A stretch of DNA of 64,000 bases from contig JACRCV010000007.1 in NCBI GenBank assembly GCA_016218825.1, positions 1 through 64,000 of the forward strand. The letters are read 5' to 3'. The notes beneath the pieces are model-generated. The model saw nothing but the letters and a program-made list of their open reading frames with translations, was not told the DNA's origin and did no database searches. Positions 1 through 64,000 of the stretch are shown here, in pieces; positions within the stretch are counted from its first letter, which is position 1, and the number at the start of each line of letters is the position of its first letter. The DNA comes from Deltaproteobacteria bacterium. Lineage in GTDB: Bacteria; Myxococcota; XYA12-FULL-58-9. The position numbers and the translations under genes were made by a program.

Positions 1-205
1 AGTTTCAACCCATCGGTAACCTGCTTCGTCCACGATGTACCCGGTTTTCGCATCTGCGCTCCCGCCAGCCACATCGCGGCCGGCCAACGGAGACAGATCA
101 CAAACGGACGATGTGTAGAAGAGTCAGGGTGGGGCGAGGGGCGGTCGATGCGGCAAGGGCCTGTTTGGCCGGCCTCGCGGCTGTGGTACCGTGGTGGGGC
201 CTGTG
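1..205. other. Left edge, no convincing gene
   Basis: No convincing gene lies upstream of the first kinase. The stretch looks less GC-rich than the rest of the window. Short open frames run through it on both strands, but none has a start codon with a ribosome site or a recognisable motif. A TGTAGAAG string near 113-120 could be a weak -10 box for the kinase gene. I found no matching -35. Confidence 0.3.
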
Positions 206-3028
206 ATGACGTCGCCTTCGGAGTCCCGTCCCCGCGTGCTCGTCGTCGACGACGACGAGATGGTGTTGCACGTGCTGCGGGCGAGCCTCGAGGCCGACTA
301 CGAGGTGCTGACCGCCTCCTCCGGAGAGGCGGCGCTCAAGGTCCTCGGCAGCGTCGAGGCCGCGGTGCTCTTGACCGACCAGCGGATGCCGGGGATCTCC
401 GGCGTCGAGCTGGCCAAGGAGGCGTGCAAGCTCCATCCGCACCTGGTGCCGATCATCATCTCGGCCTACACCGATCCGATCGACATCATCGCCGCGATCA
501 ACGAGGCCCAAGTGTTCCGCTTCGCCCGCAAGCCCTGGGACCTCGACGACCTGCTGCACACCGTGCAGCAGGCGGCGCAGCGCCACCGGCTGAGCTCCGA
601 CAACGCCCGGCTGGTTTGCGACTTGCGGCGCCGCTCGCAGGCGCTCGAGATCTTGCAGCAGGTGTTCGCGGCCGCCGCGGTCGCGGCCGGCGCCCACCCG
701 GCGGACGTCATGCTCGGCCACCTGCAGGAGGTGGTGCCCTACGATCTCGCCGGTCTGCTGCTCGTCGCCGACGGCGCCAAGTCCGGGACGCTGCAGCTGT
801 CGAGCGGCAGCGCGGTCGCCATCGGCAACATCGCCGAGCTCCGCGACCAGGTCCTGGAGCTGTTCGCGCTGTGCGGCGGTGTGCTCTGCGAGGAGCACGC
901 GCTCCGCGTGAACGCCACGCCGCTCATCGACCCCGAGGCGCCGCTCAGGGCAATAGGCAGCCAGGCCCAGGTGCCGCTGGTGCAGGATGGTCGTCCGGTC
1001 GGGGTCCTGGTGGTGCAGTCGTTCGCCGTCGACGCCTACCCGCCCGACGTCGCCCGCCTCTTGGATCTACTCGCCAACGGCACCGCGGACGCGGTGCAGC
1101 GGGCGCGCCAGAGCACCAGCCGCCAGTGGCAGCTGGTCGAGGCCGCCCTGGCGGCGGTGCCGAACGCCATCTTGTTGTTCGACGCCGCCGGCGAGGTCTT
1201 GGTCGCGAACCCGGCGGGACGGCGGGTGCTGGAGGGGTTGTCCGGGTCGTTGTGGGAGCTGCTCGCGGTCTGGCCCGAGGACGTGCTCACCGCCGCCGCG
1301 ATCCCGATCCGGCGCGAGTTTCGGGTCGGCGAGCGGATCGTCGTCGCCGAGCTCGGCCGCACCGCGGACGCCGCGGCCGCCGACGCCAAGGTCGTGGTGG
1401 TGCTGCGCGACGTCTCGATGGTCGAGGCCGAGAACGCGGCGCGGCGCGACTTCTTGTCGACCTTGACCCACGAGATCCGCACGCCGCTGACCTCGGTGAT
1501 CGCGACCCTCGAGCTGCTGTTGAACGGCGCTGCCGGCGACCTGCCGGAGAAGCAGCGCGAGTACCTCGAGGTCGCCGACGAGGCCTGCGAGAGCTTGAAC
1601 CACCTGATCACCAACATGCTCGATCTGGAGAAGTTCGAGCGCGGCAAGGTCGAGCTCCAGTGCCGGTCGATGGACGCGGCGACCGTGGTGCACGGCGTCG
1701 CGGCCCGCTTCGCGGCGGCGGCGGCGATGCGCGGGCTCAGCATCGCGGTGGAGACCGGCCCGGAGCCGGTGCCGCTCGTGGCCGACCAGCACCGCCTCGA
1801 GCAGATCTTGTCGAATCTGCTCGGCAACGCGGTGAAGTTCGCCAGGCCGTCGTCGGTGGTGCGCTTGAGCCTCGGCGAGTCGGACGCGGTGCGCGACTTC
1901 GTCGTCCTCGGGGTTCACAACGACGGCCCGCCGATCCCGCCGGGCGAATGGTCGACGCTGTTCGCTCGTTTTCGCCAAGCGAAGCGCGAGCGAGAGCTGG
2001 GCGGCGGCCGCGGCACCGGGCTCGGGCTGGCGATCGCGTTGAGCCTGGCGCGGGCGCACGGCGGCACCTTGATGGTCGAGAGCGGCAAGGCCGGGACCAG
2101 CTTCTATCTGGCGCTGCCGGCGGAGCCGGCGCCGGTGGTCGCGGAGGCGCTGGCGAGCGAGACGCCGTGTTGGGTCGACGTCGCCGGGACCCCGGCCGAC
2201 CGGGCGGCGATCGTGGCGGTCTTGCAGCAGGCCGGGCTCAAGGCGGCGTTGCTGCCGGCGGATGCCGCCGAGGCCGAGGCGGTGTACCGCGCCCAGGGTG
2301 ACGGCATCACCCTCACCTCGGGGCGCCTGGGCGGTCGGCCGGCCATCGACGTGGTGCCGAACGACCCGGCGCGGCTGCGCGGCATCGCGACCGCGCTCGC
2401 GACCTTGGGGCGCCTGCGCGACCGGCGGTTGAGCATCACCCCGAACCCGGGTGCCGATCTGTGGCGGGTGCTCGCGGCGCTCGGGCTCAAGGAGGCCCAC
2501 GAGGGCAAGCACGATCTGGACCTGGTGCTCTACGAGATGGCCGGCGGTCCGGCGACGCGGTTGATGGTGCTGGCCGAGCAGCTGACGCTGGAGGCCCGCC
2601 GGCGCGCCCCGGTGCGGACCTTGCACCGCCGCCTGCGGCTGGCCGGGGGCGCCGAGGCCTACGGTATCGTCCGCTTGAGCCACGTGAACGCGTTTCGCGC
2701 CATCTACGGCCAGCGCGGCGAGACCGCGCTCAAGGCGGCGCTGATGGTCGAGATGCGGCAGGTCGTGGCGCGTCTTTCGCCCGGTCTGGCGTGGCTGGCG
2801 CTCGACAGCAGCATGCTGTTCTCGGGCCCGCGCAAGGTGATCGAGCGCGTCCTCGAGGAGGCGGCGCTGCGCCTGCCGTCGTTGGCGCGGCTGCACTACC
2901 GCAAGCAGGACCGCGACGAGGGCTGCCTGCACCTGGGCGGCACCGACGTGCCGCTCGTCGAGGTGGCGACGCAGGTCTTGGACGCCGCGGTCAGCGAATC
3001 GCACTTGATCTCGGCGTTGGGGCTGTAA
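206..3028 (+). CDS. Receiver-first sensor histidine kinase (REC-GAF-PAS-HisKA-HATPase) with GGDEF-like tail
   Basis: Cytoplasmic signalling protein of 940 aa with no membrane segment. Residues 5-120 form a receiver with phospho-acceptor Asp58 in LLTDQRMPG. Its helix 5 region reads FRFARKPWDLDDL, as in receivers of HD-GYP-type regulators. A GAF-like region (about 155-300) and a PAS-like region (about 305-395) follow. The HisKA phospho-acceptor is His422 in LTHEIRTPLTSV. The ATPase has an N box (NLLGNAVKFA) and a G2 box (GRGTGLGLA). Residues about 640-940 are not a standard kinase tail; part resembles a GGDEF fold without its signature. An in-frame GTG lies at 191; ATG 206 gives the cleaner N-terminus. 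The gene ends 1 nt before the next kinase, so the two probably share a transcript. No output regulator lies beside them. Confidence 0.88.
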   Translation: MTSPSESRPRVLVVDDDEMVLHVLRASLEADYEVLTASSGEAALKVLGSVEAAVLLTDQRMPGISGVELAKEACKLHPHLVPIIISAYTDPIDIIAAINEAQVFRFARKPWDLDDLLHTVQQAAQRHRLSSDNARLVCDLRRRSQALEILQQVFAAAAVAAGAHPADVMLGHLQEVVPYDLAGLLLVADGAKSGTLQLSSGSAVAIGNIAELRDQVLELFALCGGVLCEEHALRVNATPLIDPEAPLRAIGSQAQVPLVQDGRPVGVLVVQSFAVDAYPPDVARLLDLLANGTADAVQRARQSTSRQWQLVEAALAAVPNAILLFDAAGEVLVANPAGRRVLEGLSGSLWELLAVWPEDVLTAAAIPIRREFRVGERIVVAELGRTADAAAADAKVVVVLRDVSMVEAENAARRDFLSTLTHEIRTPLTSVIATLELLLNGAAGDLPEKQREYLEVADEACESLNHLITNMLDLEKFERGKVELQCRSMDAATVVHGVAARFAAAAAMRGLSIAVETGPEPVPLVADQHRLEQILSNLLGNAVKFARPSSVVRLSLGESDAVRDFVVLGVHNDGPPIPPGEWSTLFARFRQAKRERELGGGRGTGLGLAIALSLARAHGGTLMVESGKAGTSFYLALPAEPAPVVAEALASETPCWVDVAGTPADRAAIVAVLQQAGLKAALLPADAAEAEAVYRAQGDGITLTSGRLGGRPAIDVVPNDPARLRGIATALATLGRLRDRRLSITPNPGADLWRVLAALGLKEAHEGKHDLDLVLYEMAGGPATRLMVLAEQLTLEARRRAPVRTLHRRLRLAGGAEAYGIVRLSHVNAFRAIYGQRGETALKAALMVEMRQVVARLSPGLAWLALDSSMLFSGPRKVIERVLEEAALRLPSLARLHYRKQDRDEGCLHLGGTDVPLVEVATQVLDAAVSESHLISALGL

Positions 3029-3029
3029 G

Positions 3030-4937
3030 ATGCGCCTGGCGCAGAAGCTGATCTTGTTCGCGCTCGCGGTGGCCTTGATCCCGCTCGCGGCGACCGGGTT
3101 CAGCGTCATCCGCATCGGCGAAGACGCCCTGCGGCGCCGCATCGCCGAGCACCAGGGCGCGGCGGCGCTGGCGGTGGCCGCGAAGGTGTCGCAGGCGGTC
3201 GAGGAGCTGGCGCGGCGCCTGGCGACCGCGATGGAGGTCTTCGACGTCACGGCGTTGTCGGCCGAGGAGCGCGCGGGCTTCGCGCACATGCTCTATCGCC
3301 AGTCCGACGACATCAGCATGGTGCTGTTGTTGAACGCGGCAGGCGAGCTGCTCGCGGCGCCGGCGGCGATCGCGGCGCCCGAGGTCCAGGGCGAGCTCAG
3401 CCGCCACCCGGGGGCCGGGGCCGCGGAGGTCGGCCGCTTGATCTCGCACCTGGCGCGACCGACGGCGCCGGTGCGCCAGGGGGCGGTGCTGTTGTCGCCG
3501 GTCTACTACCCCGAGAGCACCGACGCCCGCGTCGCGATCGCGGTGCCGGGCGGGCTCGAGGACGGCGTCGCCGGCGTGGTCGCCGGGGTCGAGGTCGCCA
3601 TCCGCAAGGACACCCTGCAGCTCGAGGGGGTGGAGACCGGCGTCTCGTCCCAGGTCTTCGTCGTCGACGCCAGCGGCCGGGCCATCGTCCACCCGAGCCT
3701 GGCGGTCGGCACCGACCTGCGCACCCATGCCGCGGTGGCGGCGTTCTTGAGCGGTGAGAATCGGGGCACGTCGCTCGCCGGCGTGGCGGGGGGCGCGCCG
3801 CAGGTGGCGGCGTTCGCGCCGGTAGGCGCGCTCGGCTGGGCGGTGGTGGTGGAGCAGCCCGAGGCGGTGGCGTTCGCCGCGGCGCTGAGCATGCGGCGTC
3901 AGGTGCTCGGCTGGATCGTGTTGACCATCGTCGGCGTCCTCGCCGGCGGCCTGTGGTTCGCGGCGCGCCTGCGGCGGGTGCTGACGAAGATGGTGGACGG
4001 CGCGCACGCCTTCGGTGAAGGGCGGCTGAAGCGCCGCATCGAGGTCGACCAGGCCGACGAGATCGGCGAGCTCGCCAAGACGATGAACGGGATGGCGGCG
4101 CGGCTCGAGAAGTCGCTCGGCGAGATCGAGGAGTGGAACCGCACCCTGGAGGCCAAGGTCGAGCAGCGCACCCGCGAGCTCGAGGCGACCCAGGCGCAGC
4201 TCTTGGTGCAGTCGAAGCTCGCGGCGTTGGGCCAGCTCGGCGCCGGGGTGGCGCACGAGGTCAACAACCCGCTCGCCGGCATCCTCGGCATGGCGCAGCT
4301 GTTGATGCGCGACCACCAGGCCGGCGACAAGGACTTCGGCAAGCTCAAGGAGATCGAGGCCGCGGCGAAGCGCTGCAAGGAGATCACGATGCGGCTGTTG
4401 CGCTTCTCCGAGCGCCGCTTGGTCGGGCGGGTGGAGGTGGCGCTCAACGACATCGTCGACGAGGTGGCGGAGATGCTGAGCCCCGGGCTCGTGGCCGGGG
4501 GCGTGACGCTCTTGCGCGAGCTCGCCGCCGACATCCCGAAGATCACCGCCGACCCCGGGCAGTTGGCGCAGGTCTTCATCAACCTGATCAACAACTCCAA
4601 GACCGCGATGCCGAAGGGCGGCACGGTGACGCTCAAGACCCGGGCGCTCGCCGACGGGGTGCAGGCGGTGGTCGCGGACACCGGCGCCGGCATCAAGAAG
4701 GAGCACCTGCCGCGGATCTTCGACCCGTTCTTCACCACCAAGCGGGTGTGGAGCGACGTCGGGCTCGGGCTCTCGGTCTCGTATCGCATCGTGACCGACC
4801 ACGGCGGTCGCATCGACGTCGACAGCGAGGAGGGCAAGGGCAGCGCCTTCGTCGTCACGCTGCCGTTCAAGCCGCCGCCGGGGCCGGTGGCGTCGCCGTC
4901 CGAGCTCATCGGCAAGAAGAGCGTGCTCTTGGAGTAG
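3030..4937 (+). CDS. Membrane-bound sensor histidine kinase (Cache-type sensor, HAMP, HisKA, HATPase)
   Basis: 635 aa. A membrane segment at about 7-28 and a second at about 290-313 flank a periplasmic region of about 260 residues that resembles a double-Cache sensor. A HAMP linker (about 315-365) and a coiled coil follow. The HisKA phospho-acceptor is His409 in GVAHEVNNPLAGILG, the NtrB/ZraS-like form. The ATPase has an N box with INLINNS near residue 519, DTGAGI near 550 and GLGLSVSYRI near 577. It starts 1 nt after the stop of the cytoplasmic kinase. The two kinases may form one phosphorelay, with this protein sensing outside the cell and the receiver of the first gene as possible partner. 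That pairing is inferred from position only. Confidence 0.9.
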   Translation: MRLAQKLILFALAVALIPLAATGFSVIRIGEDALRRRIAEHQGAAALAVAAKVSQAVEELARRLATAMEVFDVTALSAEERAGFAHMLYRQSDDISMVLLLNAAGELLAAPAAIAAPEVQGELSRHPGAGAAEVGRLISHLARPTAPVRQGAVLLSPVYYPESTDARVAIAVPGGLEDGVAGVVAGVEVAIRKDTLQLEGVETGVSSQVFVVDASGRAIVHPSLAVGTDLRTHAAVAAFLSGENRGTSLAGVAGGAPQVAAFAPVGALGWAVVVEQPEAVAFAAALSMRRQVLGWIVLTIVGVLAGGLWFAARLRRVLTKMVDGAHAFGEGRLKRRIEVDQADEIGELAKTMNGMAARLEKSLGEIEEWNRTLEAKVEQRTRELEATQAQLLVQSKLAALGQLGAGVAHEVNNPLAGILGMAQLLMRDHQAGDKDFGKLKEIEAAAKRCKEITMRLLRFSERRLVGRVEVALNDIVDEVAEMLSPGLVAGGVTLLRELAADIPKITADPGQLAQVFINLINNSKTAMPKGGTVTLKTRALADGVQAVVADTGAGIKKEHLPRIFDPFFTTKRVWSDVGLGLSVSYRIVTDHGGRIDVDSEEGKGSAFVVTLPFKPPPGPVASPSELIGKKSVLLE

Positions 4938-4958
4938 GACTTTGGCCTCCGCCTGAAG

Positions 4959-4989
4959 TTGGCGTCCCCGTGGGTGTTTTCGGTAGAAT
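4959..4989 (+). promoter_or_regulatory. Promoter for FecR-like gene, probably leaderless
   Basis: TTGGCG (4959-4964) and TAGAAT (4984-4989) are separated by 19 nt. The GTG start codon at 4996 lies 6 nt after the -10 box, where transcription would start, so the mRNA would have no leader and no ribosome site. Confidence 0.45.
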
Positions 4990-4995
4990 CCGGCC

Positions 4996-5949
4996 GTGGA
5001 ACCGTCTCCGACGACGAAGCGGCGCGGCAACCTGGTGTTTGCGGCCGGGGTGCTGTTGGTGGTCCTCGCGGTGGCGGGGGGCTACTACGTCTTGTTGTGG
5101 CGTCCGGCGCCGGTGCCGCCGCCGGTCGCGCCGCCGGTCTTGAGGTCGCCGCAGGGCGTGCAGGTGACGCGGGCTGCGGGGGCGGTTCAGATCCGGGTCG
5201 GGGCCGGCGAGTGGCACGAGGCGGTGGTCGGGACCGCGGTCGAGGTCGGCGCCGACTTGCGGACCGGGGAAGGGGGCAGCGCGGCGTTGTCGATTCCCGG
5301 GACGCTGGACGTCGAGGTCGCGGCCGACGCCGAGGTGCGGCTCGAGACTCTGGACGACGACCAGGCGGCTCTCGAGGTGCGCGAGGGCTTGGTGGTAGCC
5401 GACGTCAAGCCGGAGAGCGGGCGGCTGTTGCAGATCAAAGCGGCCGGCAGCGACGCGGTGGCGGCGACCAGAGACGGCCGTGTCCACGTGCTGACCGACG
5501 GCAAAGGCAACGTGCAGACCGCGGTGACGCGCGGCTCGGCGACCGTGACCGCGGGCGGCGAGCAGGTGGAGCTCGAGAACGGCTTCCAGACCTCGATCGT
5601 ACCCGGCGGCAAGCCGCAGGCGCCGACGCCGATGCCAAAGTCGCTCCTCCTCAAGATCAAGTGGCCGCCGGACAGCCAGACCGCGAAGCGGCGCCAGCTG
5701 GTGACCGGCAAGACCAATCCCGGCGCCCGGGTCCGGGTGGGCGGGGTCGTCACGACCGCCGACGCCAACGGCCAATTCCGGGCGGTGATCGAGCTCCAGG
5801 AAGGATCGCAGAAGGTCCGCGCCTACACCCTGGACGTCCTCGGACGGGTCGAACAAACCACCTCCCAGGCCATCGAGCTCGACACCCGCGGGCCAAAAAA
5901 CGAAATAAAAACGCACCCTAACATGTGGAAACGCCCGGCCGGCGAGTAG
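4996..5949 (+). CDS. FecR-like domain membrane-anchored protein
   Basis: 317 aa. A basic N-terminus and one membrane segment (about 13-35) are followed by a Pro-rich linker and a beta-rich periplasmic region (about 50-200). That region has the FecR pattern of a threshold strand (GADLRTGEGGSAAL) followed by repeated short strands with alternating Val and acidic residues. The C-terminal part (about 215-305) looks like a second beta-sandwich (GARVRVGGVVTTADANGQF), similar to carboxypeptidase-regulatory-like folds. FecR domains in myxobacteria are common on envelope proteins without a sigma factor nearby, and none is visible here. GTG is the only reasonable start, given its position just after the -10 box. 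Confidence 0.7.
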   Translation: MEPSPTTKRRGNLVFAAGVLLVVLAVAGGYYVLLWRPAPVPPPVAPPVLRSPQGVQVTRAAGAVQIRVGAGEWHEAVVGTAVEVGADLRTGEGGSAALSIPGTLDVEVAADAEVRLETLDDDQAALEVREGLVVADVKPESGRLLQIKAAGSDAVAATRDGRVHVLTDGKGNVQTAVTRGSATVTAGGEQVELENGFQTSIVPGGKPQAPTPMPKSLLLKIKWPPDSQTAKRRQLVTGKTNPGARVRVGGVVTTADANGQFRAVIELQEGSQKVRAYTLDVLGRVEQTTSQAIELDTRGPKNEIKTHPNMWKRPAGE

Positions 5950-5952
5950 TCC

Positions 5953-6077
5953 TGGAAGATTCCCATGGGTCTTCCATGATGTGGGCGGGTGGCGGCCTCC
6001 GCCCCCACCGCAACACACGTACTTACTTGTAAATAGGGGACTTTATTGTTGACATTGGCGGCCGCAAATTGGCAACC
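5953..6077 (+). promoter_or_regulatory. Conserved upstream element of first propeller gene (copy 1)
   Basis: It begins 3 nt after the preceding stop codon. A hairpin has arms TGGAAGA (5953-5959) and TCTTCCA (5970-5976) around CCCATGGG. A small stem GGCGG/CCGCC follows at 5991-6003. A -35-like TTGACA lies at 6049-6054, with no clear -10. The segment 5991-6054 matches 10681-10744, upstream of the paralogous gene, at 54 of 64 positions by eye with no gaps. The spacing from GATTCCCAT to GGCGG (33 nt) and from GGCGG to TTGACA (58 nt) is identical in both copies. Confidence 0.6.
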
Positions 6078-6154
6078 TGAACGTCCTTCGGTCGCCTGCG
6101 CGCGAGGGTCTCCCTATTCGAGTGACCGCCAACGCAGTATCCGGGGGTAACGTC

Positions 6155-9100
6155 GTGAAGCACTCGCACGTCCGATTCCTTGGTGGCTCGCTCGTGGCGT
6201 TTTCTCTGGTCGCATCCACAGCGGCGTGGGCGGACACTCTCATGGCGCGGGAGTACGCCGTCGCCACGACCTCGAGCTGGGAGACAATGCCGCGGCTCGG
6301 CAACGACGGCGCCTCCGACCTGGTGGTGTTCACCGCGCGCGACATGAACGCCGACGGCTCGATGGGCCCAGGCGATATCTGGTTCCAGCGCCTGGTCGCC
6401 GGCCAACCGTCCGGAGCCGCGGTGCAGGTGACGAGCGGTGAGACCGACGATCAGCTGAACGACGTGAGCGGCGACTTCATCGTCTACACCGCCTACGACA
6501 GCCCTACCGTGCAGAGCGGCAGCATCATGCTGTACCAGATCTCGACGACCGTCCTCTATCAGATCGGCAGCTCAGTGGTAATTCTTGAGCCGCGCATCAG
6601 CGGCACCAAGGTCGTCTGGCGCCAGGGGGCGGCGAACGCTACCCAAGTGATGATGTACGACCTCGGTTGGCTCGGGACCGCGCGCCAGGCGGACGTGCTC
6701 GCCGGCCCGGTGCCGGCGACGTACTACGTCGACATCGGTGACCGATTCGTTGTCTGGGTTGATCTCGCAGGCGGGCAGTACGATATCTCGGCGTTCGACC
6801 TCGCGGTGAGCGTACGCATCCCGGTGACTGGGACCCTCAACACCAACGAGCGTGATCCCTCCACGGCCGGCGCCTGGGTCACCTGGCAGGCTCAAGACAA
6901 GGGCGCGGCCACGAGCCGCATCGTGGCGCGCAACATGGATACCAGCGAGGAACGGATCATCGCGAACAACGGCGCCGGCAGCTTCAGACCGAGCGTCGAT
7001 GGAGACCTCATCGGCTACGAGTCCAATGTCAACGGCAACCTGGACGTGTTCGTGTATCGGCTGTCGACCGGCGAGACCTTCCAGGTCACGACTGATCCCG
7101 CCGACCAATACTTGAACGACGTCTTCGGGCAGAGCGTGACCTACGTCGACCAGCGCTCCGGCACCGAAGACATCTTCGTGTCCGACCTCACCTTCGTGGC
7201 GCCGGATCCGTGCGCGGACAAAGACGGCGACGGCCATCTCCAAGTGGGCTGTCCCGGCGGCGACGACTGTGACGACACGAATCCGTGGACCTACCCTGGC
7301 GCGCCGCAAGTCTGCGACGGCACGCATAACAACAGCTGGCCCGGCTGCACCGCCCCTACTCCTGGCGACGAACGGGACCGGGACGGCGATGGTTACATCC
7401 AGTGCCCGGCTTTCATCGACGTGGGCATCGGGCTCAAGGGCGGCGACTGCGACGACCAAAACCCCCTCATGTCGCCCGGACTCATCGAAGTCTGCAGCGA
7501 CGGGCTGGACAACGACTGCAGCGGCGTGGTGGACGACTCCATCGATGCAGACGGCGACGGGCACTACACGCTCGCGTCTTGCGCTCAGCCGGCGGACGAC
7601 TGCGACGACAGCACAGCTCTCGCGCACCCCGACCTGGCAGAGGTTTGCGGCGACGGGCTCGATAATGACTGCAATGGGGTGGCGGAGGATCGGGATGCGG
7701 ATGGCGACGGGAGTATTGCCGAGGCCTGTGGTGGCGACGACTGCGACGACGGCAACGCCCTGATGCACCCGGGTTTGACTGAGATCTGCAACGACCAACT
7801 CGACAACGACTGCAACGGAGAATGGAAGAACGGCCTGTACGAGCCCAAGATCAACGACGGTTGCCGGATCGAGAGCGGTGGTGGCAGCTATGGCATGCTG
7901 GGGTGCTCGGCAAGGGTGGAGATCGACTGGGACACGGAGTCACAGAGCTGCGGGTACAACTTCGTCGCGTCCTGTCCGCTCGGTGGTGACGGAGAATGTG
8001 CCTTCGCTGATCTGACCGATCTGCGCGCGATCCTGCAACACCAGAGCGCCGTCTACCAGACCTTCACATTCCACCACAGCCCGACGCTCGGCCGCATCAG
8101 CTCGATCACGCTGGTCGCCGACCCGGCGATGCTCGCCTTCTTCCCGTCCGACTTCCAGATCGTAGCGTCGGAGAGCCTCGACTTCCTCACCGCCGCGAAC
8201 CTCGATGCAGGCTACATGGCGAGCCAGGCGCGCGTGGTCGTCGATGCGCAAGGTTTCCCACCGCCGACCGACCCGAACATCAAGCTCAGCTTCTCGCCGC
8301 AGCTCGAGACCGGGTACATCACGCTCGCGTTCCTCGGGCTGCGATACTATCAAGACCCGGACTTGAGCGACGGCGACCAGAGCGGTTACGTGGTGCCGCT
8401 GTTGGACGTGATCTTCGAAGGCGGCATCATCGACGGGCCCACGGCGACCTTCGACAGCGACGGCGACGGCTTGTGCGATGCGTTCGAGCTCTCGATCGGC
8501 GGCGACCCGACCACGGCAGACAGCGACGCCGACGGCGCTCTGGACGGCGCGGACAACTGCCCGGCCGCCTCGAACCCGTTGCAGCAGGACTTCGACCAGG
8601 ACGGGCTCGGTGACGCGTGCGACTCGTGCCCCTTCGACCTTGCGAACGACGCCGACGGCGACGGCACCTGCGATGGGCTGACCCCCGCGGACCTCTGCGC
8701 GGCGGCCGCCCTGCCGGCGCAGGTTGAAGAGCTGTGGCAGAAACGATGGAACGCGCCTGACTGTCCTCGAGGCCACGCACACGGCCAGTGTGGCAAGCTC
8801 GACGAGGCCTATTCGATCGCCGGCGATGGCGGGGCGCTCGGCGTCCTTTGCCTTACGGTCGAAGGCGCCGCCGGTCCGGGCCAGAGTCACGCCCCGAAGG
8901 GCTTCGTGACGTGGAACGACGTCAACGTGTTCGAGAATCCTGCGTTGCGCGAGAGCGCTTCGGCGGCTACGGCCGCGCTCTCCGACCAGAACGACCTGCG
9001 GGTCAAGCTCATCCTCGACGGGCCGCACAACAGCTCGGCCGTCGCGTTGCGCGTGTTGTCGGTGTCGTTGGAGCAGGCGCCGGTCGTCGGCGCGGCGGCG

Positions 9101-9232
9101 GCGCAACGCGAGGCGGCGAATGCGCTCACCTGCACGTCGGGCGTCGGACTCGGGTGGCCGGCGATCTTGATTGCGTTGGCAGCTGCGTGGCGGCGTCAGC
9201 GGAGGCTACCGAGCCAGCCGCAGCGGGCGTGA
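6155..9232 (+). CDS. Secreted TolB-like beta-propeller protein with MopE-type and thrombospondin type 3 repeats (paralog 1)
   Basis: 1,025 aa. The signal peptide is cleaved at AWA|D (26/27). Residues about 30-350 are repeated strands of TolB/WD40-like type ([36 protein letters not shown]). Residues about 354-560 hold four Asp-rich repeats with DDCDD and EVCGDGLDNDCNG motifs, the putative metal-binding motif of MopE-like proteins. A beta-sandwich-like stretch (about 570-765) is followed by thrombospondin type 3 calcium repeats (about 767-848). A module shared with the paralog at 10854 covers about 878-990. The tail is Cys, hydrophobic helix, then an Arg cluster. GTG 6155 is chosen because it aligns with the paralog start and has GGGGGTAA 4 nt upstream. 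It is probably exported and held at the surface; no enzymatic motif is visible. Confidence 0.85.
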   Translation: MKHSHVRFLGGSLVAFSLVASTAAWADTLMAREYAVATTSSWETMPRLGNDGASDLVVFTARDMNADGSMGPGDIWFQRLVAGQPSGAAVQVTSGETDDQLNDVSGDFIVYTAYDSPTVQSGSIMLYQISTTVLYQIGSSVVILEPRISGTKVVWRQGAANATQVMMYDLGWLGTARQADVLAGPVPATYYVDIGDRFVVWVDLAGGQYDISAFDLAVSVRIPVTGTLNTNERDPSTAGAWVTWQAQDKGAATSRIVARNMDTSEERIIANNGAGSFRPSVDGDLIGYESNVNGNLDVFVYRLSTGETFQVTTDPADQYLNDVFGQSVTYVDQRSGTEDIFVSDLTFVAPDPCADKDGDGHLQVGCPGGDDCDDTNPWTYPGAPQVCDGTHNNSWPGCTAPTPGDERDRDGDGYIQCPAFIDVGIGLKGGDCDDQNPLMSPGLIEVCSDGLDNDCSGVVDDSIDADGDGHYTLASCAQPADDCDDSTALAHPDLAEVCGDGLDNDCNGVAEDRDADGDGSIAEACGGDDCDDGNALMHPGLTEICNDQLDNDCNGEWKNGLYEPKINDGCRIESGGGSYGMLGCSARVEIDWDTESQSCGYNFVASCPLGGDGECAFADLTDLRAILQHQSAVYQTFTFHHSPTLGRISSITLVADPAMLAFFPSDFQIVASESLDFLTAANLDAGYMASQARVVVDAQGFPPPTDPNIKLSFSPQLETGYITLAFLGLRYYQDPDLSDGDQSGYVVPLLDVIFEGGIIDGPTATFDSDGDGLCDAFELSIGGDPTTADSDADGALDGADNCPAASNPLQQDFDQDGLGDACDSCPFDLANDADGDGTCDGLTPADLCAAAALPAQVEELWQKRWNAPDCPRGHAHGQCGKLDEAYSIAGDGGALGVLCLTVEGAAGPGQSHAPKGFVTWNDVNVFENPALRESASAATAALSDQNDLRVKLILDGPHNSSAVALRVLSVSLEQAPVVGAAAAQREAANALTCTSGVGLGWPAILIALAAAWRRQRRLPSQPQRA

Positions 9233-9273
9233 GAGCCTCCTGCCCGGCGTGATTGCCGTGAGGAGCAAGACTG

Positions 9274-10572
9274 GTGGCAGTCGGTCACATGACGGAGCAC
9301 ACCTGGATCACTGTTCTCGTGATGGCGGCAGCCGGAGGATGCAGCTCGGCGTCGATTCCCCAACGCCAAGGCGACGGAGACGGCACCGGCGGTCCAAGCG
9401 ACGGCGGCGGGGACGGTGCAGCCGCGGATGAAGTCCCCGCGGTGGTTCCATGCACTGCCCCCACTGAATGGGAGCCGGCGCGCGACATCACCCCCGGGGT
9501 GAGCTACGCCGACTACCCAGGTCTTGGCGTCGACCGATCGGGCGGAGTTCACGTGGTCTGGAACCAGGGGCGAATACTGGGGGACCGGCTCGACCCGACG
9601 TCGTGCGAGGCGCATTACCGAAGACTTGGATCGGGCCCTTTGGATCTGTCGAACGAACCCGAGCGCGATGATTACGGCATACGGTTGGCAATGGGCCCGC
9701 CCTCGGTCATGCACGCCGTGTGGCATAGTGCGGAGGCGGTCCCGGGCGTCGTAGGTGCCAAGCAGCGATCGAAAGTCATGTATGCTCGTAACAGCGGCGG
9801 TACGTGGGCCCCACCCCTCACTATTTCGGGCGACATACAGCGGGCGGTCGTGCCGGCAGTGGCGGTCGACTCCGGCGGCACCGCGCATGTCGTCCATCTA
9901 GGCGTCCGGTTGGAACCGCCCCGGCTGGAGTCGGTGCACTACCAATCCATCCGGGACACCTCTTCGGTCGACTCAGTTCCTCTTGTGGAGGTCATGGCCT
10001 CGGTATTCGAGCCTCTTGTGACAGCGACCGCCTCGGGGCAGGTCTACGTGGCATGGGGAGTTGTCGACACGCGTACAGAGCTTGTTGTCGCAGTGCTGCA
10101 AGAAGGCATCTGGTCGGAGCCTCGCGTGGTGTCGACGAGCTCCGATTGGCTGATCGATGAGCAGCTCGTGGTGGACCGAAACGACGTCGCTCAACTCGTG
10201 TGGAGCGCGATGCTCGACGGCCGGGCCCGCTCGTATCGTACCTACCTGAACGGCAGCAGAGCTTGGGAACAGGACGAGCTGCCAGTGGCCGGCGGCCACC
10301 GCGTCCGCCTGGCCTTCGACCCATCGAATCGCCCACACGTCGTCTGGTTCGACTGCCCCTACGCAACGCCGGACAAGGGATGTTATGCGTATCACTCGTT
10401 CCTGAACGCCGGCAGTTGGTCCGCGCCGGCGTTGCTCTCATATCCCACCGGCATCGCGTGGGGCCCCGCGATCGCGGCCGACGACACCGGTCTCGTGCAC
10501 GTGGCGTGGGAGTTCGCGCTCCCCTGGTACAACCATATCCACTACACCACCCGATGTTTTCCGCCGCCGTGA
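9274..10572 (+). CDS. Lipoprotein with sialidase-like beta-propeller repeats
   Basis: 432 aa. The signal peptide ends in lipobox AAGGC, with Cys23 as lipidation site. A Gly/Asp-rich linker (about 25-55) leads to at least six similar strands spaced 45-65 residues apart (GGVHVVWNQ, GTAHVVHLG, GQVYVAWGV, RPHVVWFDC, GLVHVAWEF). These resemble BNR/sialidase-type propeller blades without the Asp-box signature. GTG 9274 has AGGAG 8 nt upstream; an ATG at 9289 would shorten the signal peptide. It sits between the two propeller paralogs on the same strand, and codon use is less GC-biased than in its neighbours. Function is unknown; binding to glycans or proteins at the surface is a guess. Confidence 0.75.
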   Translation: MAVGHMTEHTWITVLVMAAAGGCSSASIPQRQGDGDGTGGPSDGGGDGAAADEVPAVVPCTAPTEWEPARDITPGVSYADYPGLGVDRSGGVHVVWNQGRILGDRLDPTSCEAHYRRLGSGPLDLSNEPERDDYGIRLAMGPPSVMHAVWHSAEAVPGVVGAKQRSKVMYARNSGGTWAPPLTISGDIQRAVVPAVAVDSGGTAHVVHLGVRLEPPRLESVHYQSIRDTSSVDSVPLVEVMASVFEPLVTATASGQVYVAWGVVDTRTELVVAVLQEGIWSEPRVVSTSSDWLIDEQLVVDRNDVAQLVWSAMLDGRARSYRTYLNGSRAWEQDELPVAGGHRVRLAFDPSNRPHVVWFDCPYATPDKGCYAYHSFLNAGSWSAPALLSYPTGIAWGPAIAADDTGLVHVAWEFALPWYNHIHYTTRCFPPP

Positions 10573-10624
10573 GCTCCACCAAGCGTCAAGATCGCGATAT
10601 TGGCAGGAGAATCTGCAGCCGGTG

Positions 10625-10768
10625 CTCCAAGAACCGAGCTCCCGCTCGATTCCCATCCGCTTCTTGAGATGTAGGTGTCTGGCGGCCTCCGCCCCCACCG
10701 CAACACATGTACTTACCTGATATTAAAAGACTTTTTCGTTGACACCGCCGGCGGCCGATCGGTAGACT
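10625..10768 (+). promoter_or_regulatory. Conserved upstream element of second propeller gene (copy 2)
   Basis: This matches the element at 5953-6077. It has a hairpin with arms CTCCAAGAA (10625-10633) and TTCTTGAG (10661-10668), the GGCGG/CCGCC stem at 10681-10693, and TTGACA at 10739-10744. A possible -10, TAGACT, follows at 10763-10768 after 18 nt. About 85 nt of leader then precede the GTG at 10854. The rest of 10573-10853 holds no gene that I can see. Confidence 0.6.
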
Positions 10769-10853
10769 TTGGGAGCTTGTTGGTTTCATCGGTGGACACG
10801 TGTGTCTACCTTATTAGAGGAGCGCGACAACGCAGGACCTGAGGGGTGACGTC

Positions 10854-12782
10854 GTGAAGCACTCGCACGTTCGATTCCTTGGTGGCTCGCTCGTGGCGAT
10901 TTCTCTGGTCGCATCCACCGCGGCGTGGGCGGACACGCTGCAGGTCAGCGAGTACGCGGTCACCTCGACCACGGCCTGGGAGACGACGCCGCGGCTCGGC
11001 AACGACGGCGCCTCCGACCTGGTGGTGTTCACCGCCCGCGACATCAACGCCGACGGCACTATGGGGCCGGGCGATATCTGGTTCCAGCGCCTGGTTGCGG
11101 GGCAGCCGTCCGGCTCGGCAGTGCAGGTGACGAGCGGCCCCTCGGATGATCAGCTGAACGACGTGAGCGGCGATTTCATCGTCTACACGGCCTATGACAG
11201 CCCCACCGTGCAGAGCGGCAGCATCATGCTGTACCAGATCTCGACCACAGTGCTGTATCAGATTGGCAGCTCGGTGATCATCTTCGAGCCGCGCATCAGC
11301 GGCACAAAGGTAGTATGGCGCCAGGGCGCATCAGGCGCCACTCAGGTCATGATGTACGACCTCGGGTGGCTCGGAACCGCGCGTCAAGCAGACCTTCTCG
11401 CGGGCCCGGTGCCGTCCACCTATTACGTCGACATCGGCGATCGCTTCGTCGTATGGGTAGATCTCTCGGGCAGCCAATACGACGTCGCGGCGTTCGACCT
11501 CGCGACCAGTCAGAGGGTGGCGGTGACGGCGACCCTCAGCACCAACGAGCGCGACCCCTCGACCGCTGGGGCGTGGATCACCTGGCAGGCGCAAGACAAG
11601 GGCGCGACGACCAGCCGGATCGTGGCGCGCAATATGGATACCAGCGAGGAACGGATCATCGCGAACAATGGCGGCGGGGCATTCAGGCCGAGCATCGACC
11701 AGGATCTCATCGGTTATGAGTCGAACGTGAACGGCAACGTTGATGTGTTTGTCTACCGCCTGTCGACCGGCGAGTCCTTTCAGGTGACGACCGATCCCGC
11801 CGACCAGTACCTGAACGACGTCTTCGGCCAGAGCGTGACGTATGTCGACAACCGCTCCGGTGACGAGGACATCTTCGTGTCCGACCTCACCTTCGTGGCG
11901 CCGGATCCGTGCGCGTCGTTGGGCGGCGACGCCGACGGCGACGGCGCCTGCGACGCCGGCGACAACTGCCCCGGCATCGCCAACGCCGACCAGGCCGACG
12001 GCGATCTGGACGGGCTGGGTGATGCTTGTGACACCTGCCCCGCGGCCGCGAACCCCGACCAGGCCGACGCGGACGGCGATGGCGTGGGGGATGCCTGCGA
12101 GCCGCCGCCGCCTTCGGTCGACCCCGAGATCTTGTGCAGCTTCGACGTGGTGCCCGACGGCGTCACGACGCTCTACAGCAACACCTGGAGCTCCGGCCAG
12201 TGCGGTGACGACGGCGACCACGGCGACAGGCACGACGACCATGACGGGGATCGGGGTCACTCGGACGACGACGGCGACGACCACGATCGCGGCCACGAGA
12301 AGCGCGACGGGCACGACAACCACGGCCACGACGGCGACCGGCACGAGCGCGGTGACGGCGACTGTGGCCGGGTGGACGAGACGATGGCGATCGCCGGCAC
12401 CGACGGCGGCGTCGCGGTGCTCTGCCTCGCGGTGACCGGCGCCGAGGGCAAGGGCCAGAGCAAGGCGCCGCGCGGCTACGTCAAGTGGAACCTGACGCCG
12501 GTGCTGAAGAACCAGGATCTGCGTCAGGCCGCGAGCATCGCCACCGCCGTGATGCTCGCCGACAACGAGCTGCGCGTGAAGCTGAAGTGGCCGGAGCACG
12601 GCGGCGTCACGATGGTGAGCCTGCGGGTGCTCGGCGTGCCGGCGGCTGCCGTGGCCGGCGCCGAGACCGCCGCCATCATCGGCGACGTGCAGGCCATGGG
12701 CTGCGACGCCGTGAACAGCGGCATGGGGTCATGGGCCTTCCTGGCGCTCGCCGGTCTGGCAGTAGGGCGGCGCCGGCGCTAG
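10854..12782 (+). CDS. Secreted TolB-like beta-propeller protein with type 3 repeats and Asp/His-rich tract (paralog 2)
   Basis: 642 aa. The signal peptide and propeller (1 to about 355) are nearly identical to the paralog at 6155. The MopE-type repeats are absent. Residues about 358-416 are thrombospondin type 3 repeats ([15 protein letters not shown]). A tract of about 50 residues (about 450-503) consists almost only of Asp, His, Gly and Arg and should bind divalent metal. The module with CGRVDE and APRGYVKWN (about 503-605) is shared with the paralog. The tail (about 620-642) is [12 protein letters not shown], a hydrophobic helix and four Arg, a good MYXO-CTERM-type sorting signal. The GTG start has GAGGGGTGA just upstream. 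It looks like a duplicate of the 6155 gene with a swapped middle. Confidence 0.85.
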
Positions 12783-12803
12783 GCTTCGTCCATTACGATC
12801 GCC

Positions 12804-14471
12804 ATGGCTCGAAACGCCACTCACCCGAGTGCGTGGCTCGCCGTCTCGGTGTTCGCCGTAGGGCCCGCGGCGCACGCTGGCGGCCCGGGGCGCGAGGTGA
12901 CGATCACCGCGTCGCCGGCGACCGTGCTGCTGGGGAAGGGCGGCCCGCAGGACGTGCAGCTCGTCATCGTGGTGCGGGAGCGGGGGGCGAGCGCGGCGGA
13001 CGCCGATCTGGTCGTGCAAGCGACCGCGGGCCGGGTGGTCGACCTGAAGGAGGCGGCCGCGGGCCGGTTCACCGCGGTGCTCTCCGCCCCCACCGAGCAG
13101 TTCCCGCAGCTCGCGGTGGTGACCGCCGCGGACGTCGGCCCGGTGGCGTGGGGCGAGCCGCCGGTGGTGGGCAGCGCGGTCGTCGCGTTTCGCGCCGCGC
13201 TGACCCTGCGCGGAAACAGCGAGGCCGGGGCCAGGGTCGCCGTGACGGTCGCCGGCGAGCGCTTCGGCCCGACGGTCGTGGGCAAGGACGGCGCCTTCAG
13301 CGTCCCCGTGGTGGTGCCGCCGGGCGAGAGCTGGGGCCAGGCGGTCACGACCGATAGGCTCGGCAACGCCTCGCGCGCCCGCATCAACTTGTACCTGCCC
13401 GAGGTGGATCGGGTGCACAGCTTCGTGTTCCCCGCGGAGCTGGTGGCGGACGGCGCCGACAACGCCTGGATCTTCGTGACCACGGTGAGCCCCTCCGGTG
13501 AGCCGGAGGAAAGCGCCGCCAAGATCGAGGCCGAGCGCGGCAGCGTCGGCAAGGCGACGCGCCTCGGGGTGGGTTTGCGTCGTGTCGACTACCGCGCACC
13601 CCGTGGCGTCGGCGACGGCAGCGACGTGGTCCGGGTGCGGGCCGAGAGGGCCAAGGGCGAGGAGACCATCACCATCCCCCTCGTCGCCGGGGCGCCGGCC
13701 GCGCTCGAGGTGGAGGTGAGCCCCGACCCGGTGCCGGCCGATGGCGCGACCGCGGCGACGGTGACGGTCACGGCGCTTGACGCCCAGGGTGACGCCGCGG
13801 GCGGGCACCGCCTGGGGGTCGTCGTGGAGGATGCGGCGCTGGGCGTGAAGGAGGCGACGAGCGGCACCTGGGTCGGGGCGCTCGCGGCGCGGGCGCGGGT
13901 GGGGCAGGCGGCGCTCACGGTGACGCTCACGCCGCAGACCGAGATCTGTCGCCGCGGGCGGTTGGCCGGAGTGGACGGCCGCGTGCGCGTCGTGGACGTG
14001 CGGGGCTTGCCGTGCTCGGGGCCGTTCAAGACCTACGACGCCGAGCACCGCCAGACGGGTGAAGGCACGCTGGGGCCGGCGGGCGAGGTCGGGCCGGTCG
14101 AGCTCGGGGCCACCCTGCATTTGGAGCTGGAGCGCGGCCGGCCGCGGCGGGTGGCGAGCCTCTCCGAGGGGGCTCGCACGGCAGCCGTGCTCAGTGTGAC
14201 GCGGCCTGTCGTTTGGCGCATTCCCACGGTGGTGGAGATCCATCTGCGGCAGGTGGGCAAGGAGGCGGGCGCGATCCGCGTGGCCGTCGACGCGACCGGG
14301 GTGAGCGACCTCGCGAAGCGCATCCAGGTCGCGGCCACCAAGGGCACGGTGGAGCGGGCGGTGGCGACGGCCGAGCGGCTGGAGCTGACCATCAGAGGCG
14401 CGGCGCCGCCGTTCGACGTCGTCGCGACCGATTCGGGGACGGGAGTGGCAGCGTGGCTGCGGGTCGAGTGA
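12804..14471 (+). CDS. Secreted protein with invasin/Ig-like repeats
   Basis: 555 aa. The signal peptide is cleaved at AHA|G (25/26). The rest is predicted beta-sandwich repeats with the typical opening of bacterial Ig-like or invasin domains: EVTITASPATVLLGKGGPQ near 29 and LEVEVSPDPVPADGATAAT near 295. There is no membrane anchor and no catalytic motif. The stop codon overlaps a GTG of the next gene (GTGA at 14468-14471), and that gene's likely start lies a few codons further upstream. The two are therefore translationally coupled, and this protein may be a partner or surface extension of the giant beta-barrel-like protein that follows. Confidence 0.72.
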   Translation: MARNATHPSAWLAVSVFAVGPAAHAGGPGREVTITASPATVLLGKGGPQDVQLVIVVRERGASAADADLVVQATAGRVVDLKEAAAGRFTAVLSAPTEQFPQLAVVTAADVGPVAWGEPPVVGSAVVAFRAALTLRGNSEAGARVAVTVAGERFGPTVVGKDGAFSVPVVVPPGESWGQAVTTDRLGNASRARINLYLPEVDRVHSFVFPAELVADGADNAWIFVTTVSPSGEPEESAAKIEAERGSVGKATRLGVGLRRVDYRAPRGVGDGSDVVRVRAERAKGEETITIPLVAGAPAALEVEVSPDPVPADGATAATVTVTALDAQGDAAGGHRLGVVVEDAALGVKEATSGTWVGALAARARVGQAALTVTLTPQTEICRRGRLAGVDGRVRVVDVRGLPCSGPFKTYDAEHRQTGEGTLGPAGEVGPVELGATLHLELERGRPRRVASLSEGARTAAVLSVTRPVVWRIPTVVEIHLRQVGKEAGAIRVAVDATGVSDLAKRIQVAATKGTVERAVATAERLELTIRGAAPPFDVVATDSGTGVAAWLRVE

Positions 14472-17400
14472 CGTCGGCGGCATCTTGGCGGGCGCTGCGG
14501 TCACTCCCGGCACTCGTACTGGCCACAGTCGCGCCGGCGGAGGCGCTTGCGGATAGTCCAGTGTTCGAAATAGTGCCAGGTGACAATCCGAACTACGCGG
14601 CGGGTGGAGTGTTTCGGTACGAGGTCAGCTACCCCCTCGCTGGAGTGGCAGCGGCCAGCGTTGTTGTCACTATCCCGGACTCTATGGACATTCTAGATGT
14701 GACCGATGGCGACGATGTCTTTCCGTGGCAGGCTGCGGCCTGTCAGGCGCCGATAGCCGCGCCACAGCACCCTGCCGAGTGTGTGTGCGGCAGTGCATGG
14801 TGCGGCGGCACGATTTCGTCCGGCGTCGCGGTGGAGGTCAACTACCTCTCGCCCAAGAGTGTGACCTTCTTGGCAAGCGGCGGCACCGGTGAGTGGACGA
14901 ACCTCGAGCCCATGCGTATTGCTGTCCGCATGAACGCAACAGGCGTGTGTGGCGTTCCGCGCGCCACGGCGAACCTTTTGTCTCCGCCAAACGACCCGTC
15001 GATCCCGGATCTTGCTGCCGGGACCTCCTGCACTCCACCCCTCCGGCTGCCGATGACTGTCATGGGTCTGGACGGCAATGACGCGGACAGCCTGCTGGAC
15101 ACTTCGCCAATGGCTGCTCGCGTCGCGAGCAGTTCGCCGACGGCCTTTGCAGTCATCACCAGCGCCCCGAGCGGCACGGTGAACCTCGTAGCCGAGACGG
15201 CCGCCGACTTCGACAACCTCATCGGCTGTCGGATGGCCGGCACCGCTGACCCATTTACCACCTGCCTCGGCACGAGTGCGCTGGCTGGGTTTGCCCGGCT
15301 CACCGACGCCGGCGGCGTCGACCTGTCATTCCCCCAGCGCCAGTTCCCGCTGACCCTCTACGTGAAGCCAAACAACAACATGCCGGTGGTCGGCGGCGTG
15401 GACCTGGGGATCGACTTGTTGGCCACGGGGAGCTTCGCGAGCTTCACCACGATCGCAGTCGAACAGCCGCTCGCCACGTTCACCGCGGCCGTGACCCCCA
15501 CGGGCCTCTCCCTCGCAGCAACTCAGGGGACGGCAACGCTCTCGGTGACCGCGGCGTTAAACGGAGTGGGCACGCCGGGCGGCAACGAGCCGCCGACTGC
15601 CCGGTGGCAAGCGGTACGCGCGGAGTGGGTGGTGGGGGCTGTCCGGCAAGACGCCTCCGCCGACGTCACGCCCCAGAGTTGGCTGCCGCTAACGGCGGCC
15701 ACAGAGGGATCCACTCCGATCACGGTGACCGTGCCGCCCGCGAGCGCGATCGTGTTTCCTCCCGGCGCCACCGAGCTGAGGGTCGGATTCCAGGGCTTCC
15801 ACCAGGTCAGCCCACCGTCCCCGGTGACGGTGCCGGAACAGACCACGCCGGTGGTCGAGCTGATCATCGTCCCCGAGGGTGTGGTGCCACCGGTCGACCA
15901 GTGCGAGCTGTCGGTTGGCGCGCGCACCCTCGGCTTCGGGGCCCGCACCACGTTGAAGGTGCAGCGCCTGCACGGCACCGATCCGCCGGTTCCGATCACG
16001 GCCGGCGTGCAGTTCACGTCGAGCTTGGCTGGATTCCAGCCGGAGCCGACCGCCGAGGGCGCGACGTTCCTGGCGCCGTCTCTGGCCGCCGCCGCCGCGT
16101 TGCCCGAGCTTCTCGACGGCAAGCTGCCGGTCGTCATGTCGGCCACTGTTCCGGCGGGGGTGTGCCCCGACGCGATCCCGTCCCAGACGATCACCATCAC
16201 CTCGATAGGCTCCCTGGAGCTGAAGCTCGACAAGGACCAGGTGACGCCCGGCGGCCTCGTCCGCCTGACCGGCAAGGTCACCGGCAACGCCGACGCCGCG
16301 GGGTTGCGGTTCGTCGTCAGCGTGCCACCGGCTCTCAAGGCAGTGCGGGCGATGCCCACCGGCAGCGGCGCGCTCGTGCCGGCGCCGGTCGCCGAGCCGG
16401 TCGACGCCACCCTCATCGCCCGCCACGTCAAACAGACCGGCAAGCTCCAGACCCTCCAATTCGCCGCCGACGTGCAAAGCGGCAGCGTCGGCGAGTTCAA
16501 CCTGCCCCTCGTCGCCCGAGCCATCGCCGCCGGGGGGACGGCCGAAGTGGAGGTGGGCGTCTACTACGCGGTGGGTGAACAACAAGACGAGATCGTCGCG
16601 GCCGAGCGGAAGAAGCTCGTCATCGCCGCCGATCCCGAGCTCACCGAGGCGACCCTGGTCGGCAAGGTCTTCGACGACCAGAACGGCGACGGCGAGCAAC
16701 AAGAGGGCGAGCTGGGAATTCCGAAGGTCATGGTGGCGCTCGCGGCCGGCGTGTACGCGATCACCGACGACGACGGCCTCTACCACATCGTCCGCCTGCA
16801 GCCCGGCCGGCACGTCGTGAAGATCAACCGCGACACCCTGCCCCAGGGCGCGGTGCTGACGACCCCGGTACATCGCGAGGTGACGCTCACTCCGGGCGGC
16901 TTCGTGCGCGTGAGCTTCGGCGCCAAGCTCCCAGATCTCGCGGCCGGCGCGCCGCTCGCCTTCGTCGGCGAGCACAGCGGCTTCAGCGTCGTCGACGGCA
17001 AGCCGATCTATGGCGCCCGCTTCGTGGTCGCGCCGGATCGACGTCTCGCTGCGAAGAGGTCCGGAGTGGTCATCACGGCACAGGCGCAAGGCACCGAGTG
17101 GCTGTTGCCGCTCCCCCCGGACGTCGAGGAGCCCTTCTGGACCCTCGTCGAGACCGCGGAAGACGGACGGACGTGGTTATCGGCGTTCGCGCTCTACGTC
17201 TACCCGCAGAAGGGCGGCGGCGCGCTCGTGGTGCCGTGGGGCCCGAGCCCGATCGCGCGGGTAGCCCTGCCGCCGTCGGAGAAGCCGGTGGCGAGCGAGC
17301 GCCTGGTGATGGTCGGCGACGTGCTCGGCCCGGCGGCGCTGGAGATTGGCGGCGCCGCGAGCGGCAAGGGCGCCACGGGTTGCAGCGTGGCGTCCGAGCC

Positions 17401-20287
17401 GACCGCCAGCGCGACCGCGCCGCAGGCGTTGCGCTGCGAGCTGCCGACGCGGGTGAAGCTGTCGGCGGTGACGGTGACGACCGATCCTGCACCTGATTTG
17501 CAGGGCGTGGACCCGCCGCGCGCCAGCCTGGAGCTGCCGGTGGTAGTCGAGCCGACCGCGAGCTTCTTCGTGGGCATGGCCGGTGTCGAAGCGAGCGCGG
17601 TGCTCGGGCACGAGAAGGGCGCTGATCCGTGGCAATGGGGGCCGGGCGGGGCGTTCTTCTACCGCGGCGTGCAGGGCGGCGACTGGCGGGTCACGGCGGG
17701 CGCCGATCTGTCACAGCGCGGCCTGTTCGTAACCGAGGCCGACGGGCAGGCGCGGTTGCGCGATTGGGGTGGGTTCGCCGCCGAGCTCTTGCGCCACAAC
17801 CCGCGGCGGATCTTTCGCGATCTGGATCCAGAGGCCTACTACCCGACCTACGGCGACCAATCGATGACCGTCGACGAGCGCGAGAGCGGCGGGCGCTTCT
17901 TCTTCCGCGTCGAGAAGGACCAGAGCTTCGTGCGCTGGGGCGCGGTGAACACCGCGATCGACGACGCCGAGGTCGGCCGCTACGTGCGCTCGCTGTACGG
18001 CATGGGCGGGCGCCTCTCCCTCGGCGAGGCGCAGGACGCCGTCAAGCTCCGGGCGGTGGCGTTCGCGGCGCGCCCGGACAGCGCCGCGGCGAAGGACGAG
18101 CTGACCGTGACCGGCGGCACGCTCTACTTCTTGAGCCACCGCGACCTGGTCGAGGGCAGCCTGCGCGTGACTCTGGAGATGCTGGATGAGATCTCGGGCC
18201 TGCCGGTGCGCGCCACACCGCTCGTCGAGGGCCCGGACTACACCGCCGATCACCTGGGCGGCCGGATCGTGCTCGACTCGGGGTTGAGCTACCGGGCCTT
18301 CGGCGCCTCGCTCACCGCTGACGGCAGCGGCGGCAGCCGGGCGCGGCTCTTGGTCGAGTACGAGTACGTCCCGGCGGCCACCAACTACCACGATTACACC
18401 TTCGGCGGCCGCGCGGTCGGGACCCTGGGGCCGGTCGCGTTGGGGGTCACCGGGGTCTCGGAGCTCGTCGATCCGAAGGGCGGCGCGCAAGGCTCGGCCG
18501 GTGATTCGCGGTCGCGGTTCGTGTCGCGCTACGCGCTCGTGGCGGCGAGCGCCCGGTTGGACCTGGGGAGCGCCCTGCAGGCCCGCCTGGAGCTCGGACA
18601 TTCTCGAGGCGGCAACGTCTCGATGGGCAAGTCGATCGACGGCGGCCTGTCGTTCGCGAGCGGGATGTCGGGGCTCGATGGCGCCGGCAACGCGGCGGCG
18701 ATCGAGCTCAAGACCGGGGTGGGCGGCGCGCAGGCGATGGTCTACGGCCGCTTCTCGCAGCCGGGCTTCACCGACAGCCGCACGCCGCCGGGGATGCTGC
18801 TGGCTCAAGGAGGGCTGCGGGTGGACGCGCCGTTTACGAGCGGCACGCGGTTGTGGGGGCAGGTGGACTATCGCGAGACCACGCTCTCGGACGCGTCGCC
18901 GGCGGCGCACACCGGCGTGGCGACGACGATCGGCACAAAGACGAAGAGAGAGCTGGCGGTGCTCGGCGCCTCGCAGCGCGTCGCTCGCTTCAAGCTCGAC
19001 GCCGAAGGTCGATACGAGAAGAACCCGGGCGTGCAGAGCGAGCGCCTCCTCGCCGGGTTGCAGCTCGGCTATCAGGTGCTGCCGGAGCTGGCGGTGTTCG
19101 CGCGCCGGCGGCAGCTGGTCCGCGCCGACACCGTCACCTGGGCCGCGACCCCCAGAGGGGAGAGCGCCGTCGGCGCCGAGCTCCAGGACCTCGCGACCGT
19201 CGACTTGTTGCTGGAGGCGGGGCTCGCGGACGACGGCCGCGCCTTCGGACGGGCGCAAGGGAGCGTGCCGGTGGCCGAGGACACCGAGCTCTACGCCGGT
19301 TATCGGGTCGCCTCGCGGCTGCACGCGGCGGATCCGACCGCGGCGCCGGCGGCGAAGGACGGCGTGGTCGTCGGCGGCCGGCGGCTGCTGCCAAGCGGCG
19401 CGCTCCTGTATTCGGAGCAGAACCTGCGGGTGGACGGCGGCGAGCGGACCCTGACGCGCACCGTCGGGGCGCAGACGCCGGTCGGGGCGCACAGCGCCGT
19501 GAGCCTGAGCTACGAGCGCGGCGCCCTCGATCGGGAGGACGACGCCGCAGGTCGGGCGCGGGACGCGCTGAGCGTCGGCGGCACCTACGTCGCCGACACC
19601 TTCACCCTGCGGCTCTTGGGAGACGGGCGCTTGGACCGCTTGACAACGACGCGCAGCGCCGAGCTCGGCTGCCAGGGACGCCTCGAGCTTCGCCCCGTCC
19701 GCGGCCTCACGGTCGCCCTCGCCGGGCGCGGCGGCAGCGGCTACGAGGGCGGCGAGGGGTTGAAGCTCACGAGCTCGCGCCGAGCGTGGGAGGGCGCGGT
19801 CGGCCTCGCGTATCGCTCGATTACGGTGGCTTGGTTGGATGTCTTCGCCCGCTACGCGGTGGAGCACGAGCGCAGCCGGGCGCCGGCCCTCGACCAGCAG
19901 TGGGCGGCGATCGTCTCTCACGTCGTGTCGACCGCGGTCGTCGCCGACCTCGCGCCGCCGCTGTCGGTGGGGCCGAAGGTGGCCTATCGGGTCACGCGCG
20001 GCGAGGCGGTCGGCGTGCAGTTCTCGGACCACGCGTTGCTCGTGGCGCTGCGCAGCGATCTCCACGCCTGGGACAGCTGGGACGTCGCCGTCGAAGGGCG
20101 AGGCTGCGCGGTGCCCTACGCCGACGTCAGCACGACCTACGGCGCGTTGGCGGAGCTGAGCCTGTTGGCGCTCGACTGGCTGCGCCTCGGGGCCGGCTAC
20201 AACTTCAGCTCGATCGCCGCGGCCGGCGTCTCGTGCCGGGAGCCGGGTGCCCGCGGCCTGTTCGTGCGGGCGGAGGCGGTGTACTGA
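14453..20287 (+). CDS. Giant surface protein: repeat domains, SdrD-B-like domain and outer-membrane beta-barrel-like C-terminus
   Basis: 1,944 aa. The signal peptide is cleaved at ALA|D (33/34). The first 730 residues are beta-rich, with a domain of the conserved-repeat (DUF11-like) type around 600-700. An SdrD-B-like domain ([19 protein letters not shown], then DDDGLYHI) covers about 730-800. From about 1030 to the end are alternating short strands with aromatic girdle residues, ending in VRAEAVY. A terminal aromatic residue is typical of outer-membrane barrels. A block near 1129 ([15 protein letters not shown], then [15 protein letters not shown]) belongs, as I recall it, to a widespread family of large repeat-plus-barrel proteins. 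GTG 14453 has GGGAG about 8 nt upstream; GTG 14468, overlapping the previous stop, is an alternative. I infer an outer-membrane anchor or usher-like protein. Confidence 0.75.
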
Positions 20288-20336
20288 GACGGGTGCCACG
20301 GTTGCGCCGCGCTGCCCGAGCGCCTATCTCTGGTGG

Positions 20337-24012
<3,676 letters not shown>

Positions 24013-24032
<20 letters not shown>

Positions 24033-24810
24033 CCGCGGCGAGCTCGGCGCCGAGAAAAGCTCGACCGACGCGCAGGACGCGCTGGCTGACGTCGGTCGCG
24101 AAGAAGCGGTCCTCGGCGGCGCGCCGCGGCGCGCTCAGGCTGTTCGCCTCGAGCGTGTCACGCACCACGATGGCGACCGCGCTGGCGGAGTCCACGAGCT
24201 CGACGCTGTTGCCCAAGATCTGCTGCAGCACCGGGCTCAAGAGCGGGTAGTGGGTGCAGCCCAGCACCACGGTGTCGACCTCGTGGGCGGCGAAGGGCGC
24301 CAGGTACTCGGTGGCGATCAGGCGGGTCGCGGGGTGGTCGACCATGCCCTCCTCGGCGAGGGGGACGAAGAGCGGGCAGCTCTTGGCGATGACCGTCGCC
24401 TCGGGGGCGAGGCGGGCGAGGGCGCGCTGGTAGCTGCCGCTCGTGATCGTGCCCTCGGTGCCGATGACGCCGATCCGATTGTTGCGGGTCGCGCGCGCCG
24501 CCATCGCGGCGCCGGGCTCGATGACGCCGACCACCGGCACCGCGAACGAAGCGCGGAGGAACTCGAGGGCGTGGGCGCTGGCGGTGTTGCAGGCGACCAC
24601 CAGCATCTTCGCGCCTTCGGTGAGCAGGAAGCGGGCGCAGGTGTGGGCGTAGCGCCGCACGACCTCCGACGACTTGGTGCCGTAGGGGACGCGGGCGGTG
24701 TCGCCGAGATAGAGGATGGCCTCGCGCGGCAGCACCCGGCGCAGGCCGGCGACGACGGTCAGGCCGCCGATCCCCGAGTCGAAGACGCCGATGGGTGCGG
24801 CCGGAGTCAC
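24013..24810 (-). CDS. murI: Glutamate racemase
   Basis: 265 aa; converts L- to D-glutamate for peptidoglycan. The catalytic cysteines are in VVACNTASA and LGCTHYPLL, and the N-terminal [10 protein letters not shown] and GDTARVPYG motifs are present. GTG 24810 is chosen because a TAGAGT box (24823-24818 on the minus strand) ends 7 nt before it, fitting a leaderless mRNA. GTG 24819 is possible. The 3' end overlaps the end of metH by 20 nt, so the two are convergent. Confidence 0.95.
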
Positions 24811-24817
24811 GGCCCGC

Positions 24818-24823
24818 ACTCTA
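24818..24823 (-). promoter_or_regulatory. -10 box of murI, leaderless arrangement
   Basis: TAGAGT on the minus strand, followed by 7 nt and then GTG. I do not see a convincing -35. Confidence 0.35.
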
Positions 24824-24886
24824 GCTTGATCGACCTGGCTGTGCCAGATTGCCCGCCCTGGCGTTTCGCCGGTCGCAGGTCGCGGC

Positions 24887-25522
24887 ATGGTCATGCTCAT
24901 CCTCAGCATCGTCGCCCTCGGGGTCGGTCCGGGGATCTTCCTGTTCGCGGATCACTTCGCGGGCAAGGGCGCGCGGGTGGTGCTCGAGATCCTCACGGTC
25001 ATCGCGGTGGGCGGGATCACGGTGTTTCAGATCCTGCCCGAGATCCTCGAGGTCCTGGGCTGGATGGCGATGATCCCGCTCGGCATCGGTTTGTTGGGCC
25101 CGAGCGCGGTCGAGCGCAGCATGAAGAGCCTCGCCAACCCGGCGCACGTCGTCGTACGGGTGTTGGTCGTGGTCGGGTTGGGGCTGCACGAGTTTTTGGA
25201 CGGCATGGCCCTGTCCGCGCCACAAGTATCGAGCGCCCAGGCCGCGAGCGCGCTGCCCTGGGCGGTGGTCCTGCACCGGTTGTCGATCGGGTTGGTCCTG
25301 TGGTGGTTGGTGCGGCCCCGCCTCGGCGGGTACGTCGCCGCCGGCATCCTCGCGGCGATGGGGATCGTGACCGTAGGCGGCTATTGCACCGGGGAGGCGG
25401 TCCTCGCCAGCCTCGACGAGCGGCAGTTCGCGGTGTTCGAGGCGCTGGTGGCCGGGTCGCTGTTGCACGTCGTCGTGCACTCCCACGACCACCATGGGAC
25501 CGCCGAGCACGCTCCGTCTTGA
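24887..25522 (+). CDS. ZIP-like metal transporter family membrane protein
   Basis: 211 aa with about seven hydrophobic segments. LGLHEFLDGMAL and VVLHRLSIGLVL occupy the places of the two metal-binding helices of ZIP transporters (usually HNFPEG and HEIPEG). A third His-bearing helix (GSLLHVVVHS) runs into a His-rich C-terminus (HSHDHHGTAEH). The family moves zinc, iron or manganese into the cytosol. It is short for a ZIP (usually 250-300 aa) and the second motif has lost its Glu, so transport activity is not certain. It diverges from murI and converges on the sulfatase-like gene. Confidence 0.6.
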   Translation: MVMLILSIVALGVGPGIFLFADHFAGKGARVVLEILTVIAVGGITVFQILPEILEVLGWMAMIPLGIGLLGPSAVERSMKSLANPAHVVVRVLVVVGLGLHEFLDGMALSAPQVSSAQAASALPWAVVLHRLSIGLVLWWLVRPRLGGYVAAGILAAMGIVTVGGYCTGEAVLASLDERQFAVFEALVAGSLLHVVVHSHDHHGTAEHAPS

Positions 25523-25549
25523 GGCGGCGCCAGGCGCGGACGCAGGCGC

Positions 25550-27481
25550 TCACTTCACGTAGCCGAGGGCCCGCAGCGCCTGCAGGTCTTTCACGGACGG
25601 CGGCGAGTAGCCGGTGGTCGTCGTCGTCGCGGCGTGGAGCAGCGCGGCACCGCGGCGGGCGATGGCAGAGTCGGAGGGGAGCGGGTGCCGCTCGTAGGGG
25701 TCCGGGGCGCGGGCGAATACCTCGATCGGGCCGTCCGCGGTGCGGATGGCGCGCAGCTCCGGCGTGCTCACCGACGTGCGGTCGGGTCCGTACAGGGTCG
25801 ACTCGCTGAGCACGAAGGGATGACCCGGCGGCGCGCGGCCGAACAGGGCCGGACTGAGATCAAAGGCCGGTGTCGTCGTCGGCGACGCGATCCCCGCCAT
25901 GCCGAGCACGGTGGCGAAGACGTCGGCGACGGCAACCAGGCTGTCGACGCGCGGCAGCGCCCGGCCGCGGTCCTGCGCCGACGGCACGAGCAGCAGCGGC
26001 ACGCGGGTCAGCTCCTGGTAGAGCGTGTGACCGTGGTCCACGCCCCAGCGCGTCACCGGCTCCCGATCGGTCGGCCGCGGCGCTTCCTCTTCGGCGTGGT
26101 CCCAGAGCTCCTCGCCGTGATCCGAAGCCAAGACGATCGCGGTGCTCTCTTCGAGGTGGGACTCCGCGAGGGCCTGCATCAGCCGCGCGAGCTCGCGGTC
26201 GATGCCGAGGAACGAAGCGCGGTACAGGGCTCGGCGGCAGGTCATGCGGCGGTGCTCGTCGGCGGTCGGCGGGCTGTGCGGCTGCTTGATCCCCTCCCAG
26301 CCGAAGGGTAGCGGCGTGACCTCGCGGCACTCATCGGGCAGCGCCCCGGCTTTTTGCGGCAAGTCGACCGGCTCGTGCAGATCGACGAGGAGCACGAAGC
26401 CGAAGAACGGCACGGCGCGGGGCTCGCGCAGGATCTCGAGCAAGCGGTCGACGACGTTTTGGGCGCGGCGTTTGTCGGAGAGCATGCGGCCGGGGGCCGG
26501 GAACAGCTCGTAGAACCGGTCGAAGCCGCGCCACAGGGCGCGCGCGCTGTAGGGGTTCGGCACCACGGCGAAGGTCTCGAAGCCGCTCCAACCGAGCACC
26601 TCCGGGAGGGTCGTGACCTCGGGGCGGAGATCGCGGGTCGTGCCCGCGAGTCGCAAGGCACCGTGAGCGCGCGGGGTCAGGCCGGTGAGCATCGAGGTGA
26701 CGGCCGGGTAGGTCCAGGAGCTGTTCGAGAACGCGTCCGCGAAGAAGCTCCCGGTCTTGCACCAGCGCTCGTAGAGGTGGGGGGCGTTGGCGCTCGTCTC
26801 CGGGGTGCAGTCGAACAGGTCGCGGCGCAGCGTGTCGACGACCACCAACAGGACGTTGCGGCGGCCGGCGGTCCGACCAGTGGTGGTGAAGCGGACCTCC
26901 GCGGCCGCGACCCACAGCGGTTGCGCGCCACAGGCGGCACTTGGCGTCAAGGCGACGCTCAGAGTCGTCGGCCCGCTGGTCGAGGAGCGCTGCAGGTGCA
27001 CCCGCGACCACTCGCCGGGGTCCGCGGCCCTGACGGCTGCCGTGGTCCGCGTGACGGCCGCCGCGCCCGGCCAGGCTACCGTGAGGGTCACCTGACAGCC
27101 TTGCGGGACCGACTCCAGGGCGGTTCCCGGTGTCAGCCATAGCTCCGCAGCGGTCGAGCCTTGCGGGACGTCGAGGTGCCCGGTGTACGGCAAGTGAAGG
27201 ATCTGCGCCGGCCGCCGGATCGAACCGAGGCGCACCGGCTGGAGCGCCGGTGACCCGGCCTCCGTGGTCTGCAGGCGCCAGGCGTTGAGCAGCGGCTTTG
27301 GGGGCGGCGCCGCGGTCGTTGTCGGCGCGGCGAGGGCGGCGCGACGAACGAGGGGCGACGGCGGATCTTGGTCGACAGGGGCGACGCAGCCTTGCGCGAG
27401 CAGCAGAGCGATCGCGACGGTGACGCGGTCCGAGGCGCGGTGGTGGAGGGGCAGCCGACGGTGCGCGGGGGCTCGCGGCAT
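25550..27481 (-). CDS. Sulfatase/alkaline-phosphatase superfamily lipoprotein
   Basis: 643 aa. Lipobox LAQGC with Cys32. Residues about 60-225 form an extra beta-rich N-terminal domain. The sulfatase-fold core begins at RNVLLVVVDTLRRDLFD, with metal-binding Asp. The nucleophile region reads SSWTYPAVTSMLTG, so the sulfatase CxPSR motif that becomes formylglycine is replaced by a Thr; ASDHGEELWDH supplies the C-terminal metal ligands. This pattern fits phosphoesterase or phosphotransferase members better than true sulfatases. It is probably periplasmic and anchored by lipid. ATG 27481 lies 10 nt after a good promoter. The substrate is unknown. Confidence 0.82.
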   Translation of the reverse strand: MPRAPAHRRLPLHHRASDRVTVAIALLLAQGCVAPVDQDPPSPLVRRAALAAPTTTAAPPPKPLLNAWRLQTTEAGSPALQPVRLGSIRRPAQILHLPYTGHLDVPQGSTAAELWLTPGTALESVPQGCQVTLTVAWPGAAAVTRTTAAVRAADPGEWSRVHLQRSSTSGPTTLSVALTPSAACGAQPLWVAAAEVRFTTTGRTAGRRNVLLVVVDTLRRDLFDCTPETSANAPHLYERWCKTGSFFADAFSNSSWTYPAVTSMLTGLTPRAHGALRLAGTTRDLRPEVTTLPEVLGWSGFETFAVVPNPYSARALWRGFDRFYELFPAPGRMLSDKRRAQNVVDRLLEILREPRAVPFFGFVLLVDLHEPVDLPQKAGALPDECREVTPLPFGWEGIKQPHSPPTADEHRRMTCRRALYRASFLGIDRELARLMQALAESHLEESTAIVLASDHGEELWDHAEEEAPRPTDREPVTRWGVDHGHTLYQELTRVPLLLVPSAQDRGRALPRVDSLVAVADVFATVLGMAGIASPTTTPAFDLSPALFGRAPPGHPFVLSESTLYGPDRTSVSTPELRAIRTADGPIEVFARAPDPYERHPLPSDSAIARRGAALLHAATTTTTGYSPPSVKDLQALRALGYVK

Positions 27482-27491
27482 CGTGAGCGCC

Positions 27492-27520
27492 GTTGTATGG
27501 GCCGCGCCCGCGACGGTCAA
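27492..27520 (-). promoter_or_regulatory. Promoter of sulfatase-like lipoprotein gene
   Basis: On the minus strand, TTGACC (27520-27515), 17 nt, then TACAAC (27497-27492). The ATG at 27481 follows after 10 nt, so the leader is at most a few bases. Confidence 0.55.
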
Positions 27521-27542
27521 TCGGGCGCCGCCCGGGTGTTGC

Positions 27543-27571
27543 TTGGCTCGAGTGGTGCCTTGTGGCATAGA
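27543..27571 (+). promoter_or_regulatory. Candidate promoter of SH3-like lipoprotein gene
   Basis: TTGGCT (27543-27548), 17 nt, CATAGA (27566-27571). A ribosome site AGAGGG precedes the ATG at 27602. It diverges from the sulfatase gene promoter. Confidence 0.35.
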
Positions 27572-27601
27572 GGGTCGGGTCTCAGGCGAAAGAGGGAACC
27601 C

Positions 27602-28372
27602 ATGACGCGCAGTCTCCTGCTGTTCCTGTTGGCCTTCGCGGTCGCTGCCTGCACCAAGGACGAGGCCGTCGCGCCGACGCCTGACAATCGCCCATCGCCC
27701 GCCGCGACCGCGCCGGCGGCGCCGGTGCCGGCCGGGGAGCCCGAGCAGGCGCTGGTGACCGCGGTGACCAGCCTGAAGCGGGAGCCGAACGACGCCGCCA
27801 AGGTGGACGCGGCCGACGGCAAGAAGGTCAGCAACTGGGTCGCGACGCTCTATCGCGGTGAGCAGGTCACGGTGCTGAAGGTCCAGGACGACTGGGCGGC
27901 GATCAAGGCCTCCGACGAATCGACGGGTTGGATGAAGAAGACCGACCTGCTGCCGAACGAGGGCACGTCGCTGGCGACGGTGTTCGAGACCGTGAAGACC
28001 TTCAACCGTCCCGACCTGCTGGCGCTGAACGCGGCGCGCACGATCGAGTCCGGGACCCTGTTGTTCGTCGTCAAGACCAAGGATCAGTTCAGCGAGGTCA
28101 ACTTCCAGGGCAAGGCCACGGCGTGGGTCCTCTCCGAGAAGCTGAACATGGACGTGAACGAGATCGCCGCGGCGAAGCTCGTCAACAAGATCCGCTGGCT
28201 GAAGGCGAAGAAGGACCCGGCCGCCGACCAGTTCCTCGAGCTCGCCCGGTCCCAGTTCGGCGGCAGCCGCCTGGTGACGATGTTCGACGAGGCCGCCAAG
28301 GCGGGGACCGAGCCGGGCGAGGCTGCCGCTCCCGAAGGGGCCGGCACGGCGCCTGCGGGCGGCGCCAACTAG
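27602..28372 (+). CDS. Lipoprotein with bacterial SH3-like domains
   Basis: 256 aa. Lipobox VAAC with Cys17, then an Ala/Pro-rich linker to about 55. Residues about 60-120 look like a bacterial SH3 domain (VATLYRGEQVTVLKVQDDW, then STGWMKKTDLL); a second copy follows at about 130-185 (ESGTLLFVVKTKDQFSEV, then ATAWVLSEKL). Such domains bind peptidoglycan or act as periplasmic adaptors. The C-terminus is a Glu/Ala/Gly-rich tail. The ATG has AGAGGG 5 nt upstream. It diverges from the sulfatase-like lipoprotein gene; a functional link is possible but unproven. Confidence 0.75.
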   Translation: MTRSLLLFLLAFAVAACTKDEAVAPTPDNRPSPAATAPAAPVPAGEPEQALVTAVTSLKREPNDAAKVDAADGKKVSNWVATLYRGEQVTVLKVQDDWAAIKASDESTGWMKKTDLLPNEGTSLATVFETVKTFNRPDLLALNAARTIESGTLLFVVKTKDQFSEVNFQGKATAWVLSEKLNMDVNEIAAAKLVNKIRWLKAKKDPAADQFLELARSQFGGSRLVTMFDEAAKAGTEPGEAAAPEGAGTAPAGGAN

Positions 28373-28435
28373 CCGCCACATCTGATGAAGAGGTCGTCCG
28401 GTACCCTTTGTCGCCGTCCTGCTGGTTCGCTGCGC

Positions 28436-28441
28436 TAGAAT
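28436..28441 (+). promoter_or_regulatory. -10 box before the pseudoreceiver-TPR gene
   Basis: TAGAAT; transcription would start near 28448, giving a leader of about 12 nt before ATG 28460. No clear -35. Confidence 0.35.
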
Positions 28442-28459
28442 CGTGACAGGTTGTCGGCG

Positions 28460-30235
28460 ATGCGCGCCAAGATCCTCCTTGCCCACGGTGACACGCAGCA
28501 GCTCGAGCGCGTCGTCGGGATGCTCACCGGCGCCGGCTTCGACGTCGTCGCGACCCCGGACGGTGGCGACGCGTTCGCGCGCTTCTTCGAAGAACAGCCC
28601 GATCTGGTGATCTGCAGCGAGTCGCTGCCGGTGCTCGACGGTCCGAGCTTCGGTCGGATGATCCACTCCCAGGCCGGGAACCTGCCGGTGGTCCTGTTGA
28701 CGCGCGATCCGGAGCTCGTCGACTCCAACGAGTTCCTGGTGCTGCACGAGCCGCTCGAGCTCGAGGCGCTGATGGCGCTGGTGCCTAACGTTCGCCCGAC
28801 CTTGAAGCCGGTCGTGGCGCCCTCGGCTGCGGCTCCGACGCCGTCGCCGCCGGCGTCCGCGGAGCATGCCGAGATCCACCAGATCCTGGTGCGCTTCCAG
28901 CGCTCGGGCAACCTGCTGGCGCTCCTGGACAACGCCGGGTTGGAGCGGATAGCCGCGATCGCGGCGCTGCAGCACCGCCAGGCCGACGAGCGCGTCATCC
29001 GCGAAGGCGATCCCTGCGACGGGTTCTACCTCGTCGTCGACGGCGAGGTGCGGGTGACCCTGGCCGAGCGCGACGACCAGGAGGTGGCGCGTCTCTCGGC
29101 CGGCGGCTTCTTCGGCGAGATGGCGCTGCTCTCGGATCAGCCGCGCTCCGCCTCGGTGTGGACCTGCGCACCGATGCAGCTGTTGTGGTTCGAGAAGGAC
29201 GCGGTGCTGAAGCTCCTCGACGACTACCCGGGGTTGCGGGAGGTCTTGGGCGGCGTCGCGGTGCAGCGGGCCGAGGAGAACCTCCTGCAGGCGCTCGCCG
29301 GCGACGACGACGTGCAGCGCAATCTGTCCCAGGTCTTGGACGGCATTGGTCAAGTCGCCGTCGAAGGTGGCCCGGTCGCTGCGGCGGCGACGAGCTCGGG
29401 CGTGGGCTCGGACGCGGCGGGGTCGGTTGCCCCTGCGGCTCGCGGTGCGGCGTCGCGCTGGCAAGCGCTGTGGCTGCACTACCAGGTGGCGCGGCTGTGG
29501 GCGGAGCGCCATCGCTTCGAGCTCGGGTTGGTGGTGGGCGTCCTTTCGGGGATCGTCGTTGCCTCGTCGCTGATGCTGATGCTGCAGAGCGGCGCGCCGG
29601 TGGCGCCGCCGCCGAGCGAGACCGCGACCGCGGCCCCGGCGGTCGATGAGTCGTTCGTGGGGCCGCCGTATCCGCCGCCGACGAGCGAGCACGCCGGCGT
29701 CGGATCGTCGCCGGCCGGCGCCGAGACCGCTGCGGAGGGCCCGCCGGCCCCAGGGCCGACGCCGGAGCCCGGGGTCGCCGCGGCGCTCGCGCCGGCACCG
29801 ACCCCGCCGTCCGAGACAACGCCGACTGCGGGCTCAGGGCCGAGCGCGGCAGAGGGTAGCCCGGGCGCCGTTCCGGAGCGCAAGGTGCTGCGCCGGCATC
29901 TCTTGGACGCGTACAAGGCCAAGCAGTTCGCGAGCGCGGTGAAGTGGGGCACCGAGATGCGCGCCGCCTACAGCCTCGACTGGGAGGCGTTGTTGGCGCT
30001 GGCGCACGCCGAGCGCGAGGTCGGGCAGACGAAGATGGCGTTGCAGGACTACCTGACCTTCGTCGCCGAGCATCCCAACTACGTGGTCACCGACGACGCC
30101 CAGTTCTGGGCCGCGGAGCTCTTGACCGCCGACGGGCGGGTGCGCGAGGCCCGCCACCTGTACGAGCTCGTCGCCGCCAACCCGAAGAGTGATTTTCGCA
30201 CCTCGGCCAAGACGCGGCTCCAATCCCTGAAGTAG
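28460..30235 (+). CDS. Pseudoreceiver - cyclic-nucleotide-binding - transmembrane - TPR-like fusion protein
   Basis: 591 aa. Residues 1-115 have a receiver fold, but the phospho-acceptor Asp is Ser (PDLVICSESLP), the paired N-terminal acidic residues are missing (LLAHGDT) and the conserved Lys is replaced (LHEPLEL), so phosphorylation is unlikely. Residues about 140-265 are a cNMP-binding domain with a phosphate cassette-like segment (GGFFGEMALLSDQPRSASV), close to the consensus GEx5-7RxA. One membrane helix lies at about 355-377, then an Ala/Pro-rich linker of about 100 residues, then TPR-like helices (about 480-591). The cytosolic nucleotide sensor could transmit to the TPR part across the membrane. 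ATG 28460 is preferred over TTG 28451 because CAGG lies 9 nt upstream. Confidence 0.75.
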   Translation: MRAKILLAHGDTQQLERVVGMLTGAGFDVVATPDGGDAFARFFEEQPDLVICSESLPVLDGPSFGRMIHSQAGNLPVVLLTRDPELVDSNEFLVLHEPLELEALMALVPNVRPTLKPVVAPSAAAPTPSPPASAEHAEIHQILVRFQRSGNLLALLDNAGLERIAAIAALQHRQADERVIREGDPCDGFYLVVDGEVRVTLAERDDQEVARLSAGGFFGEMALLSDQPRSASVWTCAPMQLLWFEKDAVLKLLDDYPGLREVLGGVAVQRAEENLLQALAGDDDVQRNLSQVLDGIGQVAVEGGPVAAAATSSGVGSDAAGSVAPAARGAASRWQALWLHYQVARLWAERHRFELGLVVGVLSGIVVASSLMLMLQSGAPVAPPPSETATAAPAVDESFVGPPYPPPTSEHAGVGSSPAGAETAAEGPPAPGPTPEPGVAAALAPAPTPPSETTPTAGSGPSAAEGSPGAVPERKVLRRHLLDAYKAKQFASAVKWGTEMRAAYSLDWEALLALAHAEREVGQTKMALQDYLTFVAEHPNYVVTDDAQFWAAELLTADGRVREARHLYELVAANPKSDFRTSAKTRLQSLK

Positions 30236-30244
30236 CCGAGCGGC

Positions 30245-30274
30245 TCGACAAAGGCCCAAAGCCTCACGTAGATT
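30245..30274 (+). promoter_or_regulatory. Promoter of M20-like/MBL gene pair, leaderless arrangement
   Basis: TCGACA (30245-30250), 18 nt, TAGATT (30269-30274), then 7 nt to the ATG at 30282. Confidence 0.45.
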
Positions 30275-30281
30275 GTGCGCC

Positions 30282-31670
30282 ATGAGCTTCGACTGGGGGG
30301 AGGTCCGGCGCGAGGCGGTGCAGGTCCTCGCGGACCTGATTCGGCTGGACACCCAGAACCCCCCGGGCAACGAAAAGGCCGCGGCCGACTACCTGGCGGC
30401 AAAGCTCGCCGCCGAGGGCATCGAGCCGCGTCTGTTTGAAGCCGCGCCCAAGCGCACGAACGTCGTCGCCCGCCTCAAAGGGAACGGTACCGCGCCGCCG
30501 CTGTTGCTCTCCGCGCACCTGGACGTGAGCCCGCCGCGGGCGGAGGCGTGGACGCACCCGCCGTTCGCGGCGACCGAGGCCGACGGCTATCTCTGGGGCG
30601 CCGGCGCCACGAGCATGAAGTACGCCGCGGCGCAGGCGCTCGCGATCATGGCGGTGCTGAAGCGCACCGGCGTGGCCCTCAAACGCGATCTGATCTTCGC
30701 CGGGGTCGCCGACAAGGTGCAGGGCGGCGCGCTCGGCGCCGGCTACTTGGTCGACAGCCACCGCGATCAGATCCAGGCGGAGTTCTGTTTGACCGAGCGG
30801 GGCGGCATGGTGATGCCGCTGTTGGGACAGTCACTGGCCCTGGTGGGGACCGCGACCAAGGGTTTCGAGTGGTTGCGCGTTCGGGTGCGCGGCAAACCCG
30901 GCTTCGGGCGCGAGCCCAATCCCGAGAGCGCCTTCGCGCGCCTGGTGCACGGCCTGCATCGGTTTGCCAACGGCAGAATGGGCTTCGAGCTCTGCGGCGC
31001 CACCAACGCCTGCCTGGGCGAGGTCGGTGCCGGCGCCGGTGGTTGGGGCGGGCTGGTGGTGTCGCTCTTGCGGAGTCCGATCACCGCGCCGCTGGCGCTG
31101 CGGATGATGAACGGCGAGAAGCGGCGGTGGCTGGAGGCGGCGCTGTATCACACCGCGGTGGTGACGGGGCTGTCGGGTGGGGACACGCGGCTGGCGAGCG
31201 TGGTCGCCGACGAGGCCGGCGCGGTGATCGACGGCCGCTACCTGCCGACCTTGGGCCGGGAGCGCTTCGTGTCGCGGCTCGAGGCGACGTTGGGTCACGA
31301 GGCGGAGCTCTTGTCGTTGTGCGGCTTGCCACCCACCGATTTCCCGCGCCGCTCGGAGCTGATGACCGCCATCATCCGCGGCGTACGCGGTCACGAGCCC
31401 AACGCCCGCGTCGTCCCGTTCTTGGTGCCGGACTTCACCGACGCCGCGCACTACGTGCGGGCCGGCGTCATCTCCTACGGCTTCTTCCCGGTGCGGCTGC
31501 AGGAGGACGAGGCGTTCTTGAGTATGGCGGACGCGCCGGACGAGCGCCTGAGCGTGCAGGGCTTCGGCGATGGTCTCGAGATCCTGTACGACGTGGTGCT
31601 CGAGATGTGTGGCCTGGAGCCGCACAAGAGCGGCCCGGTCGCCCGTCCGGCGATTCCCGCGCCGACGTGA
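30282..31670 (+). CDS. M20-family peptidase-like protein, catalytic residues missing
   Basis: 462 aa; length and fold pattern match M20 carboxypeptidases of the CPS1/PM20D1 type (LSAHLDVSP, WTHPPFAATEADGYLWGAG). Key residues differ. The bridging Asp of GRGTLDDK is Ser (GAGATSMK). The catalytic Glu and next metal ligand of DEEVGG are Lys and Val (ADKVQGG). The late His of HGxDER is Asp (ADAPDER). The first His and Asp and a Glu (LTERGG) remain. It is thus probably not a working di-zinc peptidase and could be a binding or regulatory protein. There is no signal peptide. The MBL-fold gene starts 7 nt after its stop, so the two form an operon. Confidence 0.78.
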   Translation: MSFDWGEVRREAVQVLADLIRLDTQNPPGNEKAAADYLAAKLAAEGIEPRLFEAAPKRTNVVARLKGNGTAPPLLLSAHLDVSPPRAEAWTHPPFAATEADGYLWGAGATSMKYAAAQALAIMAVLKRTGVALKRDLIFAGVADKVQGGALGAGYLVDSHRDQIQAEFCLTERGGMVMPLLGQSLALVGTATKGFEWLRVRVRGKPGFGREPNPESAFARLVHGLHRFANGRMGFELCGATNACLGEVGAGAGGWGGLVVSLLRSPITAPLALRMMNGEKRRWLEAALYHTAVVTGLSGGDTRLASVVADEAGAVIDGRYLPTLGRERFVSRLEATLGHEAELLSLCGLPPTDFPRRSELMTAIIRGVRGHEPNARVVPFLVPDFTDAAHYVRAGVISYGFFPVRLQEDEAFLSMADAPDERLSVQGFGDGLEILYDVVLEMCGLEPHKSGPVARPAIPAPT

Positions 31671-31677
31671 CGCGACC

Positions 31678-32538
31678 ATGCTGCAAGTCGAGCATTCGGG
31701 GCCTGTCGAGCGGATCGAGCTCGCGCGGCGGATCTGCGGCGTGCGCGTCCGCAGCGCCAGCGCCTATCTCGTCGACGGCCTCCTCATCGACGCCGGACCA
31801 CCGGCGGTCGCCCCCGAGCTCGTGGCGTATCTGCGGCAGCGGCCGCCGGCGCAGGTCTACAACACCCACCACCACGAGGATCACGTCGGCGCGAATCGCC
31901 TGATCCAACAGACCTTCGGCGTGCCGATCGGTGCCAGCGCCGCCGCGCTCCGGCTCGCCGGGGCGTTGTTGCCGATGCACTGGTACCGGCGGGTGGTGTG
32001 GGGCCGGCCGCAAGCCGCGACGCTCACCGCGAACGACGACGCGATCACGACGCCGCGCTATCGCTTCGAGGTGATCCCGACGCCGGGGCACTCGCCGGAT
32101 CACGTCTGCCTGTTCGAGCGCCGCGAGGGCTGGCTGTTCGCCGGCGACCTGTTCTTGCACGAGCGCGTTCGCTACCTGCGGGCCGATGAAGATCTGGCGC
32201 TCGAGGTGGCGGCCCTGGAGCGGGTGGCGGCGCTCCGGCCGCGGCTGTTGTTCTGCGCGCACGCCGGGCGGGTCGACGCGCCGGTCGCGGCGATCAACCG
32301 GAAGCTGGCGTTCTGGCGCGACAGGGCGGCGCGGGCCCGGGAGCTGCGGCGGCGAGGCATCGACCGGCGCCAGATCCAGCGCGCGGTGCTCGGTGTCGAG
32401 GGGCCGTTGACTCTGGTGAGCGGCGGGCACTTCTCCAAGGCGGCGATGCTCAAGGCGCTGTTGGCGCTCCCAGACGACGGCCTGCCCCCGCCCCCCGACG
32501 CCGGGGCCGGGCGCGCGCTGTCGATGTACTCCTGGTGA
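31678..32538 (+). CDS. Metallo-beta-lactamase-fold hydrolase
   Basis: 286 aa, cytoplasmic. The zinc motif HxHxDH is present as H64-H65-H66-E67-D68-H69 (THHHEDHVG). Further ligands are in PTPGHSPDHVCLF and FAGDLFLHERV, and the late His in CAHAG. This is the glyoxalase II/RNase Z-like branch, whose members cleave thioesters, lactones or phosphodiesters. A C-terminal helical part (about 205-265) resembles the extra helical domain of LACTB2-like proteins. ATG 31678 is chosen because the conserved fold starts right after it. It is in an operon with the M20-like gene. Confidence 0.85.
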   Translation: MLQVEHSGPVERIELARRICGVRVRSASAYLVDGLLIDAGPPAVAPELVAYLRQRPPAQVYNTHHHEDHVGANRLIQQTFGVPIGASAAALRLAGALLPMHWYRRVVWGRPQAATLTANDDAITTPRYRFEVIPTPGHSPDHVCLFERREGWLFAGDLFLHERVRYLRADEDLALEVAALERVAALRPRLLFCAHAGRVDAPVAAINRKLAFWRDRAARARELRRRGIDRRQIQRAVLGVEGPLTLVSGGHFSKAAMLKALLALPDDGLPPPPDAGAGRALSMYSW

Positions 32539-32563
32539 GGACAGGACAAATATTGGGAAGTTC

Positions 32564-32592
32564 TTGTGCTCCGGCCTGCCGGCCCGTACAAT
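32564..32592 (+). promoter_or_regulatory. Promoter of structured leader/fpr
   Basis: TTGTGC (32564-32569), exactly 17 nt, TACAAT (32587-32592). Predicted start of transcription near 32599. A good match in a GC-rich background. Confidence 0.6.
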
Positions 32593-32599
32593 AGCGTTA

Positions 32600-32700
32600 C
32601 TTAGCGCTCGACCTGTTATTGCGACTGGGGCCGGTCGCCTCAGATCGAGCGAATCCCAAAAGCCCGCTGACGCCGGGGGGGACCCCCCTCACAGCGGGCT
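32600..32700 (+). ncRNA. Candidate structured RNA or 5' leader upstream of fpr
   Basis: The 32539-32835 gap (297 nt) has no protein gene that I can support. After the promoter come three stems: CGCTCGA (32605-32611) with TCGAGCG (32645-32651), enclosing GCGAC (32621-32625) with GTCGC (32634-32638); then AGCCCGCTG (32661-32669) with CAGCGGGCT (32692-32700), which contains a G7/C6 inner stem (32675-32688). There is no U-tract after the last stem, so it is not a classical terminator. It could be a cis-acting leader of fpr or a small RNA. I do not recognise a known riboswitch family. Confidence 0.45.
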
Positions 32701-32835
32701 CCTGTGCGGCGAGTCCCCCAACCCCCTTTCTGTTGCGCGCCTCCATGGCCGGACTGGTCGACGAGCGAGTCGTCGGCCTGGGTGGCGCGAGACGCGGCTC
32801 TTCGCAGCGACGCCCAGTCGCGCTACAGAGAGAGA

Positions 32836-33651
32836 ATGCCGGTCGGTGACCTCAACGCGGTGGTGACGAAAAGGATCGACGTGGCGCCGGGGTTGATGAT
32901 CCTGCGGGTGCGGCCGGACGGCTGGTCGTTGTCGCCGTTCACGCCCGGGCAATACGTCGCCGTCGGTCTGTGGGGTGACGCGCCACGGGTCGCCGGGGCC
33001 GACCCCGAGACGCCGCCGACGCCGGCCGACACGTTGCTGCGGCGCACCTATTCGATCGCGTCGTCCTCGAAGGCCGGCGAGTACCTCGAGCTCTACATCA
33101 GCCTGGTGCGCTCCGGGGCGCTGACCCCGCGCCTGTTTCATCTGCAGGAAGGTGATCGCCTTTGGATGCACCACAAGATCACCGGGGTGTTCACCCTCGA
33201 CTCGGTGCCCGAGGACCGCGACCTGGTGCTCTTGGCCACCGGCACCGGGCTCGCGCCCTACATGAGCATGCTGCGCTCCGGTCTTCTGGGTGGCGGCGCG
33301 CGGCGCTACGCCATCCTCCTCGGGGCGCGGCACTCGTGGGACCTCGGCTATCACGGCGAGCTCTGCGAATGGCAGCGGACCCGCCGCAACCTCACCTACG
33401 TGCCGACCGTCAGTCGCCCGGCGGCAGAGGCGACACCGTGGGGCGGGCACGTCGGCAGGGTGCAGACGCTGTGGCAGGAGCGCGTCCTCGACGCGGTCTG
33501 GGGGGCGCACCCGACCCCGGCCTCGTGCCACGTGTTCTTGTGCGGCAACCCCGGGATGGTCGACGCCATGGTCGAGGTGTTCAAGGCCGAGGGCTTTCGC
33601 GAGCACAGCAAGCGCGCGCCCGGCGAGCTGCACCTCGAGCGCTACAAATAG
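32836..33651 (+). CDS. fpr: Ferredoxin-NADP(+) reductase
   Basis: 271 aa. It moves electrons between NADPH and ferredoxin or flavodoxin through FAD, in the cytoplasm. The FAD motif is RRTYSIASS, the NADPH-binding GTGLAPYMSML, and the nucleotide-binding CGNPGMVDAM. The C-terminal HLERYK matches bacterial Fpr. ATG 32836 has a purine-rich AGAGAGAG just upstream and fits the family start; longer in-frame readings from 32704 add a non-conserved stretch. The leader of about 235 nt holds the structured element. The end overlaps the convergent epimerase-like gene by 10 nt. It could supply low-potential electrons to the neighbouring dehydratase-type operon. Confidence 0.9.
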   Translation: MPVGDLNAVVTKRIDVAPGLMILRVRPDGWSLSPFTPGQYVAVGLWGDAPRVAGADPETPPTPADTLLRRTYSIASSSKAGEYLELYISLVRSGALTPRLFHLQEGDRLWMHHKITGVFTLDSVPEDRDLVLLATGTGLAPYMSMLRSGLLGGGARRYAILLGARHSWDLGYHGELCEWQRTRRNLTYVPTVSRPAAEATPWGGHVGRVQTLWQERVLDAVWGAHPTPASCHVFLCGNPGMVDAMVEVFKAEGFREHSKRAPGELHLERYK

Positions 33652-34553
33652 GACGGGGCGCAAAGCGCCTGACGGACGGCGTCGTCGAACGGTTGGCGGA
33701 CATGGTCCGGCAACAGCGCAAAGATCCCGTCGTCGGCCGCGGTGAGGTCCGTGCCGAGGCCGAGCGCCAGCTCGCGCCCGACCGCAGGCGTCCTCCGGGC
33801 CAGGCGCGCCACCAGCTGGCCGGCGACTGAGCGCGGCAGGAACGGCAGGCGCAGCGCCGGCGGGTGGTTGCCGGCGGCGCGGGCGATGCGGCGCAAGATC
33901 TCGCGGGCCGAGAGGGTCTCCGGGCCCGGCAGCGCGTAGACGCCGCCGGCCGCGGTCGGCAGCCGCAGCGCCGTGAGGATCGCGACCACGACGTCGGCGA
34001 TCGCCACCGGCTGCGAGCGGCTCGCGAGCCAATCGGGGAAGAGCAGCACCGGTGCGCGGGTGCTGATCTCCTTTGCGAGCTCGAAGCTGTCGCTGCCGGC
34101 GCCGACGATCATGGAGGCGCGGAGCTCGAAGGTCGGCGTCGGCCCCGAGCGGAGCACGAGCCCGGTGTGCAGGCGCGAGCGCAGGTGCTTCGAGGCCCGA
34201 CCTCTGGGGAGAACGCCGCCCAGGTAGACGATGCGCTCGACGCCGGCGGCCGCGGCGGCCACCGACAAGCCCACCGCGGCGCGCTCCTCGTGGGCCTCGT
34301 AGTCGCCGGCGGCCGCGAGGTGGTGAACGAGGTAGATCGCCGCCTTGGTGCCGGCAAGCGCAGCGGGAACAGAACGCGGGAGGTCGGCGTCGAAACGCAC
34401 CCAGTCGCGATCCGGGTGCTTGCGGCGCGCGCTGTCTGGATCGCGGCTGCCGCAGCGGACGACGTAGCCGGCGGCGCACAGCGCCGGGTAGAGGTTGCGG
34501 CCGACGAAGCCGGTGGCGCCGGCGAGGAGGATGGTGCCGGGCGCGGTCGGCAC
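33642..34553 (-). CDS. NAD(P)-dependent epimerase/NmrA-like oxidoreductase
   Basis: 303 aa. The N-terminal Rossmann motif GATGFVGRNLYPAL is that of extended or atypical short-chain dehydrogenases. RIVYLGGVLP stands where the Ser/Tyr-Lys catalytic region would be, with no clear YxxxK, so it belongs to the atypical NmrA/SDR-a5 branch. These proteins bind NAD(P) and often act as redox sensors or reductases. The GTG start directly follows the stop of the flavin reductase gene (TAGGTG), so the two are translationally coupled. It is the last gene of a five-gene minus-strand operon. Confidence 0.82.
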   Translation of the reverse strand: MPTAPGTILLAGATGFVGRNLYPALCAAGYVVRCGSRDPDSARRKHPDRDWVRFDADLPRSVPAALAGTKAAIYLVHHLAAAGDYEAHEERAAVGLSVAAAAAGVERIVYLGGVLPRGRASKHLRSRLHTGLVLRSGPTPTFELRASMIVGAGSDSFELAKEISTRAPVLLFPDWLASRSQPVAIADVVVAILTALRLPTAAGGVYALPGPETLSAREILRRIARAAGNHPPALRLPFLPRSVAGQLVARLARRTPAVGRELALGLGTDLTAADDGIFALLPDHVRQPFDDAVRQALCAPSYL

Positions 34554-35045
34554 CTAGCCCTTGGCCGGCCTGCTCTTGTGGTAGTGGATCCCGGCCAGGG
34601 TCGTCAGCGGCTCGCCGGGGTTCAGCACCGCGGCGTCGACGACCTTGCCGATGAACATCAAGTGGTCGCCGACCTCGAGGCTCTTGACCACTTCGCAGTC
34701 GAAGTAGGCCAGGGCGTCGGTGAGGATCGCAGCGCCGGTGGTCGCCTCGCGGGCCGGCACCTTGTCGAGCTTGTTGTCGCCCGCCATGCTGCGCCGGGCG
34801 AAGTGGCCGGCGAGCTTCATCTGATCGGCTCTGAGGATGTTGAGCACGAAGTTCTTGGTGCTCTTCAGCAGATCGACGCTGTAGTGCAGCTTGTCGACCG
34901 CGATCATCAAGTGCAGCGGGCTGAACGAAACCGGGCTCGTCCACGACACCGCGAGACCGCTCTCGGCGCCGCCCCGGCCGAGCGTCGCGACACAGACGCT
35001 CAACGGAAACTTGTCGAGGACGTCGATGAACTTGTCCTTCGCCAT
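34554..35045 (-). CDS. Flavin reductase-like FMN-binding protein
   Basis: 163 aa, the usual length of the flavin reductase-like split-barrel family, which binds FMN and reduces flavins or substrates with NAD(P)H. Characteristic stretches are FPLSVCVATL, GLAVSWTSPVSFSPLHLMIAV and FVLNILRADQ. A strong GGAGGT lies 7 nt before the ATG. It sits 20 nt after the activator gene in the 2-hydroxyacyl-CoA dehydratase-type operon. It may supply reduced FMN or act on a flavin-linked step; dehydratase component D carries FMN in some family members. Cytoplasmic. Confidence 0.87.
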   Translation of the reverse strand: MAKDKFIDVLDKFPLSVCVATLGRGGAESGLAVSWTSPVSFSPLHLMIAVDKLHYSVDLLKSTKNFVLNILRADQMKLAGHFARRSMAGDNKLDKVPAREATTGAAILTDALAYFDCEVVKSLEVGDHLMFIGKVVDAAVLNPGEPLTTLAGIHYHKSRPAKG

Positions 35046-35065
35046 CGTAAACCTCCGGCTGTGGC

Positions 35066-35860
35066 CTATCGAGTCGCGGGATTCCCGGCCTTTGTCAAGA
35101 GGGCCGACAGCGCCGCACCCAACGCGCCGACCAGCTGGGGATCGGGGACGACCTCGATCGGCCGGCCCACGGCCACGGTCAACGCGGCGCGCATCGCGGG
35201 ATTCAGCGCCACCCCGCCGCTGAGGCCGATGCGCGGGTCATCGACGAAGCGGCCGGCGAGCTGGGCGACGCGCGACGCCAGCGACTCGTGCAGGCCGCGG
35301 AGGACGCCTTCGAGCGGCGCACCCTCGGCCAAGAGCGACACGACCTCGCTCTCGGCGAACACCGTGCAGGTGTTGGACACGGTGACCGCGGGCTCGGCGC
35401 CGGCGGTGTGCAGGGCGACCTCGGCGAGCGGCACCGCCAGGCGTGCCAGGATCACCTCGAGGAAACGACCGGTGCCGGCCGCGCACTTGTCGTTCATCGC
35501 GAAGTCCAGGACCTCGCCCTCGGCGCCGACCCGGATCGCCTTGGTGTCCTGGCCGCCCACGTCGATCAACAGGTGCGGGCGTTTGAGGTGGAAGAACGAG
35601 CCGCGCGCGTGACAGGTGATCTCGGTCACCGCCGCCCGGGCCGGGATGCGCTTGCGGCCGTAGCCGGTCGCGACCAGCGGCGCGGCCTCCGCCTCGGGGA
35701 ATCGGGCGCGGACCAGGGCGAGGAGGCGCTCGGCCTGCGCTTCGAGCTTCGGGTGGGCGGGCTCGATGCTCGCGGACAGGATGACGCCGGCCGCGTCGAT
35801 GGCGACGAGCTTGAAGGCCGTGCTCCCGGCGTCGACGCCGATGGCGGCGACCGCGGTCAC
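35066..35860 (-). CDS. BadF/BadG/HgdC-type CoA dehydratase/reductase activator ATPase
   Basis: 264 aa, family length about 260. It is an ASKHA-fold ATPase that, as a homodimer with one bridging 4Fe-4S cluster, drives an electron into the dehydratase or reductase. AIGVDAGSTAFKLV begins the fold. LLIDVGGQDTKAI follows. The cluster cysteines are in MNDKCAAGTGRF and VSNTCTVFAESE, and GLSGGVALNPAM closes the site. The start overlaps the preceding stop by 4 nt (GTGA at 35857-35860). The family is oxygen-sensitive and found mainly in anaerobes, so this operon is a hint of anaerobic or microaerobic metabolism. Confidence 0.92.
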   Translation of the reverse strand: MTAVAAIGVDAGSTAFKLVAIDAAGVILSASIEPAHPKLEAQAERLLALVRARFPEAEAAPLVATGYGRKRIPARAAVTEITCHARGSFFHLKRPHLLIDVGGQDTKAIRVGAEGEVLDFAMNDKCAAGTGRFLEVILARLAVPLAEVALHTAGAEPAVTVSNTCTVFAESEVVSLLAEGAPLEGVLRGLHESLASRVAQLAGRFVDDPRIGLSGGVALNPAMRAALTVAVGRPIEVVPDPQLVGALGAALSALLTKAGNPATR

Positions 35861-37164
35861 CTGAAGCTCTCCATGAACGCCGCGAGGCGACTCTCGACCT
35901 GGGCGGCCGCGAAGGCGCGTGGATCGGCGTGGTCGGCGTCGAGGATCAACGTCTTGATGCCGAGATCGCGCTGCAGCCGCTCCTTCAAGTCGATCTGCCC
36001 CACCGAGTACGGCTTGCAGGACCGATCCGAATGCAGCACCGCGCCGTCGACCTGGAAGCGGCGCGCGAGCTCGGTCATCACCCGCAGCCGGTTCTTCAGA
36101 TCCTGGTTCAACAGCACGTGCGAGTAGGCCATCGCCAGCGATTCGAGGGGGTGGTGCGGATCGAAGGTCGTGCCCGGCTCGGCCCAGGCGTCGGTGTAGG
36201 TGGCGCAGACGAAGTTGAAGCCGGCCGCGGCCAAGCTCGTGGCGAGCTCGCGGATCTGGTACCAGATCGGCAGGTTGTCCCACAGCAGGCGGTGGCGCTC
36301 GTGCTCGATGCCGCCGATGCCCCGGGCGACGCGGTCCGAGAGCTCGTCGCGCAGCATGCGGTAGTAGGCGTTGCACGCCACGGTGCCGCGCATCGCGACG
36401 ATCGGCGCCATGTGCACGAAGCCGTCGAAGCAGGTCCAGGGCGCCGGCCGGTGGCTCGACAGCCCCAGGCACTCGCCCCAGAGCTGCGTCCCCTCGGCGG
36501 CCAGCCGAATCGGCACCTCGAGGTCCGAGATGTCGGCGCGGCGTTTTGCCACCCGCGCCGCGGTGGCGTAGGCCTCGTAGAGCTGGGCGGCGACGTAGTC
36601 GAGGTGCGCGCGCGGCGCCTGGCCGTAGACGAAGGGCGTGTCGATGAGCACCAGCGGCACCCCGAGGCGGTCGGCGAGCACCCGGTACCAGTAGAGGACC
36701 GTCTGGCAGATGTTGGTGCAACAACCCAACAGGTCGGGACGGGGGAGGCGGCCGGTCGGGGTCGAGCCGGAGAGCAACGAGCCGAGGTCGGCGCGGGCGT
36801 AGCCGCACAGGTCGCGGGAGAACCCGGCGCGCTCCGCCACCTCCGAGAGCTGCGGCACCAACCGCCGGGCGCTGCACAGCGCGCCGTGGTTCTCGGGGTA
36901 GACGACGTGGTAGCCGAAGGGCCGCAGGAGCTCGACCGGGAAACCGCTGGTCACGTAGGCCACCGGCACCGCGCCGTCGGCAAAGCGGCCGCCGAGGTAA
37001 TGGGCGCTCATCAGCTCCTTGAGCTTGTGCCTGGACTCGAGCGGCGGCCCCAACGGCGAGGTCGCTCCGGTGCCGCCCTGCGATCGGCGTCGCTTCGTGA
37101 TCCGGAGCAGCGCCGGCGCGACCAGCCGCGACACGATCTCGTAGCGCAGGCGGCGCAAGATCAT
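35857..37164 (-). CDS. 2-hydroxyacyl-CoA dehydratase/benzoyl-CoA reductase family subunit (larger)
   Basis: 435 aa. Fold and motifs are those of component D of 2-hydroxyacyl-CoA dehydratases and benzoyl-CoA reductase subunits, each carrying a 4Fe-4S cluster. Cys-bearing motifs include LLGCCTNICQTVLYW, LWGECLGL and LHSDRSCKPYSVGQ. The last is close to benzoyl-CoA reductase-like members. The reaction would be reductive radical dehydration or dearomatisation of an acyl-CoA, driven by the ATPase encoded next. It overlaps both neighbours by 4 nt (ATGA upstream, GTGA downstream), so the three proteins are made in fixed ratio. The substrate cannot be read from sequence. Confidence 0.85.
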   Translation of the reverse strand: MILRRLRYEIVSRLVAPALLRITKRRRSQGGTGATSPLGPPLESRHKLKELMSAHYLGGRFADGAVPVAYVTSGFPVELLRPFGYHVVYPENHGALCSARRLVPQLSEVAERAGFSRDLCGYARADLGSLLSGSTPTGRLPRPDLLGCCTNICQTVLYWYRVLADRLGVPLVLIDTPFVYGQAPRAHLDYVAAQLYEAYATAARVAKRRADISDLEVPIRLAAEGTQLWGECLGLSSHRPAPWTCFDGFVHMAPIVAMRGTVACNAYYRMLRDELSDRVARGIGGIEHERHRLLWDNLPIWYQIRELATSLAAAGFNFVCATYTDAWAEPGTTFDPHHPLESLAMAYSHVLLNQDLKNRLRVMTELARRFQVDGAVLHSDRSCKPYSVGQIDLKERLQRDLGIKTLILDADHADPRAFAAAQVESRLAAFMESFR

Positions 37165-38255
37165 GACACGCCCCGATTGCCGACCATTTCGACGAATGCT
37201 TCGAGCCGGGTCTGCGTCTGCCCGGAGAGCTGCTCTTCCAGCTCGGTCTCGAGGACCAGGACCGGGGCGTTCTTCGCCGCGAAGTGGGCCTGGAGCGCCG
37301 GGACCTGGAATAGCTCCGGGTCGCAGAACTTCACCACGTGGATCACCAGGCCGCGGGCCTTGGATGCGGTGAACAGGCCGTCGAGGTACGACAGGCGCTC
37401 GCCAAGCGGCGTGCCGAAGGTCGGGCATGGGGGGCCGGCGAACGCCAGCGTCGCCAGTGTCCGCCACGGATCGGCCTCCGGCACCACCGGCTGCCGCAGC
37501 ACCCGCCGACCGACGGCGGCGTAGTCGTCGGCGACGATGCGCGCCCCGAGCCGATCGAGCGCCTCGAGCAGGGTCCTGGGCTCCGGGACGTAGCCGCTGA
37601 CCATCAGCGGTACGGCGACGGCGGCCGCATCCTTCGTCAGCCGGGCGGATAGCGCTTCGAGCTCGGCTCTGTGGTCCGCGGGCCAGAGGAACTCGCCGCG
37701 GCGCAGACAACGGTAGAGCTCGACGTCGCTCGCCGGCAGGTGGCGACGCTCGGTGAGCAGCCGCCGCCGCAGCGCGTGGATCTCGAGGTGCAGCGCGATG
37801 GCGCCGGACAGCTTGGCGTCGTCGAGCGCGTGTCCGGTCAGCCGCGCCAGCGTCTCGGCCAGGCGCCGGAGCTCGGCGGTCGCGAACGCCAGGGTGCTGT
37901 CGCGCCGCCCGCCCTTGGGGTGCAGGTATTGCAGCGTCGGCCGCCGCAACGCGCCGAAGTCCGCGGCGAGGCTCGCGACGCCCTGGAGCGAGTCACAGGT
38001 GTGCGGGAAGAGCACCGCGTCGACGTGCTGTTCGCCGCCGGCGGCGAGAAAGGCCAGGGCGTTTCTGACGATCGCACAGACGTAGGGTTGGATCTGGGCC
38101 GCGGCGTGGCCGCGCGCCGGCCCCGGAGGCCCCCAGACTTCGACCGCGAGCAGATCCATCGCGGTGAGGATCTCCTTTGGATAGTGTATCGGCAGCACCG
38201 CGACCGCCTTGCGGCCGTGCCGTTGCCTCTGGGTGTCGATGTAGTCCTGCCGCAT
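37161..38255 (-). CDS. 2-hydroxyacyl-CoA dehydratase/benzoyl-CoA reductase family subunit (smaller)
   Basis: 364 aa, first gene of the operon. It has the family's paired Rossmann-like halves. The likely cluster cysteines are in LFPHTCDSLQGV, AGPPCPTFG and HVVKFCDPELF. IHYPKEILTAMDLL near the N-terminus is typical (the family has P.ELI.A.G). It is expected to pair with the 435-aa subunit. ATG 38255 is preceded by another possible GTG at 38258. It diverges from the 38469 gene across 213 nt in which I see only a weak minus-strand -10 (TATGCT) and a plus-strand TTGACA (38377-38382) without a matching -10. Confidence 0.83.
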   Translation of the reverse strand: MRQDYIDTQRQRHGRKAVAVLPIHYPKEILTAMDLLAVEVWGPPGPARGHAAAQIQPYVCAIVRNALAFLAAGGEQHVDAVLFPHTCDSLQGVASLAADFGALRRPTLQYLHPKGGRRDSTLAFATAELRRLAETLARLTGHALDDAKLSGAIALHLEIHALRRRLLTERRHLPASDVELYRCLRRGEFLWPADHRAELEALSARLTKDAAAVAVPLMVSGYVPEPRTLLEALDRLGARIVADDYAAVGRRVLRQPVVPEADPWRTLATLAFAGPPCPTFGTPLGERLSYLDGLFTASKARGLVIHVVKFCDPELFQVPALQAHFAAKNAPVLVLETELEEQLSGQTQTRLEAFVEMVGNRGVS

Positions 38256-38468
38256 CACGCTGCCACGTCGCTCCACCGCGACTCGGGTTGCACCGCGACC
38301 TCGACAAGGCGACAAATGGCCGGCGCCGTCGCCTGGGCCGCCGCGGTGGTGCAGAGCATAGCGCAACGGCGCGGCGTTGACATGCTCGTCCGCTCGCGAC
38401 CGCGCTCTTCTTTTGGCTAGGCGCGGCCGGCACTGCTGGGGTAGAAACGAGCCAGCTGAAGGTGATGC

Positions 38469-38984
38469 ATGAGCGACAACGATGACTTCGATGCCTTCGA
38501 CCGTCTTGCCGGTCAGCCGTCCGAGCCGACCGCCGACACCGGGGTGTTGTTGTCGAGCGCCGAGGGCGGCGACCGCAGCGGCGGCTTCGACGTCGGCAGC
38601 GTGAAGCTCACCGGCTCGCACCCGTCATTGCGGATGATCGCCGCCGACCCGTTGCCGTGGGCGGTGGGCGGCGTGTTGGGGGTGTTGCTCCTCGTCGTCT
38701 TGTTCGCGTGGACGCTGCCGATGCGCGGTGATCTGCACAAGGCGCAGGCCGACCTCGACGAGATCACGAAGACCCTGGACGACAAGAACCGCGAGATCGC
38801 GCGTCTCGAGGCCGAGCGCGCCGAGCTCGAGCGGGCGCGGACGTCGCTCGCCGCCGAGAACGAGCAGCGCGCCAACGCCGGCGACCAGGCGGCGCGAGAC
38901 AGCGAGAGCCAGGACGCCGCGAGCAAGAAGGCCCAGGTCGCGGCGAAGAAGCCCAAGAAGGTCAAGAAGCCCAAACGACGCTGA
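38469..38984 (+). CDS. Single-pass membrane protein with coiled coil
   Basis: 171 aa, unrecognised. An acidic cytosolic N-terminus (1 to about 60) is followed by one membrane helix (about 63-83). A strong heptad coiled coil (about 90-140; LDEITKTLDDKNREIARLEA) and a very basic C-terminus (KKPKKVKKPKRR) complete it. The layout resembles small bitopic scaffold proteins of the envelope or division type, but no family motif is visible. GAAGGTGATGC just precedes the ATG. Confidence 0.65.
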   Translation: MSDNDDFDAFDRLAGQPSEPTADTGVLLSSAEGGDRSGGFDVGSVKLTGSHPSLRMIAADPLPWAVGGVLGVLLLVVLFAWTLPMRGDLHKAQADLDEITKTLDDKNREIARLEAERAELERARTSLAAENEQRANAGDQAARDSESQDAASKKAQVAAKKPKKVKKPKRR

Positions 38985-39087
38985 GCGCCGGCTGCGGCGC
39001 TGATCTGGACTGCCGACCGTTCGCCGCCCAGAGCCTCGTGGTGGCCACGACAGCGCGACGCGCGGCTTCGGCTGGGCGCTCTTCGGC

Positions 39088-39477
39088 GTGGTGGTGTCGT
39101 TGCCGCTGGCGCTGGTGCTCGAGAGGCTCATCGCTGCCGCGCCGTTGCCGTCGTTCTATGAAGACGTGCGGCGCGCCCTCGGTCCGATCCTGACGCTTCT
39201 CGCGTGGTGGGGGGTGGCGGTCGCGGTGCCGGTCGACGTCTTCGCCGTTCTGCTGCATCGCTCGCTGTGGGCCAAGGCGGCGGTGACCGAGCGCGATCCG
39301 GCGGCGCTCCGCTGGAAGCGCTTCGAGACCCTGATGATCACGGCGTCGGTGGCGCAGGTCCCGGGGCTCGTGGCGGTGGTGCTCTCGACGTTGGGGGCGG
39401 GCCTGCTGCCGGTGGTGGTTTGCGTCGCGATCTCGTCGCTGGGCGCGGCGGCGCTGGCGTTCTGCTTGCGGCGATAG
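39088..39477 (+). CDS. Small multi-pass membrane protein, unknown function
   Basis: 129 aa with four hydrophobic stretches (about 1-18, 28-50, 84-106 and 107-126). No family is recognised. The frame is open from 39004, but the only ordinary start codons are GTGs at 39088-39096. The first membrane helix would gain a few residues (ALFG) if translation began upstream at a non-standard codon. It lies 103 nt after the coiled-coil gene and upstream of trxB. Confidence 0.5.
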   Translation: MVVSLPLALVLERLIAAAPLPSFYEDVRRALGPILTLLAWWGVAVAVPVDVFAVLLHRSLWAKAAVTERDPAALRWKRFETLMITASVAQVPGLVAVVLSTLGAGLLPVVVCVAISSLGAAALAFCLRR

Positions 39478-39577
39478 CGGCGCGCGGCGCACTCTTTCAT
39501 TGGCCTGACGCCTCTAATAGGGTGGGTGGCGTTCACCGCCGCACGCCGGGGAGAACCTGGCGCACGAGGAGCACGTC

Positions 39578-40525
39578 ATGGAGAAGGTGGAAAACGTCAT
39601 CATCATCGGCTCCGGCCCCGCCGGTCACACCGCCGCCATCTACAGTGGACGCGCCAACCTCGCGCCGCTGATGTTCGAAGGCTTTCAGGCCGGGGGCGTG
39701 CCCGGCGGCCAGTTGATGATCACGACCGAGGTGGAGAACTACCCCGGCTTTCCAGAGGGGGTCTCCGGGCCCGACCTGATGGCGGCGCTGCGCAAGCAGT
39801 CGGAGCGCTACGGTACGCGGATCCTGACCCAGGACGTCGAGGCGGTCGATCTGTCGCGGCAGCCGTTCAAGGTGGTCGCCGAGGGCAAGGAGCACTTCGG
39901 CCGCGCCCTCATCATCGCGACCGGCGCGTCGGCGCGCTATCTGGGCCTCGACAGCGAGCAGCGGTTGATGAACCGCGGCGTCTCGGCGTGCGCCACCTGC
40001 GACGGCGCCTTGCCGGTCTTTCGCAACAAGGAGCTCGTGGTCGTCGGCGGTGGCGACACCGCGATGGAGGAGGCGAGCTTCCTCACCCGGTTCGCGAGCA
40101 AGGTGACCGTCGTGCACCGCCGCGACGAGCTGCGGGCGTCGAAGGTGATGGCCGAGCGGGTGCGCCACAACCCGAAGGTGGCGTTCATGCTCAACACCGT
40201 GATCGAGGAGATCGTCGGCAAGGAGCAGGTGGCGGCGGTGCGCTTGCACAACCTCGCCACCCAGAAGGTCGAGGAGAAGCCGGTCGCGGGGGTGTTCATC
40301 GCCATCGGCCACACGCCGAACACCGGGCTGTTCAAGGGCCAGCTGCAGCTGAACCCTCAGGGCTACGTCGAGACCCGCGGCAAGTCGACCTACACCAGCG
40401 TCGACGGCGTGTTCGCCTGCGGCGACGTCCAGGATCCGACCTATCGTCAGGCGGTCAGCGCCGCCGGCTCCGGCTGCCAGGCCGCGATCGACGCCGAGCG
40501 CTGGTTGGAAGCGCACGCACATTGA
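39578..40525 (+). CDS. trxB: Thioredoxin-disulfide reductase
   Basis: 315 aa, normal length. It reduces thioredoxin with NADPH through FAD. The FAD motif is IIIGSGPAGHTAAIYSGRA, the redox pair Cys138/Cys141 is in SACATCDGALP, the NADPH motif is VVVGGGDTAMEEA, and the C-terminal FAD motif is GVFACGDVQDPTYRQAVSAAG. GAGGAGC lies about 5 nt before the ATG. An upstream TAATAG (39515-39520) may be a -10 box. Confidence 0.96.
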   Translation: MEKVENVIIIGSGPAGHTAAIYSGRANLAPLMFEGFQAGGVPGGQLMITTEVENYPGFPEGVSGPDLMAALRKQSERYGTRILTQDVEAVDLSRQPFKVVAEGKEHFGRALIIATGASARYLGLDSEQRLMNRGVSACATCDGALPVFRNKELVVVGGGDTAMEEASFLTRFASKVTVVHRRDELRASKVMAERVRHNPKVAFMLNTVIEEIVGKEQVAAVRLHNLATQKVEEKPVAGVFIAIGHTPNTGLFKGQLQLNPQGYVETRGKSTYTSVDGVFACGDVQDPTYRQAVSAAGSGCQAAIDAERWLEAHAH

Positions 40526-40571
40526 CCCGGGGCACGAAAACCGCCTAATAAACCTCAGGAACTGGGAGTTT

Positions 40572-40598
40572 CCCGCCGCTTGCGAGTGAGCCGGCGGG
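40572..40598 (+). other. Hairpin between trxB and next gene
   Basis: Arms CCCGCCG (40572-40578) and CGGCGGG (40592-40598) around a 13-nt loop, with extra pairing of GGAG and CTCC outside. No U-tract. It could be a weak terminator of trxB or a leader element of the next gene. Confidence 0.35.
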
Positions 40599-40629
40599 GT
40601 GGGCTCCTGCCCGCGCGGGTGTGTTCAGG

Positions 40630-42312
40630 ATGGCGCGTCTGTGGACGAACCTGATGATGCTGGCATCGCTGGCCGTGTTGCTGGCGGTGGGCTGGTATTT
40701 TGGACGCGAGTACCTGGCGGCCGATCTCCGGCAGCGGGAGCTCGTGAGCCTGAAGCGGATCGCGGATGACGAGGGACCGTGCGCGGCGCTGGAGCGGGTC
40801 CGGGCGCTCTCGGTCGACGGCGACGTCGACCTGCAGCGGGCGCTGTCGACGCGGCGCCAGGTGTTCGCGGCGCTGGTCGTCGGTGAGGGGGATCGCCGCG
40901 GTCAGAGCGCGCTGTTGTCCGCCGACGCCGAGGGGCTGGTGGATCGCGGGCTCTGCGAGCAGATGAAGCTCACCCGCGAGCTCGGCGAGGTTCACCCGCT
41001 CTTGGAGCTGTTGCGCTACACCCGAGAGGGCGGCGACCCCTGTGACGACCCGCAGGGCCTCGACCAGGTGTTGCGGTCGCTGTCGTCGCATCGCCCGCAG
41101 ATGTTGCACGCGCTGATGGAGCAGGTCGCGCGGCTTCGCTGTCTGCCGCCCTGGCTGTCGACGCGCCTCGCCGAAGACGTGCTCGGCACCCTGAAAGACG
41201 CGCCGGACGCGATGGACGACCTCGAGGTGTTGCGGGTCGCGAAGTTCTTGAACGCCTGGGCGCCGGTGCACGCGGCGCAGTTTGCCTGTCTGATGGAGAG
41301 CGATCATCGGCCGTCCTTGCTCGCCGGCTCGATCGGCTGCACGCCGTACCTGCTGCGCCAGGTGCTGCCGCGCTACCGCTACCTCGTCGGCATCGTCGCC
41401 AGCGACAAGGGCCCCGAGGTGGCAGCAGGCTCCGAGGTGTTGTTGCTGGCCACCGAGGGCGAGCGCTGCCAGATCCGGCCCGAGGCCGACCCGCCGCGGG
41501 TGCTGATGGTCAGCTGCCGCGACTTGGTGCCGATCTCCGACGTCGAGGTCGCGGTGCTGGTCGAGTCGGTGGCCTACGGCCTGGCGCGGGCGTCCTTGAT
41601 CGCCGGCATGGTCCATTACGACCCGACGAGCGGCAAGCTGCAGCCGAGCCGCCAGGAGCCCGAGTCGCGCTCGTGGTACGGCTACAGCCGCGACGGCGAG
41701 GCCCTCGGCCTGGCGCAGACCGTCCGCTTCTCCGACCTCGCGTCGCAGCTCGGCGAGGACGTGCCGGAGACGCCGCTCAGGACCTTTTGCCGCCAGGCGG
41801 GGGCGCGCTACTGCTACGACGTCGACTGGGCGCAGGTGGTGGACCAGCTCGAGGGCGAGCCGGTGCTGTTCTTGTCGCGGCCGGCGCCGAGCTTCCTGGC
41901 CGAGGGGACGGTGCCGCCGAAGGTCAGCGCCGCGTGGATCGGCGAGGCCTATGGCAAGCGCGACGAGACCGGGGTGACGCCGCGGGTGTACGCGTTGCCC
42001 CGGGGTGGGGCGCTCTTGGTCGCGGTGCAGCCGGGTGGCGTCGATTTGCGCTGGCGGCCGCGGGCCGGGGATCCGTGGCGGGCGCAAGCCTTCGGCGTGC
42101 TCGAGAATGGCGCGACGCCGCCGTCGGCGCGGCTGCTCGCGGTGATGGACCTGCAGGGCAACGGCCGGCCGGAGGTGTTGTTGCAGCGCATCCGGCGGGT
42201 GGCCAGAGACGGTGAGATCAAGGACGCCCAGGACGAGCTGTTGCTGCTCGGTGTGGATCCGGCCGCGAAGAAGGTCGAAACCATCAACGCCTTGACGGTC
42301 CACGAGTACTAG
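40630..42312 (+). CDS. Membrane-anchored periplasmic protein, unknown function
   Basis: 560 aa. One N-terminal membrane helix (about 6-25) acts as signal anchor; the rest is soluble. No family motif is recognised. Several cysteines (EGPCAAL, RGLCEQM, DPCDDP, RLRCLP, FACLME, IGCTPY) are spread through the first half and could form disulfides. The C-terminal third ends with FG-GAP-like strands (AVMDLQGNGRPEVLLQRIRR). GTG 40621 is an alternative start in the same frame. The downstream TPR lipoprotein starts 40 nt after the stop, suggesting one transcript. Confidence 0.65.
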   Translation: MARLWTNLMMLASLAVLLAVGWYFGREYLAADLRQRELVSLKRIADDEGPCAALERVRALSVDGDVDLQRALSTRRQVFAALVVGEGDRRGQSALLSADAEGLVDRGLCEQMKLTRELGEVHPLLELLRYTREGGDPCDDPQGLDQVLRSLSSHRPQMLHALMEQVARLRCLPPWLSTRLAEDVLGTLKDAPDAMDDLEVLRVAKFLNAWAPVHAAQFACLMESDHRPSLLAGSIGCTPYLLRQVLPRYRYLVGIVASDKGPEVAAGSEVLLLATEGERCQIRPEADPPRVLMVSCRDLVPISDVEVAVLVESVAYGLARASLIAGMVHYDPTSGKLQPSRQEPESRSWYGYSRDGEALGLAQTVRFSDLASQLGEDVPETPLRTFCRQAGARYCYDVDWAQVVDQLEGEPVLFLSRPAPSFLAEGTVPPKVSAAWIGEAYGKRDETGVTPRVYALPRGGALLVAVQPGGVDLRWRPRAGDPWRAQAFGVLENGATPPSARLLAVMDLQGNGRPEVLLQRIRRVARDGEIKDAQDELLLLGVDPAAKKVETINALTVHEY

Positions 42313-42352
42313 CGCGCCGTTCATTTTGCGGCTCCGACGGAGGATGTGAGTG

Positions 42353-44314
42353 ATGCGGCGATTGGCGAACCACGGGCTGTTGACCCTGCTGTGCGTCGGC
42401 TTGCTCTCCGGCTGCGCGGTGCAGAAGCTCCTGAGTCGGGGTGACAAGCTGTTGAACGACGGCGACTACGCCAAGGCGATCTCGACGTACGAGGAGGCGC
42501 TGCGGCTGGAGCCCGAGAACAAGGCGGCGCACGAGCGCATCAAGGTGGCCAGGCGCAAGAACGTCAGCGCCCGCTTGGCGGAGGCCGAGGCGGCGCTGTC
42601 GGCGGGTGAGCTCGCGACCGCGCTCGCCGACGCGGTGCGGGCCCGGCGGATGCCGCTCGACCTCGAAGACGTCGAGCTCGTGCGTGGCATCGACGCGACC
42701 ATCGACAAGGCCGCGAAGCTCGCCGAGGAGCGGGTGCGCGCCAACATGGACCGCGGCCACTTCCTGGCGGCGGTCGACCTGAGCCAGCAGATCGTCGGCG
42801 CCTCGCCGGGGATGAGCTCGCGGGAGAAGTGGGCCAACGCCGTGCGGGAGCAAGCCGTCGAGCACTACCTGACCCTGGCGAAGAACCTGGACGCCGAGCG
42901 TCAGTACGGCAGCGCCGCGATCCAGCTGGCGGTGGCGCGCAAGCTCGGCGCCGACGTCAAGGCCGCCGAGGTTCGGGAGCTGTGGAACAAGTTCGCCGAG
43001 CCGACGTGCTTCGCGGCGCCGAAGATCGAGGTGGTCGACAAAGGTGGCAAGGCCAAGGAGGTGGTGGCCAAGATCCAGACCACCGCGACCTTGGAGCTCG
43101 AGAACCTCCGGGCCGGCTGCGGCGAAGGGAGTCGCAAGCTCGGCGTCAAGATCGAGCTCGTCGACGTCAACATCGTCGACACCACCGCCACCAGCCGCGC
43201 CGCCAAGGCGTTGCCCGGCATGCAGATCGAGACCGAGGAGGTCTACTACGAGGAGGAGCCGTACACCGAGACCGAAGAGGTCACCGAGTACGAGACCAAG
43301 ATCGAGAAGCGCGAGCTGCGGGACTGCGCGCCGCGGCCCGGCAAGGAGCGGGGCTGCTCGACGTGGGTCGAGGAGGTCGAGGTCAAGGTTCCGATCAAGA
43401 AGACCAAGGACGTCCAGAAGGTCAAGAAGATCCGCAAGACCCGGCCGATCTCCGGCCCGCTCCCCGAGGACAAGGTGCTGGCGTACGAGGTGACGACCGT
43501 GACCCGCAGCGTCGCCTACGAAGGCCTGATCACGCTGACCAGCGACACCGACAAGGTCAGCCAGTTCAGCGTCAAGCGCAGCTCGCAGGACAGCGGCCAT
43601 CCCGAGGCCGCGGCGAAGGGCCTGGTGATCCCCTTCGACTCGTTGGAGGTCAAGCCGCTCTCCGACCTGCTCGCCGAGGCGGCCGAGGGCGTCGCCGAGG
43701 AGGTCCGCAAGGGCGTCGGTGACACGGTCAAGGATTGGGCGGCGCGCTACGAGCAGCAGGCGCAGAAGCGGATCCTCGCCGGGCAGATGCCGCAGGCCGA
43801 GGAGCTCTACCTCAAGGAGATGGCGCTCGGCGCCGGGCCGAGCAAGGAGCTGGCGCACTTCTTCGAGGAGCGCTACGGCCGCGGCGTGGTCGCGGTGATG
43901 GACTTGCTGGCGGTGGCGCTCGGCCGCGAGGTGCCGGCGCGGCCGGCGGGTGAAGAGGCCGACGCCGCTGCGATGGTCCGTTTCCCGAGGCGCACGAAGG
44001 CCGAGGAGCCGGTCGCGGACGACGCGGTGCCGGCCGGTGTGCCGACGGTGCGTGCGGCCCCGGCGGTGCCGGCGCCCTTGGTGGTGCCGTCGACGCCGTC
44101 GAAGCCCGCGGCCGACGGGATCTCGGCCGACGAGATCAAGGACCTCGAAGACGCGTCGTTGGACGCCTTGAAGCCCAAGCCGGCGCCGCCACCGGCAACG
44201 CCGCCACCGACAGCGCCGCCGTCGGCAACGCCGCCGTCCGCGACGCCGGACGCCGGGACGCCCGAGACCCCGGATCGTCGGCCGATCGGGGTGCCGAAGA
44301 CCTCGCCTCAATGA
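42353..44314 (+). CDS. TPR-containing lipoprotein
   Basis: 653 aa. Lipobox LLSGC with Cys21. TPR-like helices directly follow (about 25-60; GDYAKAISTYEEALRLEPEN), with further helical repeats to about 210. A beta-rich middle (about 215-430) contains a Glu/Thr/Tyr-rich stretch (VYYEEEPYTETEEVTEYET) followed by a Lys-rich one. A helical part (about 450-545) and an Ala/Pro/Thr-rich tail finish it. GGAGG lies 9 nt before ATG 42353; GTG 42350 is possible. It is probably an outer-membrane or periplasmic scaffold. It is followed after 34 nt by the enolase-like gene. Confidence 0.72.
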   Translation: MRRLANHGLLTLLCVGLLSGCAVQKLLSRGDKLLNDGDYAKAISTYEEALRLEPENKAAHERIKVARRKNVSARLAEAEAALSAGELATALADAVRARRMPLDLEDVELVRGIDATIDKAAKLAEERVRANMDRGHFLAAVDLSQQIVGASPGMSSREKWANAVREQAVEHYLTLAKNLDAERQYGSAAIQLAVARKLGADVKAAEVRELWNKFAEPTCFAAPKIEVVDKGGKAKEVVAKIQTTATLELENLRAGCGEGSRKLGVKIELVDVNIVDTTATSRAAKALPGMQIETEEVYYEEEPYTETEEVTEYETKIEKRELRDCAPRPGKERGCSTWVEEVEVKVPIKKTKDVQKVKKIRKTRPISGPLPEDKVLAYEVTTVTRSVAYEGLITLTSDTDKVSQFSVKRSSQDSGHPEAAAKGLVIPFDSLEVKPLSDLLAEAAEGVAEEVRKGVGDTVKDWAARYEQQAQKRILAGQMPQAEELYLKEMALGAGPSKELAHFFEERYGRGVVAVMDLLAVALGREVPARPAGEEADAAAMVRFPRRTKAEEPVADDAVPAGVPTVRAAPAVPAPLVVPSTPSKPAADGISADEIKDLEDASLDALKPKPAPPPATPPPTAPPSATPPSATPDAGTPETPDRRPIGVPKTSPQ

Positions 44315-44348
44315 TCGGGTTCCGATCACAACCCTCACGGAGGACGCC

Positions 44349-45644
44349 ATGAAGGAGCTGCAGCTCGAAGCCAAGAGGATCGAGGACTCGCGCGGTCGGC
44401 CGACGGTACAGGTCGTGGCGCGCTTGAACGGCTTGGAGGGCAAAGGCGACGTGCCGGCCGGGGCGTCCAAGGGCGAGGACGAGGCCGCGACCGTCGACGT
44501 CGAGGTGGCGGTCAAGAACGTCCACGACGTGATCCTGCCGCTGTTGCGCGCCTCGTCTTGGGATCTGAAGAAGCACGCCGATCTGGTCCAGGCCGAACGC
44601 GCCGTCGTCGCCAAGGCCGGCGACAACTTCAAGATCCTCGGCGCCAACGCCGTGGTGCCGACCTCGCGCGCGTTGTGGCAGCTGGCGGCGAAGCTCGCCG
44701 GCATGGAGCTCTGGAGCTACCTCAGGAAGCACGAGCCGGCCGCGGCCGGCAGCGAGCGGGTGTCCTTCTACATGAACATCTTCAACGGCGGCCTGCACGC
44801 CTTGAAGAAGAAGGACGGCGAGGTCTTGGGCAAGGACCGCATCGACATCCAGGAGATCATGGTGGTGCCGGTGGCGGCGGCGCGCTACGCCGAGGCCCTC
44901 CTGTGGGGCGAGAAGATCGATGCGGCGCTGAAGCGGATCTTGATCGACAAGTTCGGAGACCAGGCGGTGACCCGCGCCGACGAGGCCGGGTTCTCGGTCA
45001 AGGGTCTGGGGGACTCGAGCGCGGCGTTCGCGCTGGTCTTCGAGGCGATCAAGAAGGCGGGTTTCGAGCCCGGGCGCCAGGTGAAGATGGCCCTCGACGT
45101 CGCGGCGAGCTCGTTCTTCGACGCCAAGACCGGCAAGTACCAGCTGCGCGGCGACGTCATCTCCAGCGACGAGATGCGCGCCTACCTCTCGGGCCTGGTC
45201 GACAAATACCCCGGGATGATCCTGTCGATCGAGGACGGCCTGGCCGAAAACGATTGGGCCGGCTGGACCAAGCACTCCGCACAGATGCACGAGCGTCAGG
45301 TGCTGACGATCGGCGACGACTTGTTCGTGACCCAGCTGCCGCGGCTCGAGAAGGGCATCGCGACCAAGGCGGCGCACGCCATCCTGATCAAGGTCAACCA
45401 GAACGGCTCGATGACCGGCACCCTCGACGTGATCAAGCACGCCAAGCAGCACGGCATGAAGTGGGTGGTGTCGCACCGCTCCGGGGAGACGCTCGACGAC
45501 TCGATCGCGGATCTGGCGTTCGCGACCGGAGCCCTGGGGCTGAAGACCGGCGATCCGCAGCCGGAGCGCGACTTCCCGGAGCGCAATACCTGGGTGCGGC
45601 GCGCGAAGTATCTGCGGATGGTGGCAATCGAAAAGCAACAGTAG
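44349..45644 (+). CDS. eno: Enolase family protein (divergent phosphopyruvate hydratase)
   Basis: 431 aa, normal enolase length; dehydrates 2-phosphoglycerate in glycolysis if active. Catalytic and metal residues are kept: the Ser of PAGASKG, His in MNIFNGGLHA, Glu in IQEIMVVP, Glu in ADEAGF, Asp in ALDVAAS, Glu in SIEDGL, Asp in IGDDLFVT, Lys in LIKVNQ, His-Arg-Ser in VSHRSGET and Lys in LKTGD. Yet many near-invariant positions differ (GDEGG is ADEAG, AASEFY is AASSFF, NQIGTLTET is NQNGSMTGT). It may be a second, specialised enolase beside a standard one elsewhere. GGAGG lies 6 nt before the ATG. Confidence 0.8.
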   Translation: MKELQLEAKRIEDSRGRPTVQVVARLNGLEGKGDVPAGASKGEDEAATVDVEVAVKNVHDVILPLLRASSWDLKKHADLVQAERAVVAKAGDNFKILGANAVVPTSRALWQLAAKLAGMELWSYLRKHEPAAAGSERVSFYMNIFNGGLHALKKKDGEVLGKDRIDIQEIMVVPVAAARYAEALLWGEKIDAALKRILIDKFGDQAVTRADEAGFSVKGLGDSSAAFALVFEAIKKAGFEPGRQVKMALDVAASSFFDAKTGKYQLRGDVISSDEMRAYLSGLVDKYPGMILSIEDGLAENDWAGWTKHSAQMHERQVLTIGDDLFVTQLPRLEKGIATKAAHAILIKVNQNGSMTGTLDVIKHAKQHGMKWVVSHRSGETLDDSIADLAFATGALGLKTGDPQPERDFPERNTWVRRAKYLRMVAIEKQQ

Positions 45645-45748
45645 TCTCGCGACCGGGCGGTTGTGCGTTGGGGGCAGACGTGGCAGACTTTTTTTTCGGC
45701 GCCGGGCGGCCGGTGACACTCTTTTGGCAGGCGAGGGAGAGCTAGCGC

Positions 45749-46102
45749 GTGAGCACGTCCAATCAGCGCGAGCACAAGCGGGTCGCGGCGACCATCGGCG
45801 TCAAGGTGCGCTCGCCGGACGGGCGGCGCGCCTCGGCGGAGAAGATCCGCAACATCTCGCTCGGCGGCGTCTTCATCGAGATGGACGACCCGCTGCCCTT
45901 CGGCACCGACATCGATCTCGAGTTCACGCTGCCGGAGGACCCGCGGGTGGTCCAGTGCAAAGGGTTCGTGGTCTGGTCGACCAAGACCTCGCCGGAGCGC
46001 GCCGAGGGCCTGAAGGGCATCGGCGTGCGGCTGATGGATATCGGCGTGCGTGACATGCGGCTCCTCAACGAGTTCATCGAGGAGCAGCTGAAGCAGGTCT
46101 GA
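45749..46102 (+). CDS. PilZ-domain protein, probable c-di-GMP receptor
   Basis: 117 aa, a single PilZ domain. Both c-di-GMP-binding motifs are present: RxxxR as R7-EHK-R11 and the (D/N)xSxxG motif as NISLGG. Stand-alone PilZ proteins of this length are common in myxobacteria and link c-di-GMP to motility or matrix control. The start is GTG with GGGAGAG upstream. It lies 104 nt after the enolase gene and converges on the bactofilin gene. Confidence 0.9.
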   Translation: MSTSNQREHKRVAATIGVKVRSPDGRRASAEKIRNISLGGVFIEMDDPLPFGTDIDLEFTLPEDPRVVQCKGFVVWSTKTSPERAEGLKGIGVRLMDIGVRDMRLLNEFIEEQLKQV

Positions 46103-46114
46103 GGGGCGGCGGGT

Positions 46115-46474
46115 CTAGCGCTCGCGCTTCTTCGGCGGCGGCATCGCGCCTTCGGGCATGTCGATGTGGCCCTTGAACTTGGCGCCGTCTTCGATCACCA
46201 CCCGCGGCGCGGTGATGTCGCCGACGACCCGGGCCGAGGTGTGGATCTCGACCTTGTCGGTGGCGGTCATGTTGCCGCGCATCTCGCCCTTGATGGTGAT
46301 GTTCTCGGTCTGAATGTCGGCGAGGATGATGCCGGTCGACTCGATCAGCAGGTGCTTCTTGAGGGTGATCTCGCCCTCGACGCGACCTTCGATGATCAGG
46401 TCTTCTTCGCCGTGCAGCTCGCCTTTGATGAACAGACCGCGTCCGATGACGCCCGCAGTATCCATGTCGGCCAT
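46115..46474 (-). CDS. Bactofilin
   Basis: 119 aa. The whole protein is a bactofilin right-handed beta-helix (FIKGELHGEEDLIIEGRVEG, then TENITIKGEMRGN) with a short basic tail ending PPPKKRER. Bactofilins polymerise without nucleotide into filaments that shape cells or position proteins. ATG 46474 has GGAG about 8 nt upstream; longer in-frame readings lack a ribosome site. Monocistronic and convergent with the PilZ gene. Confidence 0.93.
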   Translation of the reverse strand: MADMDTAGVIGRGLFIKGELHGEEDLIIEGRVEGEITLKKHLLIESTGIILADIQTENITIKGEMRGNMTATDKVEIHTSARVVGDITAPRVVIEDGAKFKGHIDMPEGAMPPPKKRER

Positions 46475-46592
46475 GGCTTGTCTCCTGTCAGATCCACCGC
46501 GAATTTCGGCGCCTCGATCCCGAGACCCCGTCTGGTTTCCGAGGCGCATCATGCATGGCGCAAGTACCTGAAGCAAGGGCCGCAGTTTCGCG

Positions 46593-48251
46593 CTACATCC
46601 GCTCCGGCACCTTCACCTTGGCGGTGCGCCCCAAGAGGTAGAGATAGGTCGCGAGCGCCGCGCCTTCCTCCTCCATCGGATCGAGGAAGAGGTTGTGGAC
46701 CTCGGCCTTGCGGATCTGGCCGCTCACCAGGCCGTAGTACAGCCGGTCACCGAGGCGGTAGCCCAAGATGTGGGTCACGGCGTTGAAGGCGTCGACGTCA
46801 CAGCCGTAGACCTCGGAGATGCCGTGCACCTTCTTGCCGGTCTCCATGCTCAAGTGACGCAGCACCAGGCGGGCGACGTGGCGCTCCGCCGGGCTCGCGG
46901 TCCGACTTCGCGCTTCGCGTTGCAGCGCTTCGACCGAGGCGCGCTTGCGCTTGTGGTTGATCAACTTCGAGCCCATGAACCCCAACGCCTCTTCGATGCA
47001 GCGGTGGTAGAAGGCGTCCACCAGGAGCCGCGGCTCCGAGAGGTCGGCGACCACGTGGCGGATGAAGTGGGTCGCCTCTTCGGCGGCGTGGTTGACCGAG
47101 AGGTTGCCGAGGTACACGGTCTTGGCGCGGGGGATGTAGTAGCTCTGTGAGCTCAGGATCTGCTTCTTGATGCTCTTGATGTCGGCGGCGGAGAAGTCGC
47201 CGCGGCGCTGCAGCCGGGACAAGAACGACAAGTCGGCGACCGTGACGATCTCGACCTCTTTGAGGCCGCGCTCGATCGGCAGGTCGAAGAACGACGCGAT
47301 CAGGCGGGCGAACTCCTTGAAGTTAGCCTCCGGCGCTTCCAGTTGGGCGGGCTCGGTGTCGACGTCGAGCCAGTTCAAGAACGACTGCTGGCAGACGATC
47401 GGCGGGGTGTTCATCAGACAGTAGCGCTCGTCCGACAGCCTGAGCACCTCGATCTCGTGCTCCAGGCCCTGCTCCGCCAGCTGGAAGTAGAGCTCGTGGC
47501 AGTTCTGGTAGAGGATCAGGCGCGGCACCTTGAAGCCCTCGAGCTTGAGCTCGCGGTCCACCGCGGCCGGCAAGTGGCTGGGGGCGATGTGGAGCTCGCC
47601 GATCAACACCGCGACCAGGTGCGCCGGGTGGGTCTGCAGCGCCTGCGCGATGCGCTTGGCGGCGTAGGTGTCGCGGCGCTGCAACGAGACCCCGGCCGGG
47701 CCGCGGCCGACGCTGTCGATCGCCAACACGTAGTAGTTGCGCTCCCGCGCCAGGTCGAGGAGCTCCTTGAAGTTCTTCCAGCCGCCGAACACCCAGTGCT
47801 TGTCGTAGTTGATGCCGCGCAAGAAGGCGCGCTCCGCGATGCGGCCGGCCATGTAGGCGTCGAGGATGTCTTGGAAGCGGCCCTCGGCGAACTCCAGGGC
47901 TACGACCACCGGTCGCTCTTCGGGCAGGCGGCGCAAGACGCGGAGGAACGCGCGCTGCGATTGCGCCAGCGTGTGGTAGTCGCCGACGTAGACGATCTGC
48001 GCGTGGTCGAGGGCGAGGTCGAGCTCTTCGAGGGTCGCGACGCGCTCGAACTTGCTGATGCCGGCGGCGTACTCGCGCTCGTAACGCTGGAACTGTGGCG
48101 TGTAGCCGAACACCGAGCGGTTGATGCGGGCCTGATTCTGCTTGAAGATCGTCCGGTGCATCGCGACGATGCTCTGACGGAAGCTGCGGCGGGCGTCGGG
48201 GGTTTCTCGGGGCGCCGGGGGGGCGGGCGGTGACTTTGTGCGGCTGATCAT
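46593..48251 (-). CDS. ChaN/Tiki-superfamily protein with long C-terminal extension
   Basis: 552 aa. Residues about 60-300 match the ChaN-like (haem-binding uptake) fold: IVYVGDYHTLAQSQRAFL, VVALEFAEGRFQDIL and LIGELHIAPSHLP, with paired Glu and His residues that in this superfamily bind metal or haem. Unlike ChaN there is no lipobox or signal peptide, so it is probably cytosolic. The remaining 250 residues are helical, and I do not recognise them (AEEATHFIRHVVADLSEPR, LVLRHLSMETGKKVHG). The ATG lies in a region without a clear ribosome site. It diverges from a secreted-protein gene. Confidence 0.72.
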   Translation of the reverse strand: MISRTKSPPAPPAPRETPDARRSFRQSIVAMHRTIFKQNQARINRSVFGYTPQFQRYEREYAAGISKFERVATLEELDLALDHAQIVYVGDYHTLAQSQRAFLRVLRRLPEERPVVVALEFAEGRFQDILDAYMAGRIAERAFLRGINYDKHWVFGGWKNFKELLDLARERNYYVLAIDSVGRGPAGVSLQRRDTYAAKRIAQALQTHPAHLVAVLIGELHIAPSHLPAAVDRELKLEGFKVPRLILYQNCHELYFQLAEQGLEHEIEVLRLSDERYCLMNTPPIVCQQSFLNWLDVDTEPAQLEAPEANFKEFARLIASFFDLPIERGLKEVEIVTVADLSFLSRLQRRGDFSAADIKSIKKQILSSQSYYIPRAKTVYLGNLSVNHAAEEATHFIRHVVADLSEPRLLVDAFYHRCIEEALGFMGSKLINHKRKRASVEALQREARSRTASPAERHVARLVLRHLSMETGKKVHGISEVYGCDVDAFNAVTHILGYRLGDRLYYGLVSGQIRKAEVHNLFLDPMEEEGAALATYLYLLGRTAKVKVPERM

Positions 48252-48368
48252 CGAAGGCTTGCCTAACGCGGTCCAAGGGTGCCAGATTTCAGGTTTGAGC
48301 GCACGGGGGTTGTGGACCCGGTCGGTGACCGGGTCGGTTCGGGGGAGGAGGAGCAAAGAGCGGCCGTG

Positions 48369-48980
48369 ATGAAGTTCCATAGCATGAGCGTGTGTGTGGT
48401 GATGCTGCTCGGCGCCGCCGATGGCGCGCGGGCGGCCGGGCCGACGGTGACGGCGAAGGAGTTCCAGCTGTTCATGGACTGGAAGGACGGCAGCGAGGAC
48501 CCGCGCCTCGCCAAGGACAACGAGGCGACCCGCGTGAAGAAGATTGCCAAGTCGTTGGGCGTCAGCGCCGCCGACTTGAAGAAGGCCATCGACAAGGTGG
48601 AGCCGGCGTTTTCGTCCCTCAAGGCCGAGACCGAGGCTGCTATCCGCGCCGAGCTCGACAAGACGCCGATCAAGAAGCAACTGAAGAGCGTCGAGGTCAA
48701 CATCGACACTGCGCACGCAGTGGCGCTGGTGAAGTGGGGCTGCGGCGATGCGCGCGACACCGACAAGGAGGCGTCCTGGGTCGCGGCGGCGGTGGCGGCG
48801 GGGGGCTCGATCGTCAAGACCGCGGCGCTCTGGTGCGTGAACGACGGCGACACCAAGCTGTTCTCCGCCAAGATCGGCCGTGACGCCTTCGAGCGCATCG
48901 ACCTGAAGAGCGTCGACCGCTTCGCGACCTCGCGCTACATCAAGCTCTTCGAGGACGTGAAGCGCGGCCCACACACCTGA
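48369..48980 (+). CDS. Small secreted protein, unknown function
   Basis: 203 aa. The signal peptide is cleaved at ARA|A (22/23). The mature part starts with a helical segment (FQLFMDWKDGSEDPRLAK) and ends with a beta-rich part holding two cysteines (VKWGCGDARD and ALWCVNDGD) that could pair. No family is recognised. GGAGGAGG occurs upstream; GTG 48366 next to ATG 48369 is an alternative start. The next gene has its own promoter. Confidence 0.65.
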   Translation: MKFHSMSVCVVMLLGAADGARAAGPTVTAKEFQLFMDWKDGSEDPRLAKDNEATRVKKIAKSLGVSAADLKKAIDKVEPAFSSLKAETEAAIRAELDKTPIKKQLKSVEVNIDTAHAVALVKWGCGDARDTDKEASWVAAAVAAGGSIVKTAALWCVNDGDTKLFSAKIGRDAFERIDLKSVDRFATSRYIKLFEDVKRGPHT

Positions 48981-48997
48981 GCGCCGGAACGTTCCCT

Positions 48998-49027
48998 TTG
49001 CGGTGAGGTCGCATTGCGACCTATACT
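48998..49027 (+). promoter_or_regulatory. Promoter with operator-like palindrome, PqqD-HlyD gene
   Basis: TTGCGG (48998-49003), 18 nt, TATACT (49022-49027). Inside the spacer lies a perfect inverted repeat AGGTCGC (49006-49012), ATT, GCGACCT (49016-49022). This is a good place for a dimeric repressor. Confidence 0.6.
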
Positions 49028-49037
49028 GCGCCCACGA

Positions 49038-49057
49038 GTGAGCCGCGGCCGGCTCAC
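49038..49057 (+). promoter_or_regulatory. Leader hairpin before PqqD-HlyD gene
   Basis: Perfect 8-bp stem GTGAGCCG (49038-49045) and CGGCTCAC (49050-49057) with a 4-nt loop. It ends 11 nt before the start codon, next to the weak ribosome site AGGG, so it could influence translation. Confidence 0.45.
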
Positions 49058-49068
49058 AGGGCCCTGGA

Positions 49069-50997
49069 ATGCCACCGACCTTTCGTACTGATCTCGTCTG
49101 CTCGCGCGAAGAGCAACAGGGCGTCGTCTTCTATCGGATCGACGACCCCAAGACCCAGACGAGCTTCCGGCTGTACGAGATCGAGTATCTGATCGCGAAG
49201 AAGCTGGACGGCGCGCGACCCCTCCCGGAGGTCATCGCCGCGGTCAAGAAGGACTTCAACTTCGACATCACCGAGGCGGATCTGCAGCGCTTCGTCAACC
49301 AGCTCGACTCGATGGGCTTCTTGATCGGCGGCCGCGGTGACGCCGCGGGAGCGGCGCTGCCCGAGCCCGACACCAAGATCATGGCGCGCGGCAAGAAGCC
49401 TGACGACGGGCTGGAGATCCTCGACCTGGCGGCGCCGAAGGCAGAGGGCGGCGACGCCGACAAGGCCGAGCTCGATCGGCTGCTGCGCTCCGCGTTCTTG
49501 CACGTCAAGCAGGGCTACATCGTCCACGCCCGCGACTATTTCCTGGCGGCCAAGGAGCTCAAGCCGCACGACGAGCGCCTACAGAAGATCGTCAACCATC
49601 TCGAGATCATCGGCGACGCCTCCGGTCCGGCCGAGGTCGAGTATCTGTGGAACCAGGCGCGGACCTTGTTCCCGGAGATGGCGGCCGAGGTCGGCCCGGG
49701 GATCGACGCCCGCTCCGGCGACCCGGGCGAGGAGCTCAGCCAAGCGGGCGGCATGGCGCTGACCGGGAGCGAAGACCTGCGCTCCCGGGTCATCTGGACC
49801 CTGGTGCTGCTCGTGGTGCTGGTCGTCGGCGTCGGCGGGCTGGTGTGGGTGATCAAGGCGGCGCGGATCTTCGAGAAGGCGGCCCGGGTCAAGGTGACGA
49901 CGGTCCGGGCGGATCGCATCCCGATCTTCTATCCCAAGCCGGCGGTGAGCGTCCGACCGCAACAGGAGGGCTGGTTGACCGCGCCCTCGGCCGGTCGGGT
50001 GGCGACGGTGCAGGTCACGGCCGGCGCCCGGGTCGAGATGGGCAGCGTCCTGATGACGCTGGACTTGGCGCCGCCCATCGCGAAGCAGCTCGAGGACGCG
50101 AAGACCAACGTCAAGACCGCCAACGAGGCCCTCGAGAAGGCGACGCTGAAGCTCAACCAGCTGCTCGCGGAGCGCGAGGTCGTCGAGAGCGAGCGCAGCA
50201 CCGCCGAGGATCGCCTCAAGGAGCTGCGGCCGAAGAGCTTGCTGCGCCAGGGCGGCGTCTCGAAGCGCGACCTGGAGAAATGGAAGCGGGTCAAGGTGAC
50301 GGCCAACAAGAAGCTCACCCAGCTGGCGAAGAACGAGCGCGGCCCGAAGGCCGCCAAGGCCAAGGCCGAGAAGCAACGCGACGCCGCCGCCGGGCGCCTC
50401 GCGGCCCTGGAGAAGCGAATCGCCAACAAGCTGCTGCGCGCCCCCTACGCCGGCCTGGTGGTGGCGGTGAAACCGTCGGTCGGCACGACGGTCGCTGCCG
50501 GTGACCAGGCGATCCTGTTTCGCGACCCGTCCGCCGTGGTGTTGAGCTTCGAGGTCGCGACCGGTGCGGCGCTCCAGGTCGGTGGCGAGACTCACGTCGC
50601 GGTGGCCAACGGCAAGCCGAGCCGCGCCAAGGTCGCCGCGGTGGCCCCGCTGGCCGACGGCGCCAAGGTCGAGATTCGAGTCCCCGATCCCTCGGGCGGC
50701 TTCCTCGACATCGATCCGGGGAAGTTTCGCCTGGTGCGCGAGTTCGCCGATCCGGCGTTTCGGGTCGCGACCACCGCCTTGGTCGAGGACGAGCGCGGCG
50801 TCCACGTCGTCGTCGCGATGCAGAAGCGGGCGCTGGAGCGCGAGGTCAGCATTCTCGAGCAGGACGCGGCCGCGGCGGTGATCCGCAGCAGCTCGAGCTC
50901 GTTGCGCGACGGCGACCAGATCGTGATCGCCCGCCTCGACGACGGCGACATCAAGTCGATCGCCGACGGCTCGTTCCTCGAGGTCGAAGCCGAGTAG
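49069..50997 (+). CDS. PqqD-like domain fused to HlyD-type membrane fusion protein
   Basis: 642 aa. Residues about 15-90 resemble a PqqD/RRE-like winged fold (FRLYEIEYLIAKKLDGA, then LQRFVNQLDSMGFLIGG), the peptide-recognition domain of RiPP systems. A helical TPR-like region (about 130-210) and one membrane helix (about 242-264) follow. The periplasmic part is HlyD-like: a split lipoyl domain (GWLTAPSAGRVATVQVTAGA and LLRAPYAGLVVAVKPSVGTT), a long coiled-coil hairpin (about 345-460) and a beta-barrel domain. Such fusions elsewhere accompany M50 peptidases or peptide exporters, but no peptidase, ABC transporter or outer-membrane factor is adjacent. It is expressed alone behind a promoter with an operator-like palindrome. 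Confidence 0.78.
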   Translation: MPPTFRTDLVCSREEQQGVVFYRIDDPKTQTSFRLYEIEYLIAKKLDGARPLPEVIAAVKKDFNFDITEADLQRFVNQLDSMGFLIGGRGDAAGAALPEPDTKIMARGKKPDDGLEILDLAAPKAEGGDADKAELDRLLRSAFLHVKQGYIVHARDYFLAAKELKPHDERLQKIVNHLEIIGDASGPAEVEYLWNQARTLFPEMAAEVGPGIDARSGDPGEELSQAGGMALTGSEDLRSRVIWTLVLLVVLVVGVGGLVWVIKAARIFEKAARVKVTTVRADRIPIFYPKPAVSVRPQQEGWLTAPSAGRVATVQVTAGARVEMGSVLMTLDLAPPIAKQLEDAKTNVKTANEALEKATLKLNQLLAEREVVESERSTAEDRLKELRPKSLLRQGGVSKRDLEKWKRVKVTANKKLTQLAKNERGPKAAKAKAEKQRDAAAGRLAALEKRIANKLLRAPYAGLVVAVKPSVGTTVAAGDQAILFRDPSAVVLSFEVATGAALQVGGETHVAVANGKPSRAKVAAVAPLADGAKVEIRVPDPSGGFLDIDPGKFRLVREFADPAFRVATTALVEDERGVHVVVAMQKRALEREVSILEQDAAAAVIRSSSSSLRDGDQIVIARLDDGDIKSIADGSFLEVEAE

Positions 50998-51011
50998 CGC
51001 TTCCGCCTGCA

Positions 51012-51104
51012 TTTGATTCCCGCGCGGCCGATGCGGCCGCGCTCCCCACCCCCACCCTTGAATACTTCCGCGCCGCGCCGGATCCCGCCCCCGGGTGGGG
51101 CGGG
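51012..51104 (+). repeat. Two-stem-loop dispersed repeat, copy C
   Basis: It lies between convergent genes. It starts TTTGATTCCC, then stem GCGCGGCCG (51022-51030) with CGGCCGCGC (51034-51042), then CTCCCCACCCCCACCC, a spacer, and stem CCCGCCCC (51084-51091) with GGGGCGGG (51097-51104). The order and flanking motifs match the copies at 62486 and 62611, which lie on the opposite strand. The rest of 50998-51250 has no gene that I can see. Confidence 0.65.
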
Positions 51105-51250
51105 CACGACGATCGCAATGGTGGCTGGGCCGGTTTCGCCGTGAGCTGGACGTTCCGCGCCCTTTCTTGCGTTCCTCGCGCTCGCGGCTACGCCTCCGCG
51201 CTGCGGTACCGGCGGGCGCGACCGTATGGTCGAGTCAAGGCGACAAGGCT

Positions 51251-51949
51251 CTAGTGTTGCCCGCCGACCTTGCCGAGATCAACCGGCTCACCGATCCCGG
51301 GCCCGAGGCCGCCGGGGCGGGGCTTGAGCACGCCGCCGGGCTGGCCGAGATCGGCGGCGTCGGTGGGGATGGGCAGCGCCACCCCGGTGAGGATGCGCTC
51401 GATCGACTCCGCGAGCGGGTGGAAGAGCTCGGTCCGGCCCGCCGCGGTGATCGCGACGCCGCGGCCGTTCAATACGAAGATCGCCGAGATCTGGGTGATG
51501 GCGATCGGCGCCTGACCCGGGGTCAGCATCGCGTACTCGTGGAGGACGTGGTAGCCGGGGCGCATCCCGACCTTCAACGGCCGCTTCTCGACCTGGGTGA
51601 TGCGGATCGAGCCGCCGCTCTCGAGCCGTGCTATCTCCCGCAGGTTCTCGGTGAGGAACTCCTCCAGGTTCGTCGGTCGGGTCTTCAGGGTCTCGAGGTA
51701 GACGTCGATGCGCGGCGACATCGGCACCGGGCTCTCGCGAACCAGCCGGAACACGACCCCGCCCTTGGCCAGGTCTTCCGTCTTGATGGTGGGATCGACA
51801 GTCCAACCCGAGAGCTTCGGCAGCTCGATCTGCAGCTCCGGAACCTTGAAGATCGGGCCGGCGCTCGAGTCGTTGCCGCTGCAAGCCGCATTCGCCCCCG
51901 ACAACAACAGCAGAACGGGGAGGCGGAACGCTGTCTGGCGGTAACCCAT
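51251..51949 (-). CDS. Lipoprotein, unknown function
   Basis: 232 aa. The signal peptide ends in NAAC, with Cys23 as probable lipid site. The mature part has an alpha/beta pattern with LSGWTVDPTIKTEDLAKGGV and ILTGVALPIP near the end, like small periplasmic proteins with a domain for periplasmic stability, but no named family is certain. The tail is Gly/Pro-rich. It lies 15 nt downstream of the 51965 gene and probably shares its transcript. Confidence 0.6.
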   Translation of the reverse strand: MGYRQTAFRLPVLLLLSGANAACSGNDSSAGPIFKVPELQIELPKLSGWTVDPTIKTEDLAKGGVVFRLVRESPVPMSPRIDVYLETLKTRPTNLEEFLTENLREIARLESGGSIRITQVEKRPLKVGMRPGYHVLHEYAMLTPGQAPIAITQISAIFVLNGRGVAITAAGRTELFHPLAESIERILTGVALPIPTDAADLGQPGGVLKPRPGGLGPGIGEPVDLGKVGGQH

Positions 51950-51964
51950 CGGCCCTCGGCGGCG

Positions 51965-52504
51965 CTAGCGACGCAATAGCTTGCGACCGGCCGCGACCTT
52001 CTTCTTGTTCTTCTTGCGGCGCGCCGCGACGCGAGGTTTGGCCGGGCTGAGCGCCTCCAGCGCCACGGCCGCGCGGTTCGAGTGCTCGGTCTTCGGGGCG
52101 CCGCCGAACAACCCCGGATAGCCGGCCGCGTGCGCCAAGAGCTGCATCATCCGCGCGATGTGGACCAGGTGCAGGTAGAAGGCGGTCATGTCGTTGGCGT
52201 CGGCCACCCGGTCCAGACAGTCGTTCACGAAGCTCTGCAGCTCGGGGTAGTCGTCGCTGAAGGCGCCGAGGCGCTCGGCGAGCTGGCGGCGGTCGCGCGG
52301 CGGAAAGCTCTGGGTGCCGCTCACCAGCGGATTGGCGATGATGACCAGGGAGCGCACCTTCAACGCGATCCGCATGACCCGGTGCGCCGACACCCCGGCG
52401 CGATGCAGCATGCCGGCGACGTCGATCGCGGCGTCGACCACCTCGCGCTTGAGCCGTGGGCGGTTCTTGCGGCTGTACCAACCGCCCTCCAGATAGCGTG
52501 TCAT
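51965..52504 (-). CDS. Helical protein with basic C-terminus, unknown function
   Basis: 179 aa, mostly helical, no membrane segment or signal peptide. No family is recognised. The C-terminus is very basic (RRKKNKKKVAAGRKLLRR), which suggests nucleic-acid or membrane-surface contact. The ATG has no ribosome site; a possible promoter ends 7 nt before it, so the mRNA may be leaderless. First gene of a two-gene operon with the lipoprotein, divergent from the NYN gene. Confidence 0.6.
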   Translation of the reverse strand: MTRYLEGGWYSRKNRPRLKREVVDAAIDVAGMLHRAGVSAHRVMRIALKVRSLVIIANPLVSGTQSFPPRDRRQLAERLGAFSDDYPELQSFVNDCLDRVADANDMTAFYLHLVHIARMMQLLAHAAGYPGLFGGAPKTEHSNRAAVALEALSPAKPRVAARRKKNKKKVAAGRKLLRR

Positions 52505-52511
52505 CGCGGCG

Positions 52512-52541
52512 ACGTTAGCCCCAACTCGCGGCTCTTCGCAA
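52512..52541 (-). promoter_or_regulatory. Candidate promoter of helical-protein/lipoprotein operon
   Basis: On the minus strand, TTGCGA (52541-52536), 18 nt, TAACGT (52517-52512), then 7 nt to the ATG at 52504. Confidence 0.35.
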
Positions 52542-52593
52542 GACCGCGCTACGAATTGCGGCGCGCGCCCGAGGCTGGCACCCGCCGCGCTGT

Positions 52594-52599
52594 GATAGA
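52594..52599 (+). promoter_or_regulatory. -10 box of NYN gene, leaderless arrangement
   Basis: TAGAGT followed by 8 nt and the GTG start at 52608. No clear -35. Confidence 0.35.
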
Positions 52600-52607
52600 G
52601 TCGACCG

Positions 52608-54086
52608 GTGACCGCGGACAGCTCCAACCTCGGGACCGACGGCGGCGCCGCAGTGTGCGCGCGCTTGCGGCGCTTGTTCGAGCCGGCGGCGCTCGGCATC
52701 GTAATGATCGGCGTCCTCGACCGCCGCCGGGCGGTGGCGCTCTTGGTGGCCGAGACCGGCGTGAGCCCGGAGAGCCTGGCGACGACGCCGCGCGAAGAGC
52801 TGATCGCCAAGCTGGTGCGCGGCTTCGCCGAGGACGATCGGCTGGCGCTGGCGGTCGTCAGCGAGCTCGACTTTGGGGCGCGCACCGAACGCTCGCTGGT
52901 CGCGTCCTTGCCCGCGCCCGAGGTCGCGCAGGCGGTGGCGGCGCGCGAGTTCCTGCGCCTGCGCCGGCACGGGGCGAAGCTGGTGTGGGCGCTGGCGCAA
53001 GATGAGCGCCAGGCGGTGGTCACGCTCGCGGGCGGCGTGTTGCGAGCCTACGTCGACCAGTTTGGCCGGCTGGAGCGGGCCCGCGACAAGGTGCGGCAGC
53101 TGGGCGGCGAGGCCGAGCTCGAGGAGTTCGACTCGGTCTATCGCGACGCGGCGGAGCGCGCGCTGGAGCTGGAAGAAGAGTTCTCGGTGGTCGAGAAGGA
53201 GCGCGCCCGGCTGCTCGCCGAGATCGGCAAGCGCGAGCTGGAGCTGCGGGCGGAGAGCGAGCGGCGCGAGCGGCTCGCCGCGGAGATCGCCGGGTTGAAG
53301 CAAGCCCGCGAGCCCGCGGTGTCACCGCCGGCGGCGAAAGGGGCGTCGGCAGAAGGCGGCGAGACCCTGCGGCGCCTGCAAAAGAGCCTGGCGGCGGCGA
53401 CGCGCGAGTGCGAGGCGCTCAAGGCCAAGGCCGCTGGCGCCGCCGAGCTCGCGGCGGAGAACGCGCGGCTGCGGGCGACCATCGAGTCGCTGCGCGAGCT
53501 GCGCGCCAAGGAGAAGGCGGTGGTCCGGCCGCTGTTGCACAGCGAGACCACGGTGCCGGCGCCGCTCGTCGCGCCACCGCCCGGGCACAAGGGCAAGCGC
53601 GGTGAAGGCGGCGACGCCCGCCTCGGCGTCTTCTTGGACGTGGCGAACCTCTCGGGGGCTGCCCGGCGGCTCTTCGGTCGCGCCATCGACTTTGGCCGTT
53701 TGTTGGATCTGGCGCGCGCCGGACGTCAGCTCAGTGAGGCGCGAGCATACGTGATCGACAAGGGCGGGCGGGGCTTCGACGCCTTCGCGACCTCGCTGCG
53801 GAAGAGCGGCTTCAAGGTCCTGGCGAAGAAGCCCAAGACCTTCGAGGACGGCACGGTCAAGGCCGACTGGGACGTCGGCCTGGTGGTGGACGTGCTCGGC
53901 ACGGTGGGCAAGCTCGACGCGGTGTTGTTGGGATCGGGCGACGGCGACTTCGTGCCGCTCGTCAACGCCCTGAAGCAGCAAGGGGTCAGAGTCGAGATCG
54001 CGGCGTTCGCGGCGCGCGCCGCGGCCGAGCTCATGAAGAGCGCCGATCGGGTGCTGGCGCTCGATGCGTCGGTGCTCGAAGACTAG
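52608..54086 (+). CDS. Coiled-coil NYN-domain (PIN-like) protein
   Basis: 492 aa. The N-terminal helical half (about 1-160) is unrecognised; a long coiled coil spans about 165-315. The C-terminal NYN/LabA-DUF88 domain (about 340-490) carries the acidic residues of PIN-like nucleases: LGVFLDVANLSGA (first Asp), KADWDVGLVVDVLG and LLGSGDGDFVPLV. Such domains cleave RNA with Mg2+. The coiled coil suggests oligomers or an attachment partner. GTG 52608 is the first start after a -10-like TAGAGT. Cytoplasmic; it converges on two tiny genes. Confidence 0.78.
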   Translation: MTADSSNLGTDGGAAVCARLRRLFEPAALGIVMIGVLDRRRAVALLVAETGVSPESLATTPREELIAKLVRGFAEDDRLALAVVSELDFGARTERSLVASLPAPEVAQAVAAREFLRLRRHGAKLVWALAQDERQAVVTLAGGVLRAYVDQFGRLERARDKVRQLGGEAELEEFDSVYRDAAERALELEEEFSVVEKERARLLAEIGKRELELRAESERRERLAAEIAGLKQAREPAVSPPAAKGASAEGGETLRRLQKSLAAATRECEALKAKAAGAAELAAENARLRATIESLRELRAKEKAVVRPLLHSETTVPAPLVAPPPGHKGKRGEGGDARLGVFLDVANLSGAARRLFGRAIDFGRLLDLARAGRQLSEARAYVIDKGGRGFDAFATSLRKSGFKVLAKKPKTFEDGTVKADWDVGLVVDVLGTVGKLDAVLLGSGDGDFVPLVNALKQQGVRVEIAAFAARAAAELMKSADRVLALDASVLED

Positions 54087-54093
54087 GTCGGTC

Positions 54094-54273
54094 TCAACCG
54101 TCGCGGCCCGGCCCGCTGCTGCTCTCGGTCAAGAGGTCGAGCGGGTCGAAGCCGTCGAAGAACGACGCCAGCTCGTCGGCGTCGAAGGTGACCTTCATCT
54201 CGCTCTCCCAGTCGGGCTCGGCCTCGGGAGCGGCGGTCACCGGCTGGGCGCTATCGCTTGGAATCGACGCCAT
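54094..54273 (-). CDS. Small acidic protein, unknown function
   Basis: 59 aa. An acidic peptide with DWESEMKVTFDADELASFFD and a Ser/Gly-rich end; no family is recognised. The ATG has AGGGGG 6 nt upstream and lies inside the 3' end of the 54251 gene, overlapping it by 23 nt in another frame. The good ribosome site and coupled arrangement support it as a real gene. It could be a partner or regulator of the 65-aa protein. Confidence 0.45.
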   Translation of the reverse strand: MASIPSDSAQPVTAAPEAEPDWESEMKVTFDADELASFFDGFDPLDLLTESSSGPGRDG

Positions 54274-54448
54274 CGGGGTCCCCCTGCAAATCTGCGCCGA
54301 CCATGCGGGCCATCGCCTCGTCGACCAGCCGGTCGACGAGCGCCCAGCGGCCGTCCCGCGTCTGTGGCGGGTGCTCGAAGAGCTGTTGCGTCGCCCGGTC
54401 TAAGTGCTCGATTCCTAAGAGGAAAGCCCTGCCGTTGAAACACACCAT
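54251..54448 (-). CDS. Small protein, unknown function
   Basis: 65 aa, starting MVCFNGRAFLLGIEHLDRAT and ending VGADLQGDPDGVDSKR; helical, no membrane segment. A strong GGAGGGTG lies just upstream of ATG 54448. It follows a terminator-like hairpin after the PEGA lipoprotein gene. A possible own promoter is TTGACG, 17 nt, TAAACG between about 54505 and 54533 on the minus strand. First of two overlapping small genes. Confidence 0.5.
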   Translation of the reverse strand: MVCFNGRAFLLGIEHLDRATQQLFEHPPQTRDGRWALVDRLVDEAMARMVGADLQGDPDGVDSKR

Positions 54449-54535
54449 GACACCCTCCGAGTTTGGTCGACCTTCGCGCAAAGGCTGACCATGGCCCTAC
54501 GTTTACAACGACCGATCGATCGCGTCAAAATTTCC

Positions 54536-54550
54536 GCCACCCGCGGTGGC
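54536..54550 (-). terminator. Terminator-like hairpin after PEGA lipoprotein gene
   Basis: On the minus strand, GCCACC, GCG, GGTGGC (54550-54536) directly after the stop codon, followed by GGAAATTTT. A short stem with a weak U-tract, but well placed. Confidence 0.5.
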
Positions 54551-55306
54551 TCACCGGCGGATGAGGAGGCTCTGGTCGTCGCCCTCGGCGGTGCTGCGGC
54601 GCAGGCGCACGACACCGTTGTGCAGCTTGAAGCCGGTGCCGGGTTTCAACGCCGCGCCGTCCTTGGTCCAGGTGGCGTCGTCGTTGGGGATCGAGAGGGT
54701 CAGCAGGTCGGCGCCGCCGACCATGTAGTGCAGGCTCATCGCGCCGACCGCGAGCTCGCCGGCGACGCGCTCGAGGCGGACCTGGCGTCCGGCGACGTTC
54801 ACCCGATCCAGCTGCACCGGGGCCTCGGGGGTCGGCGCCAACGTCAGCACGATCGGGCGCACCCCGTCCGGGAGCGCCGGCGCCGCCGACGGCGGTGGCT
54901 CGGGCGATCGGGCGCGGGGCGGTGGTGGCGTCCGCGTCGGGGCCGGCTCGTTCGGTCGCGGCCGCAAGGCCACCGGGACGGTGACCACCTTGTTCGCCTC
55001 CAGGGTGACGGGCAACGCCACCGGGTAGTAGCCCATCGCGCGGACCTCCAGGCGGTGGGTGCCGGCGGCAAGGGTGCGGCTGACGAAGGGCGACACCGAG
55101 GCGACGCGCACCTCGTCGAGGAGGACGGTGATGCCGTCTTGCGGCTCGACCTCGACGCGCAGACCGGCGGTCCCCGGCGACTCGGCCGGGGTCTCATCGC
55201 CGCGCAGTTTGCGCCGCAGGTCCTTGATCGCCTCGCAGCCTGTGCCGAGCGCCACGGACGCCAGAACCAGGGCCGCGAGCAGTGCCTGGGTCGACGTACG
55301 GCTCAC
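54551..55306 (-). CDS. PEGA-domain lipoprotein
   Basis: 251 aa. Lipobox LGTGC with Cys24. A PEGA domain covers about 45-115 (LRVEVEPQDGITVLLDEVRV, then AGTHRLEVRAMGYYPV), a small beta-domain common in surface proteins of Myxococcota. A Pro-rich linker (about 120-145) leads to a C-terminal beta-rich part (SLHYMVGGADLLTLSIPNDD). GTG 55306 is chosen because it gives a normal signal peptide; upstream in-frame residues are not signal-like. It is followed by a terminator-like hairpin. Confidence 0.78.
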   Translation of the reverse strand: MSRTSTQALLAALVLASVALGTGCEAIKDLRRKLRGDETPAESPGTAGLRVEVEPQDGITVLLDEVRVASVSPFVSRTLAAGTHRLEVRAMGYYPVALPVTLEANKVVTVPVALRPRPNEPAPTRTPPPPRARSPEPPPSAAPALPDGVRPIVLTLAPTPEAPVQLDRVNVAGRQVRLERVAGELAVGAMSLHYMVGGADLLTLSIPNDDATWTKDGAALKPGTGFKLHNGVVRLRRSTAEGDDQSLLIRR

Positions 55307-55447
55307 GGGCCGATTGTAGCGGCCGGCGCACCTTTGTCCACCTTTTGGCCGTGGCCGCGGGAGGTTGACCGGGGCCGCCGACAAGGTTAGCTAGCGCCAG
55401 CATTCCCGGGGAAGGGGCGGTCGCCTGCGGGCGGCCGGCAGCTGCGC

Positions 55448-56680
55448 ATGGACGAGCACGAGTTCATCTACGACTGGAACCACCTGAAGCGTGGCGGGCC
55501 GCTCTCCGGCCGGCGCTTCGAGGTCCTAGACGAAACCCTGCGCGACGGCGTCCAGTCGCCGTCCGCGACCGATCCGACGATCGCGGAGAAGATCGAGCTG
55601 TTGCACCTCATCGAGGCGGTCGGGATCCAGGCGGCGTCGCTCGGGTTGCCGGGGGCCGGCGAGCGGGCCTACGAGCACGCGCTGGCCCTGGCCCGGGCGA
55701 TCGGCGGCCAGCGCCTGCGCTTGAAGCCTACCTGCGCGGCGCGCACCACCACCAAGGACATCGTCCCCATCGCCCGCATCGTCCAGGCGACCGGCGTCGG
55801 CATCGAGGTCTACACCTTCATCGGCTCGAGCCCGATCCGCCTCTACACCCAGGACTGGACCGTCGACCTGTTGTTGCACCACATCGAAGAGGCGGTGCGC
55901 TTCGCGCTCCAAGAGGGGCTCGAGGTCTGCGTGGTCCTCGAGGACACGACGCGCTCCAAGCCCCAGGTGCTCGAGCGGATCTTCCGCCACGCGATCGACC
56001 TCGGCGCCAAACGGCTGTGCATCGCCGACACCGTCGGCTACTCGACCCCCGACGGCGTGCACAACATCGTCCGCTTCGTCACCAGCATCATCCAGTCCAC
56101 CGGGGCGCCGGTGCGTCTGGACTGGCACGGGCACAACGACCGCGGCTTGGCGGTGGCGAACGCGATCTACGCCCTGGAGTACGGCGTCGACCGGGTGCAC
56201 GGCACCGCGCTGGGGATGGGCGAGCGGGTCGGCAACGCCGCCCTCGACCAGATCCTGGTGAACCTCAAGCTCCTCGACGCCTGGAGCGCCGATCTCAAGG
56301 CGCTCGGGCGCTACTGCGAGGCGGTGTCGAAGGCCTGCGGCTTCCCGATCCCCGCGAACTACCCGATGTCGGGGCGGGACGCGTTCCGCACCGGCACCGG
56401 GGTGCACGCGGCGGCGATCCTCAAGGCCAAGAAGAAGGGCGACGACTACCTCGCGGATCGGATCTACTCGGCGGTGCCGGCGAGCCTGTTCGGCCGGCAC
56501 CAGGAGGTCGAGATCAGCCAGGTGAGCGGCCACGCCAACGTCGTCTACTGGCTCGAAGCCCGCCAGATCCCCCACGACGAGGCGTTGGTCACCGCGATCC
56601 TCGCGGTCGCGAAGCAGGCGAACGGCGTGCTCGGTGAAGCCGAGGTCCTCGGCGTCGTGCGCCGGCATCAGGGCGTTTGA
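55448..56680 (+). CDS. 2-isopropylmalate/homocitrate synthase-family enzyme
   Basis: 410 aa. A DRE-TIM metallolyase (HMGL-like) that would condense acetyl-CoA with a 2-oxo acid. The catalytic DETLRDGVQSP, the metal-binding LDWHGHNDRGLAVAN and GMGERVGNAALD are all present. The C-terminal part includes FRTGTGVHAAAIL, typical for this family. There is no LeuA regulatory (LeuA_dimer) domain, so the length is closer to NifV/LeuA2-type enzymes, which lack it or keep only a short linker. The substrate cannot be decided from sequence. ATG 55448 is the only good start. Confidence 0.88.
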   Translation: MDEHEFIYDWNHLKRGGPLSGRRFEVLDETLRDGVQSPSATDPTIAEKIELLHLIEAVGIQAASLGLPGAGERAYEHALALARAIGGQRLRLKPTCAARTTTKDIVPIARIVQATGVGIEVYTFIGSSPIRLYTQDWTVDLLLHHIEEAVRFALQEGLEVCVVLEDTTRSKPQVLERIFRHAIDLGAKRLCIADTVGYSTPDGVHNIVRFVTSIIQSTGAPVRLDWHGHNDRGLAVANAIYALEYGVDRVHGTALGMGERVGNAALDQILVNLKLLDAWSADLKALGRYCEAVSKACGFPIPANYPMSGRDAFRTGTGVHAAAILKAKKKGDDYLADRIYSAVPASLFGRHQEVEISQVSGHANVVYWLEARQIPHDEALVTAILAVAKQANGVLGEAEVLGVVRRHQGV

Positions 56681-56693
56681 TCGCCGGTTCAGC

Positions 56694-59600
56694 TCAGCTC
56701 GGTCGTCGGGCGTCGTGTGGCGTCGCGCTCTTCTCGAAGCGCAGCACGTTGTGCGCGAACACCTCCATGCGCGCCATGATGCTCGGCGGGTACGGCTGGC
56801 CGTCGTTCTCGAGCGCGATCACCGGGTAGCCGCGCGCCTTGGCCCACGGGGCGTAGACGCCCTCGATCAGCCGGCCGGGCAGGCAGCCGAAGGGGGCGAT
56901 GATCGCCACCCCGGAGTAGCCGTCTCCCATCGCCATCCGGCCGACCGCGGGCGACACCGTGGCCTCGCTCTCGAGGTCGGGCTCGACGAAGATCTTGCGC
57001 CCCTCGTTGATCGCGGTGTCCATGTCGTCGGGGGCCTCGGGCACGAAGCCGGTGTGCATCAAGGCGTCCTTGAACTTCTTCTCGACGTTGTTCTTCCACC
57101 ACTCCTCGATGTGGTACCAGCCCTCCTCCTTGAGGCCGCCGTCCTTGAGCACCTTCAGCCAGCCGTCGCGCTTCTTGCGCGCGTCCATCAGGAACTTGCG
57201 GGCGTAGTCGGTGTAGTGGAACCACTCCGAGACCCCGGTGACCTTGGGGAAGATCCCCTTGCGGATCAGGAACTCGGAGAGCTCGGCGACCGAGAAGTTG
57301 TCGCGCCGCACGTAGATCTCGCCGACCACGAGCACCTTGCGGATGTCCTCGACGGTGCAGCGCTTCGGCAGCTGCGCGAGCTCCAGCCCGGCGCGCGCCA
57401 ACGCCGCCTCGAACGCCGCCGGGCTCTCTTTGAGGCCGGCGATGACGTTTTGCCACACGCGGTTGAAGACCTGGGTCGCGACCTCGGGGTCTTCTGCGAG
57501 CAGGCGGATGCCGGTGCGGATGTCGGTGAAGTAGTCGCCGGCCAAGATCGAGCGCCAGACGTCCTGGGTGAAGTTCGGGCCGAACTCGCGGTAAGAGTTC
57601 TCCGAGCCGCCCACCAGCACGACGACGTTCTCCCAGCCGAGATCGCGGAACACCTGATCGTAGAACACGTGGTACTGGCCGGTGCGGCACGGGCCCAACG
57701 TCGACGGCACGAAGACCAGGTAGATCTCGCCGGGGCGGTTCGGCGGGTTCGCGTCGAAGAAGCTCAAGATCGAGCCCAACACCAACAGCGCCGGGATGCA
57801 CTCCTTGCCGGAGGCGACGTCGCGCGCCAGCTGCGTCGAGCGGGCGTCGGGGAGCGGCATGTACACCGTGCGGATCCCCTGGCGCTCGGACGCCACCGTC
57901 ATCGCCTCGGCGACCAGATCCCCCATCGACGGCCACACCAGCCGCACCCGGCGGTCGCGGATGTCGATGCGCTCGCCGGTCTCCCGATCGAGGACGTCGC
58001 AGAACTCGCCCTTCATCGCCACGCTGTAACGCCGCGGCCGCTGCGCCACCGGCGGCGGCAGCGCGCTCTTCCGGTAGCTCTCGACGATGTCGAGGAAGGC
58101 CTCGACCCGGGTGTCGAGGCCGGCGTCGGCGGTGTGCGAGTCGATCTCGAGCACCAGGTAGGGCTTCTGCTCCATCAGCCAGCGGACGTAGTGCAGCATG
58201 AAGGAGTCCGGGGCGCAGGAGAAGTTGCTGATCCAGGTGAGGTAGAGGTTCGAGATCTCCTTCACCTTGCGCGCGGCGCGCATGTTCTGTTGCCCGTAGT
58301 ACCAGTACATGTTGGGGACCGACGGGTCGTCGGGCTCGTAGATCATGTCGAAGGGCACCACCGCGACCCCCTGCGACGTGATCTTGCGCGGGATCCCCAT
58401 GTTGGCGTCGCGGGTGAAGGCGTTGTAAGGCCGGCCCAAGAGCGCGACGTAGATCCGATCCGGGTTCTGCCGCATCTCGGCGAGCAGGCGCTCGCCCACC
58501 GCGCGGTAGGCGGCGAGGAACTCCTGGTAGCGGCCGATCGCGGTGTCATAGGCGCGCTCGCCGTCCTTGGCCTTGAAGCCCAGGCGCACCGCGAGCTCGG
58601 CGAACTGCGCCTTGCTCGACTGCCAGCCGTGCTTGAACGACACCACCGGGCGGAGGATGCGCTCGTCGTCGAGGCCGAACGCCTGCCGGGCGAAGAAGGG
58701 CAGGCCTTGGGTCAGCGGGCAGACGCAGGCGTGCACCGGCTCCTCTTCCATCGACGGCATGTCGCGGAAGTGCGGCAAGAACAGGTAGTCGGCGCCGCGG
58801 TTCAAGATGTCCTGGACCGCGCCGTGCGCGATCTCGGCCGGGAAGCAGTAGCTGCTCTCCTGCTTCGCGATCCCCTCGGGTACGATCTCCTGCGACAGCT
58901 CGGCTCGCACTCCCAACGAGTGGAAGAACCAGGAGTAGAACGGCCACAGCGAGTGCACCGAGAACGCCAGCGGCACGCCGACCTTCTTGTCGGTCTTCGC
59001 GACCAGGGTCTCGGGCTTGGGCGCGAAATCGGTGAACAACATCTGATGCCGGAGCTCGGTGTAGTCGATCGCCTGCTCGCGGTTGACGCGGCGCTTCTTG
59101 CGGGCGTTGGTGAACTTGGAGCAGCGACCGCCGAAGGGATACTTCTTGCCGCCGACCTCGAGGCGGCGCACCTCGCAGCGGTTCTCGCACGAGTTGCAGG
59201 TGAAGCTCTCTTTGTAGGTGATCGCCTTCGCCGCCAGCGCCTCGAGCGCGAAGCTCGACTTGGCGAGCGACCCTTCGCTCTCCTTGATCTTCGCGAGGCG
59301 CGCGACCCCGAAGGCGCCCATCAGCTCGGGGTCCGGCGGCACGGTGATCTTGCGGCCGGTGATCTTCGCGAACGCCAGCGGCACCGCGGGGTTCTTGGCG
59401 ACGCCGCCCTGGAGCGTGATGTGGTCGCCGATGCTGCGGTTGCCGACCACGCGGTTGACGTAGTTCAGCACGATCGAGATCACCAGGCCGGCGACGATGT
59501 CCTCGCGCGCCGCGCCCTGCTGGATGGCCTTGCGGATGTCGGAGTTGATGAACGCCGAGCAGTGCTCGCCGAACTTCAACGGCGCCTTGGCGGCGAGGGC

Positions 59601-60968
59601 GATCGGGCCGATCTCGTGCGCCGCGGCGATGCTCAGGTCGCCGGCCGCCGACTCCTCGAGGAACGAGCCGGTGCCCGCCGAGCAGGCCTCGTTCATCGCG
59701 TAGTCGATCGGCACGCCGTTGTTGATCAGGACGTACTTGGCGTCCTGGCCGCCGATCTCGAAGATGGTGTCGACCGCGGGCTCGAAGTAGGTGGTGCCGA
59801 CGGTGTGCGCGATGATCTCGTTGTAGACCCCGGCGGTCTCCAAGAACACGCCCAAGAGCTCGCGCGACGAGCCGGTGGTCGCGACCAACACGATCTTGAC
59901 CCGGGTGCCGCCGAGCTGTCGTAGCACCGCCTCGAGGCACTCGCGCACCGCGGTGACCGGATCGCCGTGGGTGCGGCCGTAGTGCGAGGCCACCACCTCG
60001 AGGGTGTCGTAGCGCACCAGCGCGACCTTGGTGGTCGTCGAGCCGCCGTCGACGCCGAGGATGTACTCGGCGTCCGGATCGAGCTTGCCGCGGATCGACG
60101 GCACGTAGGTGACCTGACTCATCACCTCGGCGAGCGGCGGGAAAGTCCGGTACGAGGACTGGCTGTTGTGCGCCAACAGCTCGCCCACGGACGGCAGCGT
60201 CTTGCCCTGTTCTCTCGCCAGCATCGCGGCCCCGAAGGCCTCGAAGTAGGGGGCCTGCTCCGGGACGACGAACGACAGCTGCGGCCAGGCGTCCTTCAAG
60301 AAGCCGACCAGGAAGCGGTTCTGGGTCACGCCGCCGATCAGCACGATCTCGCCCCGATCGATCTTCGCTTTGGTGAGGAACTCCGAGGCCTTGTCGGCCA
60401 TGACCTTCGACAGCGACAGCGCGATGTCGCCCTTGGTCGCCTCGCCCTTGTTGAGCCGGTGGGTGCAGTCCGACTTCATGAAGACCGAGCAGCGCGCCGA
60501 GAGCTTGTGCACCCGGCAGCCCTCGGCCGCCCGGTCGATGTCGACGATCTTCAGGTTCATGCGCCCGAGCTGCTGGCGGAAGAACTCGCCGGTGCCGGAG
60601 GCGCACTTGTTGCCGGCGTAGTTGCTGATGATCCGGCCGTCGGCGTCGAGGCGGTAGACCACCAGGTCCTCGCCGCCCATCGAGATCACCGCGCGCGGCC
60701 GAAGGCTCAGCGCCGCGAGCCCGGCCTCGACCGCCACCGGTGCGATCACCTCGGGCAGCGCGACGCGATGCCGCCCCTCGGTCCCGGTCACCATCGCTCG
60801 CGCTTGCGGCGCGCGACCGAGGTCCAACGCGGCGTAAAGCTCCGCGAAGGCCGCCTGCAGGTTGCCCTCGTGGGCGACCGCGGCGCTCTGCACCAGACTG
60901 TCGCCGGCGCGGAAGTACGCCTTGACGTTCGTCGAGCCGACATCGAGTCCAAGGAACGCGTCGTTCAT
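56694..60968 (-). CDS. Giant fused acyl-CoA dehydratase activase-type protein (two BadF/HgdC domains plus dehydratase-like C-terminal part)
   Basis: 1,424 aa. Two ASKHA ATPase domains: about 1-270 (FLGLDVGSTNVKAYF, NKCASGTGEFF, SARCSVFMKSDC) and about 305-600 (LGVDGGSTTTKVALV, FEIGGQDAKYVL, NEACSAGTGSFL). Each has the family's paired cluster cysteines. A Cys-rich stretch (CNSCENRC near 615) starts the DUF2229-like region, followed by a 2-hydroxyacyl-CoA dehydratase-like C-terminal half with further Cys motifs (SSYCFPAEIAHGAV, VHACVCPL, SNFSCAPDSFM). Such fusions are widespread in anaerobes and some myxobacteria; their substrate is largely unknown. It starts at ATG with only weak GGTGG upstream. 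It does not adjoin the other dehydratase operon, so this window has two separate ATP-driven radical systems. Confidence 0.88.
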   Translation of the reverse strand: MNDAFLGLDVGSTNVKAYFRAGDSLVQSAAVAHEGNLQAAFAELYAALDLGRAPQARAMVTGTEGRHRVALPEVIAPVAVEAGLAALSLRPRAVISMGGEDLVVYRLDADGRIISNYAGNKCASGTGEFFRQQLGRMNLKIVDIDRAAEGCRVHKLSARCSVFMKSDCTHRLNKGEATKGDIALSLSKVMADKASEFLTKAKIDRGEIVLIGGVTQNRFLVGFLKDAWPQLSFVVPEQAPYFEAFGAAMLAREQGKTLPSVGELLAHNSQSSYRTFPPLAEVMSQVTYVPSIRGKLDPDAEYILGVDGGSTTTKVALVRYDTLEVVASHYGRTHGDPVTAVRECLEAVLRQLGGTRVKIVLVATTGSSRELLGVFLETAGVYNEIIAHTVGTTYFEPAVDTIFEIGGQDAKYVLINNGVPIDYAMNEACSAGTGSFLEESAAGDLSIAAAHEIGPIALAAKAPLKFGEHCSAFINSDIRKAIQQGAAREDIVAGLVISIVLNYVNRVVGNRSIGDHITLQGGVAKNPAVPLAFAKITGRKITVPPDPELMGAFGVARLAKIKESEGSLAKSSFALEALAAKAITYKESFTCNSCENRCEVRRLEVGGKKYPFGGRCSKFTNARKKRRVNREQAIDYTELRHQMLFTDFAPKPETLVAKTDKKVGVPLAFSVHSLWPFYSWFFHSLGVRAELSQEIVPEGIAKQESSYCFPAEIAHGAVQDILNRGADYLFLPHFRDMPSMEEEPVHACVCPLTQGLPFFARQAFGLDDERILRPVVSFKHGWQSSKAQFAELAVRLGFKAKDGERAYDTAIGRYQEFLAAYRAVGERLLAEMRQNPDRIYVALLGRPYNAFTRDANMGIPRKITSQGVAVVPFDMIYEPDDPSVPNMYWYYGQQNMRAARKVKEISNLYLTWISNFSCAPDSFMLHYVRWLMEQKPYLVLEIDSHTADAGLDTRVEAFLDIVESYRKSALPPPVAQRPRRYSVAMKGEFCDVLDRETGERIDIRDRRVRLVWPSMGDLVAEAMTVASERQGIRTVYMPLPDARSTQLARDVASGKECIPALLVLGSILSFFDANPPNRPGEIYLVFVPSTLGPCRTGQYHVFYDQVFRDLGWENVVVLVGGSENSYREFGPNFTQDVWRSILAGDYFTDIRTGIRLLAEDPEVATQVFNRVWQNVIAGLKESPAAFEAALARAGLELAQLPKRCTVEDIRKVLVVGEIYVRRDNFSVAELSEFLIRKGIFPKVTGVSEWFHYTDYARKFLMDARKKRDGWLKVLKDGGLKEEGWYHIEEWWKNNVEKKFKDALMHTGFVPEAPDDMDTAINEGRKIFVEPDLESEATVSPAVGRMAMGDGYSGVAIIAPFGCLPGRLIEGVYAPWAKARGYPVIALENDGQPYPPSIMARMEVFAHNVLRFEKSATPHDARRPS

Positions 60969-61042
60969 GCTGCCACCGATGGTTGAAGCCGGAGGACGAG
61001 CTGCCCCGCCCGCTCTCTATGCTATGCGGGTCGCACCTTACC

Positions 61043-61831
61043 CTACATCGGGGTCACTTGGGAACCTCGCCAGAGGTGATACGCGGAGGCAAGGGGCGTG
61101 ACGCAAGGGGGGCCGTCGGCGGCCCAGATTTCGGGAGGGCGCCTGCCGTCCGGGGGGACGACGACGACGGTCGCGGCGCGGGTGCCGTAGGCGCCGAGGT
61201 GGACGCACGGCGCGCGGCTCGCCGGGGGGCGGTCCGGCTCGGCGGCGGACGTCTGGTCCGGGATCACGTGCGAGGCCAGCAGGTGCTGCAGGTGGTCGAC
61301 CAGGTCGGGGCCAAAGAGACGCCCGATCGGCATCAACGCCTCCTGGACCCACTCCGCCTTGCTGGAGATGCTTCCAAGTGGCCGATTTTCCATAACATGC
61401 AGCCCAGCCTCGAGCTCCGTCACCACCGGGCCCCGAGCGTTCGTCATGTCGACGTAGAACAGCGACCGCGGATCGCCGACCAGGAGCCAGCACGGGTTGA
61501 ACTCCCCCGGCCGCGTCGAGGCCTCGAGGGCCTTGACGCCGTCCGCGGCGCTGTCCTTTGCGGCGAGGAGGAGCGGCAAGAAGCCGCGCGATCGGCGACC
61601 GTGCGGGCTCGGACGGCCGGGCATGTTCGTGAGCCCCGCCACGACCCCGCGCTCGTTCACCGCGAGCCAGGTGCCGCCCGCCTGTTGGTCACGGCCGCCG
61701 AGGATCCGGGGTCGCTGGCGTTGCAGCACCGTCAGCGGCGTCGCCGGACGCGCGTGCAGCTCGTCGCGGTTGGCGGCGACGATCAACGGGGCGTCGGGGT
61801 GGACGCGAAACGCGACGGCGAGCAGGCACAC
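61043..61831 (-). CDS. NRDE family protein (TANGO2-like)
   Basis: 262 aa, normal length. The family name motif is present as AANRDELHARP. Other typical pieces are ILGGRDQQAGGTWLAVNERG, VVAGLTNMPG and a C-terminal YGTRAATVVVV. The Cys at position 2 could serve as an N-terminal nucleophile, as in related Ntn-fold proteins; the biochemical role of the family is not settled (human TANGO2 is linked to haem or lipid handling). GTG 61831 puts that Cys second. It lies between the giant activase and the LPP20-like lipoprotein genes, 21 nt after the latter in the minus-strand direction. Confidence 0.87.
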   Translation of the reverse strand: MCLLAVAFRVHPDAPLIVAANRDELHARPATPLTVLQRQRPRILGGRDQQAGGTWLAVNERGVVAGLTNMPGRPSPHGRRSRGFLPLLLAAKDSAADGVKALEASTRPGEFNPCWLLVGDPRSLFYVDMTNARGPVVTELEAGLHVMENRPLGSISSKAEWVQEALMPIGRLFGPDLVDHLQHLLASHVIPDQTSAAEPDRPPASRAPCVHLGAYGTRAATVVVVPPDGRRPPEIWAADGPPCVTPLASAYHLWRGSQVTPM

Positions 61832-61852
61832 GTGGCAGACCCGGGCGCCGGT

Positions 61853-62620
61853 CTAAGGTACGGCGCCGGCGCCCGTGGGTGGTACGTCGGCGGCGCTCGG
61901 CTGGCCGGGGACCCAACCCTCCGGCACCGCGACCGCGACCTTCACGAAGGTCGCCTTGCTCCTGCGATCGACGAAGACCTCGGCGATCTCGGCGCCGCTC
62001 TGGCGCTCGCTGTGGAGCCAGCGGCCAAGCTCGGCGCGGGCACGGTTCTCGGCGGTGCTGCGCGCCAGCGCCGGGTTCTTGATGCGCTCGGCCCGGCCCA
62101 CCGTCTCGAGGTAGTGCTTGCCGTCGCGCTCGACCACCGCGGCCAGGGTCTTGGCCCACGCCGGCGCCTTGGCCGGCACCGGATCCGGCGACAGCGCCAG
62201 CGCTCCGAGCCCCTGCCAGCCTGCGGGCAGCACCAGCCCGGCCGGGAGCCCCGCGGGGAGCCCGGCGGGGATCGGTCCGGGATCTCCCGTCGGTGCGGGC
62301 GGGTCGCCCGGCGTCGTCGGGGTCGCCGCCAGCTCGACGTTGTTCGCCGCCGGCGTCGTGCCGGGTCCGACCGCGGGCGCGCCACCGGCGTCCGTCGGGC
62401 TCGGGGTCGGCTCGCAGCCTGGGAGCGCGGCCAACAGGAGACCGAGGAAGACCCAGGACCACGTGCGGGAGAATGCGAGCTCGGTCCCCGCCCCACCCGG
62501 GGGAGGGGAGTCAGGGGTGGGGGTGGGGAGCGCCGCGGCAACCGGGGCGCGGGAATCAAAGGAGGACGCACGGGGTCGATGGCGCGCAGCACAGGGGCGG
62601 ATCTGCGCCCCTCGCCCCAC
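61853..62620 (-). CDS. LPP20-like lipoprotein with repeat-derived N-terminus
   Basis: The mature protein is clear: a hydrophobic stretch ends in lipobox AALPGC, then an Ala/Pro/Thr-rich linker and an LPP20-like domain (ARSTAENRARAELGRWL, then FVKVAVAVPEGW). The start is not: no ATG, GTG or TTG lies in frame just before the signal sequence (SRTWSWVFLGLLLAAL). The nearest in-frame GTG (62620) and ATG (62716) lie in or beyond a dispersed DNA repeat, giving an odd extension of 68 or 100 residues before the Cys. I give GTG 62620 as a placeholder. Either a non-standard start is used or repeat insertion has damaged the 5' end. Confidence 0.6.
   Translation of the reverse strand: MGRGAQIRPCAARHRPRASSFDSRAPVAAALPTPTPDSPPPGGAGTELAFSRTWSWVFLGLLLAALPGCEPTPSPTDAGGAPAVGPGTTPAANNVELAATPTTPGDPPAPTGDPGPIPAGLPAGLPAGLVLPAGWQGLGALALSPDPVPAKAPAWAKTLAAVVERDGKHYLETVGRAERIKNPALARSTAENRARAELGRWLHSERQSGAEIAEVFVDRRSKATFVKVAVAVPEGWVPGQPSAADVPPTGAGAVP
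62486..62560 (-). repeat. Two-stem-loop dispersed repeat, copy A
   Basis: On the plus strand it reads stem CCCCGCCCC (62486-62494) with GGGGAGGGG (62500-62508, one mismatch), GGTGGGGGTGGGGAG, stem GCGCCGCGG (62530-62538) with CCGGGGCGC (62542-62550, one mismatch), then GGGAATCAAA. Same order as copies B and C when read on the minus strand. Confidence 0.65.
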
Positions 62621-62685
62621 TCGGGGGCGAGGGGTTGGGGGAGTGGGGGTGGGGAGCGCCGCGGCAACCGCGGCGCGGGAATCAC
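62611..62685 (-). repeat. Two-stem-loop dispersed repeat, copy B
   Basis: On the plus strand it reads stem CTCGCCCC (62611-62618) with GGGGCGAG (62624-62631), GAGTGGGGGTGGGGAG, perfect stem GCGCCGCGG (62656-62664) with CCGCGGCGC (62668-62676), then GGGAATCAC. It is the same direction as copy A, about 125 bp apart. Confidence 0.65.
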
Positions 62686-62728
62686 AGGAGGACGACAAGG
62701 GTGTAGAGACGCGCATCGCAAGGCTCCT

Positions 62729-64000
62729 TCAGTGAACGTCGAAGATCCACGGCATCCTGAGCATCGGGCCGGCGCCGACCTCGGAGGCGAGGCGCGCGCC
62801 GCTCTTGGACCAGGCGAGGACGCGGGCGGACTCGTCGAGGATCTCCGACAGCAACGCCAGCGGGCTCTTCGGCTTCGGGAAGACCTGCAGGCTGACCTCG
62901 GCGTCGGCGCCGACGCCGATCAAGCCCTTGAGCGCGGTCAGCGCCGCCTCGCTGTCGCCGACCTCGTCGACGAGCCCGAGGCGCTTCGCGGCGCGCCCCG
63001 ACCAGACGCGGCCGTGCGCGACCTTGTCCACCGCGTCGTGCGCCAGGTTACGGCCGGCCGCGGTCTTGGTGACGAAGTCCTCGTAGATCCGATCGAGGAA
63101 GGTGCCCATCCGCGCCTTGCGGGCCGCCGCCGGCGGGTCGAGCTGCGAGAAGAAGTCGGCGTTGGGAGTGGCGTCGTAGCTGTCGAAGGTCACCCCGAGC
63201 CAGTGCTCGAAGAACGCGCGCGCCCCCAGGCTGACCGCGAACACGCCGATGCTGCCGGTGATCGTCGCCGACTCCGCGAAGATCCGGTCGGCGCCGATCG
63301 CCATGAAGTAGCCGCCCGACGCCGCGAGCGAGCCCATCGACACCACCACCGGGACGCCGGCGGCGCGGGTCACCTCGATCTCGCGGCGCACCAGATCGGA
63401 GGCGACGTAGGAGCCACCGGGGCTGTTGATGCGGAACAGGACCCCTTTGACCTCGGCCTGGCGGGCGTCGCGGAACGCCTGGGTCAGGGTGTCGGAGCCG
63501 GCGGTCGGCGAGTCACCGCCGCCGCTCTCGCCGCGCATGATCTCGCCGTCGGCGTAGATCAGCGCCACCTCGGGGCCGCGATGATGCAGCTGGCCGGAGG
63601 CCGCGTAGGCGCCGAGCTCGATGAGCGGCTGCTCGCGACCCGCCACCTTCTCGGCCTCGGCGAGCACGCTGTCGAAGTAGCCGAGCTGGTCGACGAGCCC
63701 CTTCTTCGCCGCCTCGTCGGCGGTGAACGGCCCGGCGGCGTACCACTCGGCGACGGTCTCGACCGGGACCTTGCGCCGGGTCGCGAGGTGCAGCGTCAGG
63801 TCCTCTTGAATGTCGTCGACCAGGGCGCGCAGCGCCTCCCGGTGCGGCGCGGTCATCTTCGACTCGGTCAGGCTGTTGGGGGCGTTCTTGAACTCGTAGC
63901 GCTTGTCGACGTGCACTTGCAGCCGCAAGCGCTCGAGCGTGCCCTTGAGAAACGGCACCTCGGCGCGCAGGCCGACCAGGTTCACGTCGCCCGGCGGGCT
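62729..64000 (-). CDS. sppA: Signal peptide peptidase SppA, 67K type (5' end beyond the window)
   Basis: At least 423 aa, cut by the window edge at its N-terminus. SppA is a membrane-bound serine/lysine protease that degrades cleaved signal peptides. The likely catalytic Lys is in YEFKNAPNSLTE and the Ser in SMGSLAASGGYFMA. RINSPGGSYVASDLV and ITGSIGVFAVSLG are typical of the second half. The two-half layout is the 67K type. It is upstream of the LPP20-like lipoprotein gene on the minus strand, separated by the dispersed repeats. Confidence 0.9.
   Translation of the reverse strand, partial: SPPGDVNLVGLRAEVPFLKGTLERLRLQVHVDKRYEFKNAPNSLTESKMTAPHREALRALVDDIQEDLTLHLATRRKVPVETVAEWYAAGPFTADEAAKKGLVDQLGYFDSVLAEAEKVAGREQPLIELGAYAASGQLHHRGPEVALIYADGEIMRGESGGGDSPTAGSDTLTQAFRDARQAEVKGVLFRINSPGGSYVASDLVRREIEVTRAAGVPVVVSMGSLAASGGYFMAIGADRIFAESATITGSIGVFAVSLGARAFFEHWLGVTFDSYDATPNADFFSQLDPPAAARKARMGTFLDRIYEDFVTKTAAGRNLAHDAVDKVAHGRVWSGRAAKRLGLVDEVGDSEAALTALKGLIGVGADAEVSLQVFPKPKSPLALLSEILDESARVLAWSKSGARLASEVGAGPMLRMPWIFDVH

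Follow-up and report, generated by a model that had tools for sequence, protein, structure and literature searches.

A lineage-specific family of hairpin-rich repeats at stop codons in a Myxococcota genome, probably miniature transposons

MITEPsy1 of Pseudomonas syringae, a 100-nt element that targets CTAG or YTAA (PMC3189936), resembles the repeat family described here in being about 100 bp long and gene-less, with terminal inverted repeats and insertion at CTAG. IS630/Tc1-mariner elements (ISY100, IS630; PMC2170065) have TA at both ends and a preference for CTAG in common with it; for IS630 that preference is stated in the title of Tenzen and Ohtsubo (1991), as cited in PMC2170065. The REP/BIME repeats and their RAYT transposases (PMC2817692, PMC3733652) share with it GC-rich covarying hairpins, an extragenic position, many copies and use as an IS target; REPs are described as tagged by GTAG (PMC3733652), and Nunvar et al. 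(PMC2817692) found RAYTs always flanked by two inverted REPs. Insertion of IS elements into REPs is described in PMC8450116 (ISPpu9) and attributed to Tobes and Pareja (2006), the repeat's hairpin serving as the IS target, as it does here.

We analysed a window of 64,000 bases, the first part of a 67,940-base contig in a 6.54-Mb Myxococcota assembly of 121 contigs. The original prediction placed in it three copies of a repeat with two stem-loops (51012-51104 on the plus strand, 62486-62560 and 62611-62685 on the minus strand), and all three are present there, with small corrections: the elements run past the proposed ends; the pairing of the 9-bp stem 1 is present, but the copy at 62486-62560 has one mismatch (GCGCCCCGG/CCGCGGCGC); and stem 2, put at about 8 bp, exists with a length of 8-11 bp (Table 1). 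Within two mismatches, CTCCCCACCCCCAC occurs five times in the window against 1.08 expected, a count that none of 100 shuffles reaches. The gene upstream of copy 1 (49069-50997) ends in a TAG (50995-50997) that is the left tip of this copy; its right tip is eroded. Next to it stands a type f element with the same tips and a different interior, whose right tip CTAG is the stop of a convergent gene (51251-51949, minus strand); this type-a and type-f pair exactly fills the gap between the two stops. Copy 2 sits 45 nt downstream of the stop of an SppA-like gene (62729-63985, minus strand).

Table 1. Copies of the repeat and associated features in the window.
Feature	Position	Strand	Remark
IS end, type D, tip CTGACTCTTCTACACATCGTC	1..127	-	Inserted in stem 2 of fourth copy; contig begins here
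Fourth, broken copy: stem 2 right arm, GGTGGGGCGAGGGGC	128..142	+	Directly after IS end
Copy 1, type a	50995..51116	+	BLAST match to another copy spans 50998-51116
Copy 1, GATTCCC, stem-loop 1 and conserved linker	51015..51055	+	
Copy 1, GATTCCC	51015-51021	+	
Copy 1, stem 1, GCGCGGCCG-ATG-CGGCCGCGC	51022-51042	+	
Copy 1, linker, TCCCCACCCCCAC	51043-51055	+	
Copy 1, stem-loop 2	51084..51104	+	
Type f element beside copy 1	51125..51254	+	90% identity over 125 bp to L228 copy
Copy 3, type a	62486..62580	-	Tandem with copy 2; score 77.8 bits
Copy 3, stem 2	62486-62508	-	
Copy 3, linker	62517-62529	-	
Copy 3, stem 1	62530-62550	-	
Copy 3, GATTCCC	62551-62557	-	
Copy 2, type b	62608..62706	-	Score 90.8 bits
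Copy 2, stem 2	62608-62634	-	
Copy 2, linker	62643-62655	-	
Copy 2, stem 1	62656-62676	-	
Copy 2, GATTCCC	62677-62683	-	

An intact copy is about 126-130 bp long and consists of imperfect terminal inverted repeats, two covarying hairpins and a conserved, C-rich, single-stranded linker. Young copies measure 128 bp, with inverted repeats C-TA-GACCGYTTTCG … CGAAARCGGTC-TA-G at their ends and the layout CTAGACCGTTTTCGCCTTCATCT-GATTCCC-stem 1-TCCCCACCCCCAC-spacer-stem 2-…GAAGACGGTCTAG; 13 bp of their tips pair, and a full copy folded as DNA has its tips paired (z -4.6). Old copies and those of type b pair imperfectly at the tips, and types b and e carry different, imperfect tips (in type e, CAGGGCAATCGAGTTCTCG … CGAGAACTCGATCGCCCTG). 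With two mismatches allowed, matches to the tip motif do not outnumber those to its reversed control, which indicates that many older tips have eroded. Subfamilies also differ by modules between the hairpins, extra modules being present in only some copies. Type f places type-a tips around another interior and has at least 12 copies by BLAST in the sampled DNA; a strict pattern for intact type f had no match genome-wide and is thus too strict. A nested module, 'GCCAACCTAGCGGGG...', was considered as an insertion, a view we rejected because linker sequence is replaced, which makes it a module swap. In about a dozen copies of type c (L089, L095, L100, L108, L123 and others), a module of about 130 bp, GCCAACCTAGCGGGGGGACC...GGTGCCCG, stands in place of the spacer that otherwise separates the linker from stem 2. 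Several copies (L083, L123, L227) lie next to a different repeat family, rich in 'CGCGAGCAGCGCAG...GGCCGACTCGA'.

The family is real, dispersed and lineage-specific. A strict pattern has 94 exact matches genome-wide, 47 per strand, against none for the reversed control, and a covariance model of the core, the search by which the original prediction proposed to look for further copies, finds at least 150 in the 6.5-Mb assembly, down to E = 5e-7. In the genomes of 58 relatives, its own included, a looser pattern gives 127 matches in its own genome, six in a same-genus genome and none in the 56 others; the covariance-model search of 22 other relatives returned no match at E <= 1e-4. The sister MAG of the same genus holds seven copies, each of which we read. 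When a genome collection was scanned with the strict pattern, the only match outside its own genome was in the MAG 'Myxococcota bacterium RA.bin128', in all likelihood the genome of the same genus (G001), and a search of viral contigs for the element gave no match. Copies of 128 bp that are 98-100% identical stand at six unlinked places (L127, L093, L189, L153, L136, L170), which shows recent spread and bears out the mobility that had been proposed.

The paired base changes noted among the first copies extend to the whole family. Across 142 distinct rows fitted to the covariance model, 95.7% of cells are paired and 18 of 19 pairs have changes on both sides, as do 306 cells; none of 500 shuffles reaches the observed covariation values, pairing falls to 44-69% when the partner is slid by 1-3 columns, and a smaller MAFFT alignment shows the same picture. 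The claim that structure is under selection holds only as far as the covariation is real; selection itself is not proven by it, since templated mutation in hairpins can also make matched changes. That the changes are mutational, arising from template switching in hairpins and gene conversion between copies rather than from selection on structure, is a possibility that we judge somewhat improbable. Most stems are perfect palindromes of few haplotypes, and chimeric copies and module swaps reveal recombination between copies, as such an origin would have it; against this, the sister species, whose stems and loops are different ones (for example GCGTCGCC-TAAAA-GGCGACGC), retains the pairing as well, with GATTCCC and most of the linker unchanged. 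A mutational origin would bear only on why the paired bases covary and would leave room for a MITE reading of the family. In stem 1, imperfect cells on the gene-sense strand comprise 14 A-C against 1 G-T in the model alignment (12 against 4 by direct reading), which argues against selection as a sense-strand RNA, and stem 2 has no clear bias between the two. The covariation may have its source in effects on the DNA itself or on the opposite strand, or in templated mutation. A cmscan of 20 copy-holding loci reported only tRNA and group II introns, with no Rfam family for the element.

A young copy (C21:6115-6242) lies between two convergent genes that the sister genome (G001, C45) carries without it: the C-terminus of the first gene is near-identical (EWVALVVAQG-stop versus EWAALVLGD-stop in the sister), the stop of the second is CTAGTC in both species, and about 11 nt separate the two stops in the sister. 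At a second site (C54:16449), neither the sister nor a second genus has an element. The base outside the TA varies between young copies, being CTAG in most and also TTAG, GTAC and CTAT, so that a TA duplication, which fits most young copies, accounts for them better than a 4-bp CTAG duplication, which fits about half; with the sister only about 70% identical in nucleotide sequence, the duplication is not readable base by base.

To place the copies relative to genes, we ran a home-made codon model as gene caller over the 1.22 Mb that surrounds them. Counting copies at gene 3' ends, as the original prediction had suggested, confirms that location: in the 100 copies that have an upstream gene running towards them, GATTCCC lies a median of 20 nt, and most often 19-20 nt, beyond the stop. 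As a rule, the tip of the element itself provides this stop, a TAG, and at distances of 12-26 nt it is TAG in 48 of 63 cases against a background of 41% (p = 6e-8). That background, TAG as 41% of the called stops in the sampled 1.22 Mb, seems high given a G+C content of about 70%. Where both neighbours of a copy were called, convergent flanks are enriched (50 of 106, against 67 of 365 gaps of at least 100 bp; p = 9e-9) and divergent flanks are scarce (11 of 106 against 120 of 365), a contrast that is conservative because the background gaps include those that hold copies. The genome has fourfold fewer CTAG sites than expected (361 against 1448), and stop codons make up 159 of 359, a count that includes element tips; with CTAG already concentrated at stops, any element that targets it should have some tips that coincide with a stop. 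Five convergent gene pairs overlap by exactly 4 bp, and the proposed kind of target thus exists.

We interpret this gene-less, hairpin-rich family, with a probability of roughly 60%, as MITE-like non-autonomous transposons that insert at TA, preferring CTAG, and regenerate a TAG stop; these miniature transposons probably form a new family. Like MITEs, its members are short and non-coding, occur in many dispersed copies and end in terminal inverted repeats. A transposase supplied in trans, presumably IS630/Tc1-mariner-like or IS5-like, would act on the inverted repeats and insert the element at TA by cut-and-paste, with CTAG preferred. With CTAG rare and stop codons making up nearly half of such sites, insertions would fall on gene ends; as the element starts with G after the duplicated TA, its left tip would restore a TAG stop, and the right tip would by symmetry do the same where the neighbouring gene is convergent. 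An insertion that rebuilds the stop would be nearly harmless, and copies would pile up. The IS630 transposase (DDE_3) is absent from the bin, and an IS110 transposase, sought there as mover or guest, was not found either; a draft MAG may lack multi-copy IS contigs, and this one probably does, which makes the absence weak. The single DDE_Tnp_1 gene was rejected as the mover, being unrelated and without matching tips, and isolated tip matches, where we sought a longer autonomous relative, gave only other short elements or fragments. The family thus differs from IS630/Tc1-mariner elements in having no transposase gene inside it or found in the bin, and in tips that match no known IS630. MITEPsy1 differs in other respects: the copies described here are better matched by a TA duplication than by one of 4 bp, have a pair of covarying inner hairpins and a conserved linker, are far more numerous, and lie on stop codons, often those of both flanking genes.

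A terminator role is plausible, and the same hairpins could be explained as a host-selected bidirectional terminator or 3'-UTR module, spread by recombination, with transposition only historical. We consider that explanation unlikely. Copies do stand directly after stops and are enriched between convergent genes, and their strong hairpins are maintained by covariation in two species; however, no U-run (T-run in sequence) follows stem 2, the two clear sister sites examined lack a copy, near-identical young copies occur at unlinked loci, the gene-sense strand has no G-U excess (stem 1: 1 G-T against 14 A-C), and the position is equally accounted for by CTAG targeting and purifying selection. Transposition and termination might also meet in a gene-end cassette, a speculative and doubtful idea: both tips would rebuild TAG stops, the hairpins would be a putative bidirectional terminator, insertion on a CTAG that convergent genes share would be neutral or useful, and the family may by now be a common terminator between convergent genes and a safe harbour for other mobile elements.

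Foreign mobile elements are indeed found in the copies. In the sampled DNA, 26 junctions with seven different repeated IS-like ends (A-G) all abut or lie inside stem 2, and these ends occur nowhere else in those 1.22 Mb, a sample chosen for copies rather than a genome-wide rate. End D, which opens the window, has also entered stem 2 in copies on three other contigs (C70, C75 and C91), and breaks other contigs too. Ends A and D begin CTGACTCTT, and so does the Tn5/IS50 outer end. The last residues encoded beside end C weakly match the extreme end of an IS4-family model (E = 0.015) and, again weakly, the Tn5 dimerisation domain (E = 0.23); the IS-end peptides, searched against plasmids, had no match. 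End E, seen at three contig ends (L094, L096, L117), is followed by a start, MEHVGI, reminiscent of IS110, of which the bin has no gene. In two copies the linker contains a group II intron end (RF00029; L085 6504-6575, L168 5022-5093), oriented antisense to the element in the direction read, and in another copy the same intron end forms a third junction, which interrupts GATTCCC. Compared with ISPpu9 and REPs, as described in PMC8450116, the guests here comprise several different IS ends, some with Tn5/IS50-like tips, and group II introns.

The label first given to the repeat, a REP-like mobile element, is apt in that it is mobile, dispersed and hairpin-rich, but membership among REPs and linkage to a RAYT were not supported. 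That a RAYT mobilises the hairpins as single-stranded DNA seems to us distinctly improbable, even with the high copy number, extragenic position, modular arrays, short GC-rich covarying hairpins, three Y1_Tnp (RAYT-like) genes in the genome, and IS insertions into the hairpin of the kind reported for REPs by Tobes and Pareja (2006), in the form cited in PMC8450116. When a REP-associated transposase was looked for, none of the three Y1 genes proved to be flanked by a copy, and one is flanked by an unrelated inverted repeat; the element ends in terminal inverted repeats at TA rather than in a GTAG or CGTC tag, and its consensus GATTCCC-stem-TCCCC (GGGGA-stem on the opposite strand) has neither tag at the palindrome foot; type f has the same tips without these hairpins; and the length is about 128 bp, against 20-40 bp for REPs. 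Its hairpins and its attraction of IS elements make the element look like a REP, but it should not be classed as one. Inverted copies of GGGTCAGACCCxGACACTTGACAT (L192 391-425 and 1395-1430) flank a RAYT-like gene, like the TIR-flanked tyrosine transposases of PMC3733652. Exceedingly improbable are attC-like recombination sites of a dispersed integron, which would also be structured sites past stop codons interrupted by group II introns, as the copies are equally divided between strands (47 and 47), form no cassette arrays and have a consensus that, by reading, lacks the attC core sequence.

Read as MITE-like transposons, the family would be a clear case of a small transposon multiplying with little harm, through a tetranucleotide target that the genome largely confines to stops and through a tip that brings the remainder of the stop codon with it. 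The repeat is also one to which several unrelated mobile elements are drawn in their turn. The family accounts for many contig breaks in this MAG, and it is a caution to gene callers at convergent gene ends.
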